Origin: Rhodospirillales bacterium
GTDB lineage: Bacteria > Pseudomonadota > Alphaproteobacteria > TMED109
Assembly: GCA_009839325.1 (NCBI GenBank)
Contig: VXPW01000051.1
Location: 45,755 to 100,298 of the forward strand
Reading direction: 5' to 3'
Length of the DNA stretch: 54,544 nt
Below, piece after piece: positions 1 to 54,544 of this stretch (position 1 is the stretch's first letter; each line of letters begins with the position of its first letter). Below the pieces are notes generated by a model. That model ran no database searches. It was not told the DNA's origin and worked only from the letters and a program-made list of their open reading frames with translations. A program made the translations under genes and the position numbers.

Positions 1-115
1 CTCCGGCGGGCTTTCCTGCTAGCTGGCACCGAATTCCCATCCCCGCGTCGGCATGGTAGGAATGCTGCCTTCCCGGTTGGGCGACTTGCAGCACTGACCG
101 TACCAGGCCGAGCCC

Positions 116-1792
116 ATGCATCAGACCAGTGATATCGAGATTGCGCGTGCCGCGAGTCTTCTTCCCGTCCAGGAAGTCGGTGAAAGGCTGCAGATTCCTG
201 CAGGGCACCTGGTTCCATGGGGCCGAAGCGTCGCCAAACTCGACCTGGATTACATCGACTCGATTTCCGAACGTCCCGATGGCAGGCTCGTGCTGGTGAC
301 GGCCATCACGCCCACGCCGGCTGGGGAAGGCAAGACCACTACGACGGTCGGGCTGGGTGACGCGCTGAACCGCGTCGGCAAGCGAGCGGCGATTTGCCTC
401 CGGGAACCCAGCCTTGGGCCGTGCTTCGGTCTCAAGGGGGGCGCTGCGGGTGGCGGTTACGCGCAGGTGGTCCCGATGGAGGACATCAACCTCCACTTTA
501 CCGGTGACTTCCACGCCATCGGTGCGGCCCACAATCTGTTGGCGGCGATGGTCGACAATCACGTGTACTGGGGAAACGCGCTGCAGCTTGACGCGCGACG
601 GGAGGGGTGGCGTCGGGTCGTGGACATGAACGACCGGGCCCTGCGCGACGTGGTGCTGTCCCTGGGCGGCGTCAGCAACGGCTTTCCGCGGCAGTCAGGG
701 TTCGACATCACCGTGGCGTCGGAGGTCATGGCCATCTTCTGCCTGGCCGACGGCATCGCCGACCTCGAGCGGCGGTTGGGCAACATCGTCATCGGGCGGA
801 CCCGCGAGCGCGAACCTCGCCGGGCGCGGGACCTGCAGGCAGACGGCGCTATGGCGGTACTGCTCAAGAACGCGCTGATGCCGAACCTGGTGCAGACGCT
901 GGAGAACAATCCGGCGTTCGTGCACGGGGGACCGTTCGCCAACATCGCCCATGGCTGCAATTCGGCGATCGCAACTCGCGCCGCATTGAAGCTGGCGGAC
1001 TACGTGGTGACGGAGGCAGGATTCGGAGCCGACCTCGGGGCCGAGAAGTTCTTTGATATCAAGTGTCGAAAGGCGGGCCTCACGCCGGCCGCGGCCGTCG
1101 TGGTCGCGACGGTGCGGGCGCTGAAAATGCATGGTGGCGTGGCGGTCAAGGATCTGGGAAGCGAGGATCTCGAGGCCGTCAAGAGAGGACTTGAGAACCT
1201 CGGCCGCCACCTGGACAACGTCGCGAAGTTCGGAGTACCGGCGGTGGTTGCGGTGAATTGCTTTACCAGCGATACGCAGTCGGAAGTAGCGGCGATCCAG
1301 GACTACTGCGCTGCACGTGGAACGGTGGCAGTTCCCTGCACGCATTGGGCGGACGGCAGTGCCGGCACAGAGTTGCTCGCCCGCAGCGTGCTGGATCAAA
1401 TTGAGGGCAGCTCGACGCCATTTCGCCCGCTCTATCCCGATGACCTGGGCCTCTGGGAAAAGATCGAGTTGATCGCACGGGAGATCTACGGTGCTGCATC
1501 GGCGTCCGCGCCCCCGAACGTTCGGTCGCAGATCGAAAAGTTCGAGGACGAGGGCTACGGGCATTATCCGGTATGCATGGCCAAGACGCAGTACAGCTTC
1601 TCCACGGATCCTGCCCGCAAGGGAGCGCCGAGCGGACACACCCTTTCCGTACGCGAAGTCCGAATCGCGGCCGGCGCGGAGTTCCTCGTGGCGATCTGCG
1701 GCAACATGATGACGATGCCAGGTCTGCCGCGTGAGCCAGCGGCAAATCGCATCCGTCTGGATGCACAGGGTCAGGTAGAAGGGCTCTTCTGA
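116..1792 (+). CDS. fhs: Formate-tetrahydrofolate ligase
   Basis: This enzyme makes 10-formyltetrahydrofolate from formate, THF and ATP in cytosolic one-carbon metabolism. The 558-residue length is normal for the family. The nucleotide-binding loop [11 protein letters not shown] lies at residues 65-75, followed by the family signatures [20 protein letters not shown] and [15 protein letters not shown], and the C-terminal [10 protein letters not shown] segment is intact. The ATG at 116 gives a normal N-terminus, although the Shine-Dalgarno sequence is weak. The gene appears to stand alone: the next gene on this strand starts about 460 bases later. No folate-interconversion partner such as folD is visible in the window. 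The assignment is secure. Confidence 0.97.
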
Positions 1793-2252
1793 GAGGCGGC
1801 GATCGTCCCGCCCCTCGCTGCCGTGCGCTTGGTGCTTCGGCGAATGCGGTGAGAATCCCGGAGGCACGGCCATCGGTGCGGCGCTGCGTCCGATATCCCT
1901 ACAGGTTTCCGTGGCGTCCAATCGATCGAGTATCGATCGAATTCAGTCACGGGCAATCGCATTGACTTACGGAAAGTGCAAATGGAAGGGCATCTTGTAA
2001 GGGTGTTTTAATGTCGTTGTGAGGAGTCCTGGCCGGATTATTCCAGCATGTTGTCGACGATAGCGTTCAGGGAACTGATCGACGGCGCGCGTTAGCCCAG
2101 TTGCTGGAGCGCTCGGCTGGGTGGTGCAGTACGCCTTGTGCAGTGCGGCATCGACGAGCGGACAGGACAGGGAAACCCTACAACGACCGCGCTGTACAGG
2201 TTGCTGACGCGCGGCGCAGGCACATTGGTTGACTTCTGATCCGACTGTGGGC
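1793..2252. other. Intergenic region after fhs
   Basis: No convincing gene is visible in these 460 bases. Short open frames on the minus strand have no recognisable domain and no good ribosome site. The stretch probably holds the fhs 3' end and the promoter of the DUF1538 operon. It includes the ATCGATCGA doublet at 1921-1940. I see no hairpin followed by a T run. Confidence 0.5.
1921..1940. repeat. ATCGATCGA doublet, operator-like
   Basis: The nonamer ATCGATCGA occurs twice (1921-1929 and 1932-1940) separated by two bases. Each copy contains the palindrome TCGATCGA, so the site is both a direct and a nearly inverted repeat. It lies between fhs and the DUF1538 operon. It could be a binding site for a dimeric regulator, but no function is shown. 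Confidence 0.4.
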
Positions 2253-3077
2253 ATGACACGTCGGAACGCGCGACGAGCGGGTGTCGGCATGCGGATACCG
2301 TCTTCACCTGCTCTGCAGCCAGCGCGTCACAGCGCATCCGCCCCGGCGCGAGCGCTCAGGCGGTTCCTGCGTCTGTTTGCGGGTGCCGGCCGTGACCTGG
2401 CGCCGCTGATCGGTGTCGTCGCGTTCTTTCAGTTCGTCATCTTTCGCCAACCGCTGCCCGACTTCGAATCCATCCTTACGGGATTGGTCTTGGTTGTCCT
2501 GGGACTAGCCATGTTCATTCACGGGCTGGAGACCAGCCTGTTTCCCATCGGGGAGGACATGGCGAACGCTCTCACGGCGAAGGCGAGCGTGCCGTGGCTG
2601 CTGGTCTTTGCCTTCGGCCTGGGTTTCGGGACCACGGTGGCCGAACCGGCATTGATCGCGGTGGCAGGGGAGGCCGGCAAGATTGCCGCCGAGGCCGGCA
2701 TGATCGAAGCGACGCCGGCAGCAATCGAGCACTGGTCAGGTCGACTTCGGCAGGTTGTAGCTGTCTCCGTGGGCTCGTCGATCGTGCTGGGGGTTTTGCG
2801 CATCGTCCGCGGATGGCCGATCCACTTCATCGTGATCGGCGGCTACACGGTGGTGCTTGTCATGACGGCATTCACGCCGCCTGAATTCGTCGGAATTGCG
2901 TACGACGCTGGTGGCGTGACCACGTCGACCATCACCGTGCCCCTCGTGGCCGCGCTCGGGGTTGGTCTGTCGACAGGGATCCGAGGCCGAAGCCCGGTCA
3001 CGGATGGTTTCGGAATGATTGCGCTCGCAAGTCTCTTTCCGATCATCTTTGTCCTCGGTTACGGAATGGTGTCGTGA
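2253..3077 (+). CDS. DUF1538 membrane protein (UmpA/UmpB-like), first subunit
   Basis: This is an integral membrane protein of about 274 residues with several hydrophobic helices and the DUF1538 signatures [12 protein letters not shown] and [14 protein letters not shown]. Paired DUF1538 proteins (UmpA and UmpB) from Halomonas were described as a two-component Na+(K+)/H+ antiporter. By family, this gene is probably one half of a cation/proton antiporter in the inner membrane; that is inference. Its GTGA overlap with the next gene implies translational coupling. The start is uncertain: ATG 2253 was chosen, but ATG 2289, preceded by GAGCGGG, is equally possible. Confidence 0.8.
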
Positions 3078-3874
3078 TCGGCTTCGGTGAAGTGGCCGCA
3101 GACCTCGTGCCGGCACTGCTGCAGACCCTCTCCGACGTGCTCCCGATCATCCTTCTCCTGTTTGTCTTTCAGATCGTGGTCCTGCGTCGCCCGTTGCGCC
3201 ATCCCGGCAGGAAACTGATCGGCCTGGGCTACGTCGTCGCCGGACTGGCGCTCTTCGGCGCCGGACTGGAAAGCGCCTTGTTTCCCTTGGGCCGCAGCAT
3301 GGCCGCACAGTTGACGGCTCCTGACTTCCTCGGGTTGGCCGAAGGCGAGATCGGGCCACCCAGTGCGTACCTGTGGGTCTACGTCTTTGCAGCCGCGATC
3401 GGGTTTGCCACCACGGTGGCCGAACCGGCATTGATCACGGTCTCCCTCAAGGCCGAACAGGTATCCGCTGGCGCGATTCGGGCGTTTCCGCTCCGGCTGG
3501 CCGTCGCCCTGGGAGTCGCGGTCGGAGTGGCGCTTGGAACCTACCGGATCGTTTCGGGCACGCCACTCCACTGGTACATCATGGCGGGTTACCTGTTGGT
3601 TGCCGCGCAGACAATCTGGGCGCAGCGGGTCATGATCCCGATCGCCTACGACTCAGGTGGCGTCACCACGTCGACCGTGACGGTTCCCGTCGTTTCTGCG
3701 CTGGGAATCAGCTTGGCCGCGGCGATTCCGGGCCGCAGCCCGCTCGTCGATGGCTTCGGATTGATTGCCTTCGCCAGCCTTTTTCCGATCATTTCTGTCC
3801 TTGCCTATGCGTGGACGGCATCTTGGCTGCTGCGGTACCGTCGCCGGATCAGACGGCGCGAGGGGACCTCATGA
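3074..3874 (+). CDS. DUF1538 membrane protein (UmpA/UmpB-like), second subunit
   Basis: This is a 266-residue multi-helix membrane protein and a paralogue of the preceding gene. It repeats the same signatures in the same order: [12 protein letters not shown] in the middle and [14 protein letters not shown] towards the C-terminus, then a [20 protein letters not shown] block matching [20 protein letters not shown] of its neighbour. The gene starts with GTG at 3074, overlapping the upstream stop by four bases, and its own stop overlaps the next start as ATGA. The two proteins are probably obligate partners in one transporter. Ion specificity cannot be read from the sequence. Confidence 0.82.
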
Positions 3875-4194
3875 AACTCAAGCTCATAATTGCCATTGTT
3901 CCCGATACCCGCACGGAGGATTTGCAGGAAGCGGCACGCGCGGCCGGGGCTACGGGCATTACCGTCATCCACCAGGCGCGTGGCGAGGGCCGCGCTCCCG
4001 CGAAGACGTTCCTTGGCATGGATACGCAACTGATGTGCGATGCCCTGATGTTCGTAGTGGCGGCCAGCCGGGCTGAACGTGTCTTGGCAGCCATCACGGA
4101 GGCCGGCGGACTCGAAGAGGAGGAGGGGGCGGGAGTGGCGTTCCAGCTCGATGTCGAAGCGGCCAGAGGATTCCTTACGCAGTTGCCTGACTGA
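3871..4194 (+). CDS. PII-like signalling protein
   Basis: This 107-residue protein has the ferredoxin-like layout of the PII (GlnB/GlnK) superfamily: a first strand [10 protein letters not shown], the segment TGITVIHQARGEGR leading into a T-loop-like region, and a C-terminal GAGVAFQLDVEAARG strand. It lacks the uridylylated T-loop tyrosine of GlnB, and the usual GKIGDGK-type B-loop is replaced by LEEEEGAG, so classical ATP or 2-oxoglutarate sensing is doubtful. It is coupled by an ATGA overlap to two DUF1538 transporter genes. By analogy with GlnK-AmtB and other PII-like proteins beside transporters, it probably regulates that transporter. The ligand is unknown. Confidence 0.8.
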   Translation: MKLKLIIAIVPDTRTEDLQEAARAAGATGITVIHQARGEGRAPAKTFLGMDTQLMCDALMFVVAASRAERVLAAITEAGGLEEEEGAGVAFQLDVEAARGFLTQLPD

Positions 4195-4198
4195 CGAT

Positions 4199-4235
4199 CT
4201 TCTCGCCGGACAGGGGGGCCTGCCGCTGCCGGAAG
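4199..4235. terminator. Possible bidirectional hairpin between convergent genes
   Basis: The 53 bases between the convergent PII-like gene and tusA contain nested complementary blocks: CAGG (4211-4214) with CCTG (4219-4222) around a GGGG loop, and outer CCGG (4206-4209) with CCGG (4229-4232). Position favours a shared terminator. The stem is interrupted and there is no T run on either side. Confidence 0.35.
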
Positions 4236-4247
4236 ACGGGCCTTGCG

Positions 4248-4493
4248 CTATCGCCCCTTACGCCCCGTACGAAGCCGGATCTCGAACACCCCGTCACGCT
4301 CGACAATTCCGAGCAGCTCATGGCCGGCGATCTCGCAAAAGGCCGTAAAGTCGGCCGGTGCGGACGGATCGTCGGCGGTCACCAGCGCTTCACCGCCGGA
4401 GGACACGCCCCGCAATGCCTTCCGGGCCCGGATTACGGGCAGCGGGCACCGCAGTCCCCGATAATCAAGCTCGATCAGCGATTCCTCGGTCAT
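4248..4493 (-). CDS. TusA-family sulfur carrier protein
   Basis: This 81-residue cytosolic protein carries the TusA signature: a strand ending in DYRGLRCPLPV, with the sulfur-accepting Cys16 in the CPxP context, followed by a two-layer alpha/beta fold. TusA-family proteins relay persulfide sulfur to tRNA thiolation, molybdenum cofactor formation or sulfur oxidation. Which of these applies here is not clear, because no tus, dsr or sox genes are nearby. The start codon overlaps the stop of the upstream decarboxylase-like gene by four bases, so the two are translationally coupled. Confidence 0.85.
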   Translation of the reverse strand: MTEESLIELDYRGLRCPLPVIRARKALRGVSSGGEALVTADDPSAPADFTAFCEIAGHELLGIVERDGVFEIRLRTGRKGR

Positions 4494-4882
4494 GAAGGTG
4501 CCTGGCCTGTTTCCTCCTGGTCTCTGACCCGTTTCGCGATTCGGAAGGCCGCAACCCCTGCCGGCATTCCACTGTAGACGGCGACCTGGATGAGGGTCTC
4601 TCGTATTTCATCCCACGTGCAACCGTTGCGCCGAGCACCTCGAATGTGCAGCTCGAATTCCTCGTCTCGGCCCAGGGTGGCCAGAATGCAGAGGTTGTTG
4701 AGACTGCGGCGGGCCATGCTCAACCCGTCACGGCCCCAGACCCCGCCCCAGCAGTACTCGGTGAGCAGATTCTGAAAATCGTCCGTCAGTGGATCACGGT
4801 GCCCGGTGGCCCGATCAACATACCGATCCCCCAGGACTTTTCTCCGAATTTCAAGGCCCTGCTGGTACCGTTCCTCAGACAT
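4490..4882 (-). CDS. 4-carboxymuconolactone decarboxylase family protein (PcaC-like)
   Basis: The protein has about 130 residues and follows PcaC closely: ERYQQGLEIRRKVLGDRYVD at the start, then DDFQNLLTEYCWGGVW, and a helix with DEIRETLIQVAVYSGMPAG. It has no CxxC pair, so it is not an AhpD-type peroxidase. PcaC converts gamma-carboxymuconolactone to 3-oxoadipate enol-lactone in protocatechuate breakdown. No other pca genes occur in the window and the operon partner is a TusA-like protein, so the substrate is uncertain. The start chosen is the internal ATG at 4882 (MSEERYQQ), where similarity to the family begins. An upstream ATG at 4903 would add seven residues. Confidence 0.8.
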   Translation of the reverse strand: MSEERYQQGLEIRRKVLGDRYVDRATGHRDPLTDDFQNLLTEYCWGGVWGRDGLSMARRSLNNLCILATLGRDEEFELHIRGARRNGCTWDEIRETLIQVAVYSGMPAGVAAFRIAKRVRDQEETGQAPS

Positions 4883-5145
4883 GGTGGTACTCCGTTCCGT
4901 CACATCGCATTCGAAATGTAGCCGTACTTCATGACGACAGCGCGGAGCATGGGGAACGTCTGATCCGCCGCTACCGCGGATGCTCGCCGGTAAAACGAGC
5001 CGATCGGCTGCGAAGTGCTGCCAAGGTCCGGCCCATTGTGTTCCGAGACTGAGGTTGGCACGAGCGCACCGTCGGCTGCGTGATTGTCTCGCTCCGTTTC
5101 ACCGGGCTACTATGAAGGTCGTCAGCAGCCGGTAAGATTCTCCAG

Positions 5146-6870
5146 ATGCACGATCTCTTGATTAGGGGCGGCACCGTTGTCGATGGCACCGGTGCCAAGG
5201 CTCGGACTGCCGACGTGGCAGTGCAGGGAGATATCGTGACGGCGGTGGGGAGCGTGGATGGTCCCGCAAGACGGACCATCGATGCGGACGGGGCACTGGT
5301 GCTGCCCGGTTGGGTGGACATTCATACGCACTACGACGGCCAGGCGACTTGGGATGCCGAGCTGACGCCCTCTTCCCTGCACGGCGTTACCACGACGGTG
5401 TTCGGAAATTGCGGGGTCGGTTTCGCTCCTGTACGTCCAGGTAGCGAGCCCTATCTCATTAACCTGATGGAAGGGGTAGAGGACATTCCGGGTACGGTCT
5501 TGTCGGAAGGCGTTGATTTTCGGTGGGAATCGTTTCCCGAGTACATGGACATCCTGGCCGAAACCCCTCGGACCATGGATGTAGCAGCGCAAATCCCGCA
5601 CGGCGTGCTCCGGTTCTACGTGATGGGGGAGCGCGGCGCCGACCATGAAGCTGCGCCCACCGAAGATGAGATTTCTCAGATGCAGGATCTGGCCGAAGCA
5701 GCGCTGCGCGCGGGCGCGGTCGGCATCTCGACATCGAGGACGACCAAGCACAGGGCCGCCGATGGCCGTATGACGCCTGGCCTGTCGGCCGGCCGCGCGG
5801 AACTGTCCGGGTTGGCTGAGGCCATGCGGAGGGCAGGGGCAGGAGTGTTCCAGTGCAACACGGACTTCGGTCCGGGCGAGTACGTGGTCCTGGAGGAGGT
5901 CGCCCGACGGTCGGGCCGCCCGCTCTCGGTGCTCTTGCTCCAGATCGACCGGGAACCCGAGTTGTGGCGGGAAACGCTGGGGGCCATCGAGCGCTCGAAT
6001 CAGGCTGGCCTGCAGGTCAGAGGCCAGGTCGGATGCCGTCCTATCGGCGTGATGATGGGCCTGGAAACCAGCATGAATCCGTTCAAAACGCACCCAGCTT
6101 GGGAGTCGATTGCAGGTCTATCGCCGAGAGACCGCATTGCGGCCCTTCAAGTCCCGGACCTGCAGAGACGGCTGGTCGAAGAGCGGCCAACGGACCCGTA
6201 CACCAAGTTCATGGACTATGGGTTGACCCGATCATCCGAGTTCACACCGGGGTTCGACTATGAACCGGTACCGAACGAAACCGTTCACGCGAGGGCGGCT
6301 GCAGCAAATCGATCGGCGTGGGGTCTCGCCCTCGAACTCATGCTCAAATCCGACGGTAAAGGTCTGTTATTCTTTCCATTTGAAAATTATGCTGATGGCA
6401 ACCTGACGGTTATCCGCACGTTACTGAAATCACCACACACGGTATGCGGTCTTGGGGATGGGGGTGCGCACGTCGCGACGCTGTGCGATGCGGGTTACCC
6501 GACTTTTCTGCTTTCGTACTGGGCTCGTGACCGCGTCAAGGGGCCGGGCCTGCCGTTGGAGCACCTTGTGCACAAGCAGACATTGGCAACTGCCAGTTCG
6601 TACGGTTTGCACGATCGGGGGCAGCTGAGACCCGGGTTCCGTGCAGACATCAACGTCATTGACTTCGATTCGCTGAAGGTGACGCGGCCCGAAATCGTTT
6701 ATGATCTTCCTGCCGGCGGGAAACGTCTCCTGCAGGGTGCCGAGGGATACCTTCACACGATTGCCTCTGGGGTGGAGGTGCGGTCGATGGGCGAATTTAC
6801 GGGTGCGCGGCCCGGCCGCCTCTTGCGCGGTGCGACAGCGCTGCCGGCAGAGACGCAAACGGCGGCGTAA
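5146..6870 (+). CDS. N-acyl-D-amino-acid deacylase family amidohydrolase
   Basis: This 574-residue member of the metal-dependent amidohydrolase superfamily begins with the usual beta-sandwich strand (LLIRGGTVVDGTG) and has the metal ligands DIHTHYDGQATWD (His60, His62). FGNCGVGFAP, with Cys89, follows as in D-aminoacylases. LGDGGAHVATLCDAGYPTFL near the C-terminus supplies the late catalytic region, followed by the returning beta-sandwich ending in an ARPGRLLRG tail. It probably hydrolyses N-acyl-D-amino acids or related cyclic amides in the cytosol. The exact substrate cannot be read. It ends only five bases before ftsB and may be co-transcribed with it. Confidence 0.88.
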   Translation: MHDLLIRGGTVVDGTGAKARTADVAVQGDIVTAVGSVDGPARRTIDADGALVLPGWVDIHTHYDGQATWDAELTPSSLHGVTTTVFGNCGVGFAPVRPGSEPYLINLMEGVEDIPGTVLSEGVDFRWESFPEYMDILAETPRTMDVAAQIPHGVLRFYVMGERGADHEAAPTEDEISQMQDLAEAALRAGAVGISTSRTTKHRAADGRMTPGLSAGRAELSGLAEAMRRAGAGVFQCNTDFGPGEYVVLEEVARRSGRPLSVLLLQIDREPELWRETLGAIERSNQAGLQVRGQVGCRPIGVMMGLETSMNPFKTHPAWESIAGLSPRDRIAALQVPDLQRRLVEERPTDPYTKFMDYGLTRSSEFTPGFDYEPVPNETVHARAAAANRSAWGLALELMLKSDGKGLLFFPFENYADGNLTVIRTLLKSPHTVCGLGDGGAHVATLCDAGYPTFLLSYWARDRVKGPGLPLEHLVHKQTLATASSYGLHDRGQLRPGFRADINVIDFDSLKVTRPEIVYDLPAGGKRLLQGAEGYLHTIASGVEVRSMGEFTGARPGRLLRGATALPAETQTAA

Positions 6871-6875
6871 GCCAG

Positions 6876-7289
6876 ATGCGAAGGAAACCGCTTGAAGGCG
6901 CTGCGGTCCCGCCGCTCCGCACAGATCGGTACCCGAGGGTGCAATCACGGAGTTCGCGCCCGGGCAACCGCCTTGACCGCCGGAATCGGTTCGTCGGCCT
7001 GATTCGTCGGGCCGCACTGGTGGCCGTGGTCGGTTATGTGGCGTTCCACGTGCTCAGGGGTGATTTCGCGCCCAATGCGCTGCTTGAACAGAAGCGCGAA
7101 ATTCAAGCGGCCGAAAGCACGGTGTCGGAGCTTCAGGTGGTTCACGACCGTCTGGAGGATCGGGTTTCCCGGCTGTCACGGAACTCGCTGGACCTAGATC
7201 TTTTGGAGGAGAGGGTCCGCGTCATGCTGGGCTGGGCCAGGCCCGACGAATACGTTTTCGTAATTGATTCAGACGAAGCCGGACAGTGA
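6876..7289 (+). CDS. ftsB: FtsB/DivIC-family septum formation initiator
   Basis: This 137-residue bitopic protein has a basic cytoplasmic N-terminus rich in Arg, one membrane segment at about residues 43-60, and then a periplasmic coiled coil from about 68 to 103 (EQKREIQAAESTVSEL). FtsB works with FtsL and FtsQ in the divisome. The cytoplasmic tail is longer than in E. coli FtsB, so the true start may be internal, although no better start is obvious. The gene sits directly before the pyruvate dehydrogenase genes, as in many alphaproteobacteria, where enolase is usually the upstream neighbour. Confidence 0.85.
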   Translation: MRRKPLEGAAVPPLRTDRYPRVQSRSSRPGNRLDRRNRFVGLIRRAALVAVVGYVAFHVLRGDFAPNALLEQKREIQAAESTVSELQVVHDRLEDRVSRLSRNSLDLDLLEERVRVMLGWARPDEYVFVIDSDEAGQ

Positions 7290-7317
7290 TCGGCTCAGGC
7301 CCGCGGGGTAGTTCCTG

Positions 7318-8406
7318 ATGGCCGCTTCGAAACGGGTGGAAGAAGGGGCGCGAGAACTCTCGCCACTGGCGAGTCTCGCGGCCCGGTCGGCGGCATCGTA
7401 TGAACCGATGCCCAATGGGCATGAGCAGGTGGATTTGGGTTTGCCACCTGGCGAGTTGCTTGACATCCACCGCCGCATGCTGCTTCTGCGACGACTGGAA
7501 GAGAGGATCGGACAGCTGTACGCGATGGGCGAGATTGGCGGATTTTGCCATCTCTACATCGGCCAGGAGGCGGTTGCCGTCGGAATGGAGCGCGCGACAC
7601 GGTCGGATGACCCCGTCATCACCGCCTACCGATGTCACGCGCACATGGTAGTCCGGGGTGTTGCTCCGGAACTGGTGATCGGGGAGCTGCTGGGCAAGGC
7701 CGAAGGGGTTTCGGGAGGGAAGGGCGGTTCGATGCACATGTTCGATCCTGCCCGGAACTTCTACGGTGGCCATGGCATCGTCGGAGCTCAGGTCCCACTT
7801 GGAACAGGAATCGCTTTCGCCCTCAAGTATCGGAAAACCGACCGTGTATGCGTGACGTACTTCGGGGATGGCGCGATCAGTCAGGGGCAGGTGGCTGAAG
7901 CCTTCAACATGGCGGCACTCTGGAAGCTGCCGATTGTGTACGTGGTCGAGAACAATCAGTATGGAATGGGGACTGCCGTCGACCGAGCCAGCGCGGTTTC
8001 CGCCCTGCACAAACGAGGTGAGTCGTTCGGAATTCCCGGGCAGGAAGTCGACGGAATGGATCCGGTGGCAGTGGAGCGGGCAGGATTGACCGCCCTGAAA
8101 CACGCCCGATCCGGTCGGGGACCGGTGCTCTTGGAGATGAAAACCTATCGCTACCGCGGCCATTCCATGTCGGATCCGGCTCTATACCGGACCCGCGAGG
8201 AGGTGCAGAAGGTCCGTGATGAACGGGACCCGATTTCGCGCGTGGCCGAGCTGCTCGTGAGCGCCGGGGTGGTCGACGCCGATCAGCTGAAAGCGGTGGA
8301 TCGGGAGATCCGGGCGACGGTAATGGAGGCCGTTGCAGCGGCGCAAGCCATGCCGGACGCAGACCCTGCGGAACTTATGACCGACATCTATTCCGGCGGC
8401 AGCTGA
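7318..8406 (+). CDS. pdhA: Pyruvate dehydrogenase E1 component, alpha subunit
   Basis: This 362-residue subunit contains the thiamine diphosphate motif running from GDGAISQG (residues 183-190) to ENNQYGMGT (211-219). It also has the conserved GGKGGSMHMF and the phosphorylation-loop equivalent YRYRGHSMSDP. With the beta subunit it decarboxylates pyruvate and reductively acetylates the E2 lipoyl group. The gene order E1 alpha, E1 beta, E2, E3 is the alphaproteobacterial form of the complex. The gap to pdhB is only six bases. Confidence 0.95.
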   Translation: MAASKRVEEGARELSPLASLAARSAASYEPMPNGHEQVDLGLPPGELLDIHRRMLLLRRLEERIGQLYAMGEIGGFCHLYIGQEAVAVGMERATRSDDPVITAYRCHAHMVVRGVAPELVIGELLGKAEGVSGGKGGSMHMFDPARNFYGGHGIVGAQVPLGTGIAFALKYRKTDRVCVTYFGDGAISQGQVAEAFNMAALWKLPIVYVVENNQYGMGTAVDRASAVSALHKRGESFGIPGQEVDGMDPVAVERAGLTALKHARSGRGPVLLEMKTYRYRGHSMSDPALYRTREEVQKVRDERDPISRVAELLVSAGVVDADQLKAVDREIRATVMEAVAAAQAMPDADPAELMTDIYSGGS

Positions 8407-8412
8407 CGTCCA

Positions 8413-9396
8413 ATGCGCGAGATTACCGTGCGCGAAGCCATTCGGGACGCCATGGCCGAAGAGATGCGACGAGACGAATCTGTGTTCTTGATGGGCGAGG
8501 AGGTGGCAGAGTACGAGGGTGCCTACAAGGTCAGTCAGGGATTGCTGCAGGAATTCGGGCCGGAGCGTGTGGTCGACACCCCGATCACGGAAGCGGGATT
8601 CGCGGGTGTCGGGGTGGGTGCCGCGATGATGGGCCTGCGTCCCATCGTGGAGTTCATGACGTGGAACTTCGCGATGCAGGCAATTGATCAAATCGTCAAT
8701 TCAGCGGCGAAAACAAGGTACATGTCTGGTGGTCGTTTGGGCTTACCCGTTGTCTTTCGCGGGCCGAATGGCGCTGCCTCGCAAGTGGCTGCCCAGCACA
8801 GCCAGGACTATGGGGCCTGGTACGCGCACGTGCCCGGCCTCAAGGTGGTGGCGCCATTCGATGCTGCCGATGCGAAGGGATTGCTGACCGCCGCGATTCG
8901 GGATCCTGACCCAGTCGTGTTTCTCGAGCACGAGCTACTCTATGGCGACACGGGCCAGGTGCCTGATGGGGAGCATGTGGCGGAGCTCGGTCGAGCAAGA
9001 GTCGTCCGGCCGGGACGGGATGTGACGTTGGTAAGTTGGTCGCGCGGAGTTTCCGCAGTACTGGCCGCGGCTGAAACGCTTGCGGGCCAGGATATCGAGG
9101 CAGAGGTCATCGACCTTCGGACGCTGCGACCGCTTGACCGCGCAACCGTGCTTGGCTCGGTACAGCGGACACACAGAATTGTATGCGTGGAGGAAGGGTG
9201 GCCCAGTTGCGGAATCGGAGCCGAGGTCATTGCGACTGTCAGTGCCGAGGCGTTTGATGCACTGGATGCCCCACCAAGGCGGGTAAGCGGAGCAGAAGTA
9301 CCAATGCCGTACGCGGCACATCTTGAGGCCCTGGCCCTTCCAGACGTTGAGACTGTTGTCCGCGTTGCACGCGAAGTGTGCTACGTCGATGTCTGA
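8413..9396 (+). CDS. pdhB: Pyruvate dehydrogenase E1 component, beta subunit
   Basis: This 327-residue transketolase-like beta subunit begins directly with [16 protein letters not shown]. It includes the substrate/cofactor region [18 protein letters not shown], the [18 protein letters not shown] segment and a complete transketolase C-terminal domain ([24 protein letters not shown]). Many alphaproteobacterial PdhB proteins carry an extra N-terminal lipoyl domain, and this one does not. It forms the E1 heterotetramer with the upstream gene product. Confidence 0.95.
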
Positions 9397-9426
9397 AGGC
9401 TACTGGCCGCCAGGGGAACCTGAATC

Positions 9427-10701
9427 ATGCCGACGCTGATCCGGATGCCGGCGCTATCGCCAACCATGACGGAGGGGACGCTTGCCCGATGGCTCAAGAA
9501 GGAGGGTGATGGCGTCGAGCCGGGGGACGTGATAGCAGAAATCGAGACCGACAAGGCAACGATGGAGGTCGAGGCCGTAGATGAGGGCACGCTCGGCAAG
9601 ATTCTCGTAGCCGATGGAACGGAGGGCGTTGCCGTTAACTCAGTAATTGCCGTTCTGATGGGTGAGGGAGAGGATTCGCAGGCTCTGGAAGAGGTCGCGG
9701 CCGATCTAGACGAGCCATCCGCGCCTCGACCGGCTGCAATCACGGAGTCCTCCTCTCCCGAACCTGCTCCAGCCGCGGAGACGTCATCCGACGCGGCTTC
9801 AGCACCAGCACCAGCGCCGCTGACCGCAGCACCGCAGCAGCCGGCGTCGAAAGTGGACCGCGTCGCCGCTAGCCCTCTGGCACGGCGCATGGCGTCGCAA
9901 TCGGGGCTTGATCTGGGATCCATCCGCGGGTCCGGACCGCATGGACGAATCGTCAAGGCAGACATTGACCGGGTCCTCCAGGCTGGCATTGTGCCTGCAG
10001 CGGGCGAGGCCGAACAGCCGCCCGAACGAATCGAACTCAGCAACGTCCGGAAGGTCATCGCCGCCCGGCTTCTGGAAGCCAAGCAGACGATTCCGCATTT
10101 CTATCTGGAGGCGGACGCTGAGGCAGGTGCCCTTCTTGATCTGCGGCGGCGCATCAACGCCGACCTGGAGCGGGAGCGGCGGGTCACCGTGAACGATCTG
10201 GTCGTCAAGGCCACTGCGATGGCCTTGCGACGTGTGCCTCAGGTGAATTCGGCCTGGGGAGGCGACCACATCGTGAGGCATCGACAGGTCCATGTCGCGG
10301 TCGCGGTTGCGGTCGATGACGGGCTCTTTACCCCCGTCGTACGAAACACTGATCGCAAGGGGATTCTTGCAATTGCCGGCGAGATTCGGGCGCTTGTGGA
10401 CAAGACTCGGTCAGGCAAGTTGATGCCCGAGGAGTATCAGGGTGGCACGTTCAGCGTATCCAATCTGGGCATGTATGGAATTGAGGCTTTTGCAGCCGTG
10501 ATCAATCCGCCTCAGGGCGGAATTCTGGCGGTTGGCGCGGCCACCGAGAGACCGATCGTGCGCGATGGCGCGGTGAAGTCTGCGCCCGTGATGACTCTGA
10601 CATTGTCGGGAGACCACCGGGTGATCGACGGAGCGATCGGTGCCCGCTGGTTGGCGGAACTCCGCGCATTCATTGAAGATCCTGCGTTGATGCTGGTTTA
10701 G
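9427..10701 (+). CDS. pdhC: Pyruvate dehydrogenase E2 component (dihydrolipoyl acetyltransferase)
   Basis: The protein has 424 residues. A single N-terminal lipoyl domain carries the lipoylated Lys43 in [13 protein letters not shown]. An Ala/Pro-rich linker (about 95-140) follows, then the peripheral subunit-binding domain ([18 protein letters not shown]) at about 141-177, and the catalytic acetyltransferase domain ending in [13 protein letters not shown] with His397 and Asp401. It transfers acetyl groups from E1 to CoA. The gene lies in the pdh operon, five bases before lpd, whose stop and start are separated only by a short gap. Confidence 0.96.
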
Positions 10702-10705
10702 AACC

Positions 10706-12106
10706 GTGTCGCAAACCGAGTACGACGTCGCCGTCATCGGAGGCGGTCCGGGCGGATACGTGGCCGCCATTCGTGCTGCCCAACTGGGGATGCGCACGGT
10801 GGTGGTGGAGCGTGAGCACTTGGGAGGCATCTGCCTCAACTGGGGCTGTATCCCGACCAAGGCCCTTCTGCGAAGCGCGGAGATACGTCACGTGCTGAAT
10901 GAAGCCGAAACGCACGGCTTCAGTTTTGGTCAAGTAAAGCTTGACGTTGGCAAGCTCGTTGCGCGAAGCCGAACGGTTGCTGACCAGCTCGCCCACGGCG
11001 TCGGGCACCTACTAAAGAAGCACAAGGTGGACGTAGTGGAAGGAACCGGGTCGCTTGCCGGGGCCGGCCGCGTTCGGGTAGAGCGGGACGGCGCAGACGA
11101 GCAACTGTTGTCGGCTTCCCATACGATCATTGCGACCGGCGCGCGGGCTCGGGCATTGCCGGGTATCGAGCCTGACGGCAAGCGAATTTGGACCTACCGG
11201 GAAGCCTTGTTGCCGGACGCGGTTCCCAAGCGCCTGCTGGTTGTTGGATCCGGTGCTATCGGCATGGAATTCGCGAGCTTTTTCCAAGACTTGGGGTCGG
11301 AAGTTACCGTGGTGGAGGTGCTGGATCGGATCGTACCCAACGAGGATGCCGAAATTTCCGCGCTTGCCGAAAAGCTCTTTCGCTCCCAGGGCATGCGGCT
11401 CCTCACGAATTCCGCCGTCCAGTCTGTCCAAGCGAAAGGACGGGCGCTCCACGTAACGGTCGAGCTTCCCGACAAGACGACGGACACGGTCACGGTAGAC
11501 AAGCTGATCCTGGCGGTGGGAATCACGGGAAACGTGGAAGAGATCGGTCTCGAAGCGGCGGGGGTCGAGGTTGAACGAGGGCACATCAGGACGAATTCGG
11601 TCGGGGCGACCGGGGTTCCCGGCATACATGCGATCGGGGACGTTACCGGGCCGCCCTGGCTGGCTCACAAGGCCAGCCACGAAGGGATCGCATGTGTTGA
11701 AGGCATCGCGGGCATGGAAGCTCATCCACCGGATACGTCCCGCATTCCGGCGTGCACCTATTGTCGCCCACAGATTGCCAGTATCGGATTGACGGAGGCC
11801 GCAGCCGCGGCAGCTGGACATGACGTCAAGATCGGAAGGTTTCCGTTCCTCGCCAACGGCAAGGCCATTGCGCTGGGCGAGGCCGAGGGGCTCATGAAAA
11901 CAGTCTTTGATGGAGCGACTGGAGAACTTCTCGGAGCCCACATGATTGGCACGGAAGTGACTGAACTGATTCAAGGATTTGCGATTGCCAGAACAATGGA
12001 AGCGACCGAGTTGGACTTGATGCATACCGTATTTCCGCATCCCACTTTGTCAGAAATGATGCATGAATCGACGCTGCAGGCGTTCAGCCGTGCCATTCAT
12101 ATCTAA
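10706..12106 (+). CDS. lpdA: Dihydrolipoyl dehydrogenase (E3)
   Basis: This 466-residue flavoprotein disulfide reductase reoxidises dihydrolipoamide with NAD+. It has the FAD motif IGGGPGGYVAAIRAA at the N-terminus, the redox disulfide GGICLNWGCIPTK (Cys43 and Cys48), a second NAD-binding glycine motif VVGSGAIGMEFASFF, and the C-terminal dimer interface with HPTLSEMMHE carrying the catalytic His. It starts with GTG at 10706, four bases after the pdhC stop. Its place in the pdh operon makes it the E3 of this complex. It probably also serves other 2-oxoacid dehydrogenases. Confidence 0.96.
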   Translation: MSQTEYDVAVIGGGPGGYVAAIRAAQLGMRTVVVEREHLGGICLNWGCIPTKALLRSAEIRHVLNEAETHGFSFGQVKLDVGKLVARSRTVADQLAHGVGHLLKKHKVDVVEGTGSLAGAGRVRVERDGADEQLLSASHTIIATGARARALPGIEPDGKRIWTYREALLPDAVPKRLLVVGSGAIGMEFASFFQDLGSEVTVVEVLDRIVPNEDAEISALAEKLFRSQGMRLLTNSAVQSVQAKGRALHVTVELPDKTTDTVTVDKLILAVGITGNVEEIGLEAAGVEVERGHIRTNSVGATGVPGIHAIGDVTGPPWLAHKASHEGIACVEGIAGMEAHPPDTSRIPACTYCRPQIASIGLTEAAAAAAGHDVKIGRFPFLANGKAIALGEAEGLMKTVFDGATGELLGAHMIGTEVTELIQGFAIARTMEATELDLMHTVFPHPTLSEMMHESTLQAFSRAIHI

Positions 12107-12112
12107 AGCTGG

Positions 12113-12158
12113 AGGTTCCGCCATCGTCGGGCCTTCCAGGCTGGAATGGCCGGAACCT
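12113..12158. repeat. Long imperfect hairpin after lpdA
   Basis: AGGTTCC (12113-12119) pairs with GGAACCT (12152-12158). Inside, GGCC-TTCCA (12130-12138) pairs with TGGAA-T-GGCC (12142-12151) around a GGC loop, leaving a left-hand bulge of about ten bases. It begins seven bases after the lpdA stop and precedes lipA. There is no T run, so it may be an attenuator or an RNA-processing or stability hairpin rather than a simple terminator. Confidence 0.5.
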
Positions 12159-12249
12159 GGAAGCGATGCCGGCCAATTTCGACGACCGGACTGTTGCTGC
12201 CGCTTGAAGCGCGCTCAACGTCGACCTCATTAGATTGTTGAGGTCAAGC

Positions 12250-13242
12250 ATGCATCCACGAACCGGATACATCAGCACTGCCCATTTGGCGCCCGCCTCC
12301 GGTGTGAAGCCGGCGCGGAAGCCGCCTTGGATTCGGGTCAAAGCGCCCACTTCGGAAGGCTATCGAAGGACGAAGGAACTCGTTCATGGACTGAGCCTGC
12401 GGACAGTATGTGAAGAAGCCGCCTGCCCGAATATCGGCGAATGCTGGAGCCATGGTCACGCGACCATGATGGTGCTCGGGGAGATTTGCACGCGCAAGTG
12501 CGCGTTTTGCAATGTCGCCACAGGACGGCCGCAGCCCGTCGACACCGGCGAACCCCAGCGGCTTGCAGATGCGGTGGCGGCTCTGGGGCTCACCCACGTG
12601 GTGATCACGTCTGTCGACCGCGATGATCTGGCGGACGGCGGTGCCGGCCATTTCGCGGCCTGCATCGGCGCCATTCGGGCCACCAGTCCCGGGGTGACCG
12701 TAGAGGTCTTGACCCCGGACTTTCAACGGAAGGCCGGGGCTCTCGAAGTTATCGCGGAGGCGGCGCCGGACGTATTCAATCACAATCTGGAAACCGTCCC
12801 ACGTCTCTACCGGACGGTTCGGCGCGCTGCCGACTATGCCCACAGTCTGGAACTCTTCGTGCGGGTGCGGGCACTGAACCCGCAGATCTTCACCAAGTCG
12901 GGTCTCATGGTCGGACTGGGGGAGACCGACGTGGAAGTCCTGGCGGTCATGGACGACATGCGCGCGCACGATGTCGATTTCCTGACGATCGGGCAGTACT
13001 TGCAGCCAACGCCCGGACACCATCCGATCGAGCGTTTCGTCTCACCCGAGGAATTTGGGGTGCTCGAAGCGGAAGCGCTAACGCGCAGATTCCTGCTGGT
13101 TTCGGCTTCACCGCTGACCCGTTCCTCCTATCACGCAGATCAGGACTTCCGAAGACTGCGGGCAGCACGCCGTTCCAAAGTCGGCACGACCCCCGGGCAC
13201 GGGACAGCCGGTGCCTGGTGTGAGGGCGCGTCTCGCGCCTGA
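12250..13242 (+). CDS. lipA: Lipoyl synthase
   Basis: This 330-residue radical SAM enzyme inserts two sulfurs into octanoyl groups on lipoyl domains such as that of the E2 encoded upstream. Both cluster motifs are complete: the auxiliary cluster Cys54, Cys59 and Cys65 ([12 protein letters not shown]) and the SAM cluster Cys80, Cys84 and Cys87 (CTRKCAFC). The C-terminal RSSYHAD supplies the conserved serine. The ATG at 12250 was chosen because GAGGT lies about six bases upstream; a TTG at 12235 would add five residues. Its position after pdh fits a lipoate supply role. Confidence 0.96.
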
Positions 13243-13256
13243 ACCGGGTAGTACGG

Positions 13257-13721
13257 ATGCCGCGACATGCTGAACGCAGGGTTTCTGCGTTTACGCCGGA
13301 GCAACTGTTCGACCTTGTTGTCGATGTCGAGAGATACCCGGAGTTCCTTCCTTGGTGCCTGGGCGCTGCGGTAACCGCACAGTACAACGACGGTTTCGAG
13401 GCTGACCTCGCTATCGGTTTTCGCCTGCTTCGCGCCAGCTACCGCAGCAGGATCACGCATCACAGGCCAACACGCATCGACGTAAAACTTGTCCGCGGGC
13501 CGTTTCGCTACCTCGTCAACCACTGGCGCTTCGAACAGGTGGACAAGCTGAAGACGGAAATCGATTTCGAGGTCGATTTTGAATTTCGTTCAACCGTATT
13601 CTCGAAGGCCATGTCACCGCTTTTTGGCGTTGCCGTTCAGCGCATGGTCCACGAGTTCGAACGGAGGGCGCAGCGCCTGTACTCCGCTACACCTGAGGCC
13701 TGCGCAAAGGTCGGCCGGTAG
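13257..13721 (+). CDS. Coq10/RatA-family START-like protein
   Basis: This 154-residue SRPBCC (START-like) protein opens with the family pattern FTPEQLFDLVVDVERYPEFL, continues with PWCLGAAV, and ends with FSKAMSPLFGVAVQRMVHEF and a basic tail. Alphaproteobacterial members resemble Coq10, a ubiquinone-binding protein needed for efficient quinone use. The RatA toxin name comes from an E. coli homologue. The location just after lipA is the common alphaproteobacterial arrangement and argues for the quinone role. There is no antitoxin-like partner. Confidence 0.88.
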   Translation: MPRHAERRVSAFTPEQLFDLVVDVERYPEFLPWCLGAAVTAQYNDGFEADLAIGFRLLRASYRSRITHHRPTRIDVKLVRGPFRYLVNHWRFEQVDKLKTEIDFEVDFEFRSTVFSKAMSPLFGVAVQRMVHEFERRAQRLYSATPEACAKVGR

Positions 13722-13804
13722 CATCGGGCCGGACCGAACGGGTTCGCAGGGCCACAGGCCGGTTGGTATCGCCACTAGGTCGTCGCGATGGGCGCGGAAG
13801 TGGT

Positions 13805-14404
13805 TTAGGCCGGGTTGCGCGGTGCAAATCCTTCCAAGCAGCGGGCCAGGGTTTCGATCCGGCTGAGTTCCTGATCCAGCATCGCAAACACGGAATCCAG
13901 GCTCCGTTCTTCCTCATCGAGAAGCCATCGGCGACACGTTCGGATCCAAACGTATGCGAGCGCGGTCGCGCGGACAGCTCGCTCAAATTCGCTGCCTGCC
14001 AATCCCGCCGCGTCCAAGACGTTTCCCATCGATGTTTGGATGCGGCCAAACGTGCGAGCGGCGGAGTTCGGACAGCGCAGCGCATGGGAGCCGAACTCGC
14101 GGAACGCGGCACGATGCGGGGCCAACACGTCCAAGCGGCACATCAACGCTTCCAGGAGCCTCTCCTTGGGGGAGGCAGCGGCGAAATCCTCTTCGTCCAG
14201 TGCCGAAATCACGCGCTCGTCAGTTTGGCGGGCAAGGGCATCCAGAACATCATCCTGAACCGAGAAGCGGGCTTCGGCAATTTCAGGGTCGACTTCGGCC
14301 ATAAGGGCTAGATCGGCCACCGTCGTTGTCCGCCAGTTGCCTTCCTCAGCGGCGCGGAGGGCGGCTTGAACCAAGCGTTCGGTCAAGGAATCGTTAGCAG
14401 CCAC
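13805..14404 (-). CDS. TetR-like regulator (COQ9-like C-terminus possible)
   Basis: The protein has 199 residues. The first 55 residues (LTERLVQAALRAAEEGNWRT, TTVADLALMAEVD) read as a TetR-type helix-turn-helix, followed by an all-helical domain ending in LDQELSRIETLARCLEG. The C-terminal helix resembles alphaproteobacterial TetR proteins related to COQ9, and the gene is convergent with a Coq10-like gene, so a link to quinone metabolism is possible. No operator or target is evident. The family call is moderate and the function unknown. Confidence 0.65.
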   Translation of the reverse strand: MAANDSLTERLVQAALRAAEEGNWRTTTVADLALMAEVDPEIAEARFSVQDDVLDALARQTDERVISALDEEDFAAASPKERLLEALMCRLDVLAPHRAAFREFGSHALRCPNSAARTFGRIQTSMGNVLDAAGLAGSEFERAVRATALAYVWIRTCRRWLLDEEERSLDSVFAMLDQELSRIETLARCLEGFAPRNPA

Positions 14405-14428
14405 GGCACTCTCGCTAGCAAGAGGGGT

Positions 14429-15790
14429 TCACACTACCCCAAAGGCAAGCATGGCTTCCGCTACCTTGCGGAAGCCGGCGATGTTGGCGCCAGCAACGTA
14501 GTCGATCGAGTCACTGTCTTCTCGTCCGAATTCGACGCACCGACCATGGATATCGGACATGATCTGTTCAAGCTGACGCTCCATGTCGGCGAGCGTCCAC
14601 GACAACCGCGCAGAGTTTTGGCTCATCTCCAGCCCGGAAACCGCCACTCCCCCGGCATTGGCTGCCTTGGCCGGGCCGAACATGACGCCAGAATCAGTCA
14701 GCAGCGAGACAGCATCAAGCTCCGTCGGCATGTTGGCGCCTTCGCAGACAGCCGTGACCCCGCCTTCGATCAGGCGACGGGCATCCGAGGTGTCGATTTC
14801 ATTTTGCGTGGCGCATGGAAGCGCGACGTCGCACGGGACCATCCAGGGCCGGGCGTCGGCATGGTAGGTGGCCGATGCGAATCGCTCCGCGTACTCGGCA
14901 ATGCGACCACGCCGAACTTCCTTCAATTCCCGCACCCAGCGAAGTTTTTCGTCGTCGAATCCGTCTGGGTCGTGAATGCATCCTCCCGAATCGGAAAGTG
15001 TTTGGACGATCGCACCTGAATGCAGCGCCCTTTCGGCCGCGTGCAACGAAACGTTGCCCGAACCGGAGATGCTGATGCGCAGGCCGCTCAAATTTCGTCC
15101 GACCTCATTCAGCATGTGTTCGAGAAACAGCACCACCCCATACCCGGTGGCCTCGGTCCGGATAAGACTGCCACCAAACTCCAATCCTTTTCCTGTCAGG
15201 ACACCTTCGAACGACCCGGTAATCCGCTTGTACTGTCCGAACATGTAACCAATTTCTCTGGCGCCGACGCCGATGTCGCCGGCGGGCACATCGAGGTTGG
15301 GGCCGATGTGGCGATAGAGCTCATTGATGAATGATTGGCAAAATCGCATCACTTCAGCCGGCGACTTGCCTTTCGGATTGAAGTTTGCGCCGCCTTTTCC
15401 AGCGCCCATCGGCAGTCCGGTGAGACTATTCTTGAACGTCTGCTCGAAGGCCAAAAACTTGAGGATGCTCGGCGTGACCGTGTGGCTGAAGCGGAGGCCT
15501 CCCTTGTAGGGGCCAATGGCGTTGTTCATCTGCACGCGAAACCCGCGGTTGACGATGATCTCGCCGGCATCGTTTTGCCAGGACACACGAAACGAGACCA
15601 TACGGTCCGGCTCGGTCATGCGCTCCAGAATCCGAAGCTCATGGTAAACAGGGTGCCGGTCGATGTAAGGCAGGAGGGTGTTCGCTACCTCGTAAACCGC
15701 TTGATGAAATTCGCGCTCGCCGGGATTACGGACAACGAGGCCGTCCATGAATTTCTGCAGTTGAGCCGGCCGGCATCTGCCAGGCATCAT
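14429..15790 (-). CDS. gdhA: Glutamate dehydrogenase (NADP-type, hexameric)
   Basis: This 453-residue enzyme belongs to the small hexameric class. It aminates 2-oxoglutarate to glutamate with ammonia. The substrate pocket reads NAIGPYKGGLRFS and LPMGAGKGGANFNPK, with the likely catalytic Lys132. The nucleotide domain follows with ISGSGNVSLHAAE, and the C-terminal GFRKVAEAMLAFGVV is intact. Length and the GGLRFSHTVTPSILKF block match the E. coli GdhA type, usually NADP-dependent; cofactor preference is inferred from family resemblance. The TetR-like gene follows 24 bases downstream on the same strand. Confidence 0.94.
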   Translation of the reverse strand: MMPGRCRPAQLQKFMDGLVVRNPGEREFHQAVYEVANTLLPYIDRHPVYHELRILERMTEPDRMVSFRVSWQNDAGEIIVNRGFRVQMNNAIGPYKGGLRFSHTVTPSILKFLAFEQTFKNSLTGLPMGAGKGGANFNPKGKSPAEVMRFCQSFINELYRHIGPNLDVPAGDIGVGAREIGYMFGQYKRITGSFEGVLTGKGLEFGGSLIRTEATGYGVVLFLEHMLNEVGRNLSGLRISISGSGNVSLHAAERALHSGAIVQTLSDSGGCIHDPDGFDDEKLRWVRELKEVRRGRIAEYAERFASATYHADARPWMVPCDVALPCATQNEIDTSDARRLIEGGVTAVCEGANMPTELDAVSLLTDSGVMFGPAKAANAGGVAVSGLEMSQNSARLSWTLADMERQLEQIMSDIHGRCVEFGREDSDSIDYVAGANIAGFRKVAEAMLAFGVV

Positions 15791-15811
15791 TGCTTTCCAT
15801 GTACGCTCGGT

Positions 15812-16894
15812 TCAGCCTGCTCGCGCATTCAGGAATCCAAGCTCAGCCATCCCGGCGATCCCGATTGAACGCCGCCGGAAATCCGACCAGTTGTCGTAGA
15901 TGCGCTGATTGATCTCATCGTCGGCTGCAGTTTCAGCCACAACTTCGTCACTCACCTCAAACCACCGAGCCAGGATGTCGGCAGGCAGACGCTCAATTGT
16001 GGCCCCGTAATCCTGAATCAGGCGTTCGAGGGCAAGCGCGTTGTTGGAGGTGAATTCCGCGAGCATCTGGGTGGTTTCTGCCTCGGCAGCCACTTGCACG
16101 AGAGATTGAAGGCGCTTGGGAAGTTCTTCGAAGGCTTCCTTGTTGACCATCAGGGAGAGCGTGGTGCCGGGTTCGTGTACGCCGGGTCCGTAGCAGTAAG
16201 GGGCAACCTTGTAGAAACCGTGAGCAAGGTCCATCCAGGGGCCACCCCATTCCGCGGCGTCGATCACTCCGGATTGCAGGGAAGGCATGACCTCGCCCCC
16301 GGGAAGATTGATCGTTGTGGCTCCAAGCCGTGCTAGCACCTCTGATTGCAGCCCGGCCATCCGCACGCGAAGACCTTGCAGGTCGGCCAAACTCTCCAGG
16401 CGCTTTCGGAACCAGCCAATCATCTGCATGCCGGCATTACCTGCGACAAACGCCTTCAGGCCGTAGCGACTGTAGAGCTCGTCCCACAGCTCCTGGCCGC
16501 CGCCATAACGGATCCACGCAATCTGCTCGAGCGGTGCCAAGCCGCCCGGAACCGAGCCGAAGAACGCGGTGCTGCGGTTCTTGGAAATCCAGTAATAGGG
16601 CGAGTCATGGCCCATCTCGGCCTTGCCCTCACGGACGGCATCAAACACTTCGAACGCAGGCACGAACTCCCCAGCAGCGAAGAGCTTGATCGTAAGCTCG
16701 CCATCCGAAAGTTCGGTGATGCGATCAGCAATACGCTGGGCTCCGGTGCCGATTCCTGGGAAATTCTTTTGCCAACAAGTGACCATCTTCCAGCGGCGTT
16801 CACTGCGCGCATAGGCAGGAGCGCCAATGGTGGTTGCCGCAGCGGTCGCACTGCCGGCAAGAAACGAACGTCGATCAAGAGGTAGTTTTGACAT
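15812..16894 (-). CDS. TRAP transporter solute-binding protein (DctP/TAXI-independent type)
   Basis: This 360-residue periplasmic receptor has a twin-arginine signal (DRRSFLAGSATAAATTIGAP, cleaved near APAYA). The mature domain has TRAP receptor features: KMVTCWQKNFPGIGTGAQRI, VREGKAEMGHDSPYYW, and GLQSEVLARLGATTINLPGGE with the carboxylate-binding Arg in LRVRMAG. It resembles the family that binds 2-oxo or other organic acids, as in LLDRRSF-type receptors. No dctQ or dctM membrane genes are visible nearby, so the permease must lie elsewhere. It ends 21 bases before gdhA on the same strand. Confidence 0.9.
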   Translation of the reverse strand: MSKLPLDRRSFLAGSATAAATTIGAPAYARSERRWKMVTCWQKNFPGIGTGAQRIADRITELSDGELTIKLFAAGEFVPAFEVFDAVREGKAEMGHDSPYYWISKNRSTAFFGSVPGGLAPLEQIAWIRYGGGQELWDELYSRYGLKAFVAGNAGMQMIGWFRKRLESLADLQGLRVRMAGLQSEVLARLGATTINLPGGEVMPSLQSGVIDAAEWGGPWMDLAHGFYKVAPYCYGPGVHEPGTTLSLMVNKEAFEELPKRLQSLVQVAAEAETTQMLAEFTSNNALALERLIQDYGATIERLPADILARWFEVSDEVVAETAADDEINQRIYDNWSDFRRRSIGIAGMAELGFLNARAG

Positions 16895-17392
16895 AGATGG
16901 CCCCTAACAAAGGCAGGCGCGAAAACGTCCGCTGCAAAGCATAGCCAGTGCAGAAGTCTTCGTGCGGCGGGGATGGGGCTTGGGACCACGTCGCTCGCGG
17001 CAACTCCCGTGCGAGCAGAGCCGGGCACGGCAAGCTCCGCCGGAGTTCGCTCGTTCAGGGATCTCGGAGTAGTCGCTGGCCTTGCCGCCGCGCATTCCGA
17101 AGACGCGTGCGGTTCCCGGAACCTAGAACCGGGAAGACACGAAAGCGGCCATGGCCGATGCGGACGTGGAGGCAGTGGTCAGTGGCTTCTGGAGCATCAT
17201 CAAACAGGATCCGCCGAACGTGCCCGACAAAACCGGTTCAGGCCGGCGGGATGGCCCCAGTTGCCAACACTGCCGAATCTGCTCGGACAACGGCTTTCCC
17301 GGAAGTGAACACGGCGACCGCACGGCCACCCGGGCGCTAGGAGCAGCGTGAGCAGGGAACAGGCGAACCATCGATCGCCTTCGGCGAAACGG
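16895..17392. other. Intergenic region between TRAP receptor and carboxylase
   Basis: I see no supported gene in these 498 bases. Short frames on both strands lack recognisable sequence. The carboxylase on the minus strand ends here and the TRAP receptor promoter should lie near 16895-17000. No repeats or strong hairpins were noticed. Confidence 0.5.
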
Positions 17393-20300
17393 TCACCACG
17401 TGTCAATGCAAGGGCGTTTCTTGCCAGTGCGGGGAGGGGGAGGAGGGCAGGCCCTAAGTCCCTCGACGATCCAGCGGCGGGTGTCCGCCGGATCGATCAC
17501 GTCATCGATCTCAAACAGCGAAGCAGTATTGATTGCCTTGCCCTGCTCGTACATGCCGGCAACACGTTCTTCGTAGCGTGCCTTGCGTTCCTCAGGGTCT
17601 TTGATCGCGGCGAGCTCATCTCGATAGCCCAGCTTGACGGCGCCCTCGAGTCCCATTCCCCCGAATTCTCCGGTCGGCCAGGATATGGCGAAGAACGGAG
17701 CGTGATGGCTTCCGGCAGCCATGGCCTGCGCGCCCAGCCCGTAGGACTTTCGCAACACGATCGTGAACATGGGGACGGTTACGCTGGAGCCGATCACGTA
17801 CAAGCGGCAGCAATGCCGGACCAAGGCGGTCTTCTCGGCCTCGGGACCGACCATGTTGCCAGGGGTGTCGCAGAGACAAAGAATCGGGATGTCGAACGCG
17901 TCGCACAGCTGCATGAAACGGGCTGCCTTGTCGGCGCCGTCGCTGTCCACGGCTCCGGCGAGATGCAGAGGATTATTCGCGACCAGCCCGACGGGACGGC
18001 CTTCAATTCGCACCAGTGCGGTTACCATACCCGTGCCAAAGCCCCGTCGCAGCTCGAGCACAGACCCTTCGTCGGCCATGAGCTCGATCACCTTTCGGAC
18101 GTCATAGGTCCGGAGCCGGTTCTCGGGAACAACATGGCGTAGCTGACGCTGGTCGGCCGCCGACCATTCTGCGATGGACCCCTGAAAGTACGACAGGTAC
18201 TGCTTTGCGACGCGGACGGCTTCAGCTTCGTCTTCGACCTGGATGTCAACCACCCCGTTGGGCACCTGCACATCCAGCGGTCCTACCTCCTCGGGCTTGA
18301 AGATTCCGAGGCCCCCGCCTTCGATCATGGCAGGACCGCCCATACCGATATTGGTGTTGCGGGTGGCGATGACGACATCGCAGCAGCCCAATACAACCGC
18401 ATTGCCGGCGAAGCAGCGTCCAGACGCAATTCCGACGAGCGGCACGAGACCGCTCAAGCGCCCGAAGAGATGAAAAGCCGGGATGTGCAGGTCGGCGGCA
18501 AACACGATGTCCGTATCGCCCGGCCGGCCACCACCGCCCTCCGTAAAGAACACCATGGGCAGGCGCCAGCTCTCGGCAAGGGCAAACATCCGGTCCTTCT
18601 TGTGATGATTGAACTTGCCCTGCGTCCCCGCCAGCACCGTGTAGTCGTAAGCCATGACCATGCAACGAGAGTGGGCATCGTCGAACAGTTCACCGTTGAC
18701 CCGGCCCATCCCCGCGATCAGGCCATCTGCGGGCGTCCGGTCGATCAGCTCTTCCATTGGATACCGTTGACGCCTCGCCGCGATCACCAGCGACCCGTAT
18801 TCGATGAAGGAGCCTGCGTCGATCAGATCAGCGATGTTCTCGCGGGCAGTACGCTGCCCGGTGCGACGTCGGCGCGCCACGGCCTTCGGACGCCGCTCGT
18901 CCTGGGTCCGGGCCTGGCGATCAAGAACTTCCGCAAGATCGGGGCGGATGTACTCAAGATCGAGCGATGACGTTTCATCCGCGCCCGAGGAATCCAACGT
19001 GGCGGCGTCAATGACTGCGATCGGGCTTCCTTCGGCAACCGTGTCGTCCAGGGAAACCAGGATCCGGGATACGTAGCCTGCGTGCTCGGAGGTGACCACG
19101 TGCTGCATCTTCATGGCTTCCATGACAAGCAGATCGCCGCCGTCCGGCACGGCATCTCCTTCGGACACCAGAATTTCGACCACGGTTCCCTGGATCGGAG
19201 CTCGTACGGCACCGGGTTCTAGCGTCGCCGAGACATCAGACGGGGAATCCGTCTGCACCGCATTCTTCCCGTGATCCAGAACGGCAAGCGGATCAGCCGG
19301 GTCGATCTGGGCACCGACGATAACGGCACCGCCAACGGGTCCTTGTTCTGCACCGTCCGCCGGAAGCGCCAGCTGGTCCAATAGACCTTCCACAAGTTCT
19401 GTGTGCAGGTGCCCGGCTTCGATCTCGGGTCGTACCAAGAGCCTCTGCAGGAACCCGAGGTTGGTAGCCAAACCGGAAATCCGAAACTCGCCCAGCGCCC
19501 GGGCGAGCTTCCTGATAGCAGCCTGATACGAGCCACCGCGCACGACCACCTTGGCCAACAGCGAATCAAAACTCGGATGGGGAGAGAACCCGGTGCCCCC
19601 GTGTGTGTCCACCCGGATTCCCGGTCCGGTCGGCGGCTGAAACAAATGAGCAGTTCCTGCCGCCGGTCGCACCTGGCCGTCCGGTCGCAGGATCTCCGCG
19701 TTGATACGGGCCTGAATCGCACAACCCTGCGGGCGATGACCGTTGACCGCGTCGGGTAACGGCGTTCCTGCGGCTAGATCGAACTGGAGCCCGACAAGAT
19801 CGATTCCGAAGACTTCTTCCGTAACCGTGTGCTCGACCTGAAGCCTGGGATTGGTCTCGATAAAATGGAACTCGCCTGATTCTTCCAGCAGGAATTCGAA
19901 CGTACCGAGATTCGCGAACTTTGCCGTCTTGGCCATCGATACGGCGCATTCGACGATCTGATCGCGGAGGTCGTCAGGCAGGTTGGGCGCCGGTGCAATC
20001 TCGAGCAATTTCTGCCGCCGGCGCTGCAGGCTGCATTCGCGCTCGCCGAAAGCCACGACAGCTCCGCTTCCGTCGCCGGCAATCTGGACTTCAATGTGGC
20101 GCGGCTGCGGAACCAACCGTTCCACATACAGCGCCTTGTTACCGAACGCCCGCTCCGCTTCTTCCTCGCATCGCGACCACTCCCGGTCTAGCTCATCAAG
20201 GCTGCGCACCGCCCGCATGCCGCGGCCGCCACCGCCGCCGGCAGCCTTGATCATGACTGCTTCGCCGTCCGTCTGGGTCCCCAGGAACACGCGAGCATCT

Positions 20301-20764
20301 TCGAGCCCGGTGCCAGCCGCCGTGCCTGGGAGTACAGGTACCCCGCACTGATGGGCAAATTCGCGAGCGCGGATCTTGTCGCCAAAGAGCTCTAGCGTAT
20401 CCGGAGCAGGGCCTACGAAAGTGTGTCCGTTGGCGGCTGCGGCGCTGGCAAACGTTGCGTTCTCGCTAAGAAAGCCGTAGCCGGGATGGATGGCGTCGCA
20501 ATCGGCCGAGCGGGCCGCCTCGAGGACCTGCTCGTGGTTGAGGTATGCGGCCACGCCCCGGCCAGGGAGTGGTTGGCGCAGCCAGTCATCGCCGCCCGCA
20601 GGAAAGGGCGAGTCATCCTCCGGATGGACCAGGACCGGTACAAGGCCTTTTTCGCAGGCCGTCCGCGCAATCCGGACGGCAATCTCGCCGCGGTTGGCAA
20701 TTAGTACGCGCTTCAAATCTGTCTCCTGAACGTCGGCACTGGTTGTCGGAGATGACCGGGACAC
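17393..20764 (-). CDS. Single-chain biotin-dependent acyl-CoA carboxylase
   Basis: This 1123-residue protein fuses all functions of an acyl-CoA carboxylase. Residues about 18-465 form the biotin carboxylase, with KRVLIANRGEIAVRIA, the glycine-rich loop GGGGGRGM (175-182) and ERECSLQRRRQK. A biotinyl domain with EAMKMQ (biotinylated Lys552) lies at about 515-590. From about 600 to the end is a carboxyltransferase resembling PccB/AccD-type beta chains. It uses bicarbonate and ATP to carboxylate an acyl-CoA. Similar one-chain enzymes include the mycobacterial long-chain acyl-CoA carboxylase. The acyl substrate cannot be read from sequence. It is divergent from the nitronate monooxygenase-like gene. 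Confidence 0.9.
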   Translation of the reverse strand: MSRSSPTTSADVQETDLKRVLIANRGEIAVRIARTACEKGLVPVLVHPEDDSPFPAGGDDWLRQPLPGRGVAAYLNHEQVLEAARSADCDAIHPGYGFLSENATFASAAAANGHTFVGPAPDTLELFGDKIRAREFAHQCGVPVLPGTAAGTGLEDARVFLGTQTDGEAVMIKAAGGGGGRGMRAVRSLDELDREWSRCEEEAERAFGNKALYVERLVPQPRHIEVQIAGDGSGAVVAFGERECSLQRRRQKLLEIAPAPNLPDDLRDQIVECAVSMAKTAKFANLGTFEFLLEESGEFHFIETNPRLQVEHTVTEEVFGIDLVGLQFDLAAGTPLPDAVNGHRPQGCAIQARINAEILRPDGQVRPAAGTAHLFQPPTGPGIRVDTHGGTGFSPHPSFDSLLAKVVVRGGSYQAAIRKLARALGEFRISGLATNLGFLQRLLVRPEIEAGHLHTELVEGLLDQLALPADGAEQGPVGGAVIVGAQIDPADPLAVLDHGKNAVQTDSPSDVSATLEPGAVRAPIQGTVVEILVSEGDAVPDGGDLLVMEAMKMQHVVTSEHAGYVSRILVSLDDTVAEGSPIAVIDAATLDSSGADETSSLDLEYIRPDLAEVLDRQARTQDERRPKAVARRRRTGQRTARENIADLIDAGSFIEYGSLVIAARRQRYPMEELIDRTPADGLIAGMGRVNGELFDDAHSRCMVMAYDYTVLAGTQGKFNHHKKDRMFALAESWRLPMVFFTEGGGGRPGDTDIVFAADLHIPAFHLFGRLSGLVPLVGIASGRCFAGNAVVLGCCDVVIATRNTNIGMGGPAMIEGGGLGIFKPEEVGPLDVQVPNGVVDIQVEDEAEAVRVAKQYLSYFQGSIAEWSAADQRQLRHVVPENRLRTYDVRKVIELMADEGSVLELRRGFGTGMVTALVRIEGRPVGLVANNPLHLAGAVDSDGADKAARFMQLCDAFDIPILCLCDTPGNMVGPEAEKTALVRHCCRLYVIGSSVTVPMFTIVLRKSYGLGAQAMAAGSHHAPFFAISWPTGEFGGMGLEGAVKLGYRDELAAIKDPEERKARYEERVAGMYEQGKAINTASLFEIDDVIDPADTRRWIVEGLRACPPPPPRTGKKRPCIDTW

Positions 20765-20989
20765 GGTAAGGTGGACCGGGCCCGCAGCGGTACCGCCACC
20801 GGTACCATCCCAAGGGGATTAGCCGCTACAGTACTCGAGCATCCGTTCAATTGTGACTGTGGATCCCGCAAGTTGCAGTTGGGCCTTACGCGAGGGGCGC
20901 CGCAACGCTACAACGACGCTCCGAAGGACCTGCGCGGGTCAACCTGCCCCACCTGTCGCTGCCAGCCTGCTGCTGACGAAAGGATCGCC

Positions 20990-21982
20990 ATGCCGCTTCC
21001 ATCCTACCTGGAGGGACGTCTCTCGCTGCCGTTGATCGGGGCACCTCTGTTCATCGTTTCCAATCCCGATCTGGTGATCGAACAGTGCAAGGCGGGAATC
21101 ATGGGCGCATTTCCCGCGCTGAATGCCCGGCCACCGGAGATGCTCGATCAGTGGCTCGGCCGTATCAAGTCGGAGCTTGACGCCCATGCCAAGGCTCATC
21201 CGGGAGCGACCGTGGCGCCGTTTGCGGTCAATCAGATCGTGCATCGTTCCAACGAGCGGCTTGAGCACGATGTCGACGTTTGCGTGAAGCACGAAGTCCC
21301 GTTCATCATTTCCAGCTTGCAGGCCCCGACCGCCATCGAGCGACAAATCCATTCATACGGCGGGCGAATTTATCACGATGTCACGAACATCCGGCACGCG
21401 AAGAAGGCTCTGGACGAAGGGGCGGACGGGCTGATTCTGGTCTGTGCCGGAGCGGGAGGGCACGCCGGGACGATGAGTCCGTTCGCCCTGGTCGCAGAAG
21501 TCCGCCAGTTCTTCGATGGTCCGATCATTCTTTCCGGAGCCATGGCCACGGGTGGCCAGATTCTGGCCGCTCAGGCGATGGGAGCTGACCTCGCGTACTT
21601 TGGTACGCGGTTCATTGCATCCATGGAAGCCAACGCCTCGGATCGCTACAAGCAGATGGTGGTGGAAAGCCAGGCCGCAGACATCGTTTACACGAGCCTG
21701 TTTTCGGGAGTGAAGGGCAACTACCTGGCTCACAGCATTGCCGAAGCGGGTCTCGATCCGGCCAATCTGCCCGAGGCCGACAAGTCCAAGATGGATTTCC
21801 GATCACGGGGAAGCGTTGAACGGCGCACTTGGCGCGACATATGGAGTGCCGGGCAAAGCTCAGGGATGATTACAGACGTACCGTCGACCACGGAGATCGT
21901 CGATCGACTTCGTCGTGAATACGAATCGGCCAAACAGGGCCTGTGGGCACAGAGCGAACCGTTCCTGGCTTCCGCGGCATGA
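20990..21982 (+). CDS. Nitronate monooxygenase family flavoprotein
   Basis: The protein has 330 residues and a TIM-barrel FMN fold: LSLPLIGAPLFIVSNPDLVI at the N-terminus, then VCAGAGGHAGTMSP with the likely catalytic His, and ILSGAMATGGQILAAQAMGA at the phosphate-binding end. The family oxidises nitronates or reduces enoyl substrates (2-nitropropane dioxygenase / FabK-like), so the exact reaction is open. The start at ATG 20990, preceded by AAAGGA, is preferred because homology begins at MPLPSYL; an upstream in-frame start at 20771 would add 73 unmatched residues. It is divergent from the carboxylase. Confidence 0.87.
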   Translation: MPLPSYLEGRLSLPLIGAPLFIVSNPDLVIEQCKAGIMGAFPALNARPPEMLDQWLGRIKSELDAHAKAHPGATVAPFAVNQIVHRSNERLEHDVDVCVKHEVPFIISSLQAPTAIERQIHSYGGRIYHDVTNIRHAKKALDEGADGLILVCAGAGGHAGTMSPFALVAEVRQFFDGPIILSGAMATGGQILAAQAMGADLAYFGTRFIASMEANASDRYKQMVVESQAADIVYTSLFSGVKGNYLAHSIAEAGLDPANLPEADKSKMDFRSRGSVERRTWRDIWSAGQSSGMITDVPSTTEIVDRLRREYESAKQGLWAQSEPFLASAA

Positions 21983-22310
21983 CCCTTCCGGGGCCGGCTG
22001 CATGTGCTGATCCGGCCGGGCTGCTTGACGCACAGTGCCTTCCCTCCGGGGCGGGTTCGCAGTGCTCTCGGTCATGAGCGACAAACATGCTGGCGGACTT
22101 TCCGGAGGGCGCTTGAGTCCGCTGCGCAGCCCAGCGCCAGACCGCATTCTGAACGGTGTGGACGCGATGCGTCTTTCCGCACACCGCCCGGCGGTTATGG
22201 TCCCTGCCTGACGAACCGTCGCGACGGTGCGGTGTGTCAGTCCAAGGCACTGTCCCCGGATCGTTGGCGGCGGGGCTCCGACACGCCGACTTTGTCAATG
22301 GGAATTGAAC
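21983..22310. other. Intergenic region before the Liv-type importer
   Basis: No gene is supported in these 328 bases. A short GGCCGG/CCGGCC inverted repeat (about 21994-22018) lies just after the nitronate monooxygenase stop and could be a weak terminator. The rest probably carries the importer promoter. No clear -35/-10 pair was found. Confidence 0.4.
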
Positions 22311-23489
22311 ATGCTCAAGAGAATCGTGGGAGCGACGGCAATTGTTGCGTGTATCTCCACTTCTGCATCGGCTGACATCAAGATCGGGTTTGTCACCACG
22401 CTGACCACGCCGGCTGCTGTCATCGGCCGCGACATGCGCGACGCGGTGGAACTGGCGCTCGAACACATCGATTACCGGATGGGCCAGGAGGCCGTCGAGG
22501 TCATCTACGGAGATGATGAGTTCAACGCCCAGAAAGGGAAGCAGGCGACCGAACGCCTCGTTCTGCGGGACAACGTTGATCTGGTGACCGGTTACATCTG
22601 GTCCAATGTCCTTCTGGCTTCCGCACCGGTAGTCCTCAACGCCGACAAGATTCTGATCAGCGCCAACGCGGGGCCCTCGCCAATGGCCGGTCGACGTTGT
22701 CACCGGAACTTCTTCAATATTTCCTGGCAGAACGATCAGACGCCGATGGCGTTGGGTGAACTGCTCAACCAAGAGAGTATTCAGACACTGTACGTCGTGG
22801 CGCCCAACTATGTTGCCGGCCAGAACATGGTGGCGGGCGTTGAGCGCAGCTTCACCGGCGAGGTGGTCGGAAAAGACATGACCGTCTGGCCTTCTCAGCG
22901 GGATTGGTCAGCCGAGCTTTCCAAGATCAAGGCGGCCGGCCCCGAAGCAGTCTTCATGTTTTATCCCGGCCCTGCCGGCCCGGCGTTCGTCAAGCAGTAT
23001 CAGCAGGCCGGCCTCATCGAAACGATACCCCTGTTCTCCGTATACACGTTCGATTCCATCAGCCTGCCATTGTTTCAGGACGCCGGAATCGATTCCGTGC
23101 TCGGGAGCAAGATGACACAATTCTGGGCACCGGACATGGATAACGAGCAGAACAGGAAGTTCGTGGCAGCGTTTCGTGACAAATATGGGCGCTATCCATC
23201 GTTCTATGCTGCTCAGAGCTATGATTCGATCTTCTTCATAAAGTCGGCAGTTGAGGGTGTGAACGGCAATATCCAGGATCTCGACGGTATGCGTGCAGCC
23301 CTGAGGAAAGCCGAGTTTCCGTCGGTGCGCGGCACGTTCCGCATGGGGAGCAACCACTTTCCAATCCAGAACTTCTACGAGCGGAGGGTGGTGCGGGACA
23401 CCGAGGGCAACTGGACCACTTCCGTCGGCCCGGTCGTCCTCGAGAACCACCAGGACCCGTATGCCAGTGAGTGCGAAATGGAAGGCTGA
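22311..23489 (+). CDS. Branched-chain-type ABC transporter substrate-binding protein
   Basis: This 392-residue periplasmic protein has a cleavable signal peptide (MLKRIVGATAIVACISTSAS, cut before Asp22) and then IKIGFVTTLTTPAAVIGRDM, typical of the LivJ/LivK (peripl_BP_6) family. AMTs for aromatic acids, amides and urea use the same fold, so the ligand is open. The ATG at 22311 was chosen because it begins the signal peptide; the frame stays open upstream. The gene heads a five-gene importer operon that runs towards the benzoyl-CoA genes, so an aromatic acid is a reasonable guess for the ligand. Confidence 0.92.
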   Translation: MLKRIVGATAIVACISTSASADIKIGFVTTLTTPAAVIGRDMRDAVELALEHIDYRMGQEAVEVIYGDDEFNAQKGKQATERLVLRDNVDLVTGYIWSNVLLASAPVVLNADKILISANAGPSPMAGRRCHRNFFNISWQNDQTPMALGELLNQESIQTLYVVAPNYVAGQNMVAGVERSFTGEVVGKDMTVWPSQRDWSAELSKIKAAGPEAVFMFYPGPAGPAFVKQYQQAGLIETIPLFSVYTFDSISLPLFQDAGIDSVLGSKMTQFWAPDMDNEQNRKFVAAFRDKYGRYPSFYAAQSYDSIFFIKSAVEGVNGNIQDLDGMRAALRKAEFPSVRGTFRMGSNHFPIQNFYERRVVRDTEGNWTTSVGPVVLENHQDPYASECEMEG

Positions 23490-23576
23490 CTCGCTGCAGC
23501 TTCAACCGACGCAGCGCCGCGCACGGATTGAGCGACTTGGGGTCGTTCTCGGCAGCTGACGGGAACGCCACGGGCA

Positions 23577-24512
23577 ATGGACTACGTCCTGCTAATTGAA
23601 CAGCTGCTGAACGGATTCCAGCTCGGAATCATCTTGTTCCTCATGGCCGCCGGACTCACATTGGTGTTCGGGATCATGGACCTGGTGAACCTAGCGCACG
23701 GGTCCTTGTTCATGATCGGGGCATTCGTCGGCGGGACGCTGGCGCTCGCAACCGGTTCATTTCTCCTGGGTGCCGTCCTCATGGTGCCCGCCATGTTCGT
23801 CATCGGCATTCTGATCGAAACGATCGCGCTTCGAACCCTCTATCGCCGGAGTCATCTTGATCAGGTACTTGCAACGTTCGGGCTGATTCTGTTTTTCAAT
23901 GAGGCCACTCGCCTGATCTGGGGGCCGGAAGGCCTTGTGATCCCGCTGCCGGATTTCCTGGAAGGCACCGTGGCACTGGGGGCGGGAATCACCTATCCGC
24001 TGTATCGGGTTGTCATCATTGGCATTGGGCTGCTCGTAGCGCTCGGTCTCTACCTGCTGGTGGCGAAGACCCGGTTCGGGATGCTGGTTCGTGCAGGAGC
24101 CTCCAATCGCACAATGGCCGGGGCGCTCGGGGTGAACATTCCCGTACTGTTCACGCTCGTGTTCGGGATCGGGGCGGTCTTGGCCGGCTTGGCGGGCCTG
24201 ATCATCACGCCAATCACCCAGGCAGCGATCGGGATGGGTGAAGACGTGTTGATACTCGCGTTCGTCGTCATCGTGATTGGAGGAATTGGTTCTGTGCGCG
24301 GCGCGTTCATTGCCGCCGTTCTTACGGGCGTGATCGACACGATGGGGCGGTCGTTCCTTGACTTGCTGCTGTTGCTCGTGCTGCCTGCCAACGCTGCCGA
24401 AGCAGCGGGCCCGGCGCTGTCATCGATGCTGATCTACATCCTTATGGCCGGCATCCTGTTTTTTCGGCCGCAAGGTTTGTTTCCCCCTCGGGGGGCGACG
24501 GCAGTCCAGTGA
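23577..24512 (+). CDS. Branched-chain-type ABC transporter permease (LivH family)
   Basis: This 311-residue inner-membrane protein has eight or so hydrophobic helices and the LivH pattern: LLNGFQLGIILFLMAAGLTL, FGIMDLVNLAHGSLFM, and the cytoplasmic loop VRAGASNRTMAGALGVN that contacts the ATPase. It pairs with the LivM-like protein encoded next, with which it shares a GTGA four-base overlap. It lies 87 bases after the receptor gene. Confidence 0.94.
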   Translation: MDYVLLIEQLLNGFQLGIILFLMAAGLTLVFGIMDLVNLAHGSLFMIGAFVGGTLALATGSFLLGAVLMVPAMFVIGILIETIALRTLYRRSHLDQVLATFGLILFFNEATRLIWGPEGLVIPLPDFLEGTVALGAGITYPLYRVVIIGIGLLVALGLYLLVAKTRFGMLVRAGASNRTMAGALGVNIPVLFTLVFGIGAVLAGLAGLIITPITQAAIGMGEDVLILAFVVIVIGGIGSVRGAFIAAVLTGVIDTMGRSFLDLLLLLVLPANAAEAAGPALSSMLIYILMAGILFFRPQGLFPPRGATAVQ

Positions 24513-25462
24513 CACACCGGTTGACGGCTGCCGGCGCCGTAACAGCTTCGGTCCTGGTGTTGTGCGCAGCCGTACCGTATCTGGCGCCGGCGCTCGACGA
24601 ACCGTTCTACGTCATCGTGTTCGCCCGGATCATGATCTGGGCCATCGCAGCGGTGAGCCTGAATCTGATCATGGGGTACGGCGGCATGATCAGCTTCGGC
24701 CACGCGGTCTACCTCGGCATCGGTGGGTATGCGGTGGCCATCCTGGGGTTCCACGACATCACCAGCGCGTGGGTGCAGCTGCCGGTCGCCATCGGGCTAA
24801 GCGCCGTGGTTGCACTGGTGTTCGGTGTCATCTGCCTGCGCACCCGAGGCATCTATTTCATCATGATTACCTTGGCGCTCGCGCAGATGGTCTACTTCCT
24901 GGGCGTGAGCGCGGAGCGATACGGCAGCGACGACGGGTTGAACATCCTTTGGCGGAGTGATTTCGGGACCCGGCACTTCGATCTGGAAGACAGTGTGGTC
25001 ATGTACTACACGATCTTCGCCGTGCTCCTGGGATGCCTGCTCGTCAAGTGGAGAATTGTCTTTTCTCGGTTTGGCATGGTGCTGAGGGCATCGAGATCCA
25101 ATGACACGCGTGTTCAGGCCGTGGGCGTCCCGACGTTCCGGTACCGACTTGTTGCCTTCGTGATTGCCGGAGTCATGTGCGGGCTCGCAGGATTTCTGCA
25201 AGCCAACCTCGAGCGTTTCGTATCGCCGGACATGATGAACTGGCACCGGTCAGGCGAACTGATCCTCATGACCGTGCTGGGAGGCACGTCAACCTTGTTC
25301 GGTCCAGTCGTCGGGGCCGTCATTTTCCTCATGCTGTCGGAGATCCTGTCAACAGTAACGATCCACTGGCACTTGGTATTCGGTCCGTTCCTGGTGCTCG
25401 TGGTGTTGTTTGCGCGCGGCGGCGTGATGGGACTGCTCGGATCGAGGGATACGCATGACTAA
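24509..25462 (+). CDS. Branched-chain-type ABC transporter permease (LivM family)
   Basis: This 317-residue inner-membrane permease starts with GTG at 24509, overlapping livH by four bases. LivM signatures include NLIMGYGGMISFGHAVYLGI and the coupling loop LRASRSNDTRVQAVGVPTFR, followed by VIAGVMCGLAGFLQANLERF. It forms the translocation pore with the LivH-like subunit. Its stop overlaps the start of the first ATPase gene by eight bases. Confidence 0.94.
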   Translation: MTHRLTAAGAVTASVLVLCAAVPYLAPALDEPFYVIVFARIMIWAIAAVSLNLIMGYGGMISFGHAVYLGIGGYAVAILGFHDITSAWVQLPVAIGLSAVVALVFGVICLRTRGIYFIMITLALAQMVYFLGVSAERYGSDDGLNILWRSDFGTRHFDLEDSVVMYYTIFAVLLGCLLVKWRIVFSRFGMVLRASRSNDTRVQAVGVPTFRYRLVAFVIAGVMCGLAGFLQANLERFVSPDMMNWHRSGELILMTVLGGTSTLFGPVVGAVIFLMLSEILSTVTIHWHLVFGPFLVLVVLFARGGVMGLLGSRDTHD

Positions 25463-26219
25463 GGACGCCCGGGGTGCCGATCTGGTGGCGCAGGGATTGA
25501 ACAAAAGCTTCGGCGGACTCCAGGCGGCCACGGATCTCTCCGTGAGTGCACGACGCGGGGAAATCCATGCGGTGATCGGACCGAACGGTGCCGGCAAGAC
25601 GACATTCGTTCACATGCTTTCCGGTTTCCTTCGACCCGACAGCGGCAAGATCGTATTCCAGGGGCATGACGTTACCGACCTTTCGCCCGCCGCCCGGGTA
25701 CAACGCGGGCTGGCGCGGTCATTCCAGATCACCAGCGTATTCCGCGAATTCACCGTGTTGGAGAACGTGATCCTTCCCGTTCAGTCCCGACTAGGCCACA
25801 GCTTCCGGTTCTGGCGACCGGTGCTGAGCGATCCGACCGTGCTTGAACCGGCTCGGGCGCTGCTCGAGGAAGTCGGACTGGGCGACCGGGCCGGGGTGGT
25901 TGCCGGGCATCTCGCGCACGGCGAACAGCGTCAGTTGGAAATCGCGATCGCACTGGCAACGAAGCCGTCGTTCCTCCTGCTCGATGAGCCGATGGCCGGG
26001 ATGGGGCCCGACGAGAACCGCGCCCTGATCGATTTCCTGGGAGCACTGAAGACGGATCACGGGATGCTGCTGGTGGAGCACGATCTTGACGCCGTGTTTG
26101 CCTTGGCCGATCGGATCACGGTGCTCGTTTACGGCCGGGTGATGGCGTCGGGCCGCCCGGCCGAGATCCGGAAGGACGCGCAGGTGCGGGACGCGTACCT
26201 CGGCGAGACTCAAGTGTGA
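25455..26219 (+). CDS. Branched-chain-type ABC transporter ATP-binding protein (LivG family)
   Basis: This 254-residue cytosolic ATPase has Walker A GPNGAGKTT, a signature helix in which the usual LSGGQ reads LAHGEQRQLEIAIAL, and Walker B FLLLDEPMAGMG. The LAHGEQ form of the signature is normal for LivG proteins. It powers the importer as a heterodimer with the LivF-like ATPase. The genes overlap at both ends of this frame, indicating tight translational coupling. Confidence 0.94.
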   Translation: MTKDARGADLVAQGLNKSFGGLQAATDLSVSARRGEIHAVIGPNGAGKTTFVHMLSGFLRPDSGKIVFQGHDVTDLSPAARVQRGLARSFQITSVFREFTVLENVILPVQSRLGHSFRFWRPVLSDPTVLEPARALLEEVGLGDRAGVVAGHLAHGEQRQLEIAIALATKPSFLLLDEPMAGMGPDENRALIDFLGALKTDHGMLLVEHDLDAVFALADRITVLVYGRVMASGRPAEIRKDAQVRDAYLGETQV

Positions 26220-26920
26220 TGCTCGAAGTCCATGATGTCGATGCCTTCTACGGCGACAGTCAGGTCTTGTTCGGCATGACCATCGCCGTGCGATCCGGCC
26301 AGGTCGTGACATTGCTCGGCCGCAACGGGATGGGGAAGACCACGACAGTTCGGACGATTCTGGGAATCGTCAAGCCACGCACCGGCTCGGTCACGTTCAA
26401 CGGTACGCGCATCGACCGGTTGCCGACCTATGCCGTTGCGAGGGCGGGGATCGGACTGGTTCCTGAAGGGCGTCAGATCTTTCCCAATCTGTCGGTTCGC
26501 GAGAACCTGATCGCTACCGCGCGTTCCCGGGGGCATCAGAGAAAGCCCTGGACGCTAGACAGGGTAGTCGAGCTGTTTCCAGCCCTGGGCGCCCGGCTCG
26601 GGAGCGCCGGCAATCAACTGTCGGGCGGCGAACAGCAAATGCTCGCGATCGGCCGGGCTCTCATGACCAACCCGCAACTGATGATCATGGACGAGGCCAC
26701 CGAGGGACTGGCGCCACTGGTACGGCAGGAGATCTGGGAATGTCTGGCCAGCCTGAAGGAAGCAAGGCAGGCGGTCCTGGTGATCGACAAGAACGTGGAG
26801 ATGCTGACAAGGCTCGCAGACCTTCACCACATTGTCGAAAAGGGAACGGTAGTCTGGAAGGGGACGAGCGAGGAGCTGCGCGGAAACACCTCGCTGCAAA
26901 CGCGTTATCTCGGGGTCTAG
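26219..26920 (+). CDS. Branched-chain-type ABC transporter ATP-binding protein (LivF family)
   Basis: The protein has about 233 residues, with Walker A GRNGMGKTT, signature LSGGEQQMLAIGRAL and Walker B LMIMDEATEGLAP, all typical of LivF. It is the last gene of the importer operon. The start is either ATG 26219 or the adjacent GTG 26216; both overlap the livG stop. Its stop codon shares the palindrome CTAG (26917-26920) with the stop of the convergent benzoate-CoA ligase gene, leaving no intergenic space. Confidence 0.93.
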   Translation: MLEVHDVDAFYGDSQVLFGMTIAVRSGQVVTLLGRNGMGKTTTVRTILGIVKPRTGSVTFNGTRIDRLPTYAVARAGIGLVPEGRQIFPNLSVRENLIATARSRGHQRKPWTLDRVVELFPALGARLGSAGNQLSGGEQQMLAIGRALMTNPQLMIMDEATEGLAPLVRQEIWECLASLKEARQAVLVIDKNVEMLTRLADLHHIVEKGTVVWKGTSEELRGNTSLQTRYLGV

Positions 26921-28494
26921 GTCCGCAGGCGAAAGCGCTGGACCTTGCCGGTTGCCGTCTTGGGCAGATCGTCCACGAATTCCACCCGTCGCGGGTACTT
27001 GTAGCGCGCCAGCCCTTCCTGGCAGAACATCTTCAGCTCTTCGGCCAGTGCAACCGGCTGGGCCGCGGGGGCCTTCAACACGACGAATGCCTCGGGCTTG
27101 ATCAACCCGTCGTCGTCGGGGCGCCCGACCACGGCGGCCTCCAGCACAGCGTGATGAGCGACTAGGCGGGCCTCGATTTCCACCGGAGAAACCCATATTC
27201 CACCGACCTTGAGCATGTCGTCGCTCCGTCCGTGGCAGGTGAAGTACCCCGCTGCATCCCGGCTGTACGAATCACCTGTGCGAATCCATCCATCGGACAA
27301 GGCCTGAGAAGTGCGTTCGGGCTGATTCCAGTACCGGGACATCACGGAATCGCCTCGGACCCAGAGATGCCCGATGTCTTCATCCGGAACTTCGGAACCG
27401 TGATCATCGAGGATCCGCGCCTCATAGCCAGGCACCAGCTTGCCGCTGATCCCGGGCCTGACATCGGAGTCCCGATTGGCGATGAAAATATGCAGGATTT
27501 CCGTCGTGCCAATGCCGTCCAGAATTGCCAGGCCGGTTTGGTCCCGCCACCCCTCAAGGATCTTGCCTGGCAACGGTTCGCCAGCCGAAACACACGCGCG
27601 CAAGCTCGATAGATCTGGAGATAGCTCGTCTAGCTTGCTGAGTTGCTGGGCAAACATGGTGGGAACCGCGTAGTAGATCGTGGGACGAAAACGTCCGATA
27701 TGTTCGAACATATTGGTCGGGGCGGGACGTCCGGCGAACAGCACGGATTGGCCGCCGGTCCACAAAGGAAACGTCATGGCGTTTCCTAGGCCGTAGGCAA
27801 AAAACAGCTTCGCTGCCGAAAAGTGCACGTCATCGGCGGTGATGCCCAGTACGTCTACTCCGTAGTACTGACTGGTGATGACCATGTCCCGGTGGGCATG
27901 AACAACCCCTTTGGGCGGACCGGTCGACCCTGACGTGTAGAGCCAGAAACAGTCGGAGCCCGCAGCTGCTGGGGCGGGAGAGAGATCCGGGTCGGCCTTG
28001 GCTGCCAGGCCCGCGAACGTGTCGCCGGCGCCATCCACGGGCATCTGACGAAGCAAGGGCAAGGACAGCGCGCCGAGCGCAGCCTCCACTTCTGCGCCAA
28101 ACTCGGGAGACCAGAGGACGCAAGCTGCTCCGGAATCCTCGATTATGTACTTGAAATCGTTGGAGCGAAGCAGCGTGTTGATGGGAACCGGGATGACCCC
28201 AGCCTTGATCGCTCCCCAGAATACGAAGAAGAAAGCGCGGCAGTCCTTGATCACCATGAGGACCCGGTCACCCGGACGAAGTCCGAGGTCCGTCAACGCG
28301 TTTCCAGCACGATTTACCTGCTCGAGGAGCTCGCCATAGGTGGTGTCGCCTTCGACATCCCGAATTGCGACGCGTTCGCCGCGACCCTCCGTGACGTGGC
28401 GGTCGATGAATGCCACGGCAGCATTGAATGTGTCTGCAAACGTCAGTGTGGCGGGCTGCGTCGTCGTGTCGACGTCGACCGTGTTGTCATCCAT
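26917..28494 (-). CDS. Benzoate-CoA ligase family protein
   Basis: This 525-residue acyl-adenylate-forming ligase activates an aromatic acid, probably benzoate, to its CoA thioester using ATP. The AMP-binding motif YTSGSTGPPKG is at residues 186-196, and the C-terminal catalytic Lys517 sits in KTATGKVQRF. The N-terminal FNAAVAFIDRHVTEGRGER and the VIKDCRAFFFVFWGAIKAGV block match benzoate-CoA ligases (BclA/BadA) better than fatty acyl-CoA ligases. It lies three bases downstream of boxB, giving the operon order boxC, boxB, ligase. Confidence 0.92.
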   Translation of the reverse strand: MDDNTVDVDTTTQPATLTFADTFNAAVAFIDRHVTEGRGERVAIRDVEGDTTYGELLEQVNRAGNALTDLGLRPGDRVLMVIKDCRAFFFVFWGAIKAGVIPVPINTLLRSNDFKYIIEDSGAACVLWSPEFGAEVEAALGALSLPLLRQMPVDGAGDTFAGLAAKADPDLSPAPAAAGSDCFWLYTSGSTGPPKGVVHAHRDMVITSQYYGVDVLGITADDVHFSAAKLFFAYGLGNAMTFPLWTGGQSVLFAGRPAPTNMFEHIGRFRPTIYYAVPTMFAQQLSKLDELSPDLSSLRACVSAGEPLPGKILEGWRDQTGLAILDGIGTTEILHIFIANRDSDVRPGISGKLVPGYEARILDDHGSEVPDEDIGHLWVRGDSVMSRYWNQPERTSQALSDGWIRTGDSYSRDAAGYFTCHGRSDDMLKVGGIWVSPVEIEARLVAHHAVLEAAVVGRPDDDGLIKPEAFVVLKAPAAQPVALAEELKMFCQEGLARYKYPRRVEFVDDLPKTATGKVQRFRLRT

Positions 28495-28497
28495 GGC

Positions 28498-29913
28498 CTA
28501 GCGGAACAAGACGTATTCGTAGTCGAAGGGCTGGCCATGGATACCCCGTTTCGGCGGGGCGATCCATCCTGCAATCTTGCCGGGATCGGTGACCGGGATC
28601 ATCAGGGAACGCACGAAGTCACGCTCTTCCTCTGTCGGTAGCCAGGAGTCCTTGCTGCGTTCCCAGCTCTCGGCGTCGAGCAGTTCGCCGCTTGGGGAGG
28701 CCTCGATCTCGGAAAAGATCCCGATTGAGCGGTTGAACTTCTCATCAGGTAGCGTGAGTTCAAAGTCGATGTCGTGCGCGCCGATGACCTTGTTGAAGCG
28801 GTCCAGACCGCGTTGGCTGTCGAGGGTGAAGTCGCGTCGCAGCATCAGGTTCATGCCTGCACGCGCCGAAATGATCTGGGTCTCGATCCCGGCAGCGCTC
28901 ACTCTCGGAATCTCGAGCTGCGTATCAGCAAGCCGATGGTCGTCGTCCCGTTTTTCCTCCTGATAACGGCCTTTCAGGCCCATCCCGAAGTAATTGGCCG
29001 CGTTGGTTGACCGCTCAGAGCCGAATAGGTCCAGGCAAATCGAGTAGTGGAAGTTGATCCATTTCTGAATCATCGGCAGGGGCACACCACCCGCCGAGCG
29101 AACGTCTTCGGTGTCAAACTCGTGCATCAACTCGCAGGTACGCTGCACAACCCGCATGAGGCCGGATTCACCGACAAACATGTGATGGGCTTCCTCGGTG
29201 AGCATGAAACGACACGTTCGCGATAGGGGGTCGAACCCCGATTCCGAGAGAGCCGCGAGCTGGAACTTGCCGTCACGGTCCTGGAAGTACGTGAACATGA
29301 AGAACGAGAGCCAGTCGTCCGTCCGCTCGTTGAATGCCTGCAATATTCGAGGCCTGTCAGGATCGCCGGCATGGCGCTCCAGCAGGGCTTCCGCCTCCTC
29401 GCGGCCATCACGACCAAAATGGGCATGGAGTAGGTACACCATCGCCCAGAGGTGTCGGCCTTCTTCAACGTTCACCTGGTAAAGGTTCCGCAAGTCGTAC
29501 AGCGATGGGGTCGTGCGGCCGAGTTGCCGCTGCTGCTCGACCGAAGCCGGTTCGGTGTCACCCTGGGTTACGATCAGGCGACGCAATTCCGTGCGGTACT
29601 CCCCTGGAACCTCGGTCCAGGCAGGCAGGCCTTTGTGGTCCCCGAATCCGATCACGCGGTTCGCTTCCGGCCGCGCCAGGAAGATCCCCCAGCGGTAATC
29701 CGGCATTCGGACATGGTCGAAATGGGCCCAACCGTCCGAATCCACACTGATTGCCGTCCGCAGGTAGACAAGAAAATCGCTTGATTCAGCGGGTCCCATC
29801 TCGTTCCACCACTGCAGGTAGGCCGGTTGCCACCGTTCGAGCGCGCGCAGCAACCGGCGATCGTCGCCCAAGTCGACGTTGTTCGGAATGGTTTCGTTGT
29901 AGTTCGCCTGCAT
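28498..29913 (-). CDS. boxB: Benzoyl-CoA 2,3-epoxidase, oxygenase component BoxB
   Basis: This 471-residue di-iron oxygenase epoxidises benzoyl-CoA in the aerobic CoA-dependent benzoate pathway. Probable iron ligands lie in NLYQVNVEEGRHLWAMVYLL and FMLTEEAHHMFVGESGL. The C-terminal half, with KKWINFHY-like and RDDDHRLADTQLEIP blocks, is typical of BoxB. The ATG at 29913 (MQANYNETIPNNVDLGDDRR) was chosen because it follows the boxC stop by four bases and matches the family N-terminus; the open frame upstream lies inside boxC. BoxB needs electrons from the reductase BoxA, which is not encoded in this window. Confidence 0.95.
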   Translation of the reverse strand: MQANYNETIPNNVDLGDDRRLLRALERWQPAYLQWWNEMGPAESSDFLVYLRTAISVDSDGWAHFDHVRMPDYRWGIFLARPEANRVIGFGDHKGLPAWTEVPGEYRTELRRLIVTQGDTEPASVEQQRQLGRTTPSLYDLRNLYQVNVEEGRHLWAMVYLLHAHFGRDGREEAEALLERHAGDPDRPRILQAFNERTDDWLSFFMFTYFQDRDGKFQLAALSESGFDPLSRTCRFMLTEEAHHMFVGESGLMRVVQRTCELMHEFDTEDVRSAGGVPLPMIQKWINFHYSICLDLFGSERSTNAANYFGMGLKGRYQEEKRDDDHRLADTQLEIPRVSAAGIETQIISARAGMNLMLRRDFTLDSQRGLDRFNKVIGAHDIDFELTLPDEKFNRSIGIFSEIEASPSGELLDAESWERSKDSWLPTEEERDFVRSLMIPVTDPGKIAGWIAPPKRGIHGQPFDYEYVLFR

Positions 29914-29917
29914 GATT

Positions 29918-31603
29918 TCAGACCCGCCCGCGATCAAACTCGGGCTGCTTCCCCGATCCATAAAGTTCCAGGGCTCCTCCGCTGCCAACCGCGTTGGGAC
30001 GTTGGAAGATCCAGTTCTGCCAGGCACTCAAGCGCGCGAAGATCTTGCTTTCAATGGTTTCTGGGCCCGGAAAGCGGAGACTGGCCTCCATGCCGGTGAG
30101 GGCGTCGGGCGAGAACGCTGCGCGTTCCTCTACGGCCAGCCGAACCTCGTCCGTCCAGTCGATGTCATCCGGTGCAAACGTTACCAATCCCAGTTCCTCT
30201 GCCTCTTCTGCGACCAGATCACGGCCGATCTGTTCCTGAACGACGTCCAGCGCGGACGCGTCGCCCAAGAAACGCGTCTCGAGTCGACTTAACCCGGTAC
30301 ACATGAGCAGCGGCCCGAAATTCATGGGGGTGGGACGAATCATTGCAGGCTGCATATTGGAGCCTTCGAATGTTCCCGTGAGCATAAAGGACCGGTCCGC
30401 GGCGAAAGCCAATTCCAGAAGCGTGCCCGAAAAACAGGAGCCGGGCTCGATCAATGCAATCAGGGAGCGTGACGACACATCGATCCGCTTCAGTGTCCGT
30501 CGCAGAAAGAGCATGATTTCGCGAACAAGCCAATGCCCGGAATTTTCGAGCAAGAAATCGTCATGGGCTGCGACAAGGGGTAGTTCGCCCGTGGTCCGAA
30601 ACACCCAGGTACCGATGTCGGGTTCGTTAAATCGCAGATGGAGAACAGCGTCGTCCAGTTCGCGCGCAACGGCCAGCGCCCAGAAACGGTTGCCCAAGGC
30701 CACCATTTCATCCGGATTGTCAGGAGGCGGGCCGTTAGGTCCATGAAGCAGGAAGGTGGCGGTCCTTGCGGCTCGATCGATGGCAACTGCGAGATTGGGG
30801 TACCTGACTTCTTCTGAAGAGATCTCGCGGTCAAGCTGCGTCAATGGCATGCCTTTGGCGCTGATCGGGCGATCAGACTTCGCAGCCAGGGCTTCAGCGC
30901 GGGTGCGGGCGACCTCCGCCAGCCTTGTACGGGGCGCCAGGGCATCCACGAGTTTCCAGTTGAGCGCCCGCTGCCCCCGCAGGCCTTCACCGGTGGTGCA
31001 GAAGAAATCGGCGCGGTCGCGCCGCACGCGCCGCTTGTCGACAACACGAGTGAGGCCGCCGGTTCCGGGCAACACGGCGAGCAGCGGCACCTCGGGCAGG
31101 GACACCGCGCTGGACCCGTCGTCGACCAGCACGATCTCTTCGCAGGCCAGTGCCAGCTCGTAGCCGCCGCCTGCTGCGGTGCCATTGATCATGCAGATGT
31201 AAGCCTGCCCGGACTGCGAAGTCGCTTCTTCGATCGCGTTTCTGGTTTCATTCGTGAATTTGCAGAAATTCACTTTGTCCGCATGTCTGGCCGCAGCCAG
31301 CATCGGGATATTCGCTCCTGCAGAGAACACGCGGTCCTTGGCGGACGTGATCACGACAGCCCTCACCTCCGGATGTTCGAATCGGAGGCGCTGCACGGCA
31401 TCATGCAGCTCGATGTCGACGCCAAGGTCGTAAGAGTTGAGTTTCAATTCATACCCGGTCCGAATTCCTGCTTTCTCGTCGACGTCCAGCGTCAACGTGG
31501 CGACTCGACCGTCGATCTCCATTCGCCAGTGCTTGTAGCGGTCCGGGTGTGCATCGAAGGCGATGATCGGGTGCTGAGGTGCTGTTGAGCTCTGGTTGTC
31601 CAT
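29918..31603 (-). CDS. boxC: 2,3-Epoxybenzoyl-CoA dihydrolase BoxC
   Basis: This 561-residue crotonase-fold enzyme opens the epoxide ring and cleaves the carbon ring to 3,4-dehydroadipyl-CoA semialdehyde plus formate. The crotonase features DRVFSAGANIPMLAAARHAD, ICMINGTAAGGGYELALACE and SLPEVPLLAVLPGTGGLTR are clear in the N-terminal half. A second, degenerate crotonase-like half follows, as in known BoxC. It is the first gene of the box operon, reading away from the divergent alpha/beta hydrolase. The roughly 100-base gap between their starts should contain both promoters. Confidence 0.95.
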   Translation of the reverse strand: MDNQSSTAPQHPIIAFDAHPDRYKHWRMEIDGRVATLTLDVDEKAGIRTGYELKLNSYDLGVDIELHDAVQRLRFEHPEVRAVVITSAKDRVFSAGANIPMLAAARHADKVNFCKFTNETRNAIEEATSQSGQAYICMINGTAAGGGYELALACEEIVLVDDGSSAVSLPEVPLLAVLPGTGGLTRVVDKRRVRRDRADFFCTTGEGLRGQRALNWKLVDALAPRTRLAEVARTRAEALAAKSDRPISAKGMPLTQLDREISSEEVRYPNLAVAIDRAARTATFLLHGPNGPPPDNPDEMVALGNRFWALAVARELDDAVLHLRFNEPDIGTWVFRTTGELPLVAAHDDFLLENSGHWLVREIMLFLRRTLKRIDVSSRSLIALIEPGSCFSGTLLELAFAADRSFMLTGTFEGSNMQPAMIRPTPMNFGPLLMCTGLSRLETRFLGDASALDVVQEQIGRDLVAEEAEELGLVTFAPDDIDWTDEVRLAVEERAAFSPDALTGMEASLRFPGPETIESKIFARLSAWQNWIFQRPNAVGSGGALELYGSGKQPEFDRGRV

Positions 31604-31702
31604 CGAAGCCTGGATCCGTTCGTGGGCGCAGTTCCGCGCTGTCGGCCGACCGCCGGTATGCTCGTCCGACAGCAGACTGCGCGATCCGGAGCAGTACTTA
31701 TC

Positions 31703-32521
31703 GTGTCAGCTCGGTTCCAACCTGTTGTACAGCACGTTATAGCGGCAGGCCATCGGCTCGAATACTTCTGGACCCGTGAACGCAGAAACCACGAACCGGT
31801 CCTGATCTTTCTGCACGAAGGCCTTGGATCGGCAGCGCTTTGGCGAGACTTTCCAGCGCAGTTGGCAAGGGCAACCGGACTTCCCGGGCTGGTTTATTCA
31901 CGGTACGGCCACGGTGCCTCGGATGTCCTTGCGGGTGACCGCGCTGTCACCTACATGCACGATGAAGCGCTCGTGAGTCTGCCCGAGCTGCGCAGCGAAC
32001 TGGCTCTCGATGATGTGATCCTGGTAGGACACAGTGACGGCGCCTCAATCGCGTTGATTCATGCAGCTGCGGCGGATTTGCCGGTGCGCTCCGTGATCCT
32101 CGAGGCGCCCCACGTCGTTGTTGAGGATCTCACCATTGCCAGCATCGAGAATGCGGCCAAGGCCTACAAGAACTCTTCCCTGGCGGAGCGGATCGCGCGA
32201 CACCACGCTGATGGAGCCAAGACTTTTTCTGGCTGGAATCGCATCTGGCTGGATCCGGCGTTTCGAAGCTGGAGTATTGACGAGTATCTGCCGAATGTCC
32301 GGTGTCCGGCGCTCGTGGTCCAGGGGACGGACGATGAGTACGGAACATTGCTGCAGGTTGATCGCATCAAGCGACGGTGCTCGGGCCCGGTGGAGACTTT
32401 CGTACTCTCGGATTGTCGCCATGCACCGCACCGCGACCGTCCGGAAACGGTACTTAGACGCATGACAGAGTTCATCGGGCAGAATCTACAGCCGGTTGTG
32501 CGGACAGAAGTCTCCGCCTAG
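31703..32521 (+). CDS. Alpha/beta hydrolase beside the box operon
   Basis: The protein has about 272 residues and an alpha/beta-hydrolase fold: FLHEGLGSAALWRDFP (oxyanion region), the nucleophile elbow VGHSDGASIALIHA with its Ser, the acidic residue near VVQGTDDEYG, and the catalytic His in SDCRHAPHRDRPE. Small hydrolases are common in box gene clusters and may remove stalled CoA thioesters or open lactones, but the role here is inference. The start is uncertain: GTG 31703, with GGAG upstream, is used, and in-frame starts back to 31622 exist. It is transcribed divergently from boxC. Confidence 0.82.
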   Translation: MSARFQPVVQHVIAAGHRLEYFWTRERRNHEPVLIFLHEGLGSAALWRDFPAQLARATGLPGLVYSRYGHGASDVLAGDRAVTYMHDEALVSLPELRSELALDDVILVGHSDGASIALIHAAAADLPVRSVILEAPHVVVEDLTIASIENAAKAYKNSSLAERIARHHADGAKTFSGWNRIWLDPAFRSWSIDEYLPNVRCPALVVQGTDDEYGTLLQVDRIKRRCSGPVETFVLSDCRHAPHRDRPETVLRRMTEFIGQNLQPVVRTEVSA

Positions 32522-32956
32522 CACACCCCGGAAAATCTCAGTCAGGCGCGCACGGAAGTTTCACTTGGTGCTGACGAGACAGGACTGCAGATTGAGTACC
32601 ACGTTGAGAAATCGCTTCAAGATGGAACAGCGGATCAACGTTATGTTTTCCCATATGATTTGCAATATCTTTACTATTACAACGTATTACTGATCTTCTG
32701 TAAAACGTTATTGAGGCTGTAATGTCGCGTCAGCGGCTGCCGAAGAGAAACCTCTCCCGACTACGAACGCCGACGAACAGCAGTTCGAACTCCAATTCCG
32801 TCCGTGGTGCCAGCGGCGCCATCTGGCACCGTGCCTTGCGACCCGCCGCATCAGGTCCGTACCCGTCTTCTTCGATGCACCGCTGTGGGGGGACAATGCC
32901 CGAGAGGCCGTCCGCGCGCATGTGTCGGGTCCATGACCCGACACATGCGCCGGGGC
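32522..32956. other. Intergenic region with an AT-rich patch
   Basis: No gene is supported. Between about 32620 and 32720 the composition changes to clearly AT-rich, unlike the flanking genes. A perfect hairpin at 32916-32950 lies at the right end next to the lipoprotein gene. Open frames on both strands give no recognisable protein. Confidence 0.5.
32916..32950 (-). terminator. Perfect 16-bp hairpin downstream of the lipoprotein gene
   Basis: GCGCATGTGTCGGGTC (32916-32931) is followed by the loop CAT and then its exact reverse complement (32935-32950). It begins six bases after the stop of the convergently placed lipoprotein gene on the minus strand, the position expected of a terminator. 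No T run follows on that strand, so it may be a Rho-assisted terminator or an RNA-stabilising hairpin. Confidence 0.65.
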
Positions 32957-33439
32957 TTACATCGGTTGTATTTGCCAAGTTCCGTCGGGGTTCCGGCAGG
33001 CCCTGCCTACGCCGGTATGAAGCTCACCGCCAATAACGATTTCCTGGACAAACTCCCGACAGTAGGTGTCACCGACCAGTACTGCGGGCCGTGGAGTAAC
33101 CGTGCCTGAGTTTCCGGAATCCGGATTTGACCAAGCAACGGCCGAGCCACTCGGGGAGTGCTCGAGCGCGTTCTGAGCTGTACGTTCCGCGTAGAGCTGG
33201 TCGGCCTTGTCGAGACTTGCGCCGATCTCGCCGCCTAGCGCTGCGCCAATTAGTGTGCCGACTCCGACAGCGACAAGCTTCCCGTCGCCGTCGCCAATCT
33301 GCGATCCAGCGAGACCGCCAGCAATGGCGCCCGCCAGCGTTCCAAACTCCTGCTTCGGACCACCGGACTGGCAGCCCGCCAACCCGACCGTGAGGGCAAG
33401 CAGCAAGATGGAGCTACAAGAGACGAGCTTGGTGTTCAT
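32957..33439 (-). CDS. Glycine-zipper outer-membrane lipoprotein
   Basis: This 160-residue protein has a lipoprotein signal peptide ending in the lipobox LAGC (Cys23). A glycine-zipper stretch, LAGAIAGGLAGSQIGDGDGK through VGTLIGAALGGEIGAS, follows at about residues 33-70. Then comes a C-terminal domain with CREFVQEIVIGG and GRACRNPDGTWQI, resembling the RT0821/Lpp0805-type surface proteins of alphaproteobacteria. It is probably anchored in the outer membrane; the role is unknown. ATG 33439 was chosen because it begins the signal peptide, while the open frame extends 15 codons upstream. Confidence 0.85.
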   Translation of the reverse strand: MNTKLVSCSSILLLALTVGLAGCQSGGPKQEFGTLAGAIAGGLAGSQIGDGDGKLVAVGVGTLIGAALGGEIGASLDKADQLYAERTAQNALEHSPSGSAVAWSNPDSGNSGTVTPRPAVLVGDTYCREFVQEIVIGGELHTGVGRACRNPDGTWQIQPM

Positions 33440-34076
33440 GGTAGGGGTTCCTTGCAGTAGTGCGTGGGCTCGCCCGCAAACCAAACGGCGTACGTGCCAA
33501 CATGGTCAATTCTAGAATGTAGGGCGAAAATTTTGGGACTTAAATTGAAAGGTCGACGTTCGGTCTCCCTCCAATATCCGCTTTCCCGGCAAGATGTTGC
33601 GCATTTGCAGAAGCGAAATTAGCACGAGCCCGTCAGTCAAGCGACTAGCGTCGGGGACCGGCGCAGCCGGACAGCGAGAAGCGTCGCGTTGGCCACTTCA
33701 CCGACCCGTAAACGTCAAGGCGTCTCACGTTGATTCGGCACCCTTGGACTGTCGCGAAATCAAGCAGAGCGAAAGCCGGTGCTCATCCCATGTGGAGTCC
33801 TCCCCTGGACGTAGCGCATTCACGCAGGACATGTGTACCACGCCGGCGTGGCGGATCGCCTTCCCGGCACATCAACCGTCGTCGATGATCCGCAAAGAAA
33901 GGGACTGCGGCTTCCTTCGGGTCGGTTAGGCCAGACCCGGACGGCGAGACATTTGCCGAGTAGGCGGCGCCGAGAATTGAACTTCGTCCCTGTCGTACTT
34001 ACTTAGTTTGGAATGATTGCAAACAATAGCCACCACCCTGCGATTGCTGCCGCTGGTGGAATGGAGAAGAATCAAC
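33440..34076. other. Intergenic region upstream of dps
   Basis: No gene is supported in these 637 bases. The 111-codon frame at 33594-33929 on the plus strand has no recognisable sequence or ribosome site. Promoters for the lipoprotein gene (minus) and dps (plus) should lie here. A sequence resembling the flank of the TnpB gene occurs at about 33517-33547. Confidence 0.5.
33517..33547. repeat. Possible relic of an IS200/IS605 right end
   Basis: TTGGGACTTA at 33533-33542, followed by AATTGAA, matches the sequence next to the tnpB gene at 54089-54105 (TTGGGACTTA followed by TATCGAA). On the other side both also share a TAGG-type, G-rich block. The match is short and there is no recognisable tnpB remnant alongside, so this may be chance. 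Confidence 0.25.
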
Positions 34077-34568
34077 ATGCCCGCGATCAAACCAGCCTAC
34101 GTCATCGACATCGGGATTTCGGAAGCAGACCGGAGGGCCATCGCCGATGGCCTTTCGCGCGTGCTTGCAGACAGCTACACGCTTTATCTCAAGACGCACA
34201 ACTATCACTGGAACGTCAAAGGGCCCATGTTCAATACGCTGCATTTGATGTTCGAACAGCAGTACAACGAGCTTGCGCTCGCCGTGGATCAAGTCGCTGA
34301 GCGCATTCGGGCGCTGGGCCACCCGGCACCGGGTTCGTATGCCAGCTATGCCAAATTGACTTCGATCCCGGAAGAAGAAGGGGAGCCGGCGGCCGAGGAC
34401 ATGATTGCGAACTTGCTGGCGGGGCACGAAACCGTTGCACGCACTGCGCGCGAGGTGTTTCCCGTTGCAGATCAGGGCGGCGATGAACCTACTGCCGATC
34501 TGCTGACCCAGCGCATGGAGGTGCATGAAAAAACCGCCTGGATGCTCCGGAGCATGCTCGGCGACTGA
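34077..34568 (+). CDS. dps: Dps-family ferritin-like DNA-binding protein
   Basis: This 163-residue four-helix protein forms dodecamers that oxidise and store iron and can protect DNA. Ferroxidase-site residues are visible in [20 protein letters not shown] (two His in the first helix), followed by [20 protein letters not shown] with the paired acidic residues. Typical [11 protein letters not shown] and [15 protein letters not shown] blocks follow. The start at ATG 34077 has GGAG about ten bases upstream. No OxyR or Fur box was identified in the upstream region. Confidence 0.94.
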
Positions 34569-34615
34569 ACCTCCGCACGAACTCTGGTGACGTATTCACG
34601 TCGAAGCGTTTGCCG

Positions 34616-35485
34616 CTAGACGTCGAGCCTTTGCAGCATTTTGGTGACCAGGGGGTGGTTTGATTCGGAGAGAATTTCGAGAAAGCTGAAATGGTTGCAG
34701 TTCTCTGCAGTGACGAATTCGACCGGGATATCGTGGCCGCGGAGTAGCGCCTCGAAAGCGCGTGATTGTTCCACCCAGCCGGAGGGTTCGGCTTCGCCGG
34801 CGGCGACCAGAGTTGGCCAAGTGTGACGCGGAGTGCGCTGTAGAACGTTGTTCCTTGCGGCTTCGGCAGCATCCAGGCCGATTTCCTCGTTGACCGATAG
34901 CGTGCGCGCAACTTCGGGTTCGTAAATCCCGGAAATCGCGAACACGCCCCGGACCTGTTCCGTGTGCACGGTGTCCGGTGGAAATGTTTCCGCCATCATC
35001 ATGCCGGCTAGGTGGGCCCCTGCCGAATGGCCGTACAGGAAGATTCGGTTTGGGTCACCGCCATAGCCGCCGGCATGCTGGGCCGCCCAGATCAGACCCG
35101 CACGTATTTCATTCGCGATGGTGCTCACGGACACATCTGGACAAAGGTCGTAGTTGAGGTTGAGAAACACCGCACCGGCATCCACGAAGGGGAGCGCCAG
35201 ATGTGTGTGGTCGTCCTTGTCGAGGGCACGCCAATAGCCTCCATGAACGAACAGCACCAGCGGGGCGGCCTGGTCACTGGACGGGCCCTTGAGGATGTCG
35301 ACAGTCTGCTTTGCCCCGGAGCCATATCGCACGTCGAAACGTGAGTCGCCGGCAAGCCGTTCCCGGGCGGCGGCTGCGGCTTTCGCCGCATTCTCGAGGT
35401 AGGTGTCTGCAGACGGAACCGCAATACGAGGATTGAAATGAGCTTCGCGCTCCTGCGGCGTCAAGGAACTCCAAGTGGTTTTCAT
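34616..35485 (-). CDS. Alpha/beta hydrolase, kynurenine-formamidase-like
   Basis: The protein has 289 residues. The HGGYW motif at 81-85 is the signature of the arylformamidase/kynurenine formamidase branch of alpha/beta hydrolases. The nucleophile is Ser154 in YGHSAGAHLAG, and the C-terminal NCNHFSFLEILSE holds the catalytic His. Homologues hydrolyse N-formylkynurenine or small carbamates and esters. No other tryptophan-catabolic genes are nearby, so the physiological substrate is open. It is divergent from the AGPS-like flavoprotein gene. Confidence 0.85.
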   Translation of the reverse strand: MKTTWSSLTPQEREAHFNPRIAVPSADTYLENAAKAAAAARERLAGDSRFDVRYGSGAKQTVDILKGPSSDQAAPLVLFVHGGYWRALDKDDHTHLALPFVDAGAVFLNLNYDLCPDVSVSTIANEIRAGLIWAAQHAGGYGGDPNRIFLYGHSAGAHLAGMMMAETFPPDTVHTEQVRGVFAISGIYEPEVARTLSVNEEIGLDAAEAARNNVLQRTPRHTWPTLVAAGEAEPSGWVEQSRAFEALLRGHDIPVEFVTAENCNHFSFLEILSESNHPLVTKMLQRLDV

Positions 35486-35677
35486 CGCGATTCTCTCCGC
35501 TATCGTCCGGTGGCTGGCAGTCTTGTGGGCTGCGGCGCTGGACCGGAAACTGCCAGCTGCGTGTCTTCACTTGCCGACGGCGATTTCCATACTAGAGGCG
35601 GCTTTTGCGGCGCCAAGACGTTCAGAGGACGCATTTCTCGGGTTTGTCCGATCCGCTATGGGTTTGGGAGCAACAGG

Positions 35678-37279
35678 ATGTCTGAGCGTCGCTACAAGTT
35701 CTGGGGATGGGGGTACGAGGATCAAGTTCCGGAGGCTGGAGAAGCCGTGGCCACCGTTGCAAGAGTGTCCGAACTCACCGGAGTCAGGCCCGGAAGGAAG
35801 ATGAAATGGCCCGCGCTTGATCGCGTAACGCTGCCTGACGCGCGAATTCAGCCGCCCTCAGCTCTTGTCAGCATCGTGTCCACCAACGCGCATGACCGGG
35901 CCGCGCACACGTACGGCAAATCGTTCCCGGACTATATCCGAGCGTTTTGCCACGATTTCAAGTGTGCCCCGGATCTCGTCACGTGGCCGAGAAACGAGCG
36001 CGATGTGGTTGCCGTTCTGGACTGGGCCTCCGACACCAATGTGGCGGTCATCCCCTTTGGTGGGGGATCGAGCGTGGTCGGCGGAGTGGAACCTGCCGTG
36101 GGCGAAGGGTTTGCCGGCACGATCAGCATGGACTTGCGGAAACTCAACCGGGTGACTGACGTGGATGTCGCGGCTCGCGCTGCCCGTATCGAAGCCGGCG
36201 CTCTCGGACCTGTGCTGGAACGACAACTCAAACCGCATGGCCTGACCCTTCGGCACTTTCCGCAGTCTTTCGAGTTCTCGACTCTGGGAGGCTGGATCGC
36301 GACCAGATCCGGCGGTCACTTTGCGACATTGCAGACCCATATCGAGGATGCCATTGAATCACTTCGGGTCGTATCCCCGCGCGGTACGTTGGAAACCCGT
36401 CGTTTGCCGGGTTCGGGAGCAGGGCCGAGCCCCGATCGTCTCTTCGCTGGTTCGGAGGGGGCACTCGGCGTCATTACGTCTGCGTGGATGCGCGTGGTGC
36501 CCCGCCCGGTCCATCGCCGAAGCACCGCCGTGTGGTTTGAGCAGTTCCTCGACGCGGCCAGCGCTGCGCAGGGAGTGGTTCAGGCCGGTTTGTGGCCGGC
36601 GAATTGCCGCGTGATCGACGCGGAAGAAGCGCGGCTCACGGGGGTCGGTGATGGCAGCCGTCATCTGCTGGTTCTGGGGTTCGAGAACGCGAATCACCCG
36701 GTTGATACGTGGATGAAAGAGGCACTCAAGTGCACCGCCGGATTCGGTGGGATCTCCGACGAGGGCATCGGGGACGCTCCTAATCGAAGTGGCGCCGCGG
36801 GGACCTGGCGAGAAGCTTTCATGGGTGCACCCTTCGTGCGTGAGACGTTGATCGCCCATGGCTTTATCGTGGACGCGGTCGAAACGGCGATTACTTGGGA
36901 CCGGTTTCCAGAATTTCACCGCGCGGTCAGAGACAGCATTGGAGACGCGATTCTTCGCGTAACCGGCGCACCGGGACATGTCACGTGCCGGTTCACGCAT
37001 GTTTATGCTGACGGCCCCGCACCCTACTTCACATTCCATGCGAAAGCACCGGAAGGCGGTGCCATCCAGGCCTGGCGAGCGATCAAGGCGGCGGCCAGCG
37101 AAGCGTTGCTGGCTGCGGGCGGGACGATTACCCATCATCATGCGGTGGGGCGCGATCACATGCCGTGGTACACGAAGCAACGTCCAGCACTCTTTGGATG
37201 CGCACTCGCGGCGGCGAAGAAGGAACTGGATCCGGCCGGAATTCTCAATCCAGGTGTGTTGATCGGGCACGGGTCATGA
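35678..37279 (+). CDS. FAD-binding oxidase, alkylglycerone-phosphate-synthase-like
   Basis: This 533-residue protein belongs to the vanillyl-alcohol-oxidase FAD family. The N-terminal YKFWGWGYEDQV segment matches alkyldihydroxyacetone-phosphate synthases. The FAD pyrophosphate loop is PFGGGSSVVGGVEPA, followed by FSTLGGWIATRSGGH. The C-terminal THHHAVGRDHMPWY matches the HHH-type active-site segment of that enzyme. Eukaryotic AGPS makes the ether bond of plasmalogens; bacterial homologues are poorly characterised. The ATG at 35678 is preferred, since the 80 codons upstream overlap the divergent gene and lack similarity. The stop overlaps the next start by four bases. Confidence 0.85.
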   Translation: MSERRYKFWGWGYEDQVPEAGEAVATVARVSELTGVRPGRKMKWPALDRVTLPDARIQPPSALVSIVSTNAHDRAAHTYGKSFPDYIRAFCHDFKCAPDLVTWPRNERDVVAVLDWASDTNVAVIPFGGGSSVVGGVEPAVGEGFAGTISMDLRKLNRVTDVDVAARAARIEAGALGPVLERQLKPHGLTLRHFPQSFEFSTLGGWIATRSGGHFATLQTHIEDAIESLRVVSPRGTLETRRLPGSGAGPSPDRLFAGSEGALGVITSAWMRVVPRPVHRRSTAVWFEQFLDAASAAQGVVQAGLWPANCRVIDAEEARLTGVGDGSRHLLVLGFENANHPVDTWMKEALKCTAGFGGISDEGIGDAPNRSGAAGTWREAFMGAPFVRETLIAHGFIVDAVETAITWDRFPEFHRAVRDSIGDAILRVTGAPGHVTCRFTHVYADGPAPYFTFHAKAPEGGAIQAWRAIKAAASEALLAAGGTITHHHAVGRDHMPWYTKQRPALFGCALAAAKKELDPAGILNPGVLIGHGS

Positions 37280-38238
37280 AGTTCGCGCTACCTGCCGTCG
37301 CCGCGATCCTGTTGTCCGGCCCCGTCGCCGCCGAGCCCTTTGCTGACTGGCTAGATGGCGTGCGCGCCGAAGCGCTGGCCAACGGGGTCGGGCAGTCGAC
37401 GTTGGACGCTGCCCTCCGAGATCTCAAGGGTCCGCTGCCGCGTGTGCTGGAACTCGACCGCAAGCAATGGAAAAGGGATGTGACCCTTGATTGGTATCTC
37501 AATCGAGTGATTAGTGACGAGCGTGTCGATAGAGGGCGCCAATTGGGCCGGCGTTACCGAAGTCTCCTGACACAGGTCGGTGAGCAATACGGGGTTCAGC
37601 CGCGTTTCATTTTGGCAATTTGGGGCATCGAGACCCATTACGGGAAAATTACCGGTGGGTTTCCGGTACTGGGCGCTCTGGCAACACTTGCCTTCGACGG
37701 CCGACGTCAGGATTTCTTTCGGGGCGAGCTCTTGGAAGCACTCAACATCGTGGCACAGGAACGCATGGAACCTGCTTCCATGCTCGGTTCATGGGCCGGC
37801 GCCATGGGACAAAGCCAATTCATGCCGACGAGCTTCAGCAACTTTGCACAGGACTACGATGGTGACGGGCGTCGGGACATCTGGACGTCGGAAGCCGACG
37901 TCTTCGCCTCCATCGCGTACTACCTCAAGCGTCACGGCTGGCGGGACGACATCACGTGGGGCAGGGGGGTCAAACTTCCTCCAGGCTTTGATCCGGATTT
38001 GATTGGCCTTGACGTCACGCGCACGATTCCCGAGTGGCAGGAGCTGGGGGTTCGGCGACTCAACGGAACCGACCTACCTACCCGGTCCCTGCCTGCGTCC
38101 GTAGTTGCCCCGGATTACCCGGAGGGGGACGCCTTCCTCGTATACGAGAACTTCCGGGTTACGCTGGCGTACAACCGGTCGAGCTTCTATGCCACCGCCG
38201 TGGGAATCCTGTCGGACCGAATTGCCCGGGGGCTCTGA
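37276..38238 (+). CDS. Lytic murein transglycosylase, MltB family
   Basis: This 320-residue periplasmic enzyme has a signal peptide (MKFALPAVAAILLSGPVAA) and the MltB catalytic domain. Glu119 in AIWGIETHYGK is the likely catalytic acid, followed by GSWAGAMGQSQFMPTSF and DYDGDGRRDIW. It cleaves peptidoglycan to 1,6-anhydromuropeptides. No lipobox is present, so it is probably soluble in the periplasm. It starts with ATGA overlapping the AGPS-like gene and is followed by rlpA, another septal transglycosylase. Confidence 0.93.
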   Translation: MKFALPAVAAILLSGPVAAEPFADWLDGVRAEALANGVGQSTLDAALRDLKGPLPRVLELDRKQWKRDVTLDWYLNRVISDERVDRGRQLGRRYRSLLTQVGEQYGVQPRFILAIWGIETHYGKITGGFPVLGALATLAFDGRRQDFFRGELLEALNIVAQERMEPASMLGSWAGAMGQSQFMPTSFSNFAQDYDGDGRRDIWTSEADVFASIAYYLKRHGWRDDITWGRGVKLPPGFDPDLIGLDVTRTIPEWQELGVRRLNGTDLPTRSLPASVVAPDYPEGDAFLVYENFRVTLAYNRSSFYATAVGILSDRIARGL

Positions 38239-38239
38239 G

Positions 38240-39025
38240 ATGCATCTGGCAACGGTTTTCACGATGTTCATGTGCGCAGCGCTGTTGGTGTCGGCGTGCA
38301 GCAGGCCTGCACCGGTGGTGATGCCGCAAAGTGTGCCGCAGGGCGCGCCGCAAGTCTCGAGCAGTGGCGGAATCTACAAGGTCGGAGCGCCCTATACCGT
38401 TGCAGGTCGTCGGTACACGCCCAGGGTTCAGCCGAACTATCAAGCAGAGGGGCTGGCCTCGTGGTACGGACCGAAATTTCACGGAAAACGGACAGCCAAC
38501 GGCGAGATTTTCGATCAGTACGCGCTCACCGCCGCGCATAAGACCTTGCCGTTGCCCAGTAAGGTGCGGGTTACCAACCTTGACAACGGTCGCCAGCTCG
38601 TGGTGAGGGTCAATGACCGGGGGCCGTTCGTTGGAGACCGCATCATCGATCTCTCTCGCCGGTCAGCCCAGTTGCTCGGCGTCGAAAAAGTCGGGGTGGC
38701 GCCGGTACGCCTTGAACTGCTGGATAGCGGCCCGCATCTCCTGACCGAACCGCTGCAGCGAGGGCAGGAGGCACAAGAACCCGGGATGCCAGTCAGGACG
38801 GGCCGCGTATACGTCCAGGTGGGTGCCTTTCGACTCCCCGACAATGCCCAGCGGCTTGCCTGGAGACTGTCGCAGTTCGGTGATGCAAGCATCCACGTGA
38901 GCGAGAATCGCCGGTGGCATCGGGTGCGATTCGGCCCGTTCGTATCTGCCCGAGAAGCGGACGTGTTCGTCCAGAGGCTGGAGCGTGCAGGGTACCTTCC
39001 GAATGTGGTGGTCCAAATCCGTTAG
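38240..39025 (+). CDS. rlpA: RlpA-type septal lytic transglycosylase lipoprotein with SPOR domain
   Basis: This 261-residue lipoprotein has the lipobox LLVSAC (Cys20), a double-psi beta-barrel domain (GLASWYGPKFHGKRTANGEI to VNDRGPFVGDRIIDLSRRSA) and a C-terminal SPOR domain from about residue 187 (VYVQVGAFRLPDNAQRLA). SPOR domains bind denuded glycan at the septum, so the protein probably acts at division sites. It begins one base after the mltB-like stop and is probably co-transcribed with it. The usual alphaproteobacterial follow-on genes dacC and tmk are not present after it. Confidence 0.92.
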   Translation: MHLATVFTMFMCAALLVSACSRPAPVVMPQSVPQGAPQVSSSGGIYKVGAPYTVAGRRYTPRVQPNYQAEGLASWYGPKFHGKRTANGEIFDQYALTAAHKTLPLPSKVRVTNLDNGRQLVVRVNDRGPFVGDRIIDLSRRSAQLLGVEKVGVAPVRLELLDSGPHLLTEPLQRGQEAQEPGMPVRTGRVYVQVGAFRLPDNAQRLAWRLSQFGDASIHVSENRRWHRVRFGPFVSAREADVFVQRLERAGYLPNVVVQIR

Positions 39026-39048
39026 CAATCTCGAACTGTATTTCGATA

Positions 39049-39071
39049 ACCCGGCAGAACCGTCGCCGGGT
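39049..39071 (+). terminator. Hairpin terminator candidate after rlpA
   Basis: ACCCGGC (39049-39055) and GCCGGGT (39065-39071) form a perfect seven-base-pair stem with a nine-base loop, 23 bases after the rlpA stop and before the convergent porin gene. It is followed by an A/T-rich stretch (GAAAATTCT) rather than a clean T run. Confidence 0.55.
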
Positions 39072-39195
39072 CAGTGAAAATTCTCCCAACACCTGCCCGG
39101 TCGCGCTCTACGGCACCATCACCGGTAAGGAAGTGAATGGAGGGCGAAAAACTTCCGCCAAGAGCTAGGCCGGGACAATTGCTCTAATGTACCAA

Positions 39196-40449
39196 TCACT
39201 TATACAAATTGAAGTAATGGCGAATGTTCACATTGAACCTTGCATTCCACTTGTCGTTACCATTGGCGCCGAAGTCGCCGACGCCATTGAACACGTTTCC
39301 GTAGGCATCGCCATCGTTCCCGACGAAATAGTTGCCGTCGGAGAAAGCGAGGTCGGTGTAGATGTACCAACCAGCCCAATTCCACACGGCTCCCAAGGTC
39401 AATAAAGAGCTATCGTTGAATTCGTCATGTTGCTTCACAATGGAGCTCCACTCCAGATATGGCGTCACGCTGTGAAGCTGGTCAAAGCCGGACGTATCGA
39501 TCCCTTGGTACTGGAGAGATATGGACGGTATCCATGCCTCGGAGGCGACGGGCCAGGCAAAGTTGAAGGCGCCCATGGGTATGAGATCGACCGATCCCCA
39601 CGGGGGGGTGTTGGTGATGTCGTACTCGTAATACGACAATTGCGAGGCCACCTTGATATTGCCGAACGTGGTGGCCCCGTGGACGGAAGCGGCGACATGG
39701 TCGGCACTGCTACTGCCGACGTTTTGCCCTTTCAGCCTTCCGTACTGGACGGAGGCTCCGATATCCCCAAATCCATCGATCGCATATTCGGCGCGCAGAT
39801 TGATCTGGCCGTCCTCTGTGAAGCCGTGCTCAAGGGCTTCCCCCCAGCCGATAGTGCCGTCTGTGGCCACGCGCTCGGTCCAAAGCACCGGATCGTAGCT
39901 GTAACGCGCACTGTCTACGCTGGATCCATCCCAGTGACCTTCATCCTCGAGAAAATAGGCGACATCGACCGTGAGGTCGCCAATGGACTTTGTCCACCTG
40001 ACTCCAAGATCCATGTCGTCGATGAGGCCGACGTAGTAATGCTGATCAAAGAACCAGCTCGACGATATACCGTAGTTTCCAGGGCCAAACGGAGCACGCA
40101 CGATTCCAGCTCGCACGGTACCTAATCCGTCGGAACTGTAGCCCAGCCAAGCAGTGTGCATCATGCTGTAGTCGTAGCTTGGCTCATTGTAGTACCGGTA
40201 CTCAACCCGGCCGGTAAGGTTGTTGTAATTGAGGTCAGCGTCGATCCGGAACACTTCCAGACGCATGGATCCGATGTTGTCGCCGCGGTCATCAGTGTAG
40301 TCGCCGTAAATCCAGTTCAAGCCCAGAGCGCCGCCAACCTTGATCGGGCTGTCTTCGGCGGTTGCTTTCCCAGCCAATACCATGGAGAGAGCGAGGCACA
40401 GGGCGGCGATTCCGATGCTCAGCGATTTGCCTGTCTTTGCTTCTGGCAT
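39196..40449 (-). CDS. Porin-like outer-membrane beta-barrel protein
   Basis: This 417-residue protein has a signal peptide (about residues 1-31, ending GKATA) and an alternating polar/aromatic pattern through the whole mature part: LEVFRIDADLNYNNLTGRVE, GYSSDGLGTVRAGIVRAPFG and FNVNIRHYFNLYK. Such features fit a 16- or 18-stranded outer-membrane barrel for small solutes. The C-terminus ends in Lys after FNLY instead of the usual terminal aromatic. The start ATG 40449 was chosen for the signal peptide; the frame continues upstream. The family could not be named more exactly. Confidence 0.8.
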   Translation of the reverse strand: MPEAKTGKSLSIGIAALCLALSMVLAGKATAEDSPIKVGGALGLNWIYGDYTDDRGDNIGSMRLEVFRIDADLNYNNLTGRVEYRYYNEPSYDYSMMHTAWLGYSSDGLGTVRAGIVRAPFGPGNYGISSSWFFDQHYYVGLIDDMDLGVRWTKSIGDLTVDVAYFLEDEGHWDGSSVDSARYSYDPVLWTERVATDGTIGWGEALEHGFTEDGQINLRAEYAIDGFGDIGASVQYGRLKGQNVGSSSADHVAASVHGATTFGNIKVASQLSYYEYDITNTPPWGSVDLIPMGAFNFAWPVASEAWIPSISLQYQGIDTSGFDQLHSVTPYLEWSSIVKQHDEFNDSSLLTLGAVWNWAGWYIYTDLAFSDGNYFVGNDGDAYGNVFNGVGDFGANGNDKWNARFNVNIRHYFNLYK

Positions 40450-40857
40450 GGTTTGTTCCACCTTATGGAAATCAGGGTTTATGCCGATTGGACCTCGTTG
40501 CGATCGTGCGAGGTGCCCCGTCAAGTGGACGAAGAGTTACTTAAGTTTCGGCGCTCCGCACATCATTGACAACATCCAGCGGTATCACATCAATGGATGT
40601 TCCGCAAGGAAGATCGGTTTGGTTCTTCGCATAGGTCACGGCTGCAAAGCTCCTCAATGCTGCCTTGAGTCGGGCAATAGAAATCGTGTAATAGATGTGT
40701 AAATAATAGGATAGAGATGAAACCTAAATATGCTTCGATATTGTCATAATCCTCATTATGCGCACATAAGGTGTATCTGAACGCACCCTCCTTCGGCAAC
40801 GGTGACATTTGTACTCTCTTCCAACCAGTCACTCGTGTCGTTCCCAAACGCATTGGG
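40450..40857. other. Long AT-rich leader upstream of the porin gene
   Basis: This 408-base region between the porin start and the end of the membrane-protein gene (both on the minus strand) has no supported gene. Positions 40655-40790 are markedly AT-rich for this DNA, suggesting a promoter region or a long 5' leader. A 104-codon minus-strand frame at 40590-40904 has no recognisable domain. Confidence 0.5.
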
Positions 40858-41433
40858 TCACATTCCGTAGACAGCCTCTGCAGCGAACACGAACAGTGCT
40901 TCAATGGCCAAGCAGCTTCCGATGGTTACGCGGGCCAGAACGCTCTGGTAGGTCCTCCAGAGCCAAACAAGGAGCCCCGCGCAAAGCAGGAACTCGGCGG
41001 GAGCCAGGACGGCGGCCCCGTAACGCACATCCCAGTAGGAAAACGGACTCATGTATGTCCAGTCGGAGAACGGCCAGAATGGCGGATGACCGTCGCCTGC
41101 ATGGAGTGGTATGTCCGTGAGCACATGCAGGATCGCGGCTCCCGCGAAGGCGGCGGCCCATCGGTGCCTCGTCAGGAGCCCAAAGGCCGCGCATGCGAGG
41201 AAAATCGGGATCGAGTTCGAGACCGCAAAGATTTCTTGCCAGAAATCCGTGAAATAGTCCGTACCAAAGATCTGTTGGCCGGTTCGACCCACCACCCACC
41301 CCTGCCAAAGCACCATGGCGATGATGGTGGCGTCGGGAAGAAAAGCGCCGACGAAAGCGGCGGCGTTTCTGGACTTCATGCCAGGGCGACCGCAGGCTGC
41401 GAGTCCCATGAGCAGGTGCGCTGGCGTGTTCAT
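40858..41433 (-). CDS. Small membrane protein with conserved His/Asp residues
   Basis: This 191-residue protein of unknown function has about five hydrophobic segments. It starts MNTPAHLLMGLAACGRPGMK, with an N-terminal His, then GAFLPDATIIAMVLWQGW and later ILHVLTDIPLHAGDGHPPFW. The spaced His and Asp residues resemble the YdjM/LexA-regulated membrane-bound metal-dependent hydrolase family. Close alphaproteobacterial relatives are often labelled CobQ-like without good reason. There is no cobalamin gene nearby. It lies 34 bases after the histidine kinase on the same strand and could be the last gene of that operon. Confidence 0.7.
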   Translation of the reverse strand: MNTPAHLLMGLAACGRPGMKSRNAAAFVGAFLPDATIIAMVLWQGWVVGRTGQQIFGTDYFTDFWQEIFAVSNSIPIFLACAAFGLLTRHRWAAAFAGAAILHVLTDIPLHAGDGHPPFWPFSDWTYMSPFSYWDVRYGAAVLAPAEFLLCAGLLVWLWRTYQSVLARVTIGSCLAIEALFVFAAEAVYGM

Positions 41434-41467
41434 CGGTTGACCGCCAAGACCACTGGCGTTAACGCGG

Positions 41468-42796
41468 TTACAGCGGAATTCGGAACAGGGCGCGCAATCC
41501 CCCTGCTGGCGAGTCCGCTAATTCGATTTCCCCGCCGTGACTTCGTGCAATATCCCGGGCAATCGTGAGTCCAAGACCGGTTCCTCCGGACATTGTTCCG
41601 TTATCGAGCTGCCGGAACGGTTTGAAGGCTTCTTCACGTTGATCAGCGCGAATTCCTGGTCCATCGTCATCAATCACGATATGGGCACCATCCTTTTGTT
41701 GTGTCAGGCTGACCTCCAGCCGGTGTCCTTGCCGCATCGCATTTTCGACGAGATTCGTAATGGCCCGACGGACTGCTCCCGCCCGAATACGTGCACGTAT
41801 TGGCTCGCACTGATTGAGCTCGATGCGGCCGGAACCATCGTCCAGTCGCACGACGACGTTGCGCAATAGTTCGGCTAGGTCAACGTTGTCAGGGGCCTCC
41901 TCCCCTTCTCCCTGCGCAAACGCGAGATAGGATTCAATCATGAATTCCATTTCGTCCAGATCGGCTTTCATGCTGTTCCGGTCATCAGTGTCACCCAGCA
42001 ATTCCAGCTGTAGACGAAGCCGCGTAACGAGGGTCCGCAAATCGTGGCTTACTCCCGCCAGGAACTCGGTGCGTTGTTCGATTTGAGCCTGGATCCGATC
42101 CCGCATCGTCAGAAATTCCTGCGCCACTCTTCGGACCTCCGTGGCGCCTCGAACAACAAGCGGGGCATGAGTGTCACCACGACCGAAGCGTTCAGCTGCT
42201 CTGGCGACGGCGCGAAGCGGAAGGACCTGTTGCCGCAAGAAATAGACAGCCAGCACAAATGCGAGAACCGAGCTCATAATCATCAGCGAGATAAAGATAT
42301 TGGTCGTGGAACTCGAGACATGCTCGATTGGCGCGACGACGGTCAGGACACCTGACGGCAGCTCCACCTGCACCTTCACCGCGTCATCACGCGATCGGGT
42401 GTCATACCGGTAAGCGTAATCGAGTCTTCTGCCGAGCATCCGTTCCAGCGCGTAGTCCAGATAACTGTCGGCCGGATGCAGGCGACCCGCGTCCAGGGTG
42501 TCACCGGGCTCGAAGTGAAGTCGGATATTGAAAGCCTCCTGACTCTGGCTGATGATCGCGTCCGACCGATCGGGGGCATTGGCAATCTGTTTGCTGATCG
42601 AGTTGAGTTGATTGGCAAACTGGTATGCGAGCTGGCGCCCTACTTCCTCCCAGTGTTCTTCGTAGAAGATTGCCGCAAGGAGCAATTGCAGGAGCACCAA
42701 CGGCACGGCAACGATGACAAGTGCCCGTCCAAAGAACCCTCGTGGTAGTACGCGCCGTACTTCCAAACTGGGCCGCTCAAATGGCAGGAGCTTCAT
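41468..42796 (-). CDS. EnvZ-like sensor histidine kinase
   Basis: The protein has 442 residues: a membrane segment at about 24-44, a periplasmic loop, a second segment at about 167-187, a HAMP domain (LRAVARAAERFGRGDTHAPL), the dimerisation H-box around His251, and an HATPase with NLVENAMRQGH, DDDGPGI and GGTGLGLTIARDI. The H-box reads SHDLRTLVTRL: the proline normally at position 256 (as in HDLRTP) is Leu, encoded by CTC at 42029-42031. The start overlaps the response-regulator stop as ATGA. Its partner should be that regulator. The signal is unknown. Confidence 0.92.
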   Translation of the reverse strand: MKLLPFERPSLEVRRVLPRGFFGRALVIVAVPLVLLQLLLAAIFYEEHWEEVGRQLAYQFANQLNSISKQIANAPDRSDAIISQSQEAFNIRLHFEPGDTLDAGRLHPADSYLDYALERMLGRRLDYAYRYDTRSRDDAVKVQVELPSGVLTVVAPIEHVSSSTTNIFISLMIMSSVLAFVLAVYFLRQQVLPLRAVARAAERFGRGDTHAPLVVRGATEVRRVAQEFLTMRDRIQAQIEQRTEFLAGVSHDLRTLVTRLRLQLELLGDTDDRNSMKADLDEMEFMIESYLAFAQGEGEEAPDNVDLAELLRNVVVRLDDGSGRIELNQCEPIRARIRAGAVRRAITNLVENAMRQGHRLEVSLTQQKDGAHIVIDDDGPGIRADQREEAFKPFRQLDNGTMSGGTGLGLTIARDIARSHGGEIELADSPAGGLRALFRIPL

Positions 42797-43497
42797 CAGG
42801 GGCTCGCGCGAAGCGCATAACCAGTGCCGCGAATCGAGATGATGTGACGAGCTGACCGGGCGTTCTCGCCAAGCTTGCGTCGGAGACGGTTGATGCAAAC
42901 ATCGACGCTTCGCTCTCCAAGGGAGCTCTCGTGCCCGAGTTTGTCGCGCCTTACTGGTTTGCCGAGGGCCTTGGCCAAATGCCCGAGCACTTCACCCTCG
43001 CGTGCGGTGAGCATGACCGGTCCCGAACGATTCCAAAGGCGACGGCGTTCAAGGTCAAATCGGTACTCCCCGAAATGCACCCATCCTGGAGGGGCTACGG
43101 ACTTGACACGGCGCAGAAGGCTGGCGACACGTAACGAAAGCTCATGCGGATCGAATGGCTTCCCCATGTAGTCGTCCGCTCCTGCTTCCAGCCCCTCAAT
43201 CCGGTGCTTGGTTTCTTTCCGTGCAGTCAGAAACAGGATTGGCACGTTACCCAGCGCGCGCAGCGAACGCGCGAAGGTGAGCCCGTCTTCGCCTGGCATG
43301 CTTACGTCAAGCACGATCAGGTCATAGGCGATTCCCTTCAGGCGCTCCTTCGCTTCGCCGGCATCTCGAGCGACATCAACGAGATATCCCTGCCCGGAAA
43401 GATACCGCTGCAAGAGATTTCTCAGCCGTAAGTCATCGTCAACGACAAGCAGCCTGGAATCGAGCGACCGGGGCTTGGCATGCGGTGAGCTGCTCAC
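42796..43497 (-). CDS. OmpR-family response regulator (PetR-like)
   Basis: The protein has 233 residues. The receiver has acidic residues at 20-21 (LVVDDD), the phospho-acceptor Asp64 in IVLDVSMPGEDG and the conserved Lys in MGKPFDP. The C-terminal winged helix ends DVCINRLRRKLGENARSARH. It starts with GTG overlapping the MarR-like stop. The MarR/OmpR order beside ilvE resembles petP-petR of Rhodobacter capsulatus, where PetR is needed for respiratory growth. That equivalence is inferred from context and not proven here. Confidence 0.92.
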   Translation of the reverse strand: MSSSPHAKPRSLDSRLLVVDDDLRLRNLLQRYLSGQGYLVDVARDAGEAKERLKGIAYDLIVLDVSMPGEDGLTFARSLRALGNVPILFLTARKETKHRIEGLEAGADDYMGKPFDPHELSLRVASLLRRVKSVAPPGWVHFGEYRFDLERRRLWNRSGPVMLTAREGEVLGHLAKALGKPVRRDKLGHESSLGERSVDVCINRLRRKLGENARSARHIISIRGTGYALRASP

Positions 43498-43958
43498 AGC
43501 GTAGTTCCAATTCGTTCCCGATCATCCGGCTCCATGAGCGCTTCGAGAAACGCATGAACCGCTGCACTACCGCTTGGGCCAGCACGCTGCAAGGCAGACT
43601 CAATCCGCGCTCGTTGCGCATGAAGCAAGGACAGTTCGAGAGCGCGGCCAGCGTCGGTTAGGGTCAGGATGCCCCGCCGTCCATCAGTCGGATCCCGCCG
43701 CCGTTCCACCAGTCTTGCATCCATGAGTTCGCGGAGCACCCTGGTCAGGGCCTGCTTGGTAATTCCTAGCGTCGCCAGCAATTCGTGCACGGGAATGCTT
43801 CCGGCACGCTCGATAAAATAGAGCGCTCTATGGTGCGCGCGGCCGAGACCGCGACTAGCCAGCACGCGATCCGCATCGCCGGTAAATGCGCGGTAGCCGA
43901 AGAAAAGGCGTTCTGCGATTGCACGTGTAGCGAAGTCCGACATAAATGCGTCAGCCAT
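43494..43958 (-). CDS. MarR-family transcriptional regulator (PetP-like)
   Basis: This 154-residue dimeric winged-helix regulator has GLGRAHHRALYFIERAGSIP, then VHELLATLGITKQALTRVL as the recognition region, and ERRRDPTDGRRGILTLT as the wing. It is the first gene of a three-gene operon with the response regulator and kinase, all linked by four-base overlaps. In alphaproteobacteria a similar MarR protein (PetP) is paired with PetR. It is divergent from ilvE, and the roughly 80-base space between them contains two GGTAC copies that could be part of an operator. Confidence 0.87.
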   Translation of the reverse strand: MADAFMSDFATRAIAERLFFGYRAFTGDADRVLASRGLGRAHHRALYFIERAGSIPVHELLATLGITKQALTRVLRELMDARLVERRRDPTDGRRGILTLTDAGRALELSLLHAQRARIESALQRAGPSGSAAVHAFLEALMEPDDRERIGTTL

Positions 43959-44036
43959 GTTGACGTTTCTAGCGGTAAGGTACTACGATGCGGTCCTTTC
44001 CGGAACGGTACCAGTGATTCCTGCGGGGCACCTCCC

Positions 44037-44906
44037 ATGATTGAAGATTATGGCCGACTGCCCGGACAGCTCTGGCTTGACGGCAAACTGCTGCCTTGGG
44101 GTGAAGCACAGCTTCACGTACTCAGCCACGCCTTGCATTACGCCAGTTCCGTGTTTGAAGGCGAGCGGGCTTACGGCGGGAAGATCTTTAAGGAGCAGGA
44201 GCACACGGACCGCTTGATCCATTCCGCCACCACACTGGGAATGGATTTTCCCTGTTCCGGCGAGGAACTAAGCCAGGCCCGGCACGCCGTGCTTGAGGCC
44301 AATGGAATCGTGGATGGGTACGTCCGACCGGTTGTATGGCGGGGCAGTGAAATGATGGGGATTTCAGCCCAACGCAATACCATTCACATCGCGGTCGCCG
44401 CCTGGGAATGGCCGTCCTATTTCTCTCCGGAAGCCCGTTTGAAGGGGATCCGCTTGGCGCTCGCTGACTGGCGGCGCCCCTCCCCCGAGACCGCGCCCGT
44501 CAATACAAAGGCCGCCGGACTCTACATGACGTGTACGCTTGCCAAGCACGCCGCCGAGCGTGACGGCTACGACGACGCACTGATGCTTGATCATCGCGGG
44601 CGGGTTGCGGAAACCACGGGAGCCAACATCTTTTTTGTGCGGGATGGCGTCATTCACACACCGGTGCCGGATTGCTTTCTGGACGGAATTACCCGTCGCA
44701 CAGCTATCGGGATTGCCAAGGCAAAGGGAATCGAGGTAATTGAGGAAGTGATCATGCCTGAGGAAATCAGTCAGGCGGAGGAGGTCTTTGTGACCGGTAC
44801 TGCAGCCGAGGTCACGCCGGTGTCGGTAATCGGCCAACACACCTACCAGCCAGGAAAAGTCTGCCGGCTAATGATCGAGGAATATGCCAAACTGACGTGC
44901 GGATGA
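44037..44906 (+). CDS. ilvE: Branched-chain amino acid aminotransferase
   Basis: This 289-residue fold-type IV PLP enzyme transaminates Leu, Ile and Val with 2-oxoglutarate. It has WLDGKLLPWGEAQLHVLSHA, the SSVFEGERAYGGKIFKEQEH block, the probable PLP Lys in VNTKAAGLYMTCTLAKHA, and the phosphate-binding ETTGANIFFVRDG. Length and motifs match class IV BCATs. The start at ATG 44037 is preferred; the frame is open upstream into the regulator gene but without similarity. It is divergent from the MarR operon, a common alphaproteobacterial arrangement. Confidence 0.94.
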   Translation: MIEDYGRLPGQLWLDGKLLPWGEAQLHVLSHALHYASSVFEGERAYGGKIFKEQEHTDRLIHSATTLGMDFPCSGEELSQARHAVLEANGIVDGYVRPVVWRGSEMMGISAQRNTIHIAVAAWEWPSYFSPEARLKGIRLALADWRRPSPETAPVNTKAAGLYMTCTLAKHAAERDGYDDALMLDHRGRVAETTGANIFFVRDGVIHTPVPDCFLDGITRRTAIGIAKAKGIEVIEEVIMPEEISQAEEVFVTGTAAEVTPVSVIGQHTYQPGKVCRLMIEEYAKLTCG

Positions 44907-45039
44907 TTTTGAAGAACGATGAAATGGTCGGTTATTTGTTGTGAAGGCATCAGACTTGCACATCACTGCGTAAGCGAGTCCGAGACAGCTCCCGTTCCAG
45001 AAGCAAACCGTGCGGACGCGCACCGCGGCTAGAGTCGTG

Positions 45040-45507
45040 TCAGTCCACTGACGGCTCAATCTGCCACTTTGCCGCAGCGACGTCGTCTCGAGCTTGGGCC
45101 TGCACCCAACGTTCGCCATCCTCAGTTTCTTCGCGTTTCCAGAACGGGGCCTTGGTCTTCAGCCAGTCGATCAGAAACTGACAACTCTCCAGGGCTGCCT
45201 GCCGGTGGCGAGCGGCAGTTACCACCAGCACGATGCGATCCCCCGGTACCATACGGCCGTATCGGTGGACGATGAGACTTGCGCACAGGTCCCAACGGTG
45301 GTTCGCCTCCTGTTCTATGGCGGCGAGCATGCGCTCCGTCATACCGGGGTAGTGCTCCAGGGTCATCGCCCGCAGTGCCGGACCGTGCTCGGGATCGTCT
45401 CGAACCACTCCGATAAAGCTCGCCACGCCGCCGACTGCGGTGTGCCCGTCCAATAGCCGGTCGATTTCAGCCCCCGGTTCGAAGTCATCGCCCTGAACCC
45501 GAATCAC
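45040..45507 (-). CDS. moaE: Molybdopterin synthase catalytic subunit
   Basis: This 155-residue MoaE has GGVASFIGVVRDD, ALRAMTLEHYPGMTERML, and FLIDWLKTKAPFWKREETED with the catalytic Lys in the KxxxPFWK region. It converts cyclic pyranopterin phosphate to molybdopterin using thiocarboxylated MoaD. The gene starts with GTG four bases after the moaD stop, so the two are coupled. It converges with ilvE. Confidence 0.95.
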   Translation of the reverse strand: MIRVQGDDFEPGAEIDRLLDGHTAVGGVASFIGVVRDDPEHGPALRAMTLEHYPGMTERMLAAIEQEANHRWDLCASLIVHRYGRMVPGDRIVLVVTAARHRQAALESCQFLIDWLKTKAPFWKREETEDGERWVQAQARDDVAAAKWQIEPSVD

Positions 45508-45511
45508 TGCA

Positions 45512-45763
45512 TCATCCCCCGGTCATGGGCGGGAAAAAAGCTATCTCATCACCCGCGGCAATCGGATGACCAAATGAAACGTGCTCTTGATTGACAGCTG
45601 CCCTGAGCACATCGCAGTCCCGGAAAGCTTCAGCGTGTTCCCTGCTTTGCGTGGCGAGCCATAGCGCCAACTCACCCACCGTGGTTACGGTGTCCGGCGG
45701 ATTCACGTGCTCCCGGCCCGTCCCAACGCGGTCACGCACCCACGCGAAATAGAGTACTTCCAC
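45512..45763 (-). CDS. moaD: Molybdopterin synthase sulfur-carrier subunit
   Basis: This 83-residue ubiquitin-like protein ends in the essential Gly-Gly (FFPPMTGG), which is thiocarboxylated and docks in MoaE. The N-terminal EVLYFAWVRDRVG strand is standard for MoaD. It begins with GTG at 45763, nine bases after the pirin stop. With moaE it forms a small molybdenum-cofactor unit. Confidence 0.94.
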   Translation of the reverse strand: MEVLYFAWVRDRVGTGREHVNPPDTVTTVGELALWLATQSREHAEAFRDCDVLRAAVNQEHVSFGHPIAAGDEIAFFPPMTGG

Positions 45764-45772
45764 GGAACGCGC

Positions 45773-46645
45773 CTACCCTGCCAGCCGACCACGGCGAAAA
45801 TCCTCTTGGGCAGCGTGAACTTCCGACAGCGTGTTCATAACAAACCCCCCGCTGCGCGCGACGGTCTCACGAAGCGGTCGTCCGGAGACTAACAGGAACC
45901 GGGCTCCGTCTGCTCCTGCCGACACGCGAAGCTCCGTACCGTGGGAGAGTACCGCAAACGTCTCGCGGCCGAGTGGGTGCACACTCAGATCATCGCCAGG
46001 AAACTCCAGCGAACCGTTGATCACATAGATGAAAGCGTTGTGGTCGGCCGGGACTGGCTCCAGGACGGCAGCCCCAGCGCCAAGGTCAAAGTCGAAGTAG
46101 CGTGGTTCAGTCAGCGGCTGGCGGACCGGTCCGGTGGTGCCCCTCCCCGTTGTGCCCGAAATTACCTTGACCGTTACCTGACTCCCTCGTTCCTCCACCG
46201 GGATTTCATCAGAGTCAAAGTCTTGATAGCTGGCATCTGTCATCTTGTGCGATCTGGGCAGGTTTACCCATAGCTGAAAGCCGGCTACCAAGCCCCCATT
46301 GCCTTCCGGCATTTCCGAATGCACCACACCGCGGCCAGCGGTCATCCACTGCACGCCCCCGGCCCGCAGTAGGCTCTCGTGACCGGCACTGTCTACGTGT
46401 CGGACTTGTCCCGCGAGCAAATAGGTTACGGTCTCGAATCCGCGATGGGGATGTGGCGGAAACCCCGCACTCCTGTCCTCTTGGGGGTTCACCGAGAACA
46501 CATCCAGCAGCAGAAACGGGTCGACCATGTCGAGTTCCGGAACGCCGATCAGGCGTTTAACTTCAATCCCGTCGCCCTCAGTTTCCGCCCGACCAGAAAA
46601 CAAAGTACGCGGGATGCGGTAACTGGGCATTACTCGTTCCAACAT
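45773..46645 (-). CDS. Pirin-family cupin protein
   Basis: This 290-residue two-cupin protein has the metal-binding block GFPPHPHRGFETVTYLLAGQ and the later GGVQWMTAGRGVVHSEMPEG, typical of pirins such as YhhW, some of which have quercetinase activity. The role in this organism is unknown. The ATG at 46645 is preferred because GAGGA lies about five bases upstream; an internal ATG at 46630 is less well placed. It lies upstream of moaD on the same strand and may be co-transcribed with it. Confidence 0.92.
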   Translation of the reverse strand: MLERVMPSYRIPRTLFSGRAETEGDGIEVKRLIGVPELDMVDPFLLLDVFSVNPQEDRSAGFPPHPHRGFETVTYLLAGQVRHVDSAGHESLLRAGGVQWMTAGRGVVHSEMPEGNGGLVAGFQLWVNLPRSHKMTDASYQDFDSDEIPVEERGSQVTVKVISGTTGRGTTGPVRQPLTEPRYFDFDLGAGAAVLEPVPADHNAFIYVINGSLEFPGDDLSVHPLGRETFAVLSHGTELRVSAGADGARFLLVSGRPLRETVARSGGFVMNTLSEVHAAQEDFRRGRLAG

Positions 46646-46791
46646 CGTTCCTCGCGATTGCCAATAGTGATGTCGTCAAGGACCGGGACCACATGCCCCT
46701 TATGGCTTGCAGAAGTGCGGCTGTGCGTGCTCCGGCATCCCACAAGGCGGCCCAACGAGGTCCCAATGCTTGCGTGGCGAGGCAGCGGGCG

Positions 46792-47355
46792 TCATGTCCG
46801 CTCCGAGTTCAGGAAGCGGGCGACCCTCAAGGTATAGAGACTGCCGCTCCAAACGCTGAGCGCAACGCTAATCCACAGCAGCCCCAATCCGGCGGTGGCA
46901 AGCCATTCAGCCACCGTCACGCCAGGCGCCAGCAGGATCGTGCTTAGGGCGAGAAACTGCAATGCCGTCTTGACTTTGGCAACGGGTGAGACCGCTAATA
47001 CCCCCCTGCTCTCTTCCATTTGCCGCAAACCGCCTATCATGAGGTCGCGGGTAATCAAAATTGCTGCGGCCAGCGCGGGGACGCGTCCGTCTGCAGCCAG
47101 CATGATCAGTGCTGCGGCGTGCGTGATCTTGTCCGCAACTGGATCCAGGATCGCTCCAAGCTCGGTCACGATGTTCAGGCGCCGGGCCATCCATCCATCC
47201 AGCGCATCACTGATGCCTGCAACAACAAATATGCCGCCGGCTCCCCAAATCCCCCAAGGCCCAGGCAGATAGAAACAGGCAACAAACGGAACTACCAGCA
47301 CAATACGCCCGCAGGTCACCAGCATCGCCGCATTAAGTGTGCTGCCTTCAGACAT
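46792..47355 (-). CDS. pgsA: CDP-diacylglycerol-glycerol-3-phosphate 3-phosphatidyltransferase
   Basis: This 187-residue inner-membrane enzyme makes phosphatidylglycerol phosphate. It contains the CDP-alcohol phosphotransferase motif, read here as DALDGWMARRLNIV followed by GAILDPVADK, which supplies the conserved Asp residues. About five hydrophobic helices surround it. Its start lies inside the end of uvrC, overlapping by eight bases, the usual uvrC-pgsA pairing. Confidence 0.94.
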   Translation of the reverse strand: MSEGSTLNAAMLVTCGRIVLVVPFVACFYLPGPWGIWGAGGIFVVAGISDALDGWMARRLNIVTELGAILDPVADKITHAAALIMLAADGRVPALAAAILITRDLMIGGLRQMEESRGVLAVSPVAKVKTALQFLALSTILLAPGVTVAEWLATAGLGLLWISVALSVWSGSLYTLRVARFLNSERT

Positions 47356-49273
47356 CGCTCGAGAAATGATCGTTAATGGTACGGGCGACCGTTGCGTTGA
47401 TGCCTTCTACCTGCAGCAATTCGGCGAACGTCGCATCTCGAATTGCCCGGAGCGAGCCGAAATGCAAGATCAGCGCCCGCTTGCGGCGAGGCCCGATCCC
47501 CGGCAGCTGATCCAATTCCGACTGTGTTCCGGCACGGAGCCGACGAGCACGATGTCCTTCGATCGCGAACCGATGCGCCTCGTCACGAAGTCGTTGCAGG
47601 AAATACAGTACGGGATCATCCGTGGCTAGCGAGATTGGGCGCTCAAATCCAGCGTGGAAGAGTTCTCTACCCGCATTGCGGTCCGGCCCTTTGGCAACGC
47701 CAACGACCGCAGGCTCGTTGATTCCGGCCTCTGCCAACGCCTCGACCGCGGCACTGCGGTGACCTGCGCCTCCATCAATCAGAACCAGGTCCGGCCATTG
47801 CCCCTTGCTCCGGTCTGGATCCTCGCGCTGGAGCCGCTTGAAGCGCCTCAGCAGTACTTCCCGCATCATCGCGTAGTCATCACGGGGGTCCGCACCTCGA
47901 ACATTGAAGCGACGATACGATGCTTTCGCAAAGCCGTCCGGGCCGGCGACGACCATTGCTCCCACTGGGTGGGCCCCCTGCAAATGACTGTTGTCGAAGA
48001 CTTCAACGCGACGTGGCGCGTGCGTCAAACCGAAAACTTCCACCAAGGCGTCCAGCAGTTCCAGCTGATTCGAACGCTCAGAGATGCGGCGAGCCAATGC
48101 GGCTTTCGCGTTATCCTCGCCGGCGCGCACTGCCTGTCGTTTTTCGCCTCGCTGTGGGACGAGAATTGTGACGCGTCGCCCGACCTTGATGGACAGCGCC
48201 TCTGCCAACAGTTCCATGTCCGGAACTTTCTCATTGAGCAGCAGGGTCGCTGGCGGCGCTTGGGTGTCGTAAAACTGTGAAATGAAGGCCCCGAGGACTG
48301 TGGCAGGGGGGATCTCTTTGCCGTGCATCGGGAAATGCGTGCGATTGCCAAAGTTGCTGCCGCCACGGAAAAAGAACACCTGGACGGCAATCTGTCCGCC
48401 CTGTTCCGCGACGGCAAAAACGTCTGCGTCGCCCACATGCTGCAAATCACCGCCGCGAGCGGTCTGAATCGTATTCAGCGCCTGAATTCGGTCTCGCAGG
48501 ACCGCGGCGCGTTCGAACTCCAGATCGGCGCTGGCCCGATCCATTGCGGAGCGCAGGGATGCCTGGACTTCCTTCCCGCCGCCACCAAGGAAACGCCTCA
48601 GGTGTTCGACGAAGTCGGCATATTCCGAATCTCCGACCTTCCCGACACAGGGGGCAGAACAGCGGCGGATCTGATACTGGAGACATGGTCGGTCACGCAC
48701 CTCAAATTCTCTATCGGTACAAGTGCGTAACGGAAATGCGCGTTGAAGGGCGTTCAAGGTCACGTTGACAGCTCGGACGGAGGCAAACGGCCCAAAATAG
48801 TGGCCATCCCTTCGCTTGCGTCCTCGATGCTTCAAGAGTTGCGGCCATGCATGATCTGTACGGAGGTGGATGTAGGGATAGGACTTGTCATCACGCAAGA
48901 GGATGTTGTATCGAGGTCGCAGTTTCTTGATCCGATTGGCCTCGAGCAATAACGCTTCGGCCTCGTGTTCCGTCACCGTGAACTCGACATGTCGGACTTG
49001 TGCAATCATCCGCCGAAGACGGATCGGCAAACGCTGGACCGACGAGTACGTAGCCACCCGGTTCCTCAGCACACGTGCCTTCCCCACGTACAGCACTTCC
49101 CGATCTGCTGCCTCCATCTGGTAGACGCCGGGTCTGGCAGGCAGTGAGCGCGCCGCGGCGCGTACCACGTCTGCTCCGACTTGCAGGTCGCTTTGGCCAA
49201 CTCCATTCGAGCTGTCGCCAGATCGTTCGGACGGGTTCAAATGTTTCAAAGGCCCAGATGTTCGCGGTTCCAT
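47348..49273 (-). CDS. uvrC: Excinuclease ABC subunit C
   Basis: The protein has about 641 residues: a GIY-YIG nuclease domain (RPGVYQMEAADREVLYVGKA), a UVR motif near RSAMDRASADLEFERAAVLR, the UvrC RNase H-like nuclease domain (VFDNSHLQGAHPVGAMVVAG, LVLIDGGAGHRSAAVEALAE) and a C-terminal helix-hairpin-helix (LPGIGPRRKRALILHFG). It makes both incisions in nucleotide excision repair. ATG 49273 is used; a TTG at 49303 would add ten residues. uvrB lies a few kilobases upstream on the same strand, separated by folB and an SDR gene. Confidence 0.95.
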   Translation of the reverse strand: MEPRTSGPLKHLNPSERSGDSSNGVGQSDLQVGADVVRAAARSLPARPGVYQMEAADREVLYVGKARVLRNRVATYSSVQRLPIRLRRMIAQVRHVEFTVTEHEAEALLLEANRIKKLRPRYNILLRDDKSYPYIHLRTDHAWPQLLKHRGRKRRDGHYFGPFASVRAVNVTLNALQRAFPLRTCTDREFEVRDRPCLQYQIRRCSAPCVGKVGDSEYADFVEHLRRFLGGGGKEVQASLRSAMDRASADLEFERAAVLRDRIQALNTIQTARGGDLQHVGDADVFAVAEQGGQIAVQVFFFRGGSNFGNRTHFPMHGKEIPPATVLGAFISQFYDTQAPPATLLLNEKVPDMELLAEALSIKVGRRVTILVPQRGEKRQAVRAGEDNAKAALARRISERSNQLELLDALVEVFGLTHAPRRVEVFDNSHLQGAHPVGAMVVAGPDGFAKASYRRFNVRGADPRDDYAMMREVLLRRFKRLQREDPDRSKGQWPDLVLIDGGAGHRSAAVEALAEAGINEPAVVGVAKGPDRNAGRELFHAGFERPISLATDDPVLYFLQRLRDEAHRFAIEGHRARRLRAGTQSELDQLPGIGPRRKRALILHFGSLRAIRDATFAELLQVEGINATVARTINDHFSSDV

Positions 49274-49303
49274 GCCTGACTTTGACTTGCCGAACGCGAG
49301 CAA

Positions 49304-49608
49304 TCAACTGCTCCCCTCGATTTGCTGCTTAACCGGCACTGTGGAAAACCCTGTGGAAAAACTCTCTGTGGCCCGCTCAATCGCTTGTGTCTAATGGATA
49401 AACTGCTTGGAAAGCGCGATTGTCTAGTAAAGTCATGAGATTCTAACTATTTGAATCACAATACGTATCCAGTAATCCCAATTCTCCATCAAGCTGCGAC
49501 TGCCGGATTGGCATCTCTGGATATTCAGTCACGGCACGCAACTGGCTCTTGTGAATAAAACTCCTGCAACTACAGGTTGGTAGCGCTTGCGTCTTGGACA
49601 ACGATTCT
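49304..49608. other. Intergenic region upstream of uvrC
   Basis: No gene is supported in these 305 bases. Next to uvrC are two TGTGGAAAA copies (49340-49348 and 49352-49360), and positions 49380-49500 are AT-rich compared with the genes around. The region probably holds the uvrC promoter. No terminator for folB was seen. Confidence 0.5.
49340..49360 (-). promoter_or_regulatory. Paired DnaA-box-like sequences
   Basis: TGTGGAAAA occurs at 49340-49348 and again at 49352-49360, in the same orientation and twelve bases apart. On the minus strand each reads TTTTCCACA, which fits the DnaA-box consensus TTWTNCACA. A third partial TGTGG follows at 49366. They lie just upstream of uvrC beside AT-rich DNA. 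Binding is not shown. Confidence 0.45.
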
Positions 49609-49974
49609 TCAACGAGTCTGCCGCACCCTTACTCCTAACGCGGCTGCATCGGGAAGCACGTCGGGTTTCAGCACCGTGACATTGACGCTGACCGCGCTGT
49701 CAAAGCTGAGGCAGCAGGTAGCCACACGGTCGGCAAGCGTCTCGACCAACTGGATATGGCCGTCTGCCGCGAGGCGTCGGACGGCCGTCACCACGTCCTC
49801 GTAACTGACGACACAGTTAAGGTCGTCACCATGTCGATTGGGTTCGACTTCCAACTCAACATCGACAAGGACGCGCTGCACGCTGCTCCGTTCGTGCCGA
49901 TGGACGCCGATGAGGCATTCGACTTCCAAACCCTGGACAAGAAGTGTGCGTGAGTCAGCCACGAATCGGCTCAT
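49609..49974 (-). CDS. folB: Dihydroneopterin aldolase
   Basis: The protein has about 121 residues. LLVQGLEVECLIGVHRHER is the FolB N-terminal strand, DDLNCVVSYEDVVTAVRRLA holds the tyrosine/aspartate pocket, and LVETLADRVATCC supplies the pterin-anchoring Glu. It converts dihydroneopterin to hydroxymethyl-dihydropterin in folate synthesis. The ATG at 49974 is used, overlapping the SDR stop by about 20 bases. It follows a pteridine-reductase-like gene, consistent with a shared pterin role. Confidence 0.92.
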   Translation of the reverse strand: MSRFVADSRTLLVQGLEVECLIGVHRHERSSVQRVLVDVELEVEPNRHGDDLNCVVSYEDVVTAVRRLAADGHIQLVETLADRVATCCLSFDSAVSVNVTVLKPDVLPDAAALGVRVRQTR

Positions 49975-50728
49975 CCGGAGCAGGGTGAAGCCAGCCAAGA
50001 TGCTGGCCTCCGTCCGGCGCGATCATCTGCCCGGTAACTGATTTTGCGCTGACCAGGTAAACCAGTGCGTCGGAAATATCTTCTGGCGATGGACCTGGTG
50101 ACAGCGGCAGTCGATTGCGAGTGGCACGGAAGCCAGCCTCTCCTTCAGACTCGCTGGACAGGGTCGGTCCGGGGCCGATCGCGTTGACGCGAATTCGCGG
50201 GGCCAATTCCAGGGCAAGGATGCGAGTTGCGGCCCACAGACCCGCTCGGCTCACACTGTATGAAAGGTAGTGCGGCGTCACGGTCCACACTCTGGGGTCC
50301 AGCAGATTGACGATCAGGCCGGAGGTAGAGGCAGGCAGCAGGTCTGCAAACACACGGCTGAGTACCAGAGGAGCCCTGAGGTTTAGCTCGAGGTGGTCGT
50401 CCCAAGACGTCCGGGTTCCGGTCAGCAGCGTGTCGTGCGCAAAATGCGAAGCATTGTTGACCAAGATCGTACACGGACCAAGCTGTTGTGTCGCGGTCCG
50501 CAGCAGCTGTTGTGCAGCTTCACCCGATCGCAGGTCCGCGGAGAATGCGCGAGCCACGCCTCCACCAGCCGCTATCTCCCTGACAAGGCTTGACGCCGCA
50601 TTTCCGGATCGCATGTGATGTATCGCGACCGGGTATCCGAGCCGAGCAAGCGCCCTCACCAATGCTGCGCCGATGCGGCGAGCCCCCCCGGTCACCAGGG
50701 CCATCCCTTGCCGAGCATCGTTGCCCAC
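49955..50728 (-). CDS. Pteridine-reductase/FolM-like SDR with Arg for the catalytic Lys
   Basis: This short-chain dehydrogenase of about 257 residues has TGGARRIGAALVRALARLG, the Arg-rich cofactor loop typical of NADPH-using pteridine reductases, then ILVNNASHF. The active site aligns with Leishmania PTR1: Asp (LIVNLLDP), thirteen residues later Tyr, then YSVSR where the family has YxxxK. The Arg codon CGA is at 50246-50248. Beside folB, a dihydropterin or dihydromonapterin reductase role is likely if the enzyme is active. The start is taken at GTG 50728, one base after the uvrB stop; ATG 50704 is possible. Confidence 0.85.
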   Translation of the reverse strand: MGNDARQGMALVTGGARRIGAALVRALARLGYPVAIHHMRSGNAASSLVREIAAGGGVARAFSADLRSGEAAQQLLRTATQQLGPCTILVNNASHFAHDTLLTGTRTSWDDHLELNLRAPLVLSRVFADLLPASTSGLIVNLLDPRVWTVTPHYLSYSVSRAGLWAATRILALELAPRIRVNAIGPGPTLSSESEGEAGFRATRNRLPLSPGPSPEDISDALVYLVSAKSVTGQMIAPDGGQHLGWLHPAPDEPIRG

Positions 50729-50729
50729 G

Positions 50730-52856
50730 TCAATGACGCCTTGAACGGGTCCGGCGCGAATTTCCGACGGTTCGCCGACGACGTGTTGGCGACTTGGGCC
50801 CTGCGCGCGGAGAGAGCCCCAATTCATTATCCCGCAGCGCCTTTAGCTCATCGCGCACTAACGCTGCCTCTTCGAACTCAAGCGCAGCAGCGTGCCGATG
50901 CATGCGTTCTTCCAGTTCGGCTTCGTAGGCTTCCCGGTTGTGCCCTATGCGATGAGGAATCTCAGGGCTGATCTCTACCGTTACGTGGTCCTGCTCATGA
51001 ATGCTACCCAGTACGTCAGCGATCTCCTTCCTTACCGTTTCCGCCTGAATTCCGTGAGAACGATTCCACTGCATCTGCAATTCTCTGCGCCGGCGCGTCT
51101 CGTCCAATGCCCCTTTGAGCGAATCTGTCTCCTGATCGGCGTACAGGATGACCCGTCCGTCCACATTACGTGCCGCTCGTCCAATCGTCTGAATAAGGGA
51201 CGTGCGCGAGCGCAGAAATCCTTCCTTGTCGGCATCGAGAACGGCAACCAGCGCGCATTCAGGAATGTCCAACCCTTCTCGCAGGAGGTTGATACCTACC
51301 AGGATATCGAACACACCGCGTCGAAGGTCGCGAATGATTTCAATTCGTTCCAGCGTATCAATGTCGGAGTGCAGGTAACGAACACGGAGCCCGGCTTCTT
51401 CCAGGTATTCGGTCAGATTTTCCGCCATGCGCTTGGTGAGGGTGGTAACGAGCACACGGCCTCCCCGTTCGGCGACGACGCGTGCCTCCCCTAGCAGATC
51501 ATCAACCTGGTTGCCTGCCGGGCGGACTTCACACTCTGGATCCACCAGGCCGGTTGGCCGAATCACCTGTTCAACTGCTTTACCGGCAGTGTGCTCGAGT
51601 TCCCATGGGCCGGGCGTTGCGGATACCAGCACGGTGGCGGGCCGCATCGCATCCCATTCCTCGAACTTCAGGGGACGGTTGTCGACGCATGACGGGAGCC
51701 TGAAACCGTGAGTGGCCAGCGTCGTCTTGCGGTTAAAGTCGCCTCGAAACATCCCGCGCAGCTGGGGGACGGTGACGTGGCTCTCGTCCACAAACAAGAT
51801 CGAGTTTTCCGGCAAGTACTCGAACAAAGTGGGTGGCGGCTCCCCGGGGCGTCGACCCGTCAGATAACGCGAGTAATTCTCGATGCCTGCGCAGCTTCCG
51901 GTTGCTGCCATCATTTCCAGGTCGAAATTGGTCCGTTCTTCCAACCGTTGACGCTCGAGCAGTTTCCCTGATTCCTCCAATTCCGCCAATCGCTCGGCGA
52001 GTTCAACGCGAATCCGTTCAATGGCTTGTGCAAGTGTCGGCTTCGGCGTGACGTAGTGGCTATTTGCGTATATGCGCACCTCGTCCATTGTGGCGGTGCG
52101 TTCTCCGGTCAGAGGGTCGAACTCAGATAGTCGCTCTACCGTTTCCCCGAAGAGGTCAACCCGCCATGCACGGTCTTCAAGATGAGCCGGAAAGACTTCG
52201 ATCGTGTCCCCGCGAGCGCGAAACGTCCCCCGAACCAGGTTCACGTCGTTTCTGCGGTAATGAAGTTCGACCAGGCGGGCGAGGAGAGCATTCCGTTCCA
52301 CACGGCCACCGGTCCTCAATTCGATGATCATTCGGGTATAGGTTTCGAGCGGTCCGATTCCGTAAATGCATGAAACGCTGGCAACAATGACGACGTGGCT
52401 CTGCTCAAAAAGTGCCCGGGTTGCCGCGTGGCGCATGCGATCGATGTGCTCGTTGATCGAAGCGTCTTTCTCTATGTATGTGTCCGTCCGGGGGACGTAG
52501 GCTTCGGGCTGGTAGTAATCGTAGTACGAGACGAAGTACTCGACGGCGTTGCGTGGGAACAGCGACTTCATTTCGCCATACAGCTGCGCCGCCAAGGTCT
52601 TGTTGTGGGCAAGAATCAGCGCCGTGCGCTGCAAGCGCTGAATGACGTGCGCCATCGTGAAGGTCTTGCCGGAACCGGTGACACCCAGAAGTACTTGCTC
52701 GCGTTGACCGTGCACCAGACCGTCAACTAGTTCGGCGATTGCCTTCGGCTGGTCTCCAGCCGGATCCACCTCCGCGATCAGCTGGAACTTGTTGAAGATC
52801 TTCGAGGTTCGCTCCGGCTCCAGTTCCGCGACCCTGCTCACTGGTGGTGGCCCCAC
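50730..52856 (-). CDS. uvrB: Excinuclease ABC subunit B
   Basis: This 708-residue helicase-like damage verifier has Walker [11 protein letters not shown] at about 58-67, the beta-hairpin region [12 protein letters not shown], helicase motifs such as [15 protein letters not shown] and QTIGRAARN, and the C-terminal UVR motif ([20 protein letters not shown]). It loads onto damage with UvrA and recruits UvrC. The 5' end begins with GTG at 52856, overlapping the aminotransferase end by 19 bases. uvrA is not in the window. Confidence 0.96.
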
Positions 52857-54034
52857 CCCTCAGCTGCGGCCAACTGGCGAATTCGTTTCATGGCCGTGCG
52901 GATCTCGTCGACGCCCGCAGCGTAGCTCAGACGGATATAGCCCTCGCCCAGCGCACCGAAGCTGGTTCCGGCCACCGTCGCAACGTGCAACTCCTCAAGC
53001 AGGCGATCCTGCAATTCCAATGCCGGGATGCCGGTGCCTTCAACGTTAGGCATGGCGTAGAACGCGCCCTCTGGGCGAATCATCCGCAATCCGGGGAGTG
53101 TCTTGACCTCTTCGATCAACACCTCGCGCCGCTCGGCAAATGCGGTGACCATCGCGTCAACATCGTCCTGGGGACCTTCCAGCGCAGCGATTGCCGCATA
53201 CTGGGTCGCGGCGTTGGTGCAACTGACTGAGTTGATGTTCAATCGTACTGCATGCTCAACAAGCGATTCCGGCCAAATCGCATATCCGATCCGCCAACCT
53301 GTCATGGCGTAGGTTTTGGACCATCCGTCCAACATGATGAGACGGTCACGCAGATGAGAGTAGCGCAGCATCGACGCAAATTCAGACCCCGGATACACGA
53401 TTCGCGAATAGATCTCGTCAGAAAGGATGGCCACGTGCGGATGATTAGCTAGTCCTTCTGCAAGTCGGTCAAGCACAGGAACCGGGATCACGCCGCCGGT
53501 GGGATTGGCGGGACTGTTGACAATGATCAGTCGAGTCTTCGCCGTTACCTGGCCGAGTACTTCGTCGGGGTCGAATGCGAATCCATCCGCCTCCGCCAAT
53601 GCGATCGGCACCGGCGTAGCGCCGGTAAACCGGATCGCTGATTCGTAGATAGGAAAGCCCGGGTTGGGGTACATGATCTCCCGGCCAGGTGCACCGAACA
53701 TGAGAATCGCGTGCCACATGGTCACCTTACCCCCGGGGACGATCACCACCTGGTCGGGATTCACGTCGATCTCGCGGTGGGCAGAAATATCGGCGGCCAC
53801 CGCCTCCCGAAGCGGAAGGATTCCGTTGGCCGGCGTGTATCCGTGATGGCCATCCCGCAAGGCCTCGACGGCCGCCTCAACGATATGGCCGGGGGTTCGA
53901 AAATCTGGTTGCCCAATACCTAGATTGATGACGTCCTTACCCTGCCGTTCAAGCTCGGCGGCACGGCCAAGCACAACAAAGGCGCTCTCGGTACCTAGAC
54001 GCTCCATCCCGTCCATAAGTGCGAGATTCGACAC
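52838..54034 (-). CDS. Class I/II pyridoxal-phosphate aminotransferase
   Basis: The protein has about 398 residues and a fold-type I aminotransferase layout: [34 protein letters not shown], the [13 protein letters not shown] Asp/Tyr pair, and the PLP Lys in [17 protein letters not shown]. The family includes aspartate, alanine and prephenate aminotransferases, and the sequence does not fix the substrate. GTG 54034 ([14 protein letters not shown]) is preferred because similarity starts there; the frame runs to an ATG at 54121, inside the IS element end. It is transcribed towards uvrB. Confidence 0.9.
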
Positions 54035-54117
54035 GCGCGGCCCTCCGATCCCGTCTCCTGGAATTCGCCCGGCAGTATAGGTGGGGAATTGGGACTTATA
54101 TCGAATACTTGACAAGC
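54035..54117 (-). other. Probable right end of the TnpB element / omega-RNA region
   Basis: In IS200/IS605 elements the right end follows the tnpB stop, and its RNA guides TnpB. Here the stop at 54118 is followed by a short AT-richer stretch containing TTGGGACTTATATCGAATAC (54089-54108 on the plus strand), leading into the aminotransferase. The exact end and the RNA scaffold cannot be read by eye. The region also contains the aminotransferase upstream sequence. Confidence 0.35.
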
Positions 54118-54544
54118 TCACGCCGCCAGCGTTCGATCCGTTTCACGGGTCACCGGGGTCGCTGAGTGCGATCGCCCCTCGCCGTGCAGCAGCGCCAGTC
54201 CCCGACGCCGGATGTTGCGGGCCGCGTTCAGGTCCGCGTGATCCGCGTGGCCGCAGGCCACACATTCGAAACTCGCCTGGGTGCGGCGCGAGGCCGCGTC
54301 CACGTGGCCACACGCGGCGCAGGTCCGGCTGGTGTGGGCCGGGTCCACCGCGACCAGCCGCGGCGCCTTGTAGGCCAGCATCGTGCGGAGACCGCCCCAG
54401 CCGGTCGCCAGGATCCCGCGGTTCAGGCCGGCCTTCTGCCGGACATGCCGGCCGGGCGCCGCCACCGTGCCCTTCGCCGACGCGGTCATCGCGCGCGTCC
54501 GCAATGCCTCGACCACCACCGTGCCCCCGGCCAGCGACCGGCTC
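54118..54544 (-). CDS. TnpB (IS200/IS605 OrfB) C-terminal part, cut by the window edge
   Basis: Only the last 141 codons are in the window; the frame stays open to the right edge, so the gene continues beyond it. VVVEAL supplies the RuvC glutamate. GLNRGILATGWGGLRTMLAY is a typical TnpB segment. A zinc ribbon follows (CAACGH and CVACGH), then DHADLNAARNI with the third RuvC Asp. All expected C-terminal catalytic features are present, so this is not an obviously broken copy, but the N-terminal half cannot be judged. TnpB is an RNA-guided endonuclease that promotes transposon retention. No tnpA is visible. Confidence 0.9.
   Translation of the reverse strand, partial: SRSLAGGTVVVEALRTRAMTASAKGTVAAPGRHVRQKAGLNRGILATGWGGLRTMLAYKAPRLVAVDPAHTSRTCAACGHVDAASRRTQASFECVACGHADHADLNAARNIRRRGLALLHGEGRSHSATPVTRETDRTLAA

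Follow-up and report, generated by a model that had tools for sequence, protein, structure and literature searches.

The window, by which we mean the whole 54,544-nucleotide stretch of DNA analysed here, comes from a Rhodospirillales bacterium (contig VXPW01000051.1) and carries a gene for an SDR of the predicted pteridine reductase type, in which an arginine occupies the position of the catalytic lysine. The gene, its two neighbours and the residues that matter for what follows are these:

49609..49998, minus strand: folB, dihydroneopterin aldolase (PF02152, 84.4 bits), into which the SDR gene extends at its 3' end
49955..50827, minus strand: PruA/FolM-type SDR pteridine reductase (putative), open reading frame of 290 aa from the first ATG
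50246..50248, minus strand: Arg194 codon CGA (the plus strand reads TCG), at the SDR catalytic Lys position
50258..50260, minus strand: codon of the catalytic Tyr190, a Tyr that is invariant in a 29-row alignment
50297..50299, minus strand: codon of Asp177, the Asp found, as in PTR1, where SDRs usually have Ser, also invariant in the 29-row alignment
50669..50692, minus strand: TGX3RXG cofactor motif, here TGGARRIG (residues 46-53), described as the pteridine-reductase form (PMC1971073, PMC13259868)
50730..52856, minus strand: uvrB open reading frame, with Pfam UvrB_inter, UvrB and UVR above cut-off, upstream of the SDR gene

The SDR frame is unbroken and sits between uvrB and folB, overlapping the folB frame by 44 nt and uvrB, whose stop is at 50730, by 98 nt when the SDR is counted from its first ATG, and the description in the first-pass annotation of an intact gene coupled to both neighbours is borne out. 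That first ATG falls within uvrB and probably lies upstream of the true start, since in three congeners out of six the frame is open over no more than 269 aa; the true start is probably to be sought between about 50710 and 50770, with the conserved core running from near 50710. The neighbouring FolB scores above the Pfam cut-off and the NCBIfam cut-off for TIGR00526 and below that for TIGR00525 (62.2 bits against 72.15), and the last score may mean that this is either an atypical FolB or a protein resembling FolX. At the end of the window there is a fragment of a TnpB-like open reading frame (54118-54543, minus strand), with a Cas12f1-like TNB domain (PF07282, 68.4 bits, positions 54118-54519 scanned).

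Profile scores and predicted fold identify a pteridine reductase, as in the earlier reading of the sequence, and more precisely one of the PruA/FolM type. The NCBIfam equivalog PRK09134 is passed comfortably, with 314.4 bits for the full frame and 313.3 for the core against a cut-off of 281, and the protein stays below the cut-offs of PRK09135 (176.6 of 288) and of the Leishmania PTR1 model (102.6 of 321.7). Pfam PF13561 and PF00106 are both above cut-off, placing it in the classical SDR superfamily with its Rossmann fold, and the top sequence matches in the PDB are the Brucella FolM entries 5tgd and 5bt9 (E about 6e-59). These are again the best matches of an AlphaFold model (pLDDT 87.6, pTM 0.87), which has 44% identity and a TM-score of 0.91 to 5bt9, and trypanosomatid PTR1 comes among the next (TM about 0.87, about 34% identity). 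Relatives in the plasmid records searched were all below 60% identity. Among the genome's 33 other SDR matches none has a true combination of TGX3RXG and Asp, one of them (L190) being without the N-terminal part, and the window gene is thus the only one found in the genome that would belong to the pteridine reductase kind. A second candidate, L183, was considered and set aside: its sequence reads TGAGSRGSLTGTG and VSSID, and the apparent signature was an alignment slip.

The active-site residues are where the first reading placed them. Thirteen residues after Asp177 comes Tyr190 and four after that Arg194, which is therefore 17 after Asp177, and in a phmmer alignment Arg194 stands opposite the Lys of Brucella FolM, so that YSVSR faces YTLSK and the YX3K motif is absent from the window protein. 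The codon is indeed CGA. We examined 30 loci, namely the window's genome, six congeners and 23 others, and found Arg in all seven of the genus and Lys in all 23 of the rest; the survey of orthologues that had been proposed as a check does not, then, return Lys throughout. CGA and CGG are each two or more base changes away from either Lys codon (AAR), and the genus uses both of these Arg codons. A sequencing or assembly error at 50246-50248 can be dismissed with near certainty, since the same residue is present in 7/7 genomes of the genus and is written with two different codons.

How widespread is the Arg form? A DNA pattern for Asp...Tyr-x3-Arg...Leu-Trp recovers all eight own-genus loci (two of which are the same place), and its Lys version recovers all 23 others; the two patterns accept only Arg or Lys at the site, so other residues or diverged genes would escape them. 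Run against a collection of 84,980 species, the Arg pattern finds 47 loci, all of which reach 280-367 bits with a profile built from the orthologues; six lie inside the genus and 41 outside it. The latter comprise 31 Acetobacteraceae (Gluconobacter, Bombella, Saccharibacter and others, the Gluconobacter oxydans orthologue, L078, being of the Arg form), four Pseudooceanicola, one Primorskyibacter, Azospirillum halopraeferens and four other MAGs. In a sample of 385 genomes of the class, the Lys pattern is matched by 126 and the Arg pattern by five, four of which belong to the genus. All 27 Arg rows that were scanned, the window's included, match PRK09134 with E up to 1e-30 (the cut-off was compared for the first row only), and because of these matches and the 41 outside loci the residue at this site does not bound the family.

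Two MAGs titled Anaerolineae and Bryobacterales (L092 and L069) carry Arg-form genes that are alphaproteobacterial, the core of L069 being identical to that of the congener L010, which points to mis-binned contigs. Of 59 Arg codons at the site, duplicates included, 58 are CGN. The sole AGG, in a Rhodospirillales MAG (L076, 2542-2607), is one base from the Lys codon AAG and looks as if it were a recent change.

We extracted 142 proteins (83 Lys, 59 Arg), removed 14 duplicate or cut-off rows to leave 128 (82 Lys, 46 Arg) and masked the site itself. The resulting tree has six Lys/Arg changes, at least four of them forced by starred branches, and when five long-branch rows are taken out the 123-row tree has eight, at least five of them forced, and rejects a single Arg clade (p-AU 1.4e-8). 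Both trees were built quickly, with SH-aLRT as their sole measure of support and many weak inner branches, and their counts do not separate gains from losses; they nonetheless indicate that Lys-to-Arg has been fixed several times among the orthologues. The stem branch of the genus is long, at 1.33 changes per column in the 128-row tree, which leaves room for an altered enzyme in the genus. As a separate matter, the genus rows (L009-L015) do not join their own family in the tree (for example L023, L024, L027 and L034), and together the long stem and this odd placement may reflect acceleration, or replacement of the gene by transfer.

Within the genus the SDR gene is under purifying selection comparable to that on folB: dN/dS is 0.035-0.091 over 21 pairs for the SDR, with dS reaching about 2 and Arg kept throughout, 0.035-0.105 over 20 pairs for folB (one more pair being saturated) and 0.015-0.051 for part of uvrB. 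Decay of the gene, which the first reading had thought not obvious, is ruled out by these values, which imply a function, not necessarily catalysis. Of the 66 columns that are at least 90% conserved among the Lys rows, 60 are unchanged in all seven rows of the genus. The six departures are L183V, F187Y, T191S, K194R, Q228E and Q236T, and four of these, K194R among them, surround the active site at residues 183-194. Because the 39 other Arg rows retain the usual residue at 187, 191 and 228 (39/39 each) and nearly always at 183 (37/39), the departures at these four positions are not needed for Arg. Residue 236 (50120-50122, minus strand) behaves differently: it is Gln in 77 of the 82 Lys rows and Thr in the genus, and in the 39 outside Arg rows it is Met in 29 (the Acetobacteraceae), Gln in nine and Glu in one, so that it could be a companion change to Arg in two lineages, though clearly not a required one.

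What, then, is such a protein likely to do? The SDR lysine keeps the nicotinamide ribose in place and makes the tyrosine more acidic by lowering its pKa. We think it probable that the window gene encodes an active and conserved NADPH-dependent dihydropterin reductase of the PruA/FolM type in which Arg194 does the job of that lysine. In the mechanism that we envisage, Asp177 and Tyr190 would give the proton chemistry, as in PTR1, and Arg194 would provide a fixed positive charge in place of Lys, hydrogen-bonding the nicotinamide ribose and lowering the pKa of Tyr190, so that both of the lysine's jobs would be done through charge and hydrogen bonds. The likely reaction would be that of a 7,8-dihydropterin to a tetrahydropterin. 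The swap would have been fixed before the sampled genus diversified and maintained by selection from then on, and in PruA/FolM-type enzymes at large Lys-to-Arg may represent a repeatedly accessible replacement that is near-neutral or mildly tuning. It is the repeated fixation under strong selection that makes activity the best reading.

The folate genes of the genus raise a more specific idea about substrate. The first-pass annotation had proposed looking for folA, and it was not found in any of the seven genus genomes, compared with 8/61 across all genomes searched. Both folP and folK are present in 7/7, as is thyX (matched only in part in the window's own genome, where the open frame contains masked bases), and thyA is found in 0/7. 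PhhA is likewise found in 0/7, and in 1/46 among all Arg-form genomes searched, so that the search for a pterin-dependent aromatic hydroxylase came up empty in the genus. According to PMC1971073, FolA-less ThyX organisms that make folate de novo must reduce dihydrofolate (DHF), and the same paper lists FolM among the enzymes able to do so. With folP, folK and folB in place and no folA turned up in the genus, DHF reduction by the window SDR is plausible. A flavin-dependent DHFR2-FolP fusion was also considered as the missing DHFR and rejected: the FolP frame of the window's genome shows only Pterin_bind, with no extra Pfam domain. It is quite conceivable, though we would not bet on it, that the SDR stands in for the missing FolA as the main dihydrofolate reductase of the organism, with Arg part of that job or compatible with it.

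Looking beyond the genus, 35 of the 41 other Arg-form genome entries are without folA, including all 30 Acetobacteraceae tested (L066 excluded), as one might hope if the SDR were the main DHFR; among the 41, the proteins of L055 and L094 are identical, and the two entries may represent a single genome. Six, however, do have it, namely five Pseudooceanicola/Primorskyibacter entries and a Caulobacteraceae MAG. In the class sample folA is found in none of the five Arg-form genomes and in 32 of the 126 Lys-form genomes, but that leaves 94 of the 126 without it. These counts do not support a tie between folA loss and the Arg form. Over all 385 genomes, 32 have both genes, 99 the SDR gene only, 100 folA only and 154 neither, a somewhat anti-associated pattern (Fisher p 0.003; a stricter folA cut-off gives 0.015) that is weak evidence, given the relatedness of the genomes and the use of exact patterns to look for the SDR gene. 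With 94/126 Lys-form genomes lacking folA and 154/385 lacking both, folA loss neither needs nor predicts Arg, and an unrecognised DHFR, or diverged copies that escape the patterns, seems to be common in the class; a DHFR other than the window SDR may thus exist. Biochemistry from relatives also argues against a main DHFR. As summarised in PMC13259868, Agrobacterium tumefaciens PruA reduces dihydropterins and does not reduce dihydrofolate effectively, the Brucella abortus homologue behaving alike, and PMC1971073 for its part doubts that folate reduction is the normal job of FolM.

That substrate profile lends itself to another proposal, which we hold to be possible but rather doubtful, namely that the window protein is a PruA-like reductase for pterin signalling, whose tetrahydromonapterin would feed a c-di-GMP switch of the PruR/DcpA type. 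In its favour, the nearest solved structures are those of Brucella FolM, and the B. abortus enzyme is described as having the substrate profile of PruA (PMC13259868); the substrates of Brucella FolM itself are called unknown in its structure paper (PMC8725004). A signalling role, however, leaves the missing folA unexplained. A bolder claim, and one that we regard as improbable, is that in several alphaproteobacterial lineages where the searches turned up no FolA (the genus, with ThyX but no ThyA found, and Gluconobacter, Bombella and Saccharibacter) the YX3R PruA-type SDR is the essential DHFR, in which the convergent Arg would be adaptive for dihydrofolate or NADPH turnover.

Very unlikely, to our minds, is a protein that has lost catalysis and is retained as a scaffold or for binding NADPH or pterin. 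Such a reading could point to the long stem branch of the genus and to HSD3B7, another SDR, in which Lys163 changed to Arg is called catalytically inactive (PMC11648244). Against it, only one gene of this kind was found in the genome, Asp, Tyr, the cofactor motif and the other family signatures are kept, selection resembles that on folB, and at least 4-5 Lys/Arg changes have occurred across the orthologues; the suggestion in the first-pass annotation that the protein might be inactive or moonlighting does not fare well in the light of these facts.

Precedents for Lys-to-Arg in other SDRs point both ways. The K163R mutant of 7alpha-HSDH is said, in work by Tanabe in 1998, to have kept much of its activity. 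Mutating the three triad residues of that enzyme dramatically lowers activity, according to PMC4785404, which cites that work. In vivo, Escherichia coli FabG remains active with K155R (PMC7973133), a precedent made weak by the fact that K155A, K155I and K155E also work there and that the authors doubt whether the triad is catalytic in this enzyme.

Why should the Arg form matter? Classical SDRs are taken to use the YX3K lysine in catalysis, and natural Arg orthologues that recur across lineages, that of Gluconobacter oxydans among them, furnish ready-made pairs for testing its role. A 2026 review calls YX3K broadly conserved in the PruA/FolM family (PMC13259868), and no natural YX3R SDR is named in the titles and abstract openings searched. 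Should the Arg enzymes also reduce dihydrofolate, this would help to answer what replaces FolA in bacteria in which none is found, a gap stated in PMC1971073. And if it proved true that a YX3R SDR is the essential DHFR of these lineages, the missing DHFR would have been identified and trimethoprim insensitivity there would be a matter of enzyme type.

It remains to place the protein among its better known cousins. Trypanosomatid PTR1, which has an Asp-Tyr-Lys active centre, shares TGX3RXG and the fold with the window SDR, which has Arg where PTR1 has Lys. Oxidised pterins are further substrates of PTR1, whereas E. coli FolM and PruA are reported not to reduce them (PMC1971073, PMC13259868). 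The E. coli FolM-type dihydromonapterin reductase (PRK06483) is a related SDR with the same motif (PMC1971073), but it represents a different group, since the window protein reaches only 94.5 bits of that model's cut-off of 249. FabG K155R has its Lys changed to Arg at the equivalent SDR residue, but is an engineered mutant of another enzyme. Closest of all are Brucella FolM and A. tumefaciens PruA (PRK09134/NF006597), the latter placed in this family through the description in review PMC13259868 rather than by alignment; with them the window SDR shares the family cut-off, TGX3RXG, the Asp and the Tyr, and it departs from Brucella FolM in having YX3R instead of YX3K.
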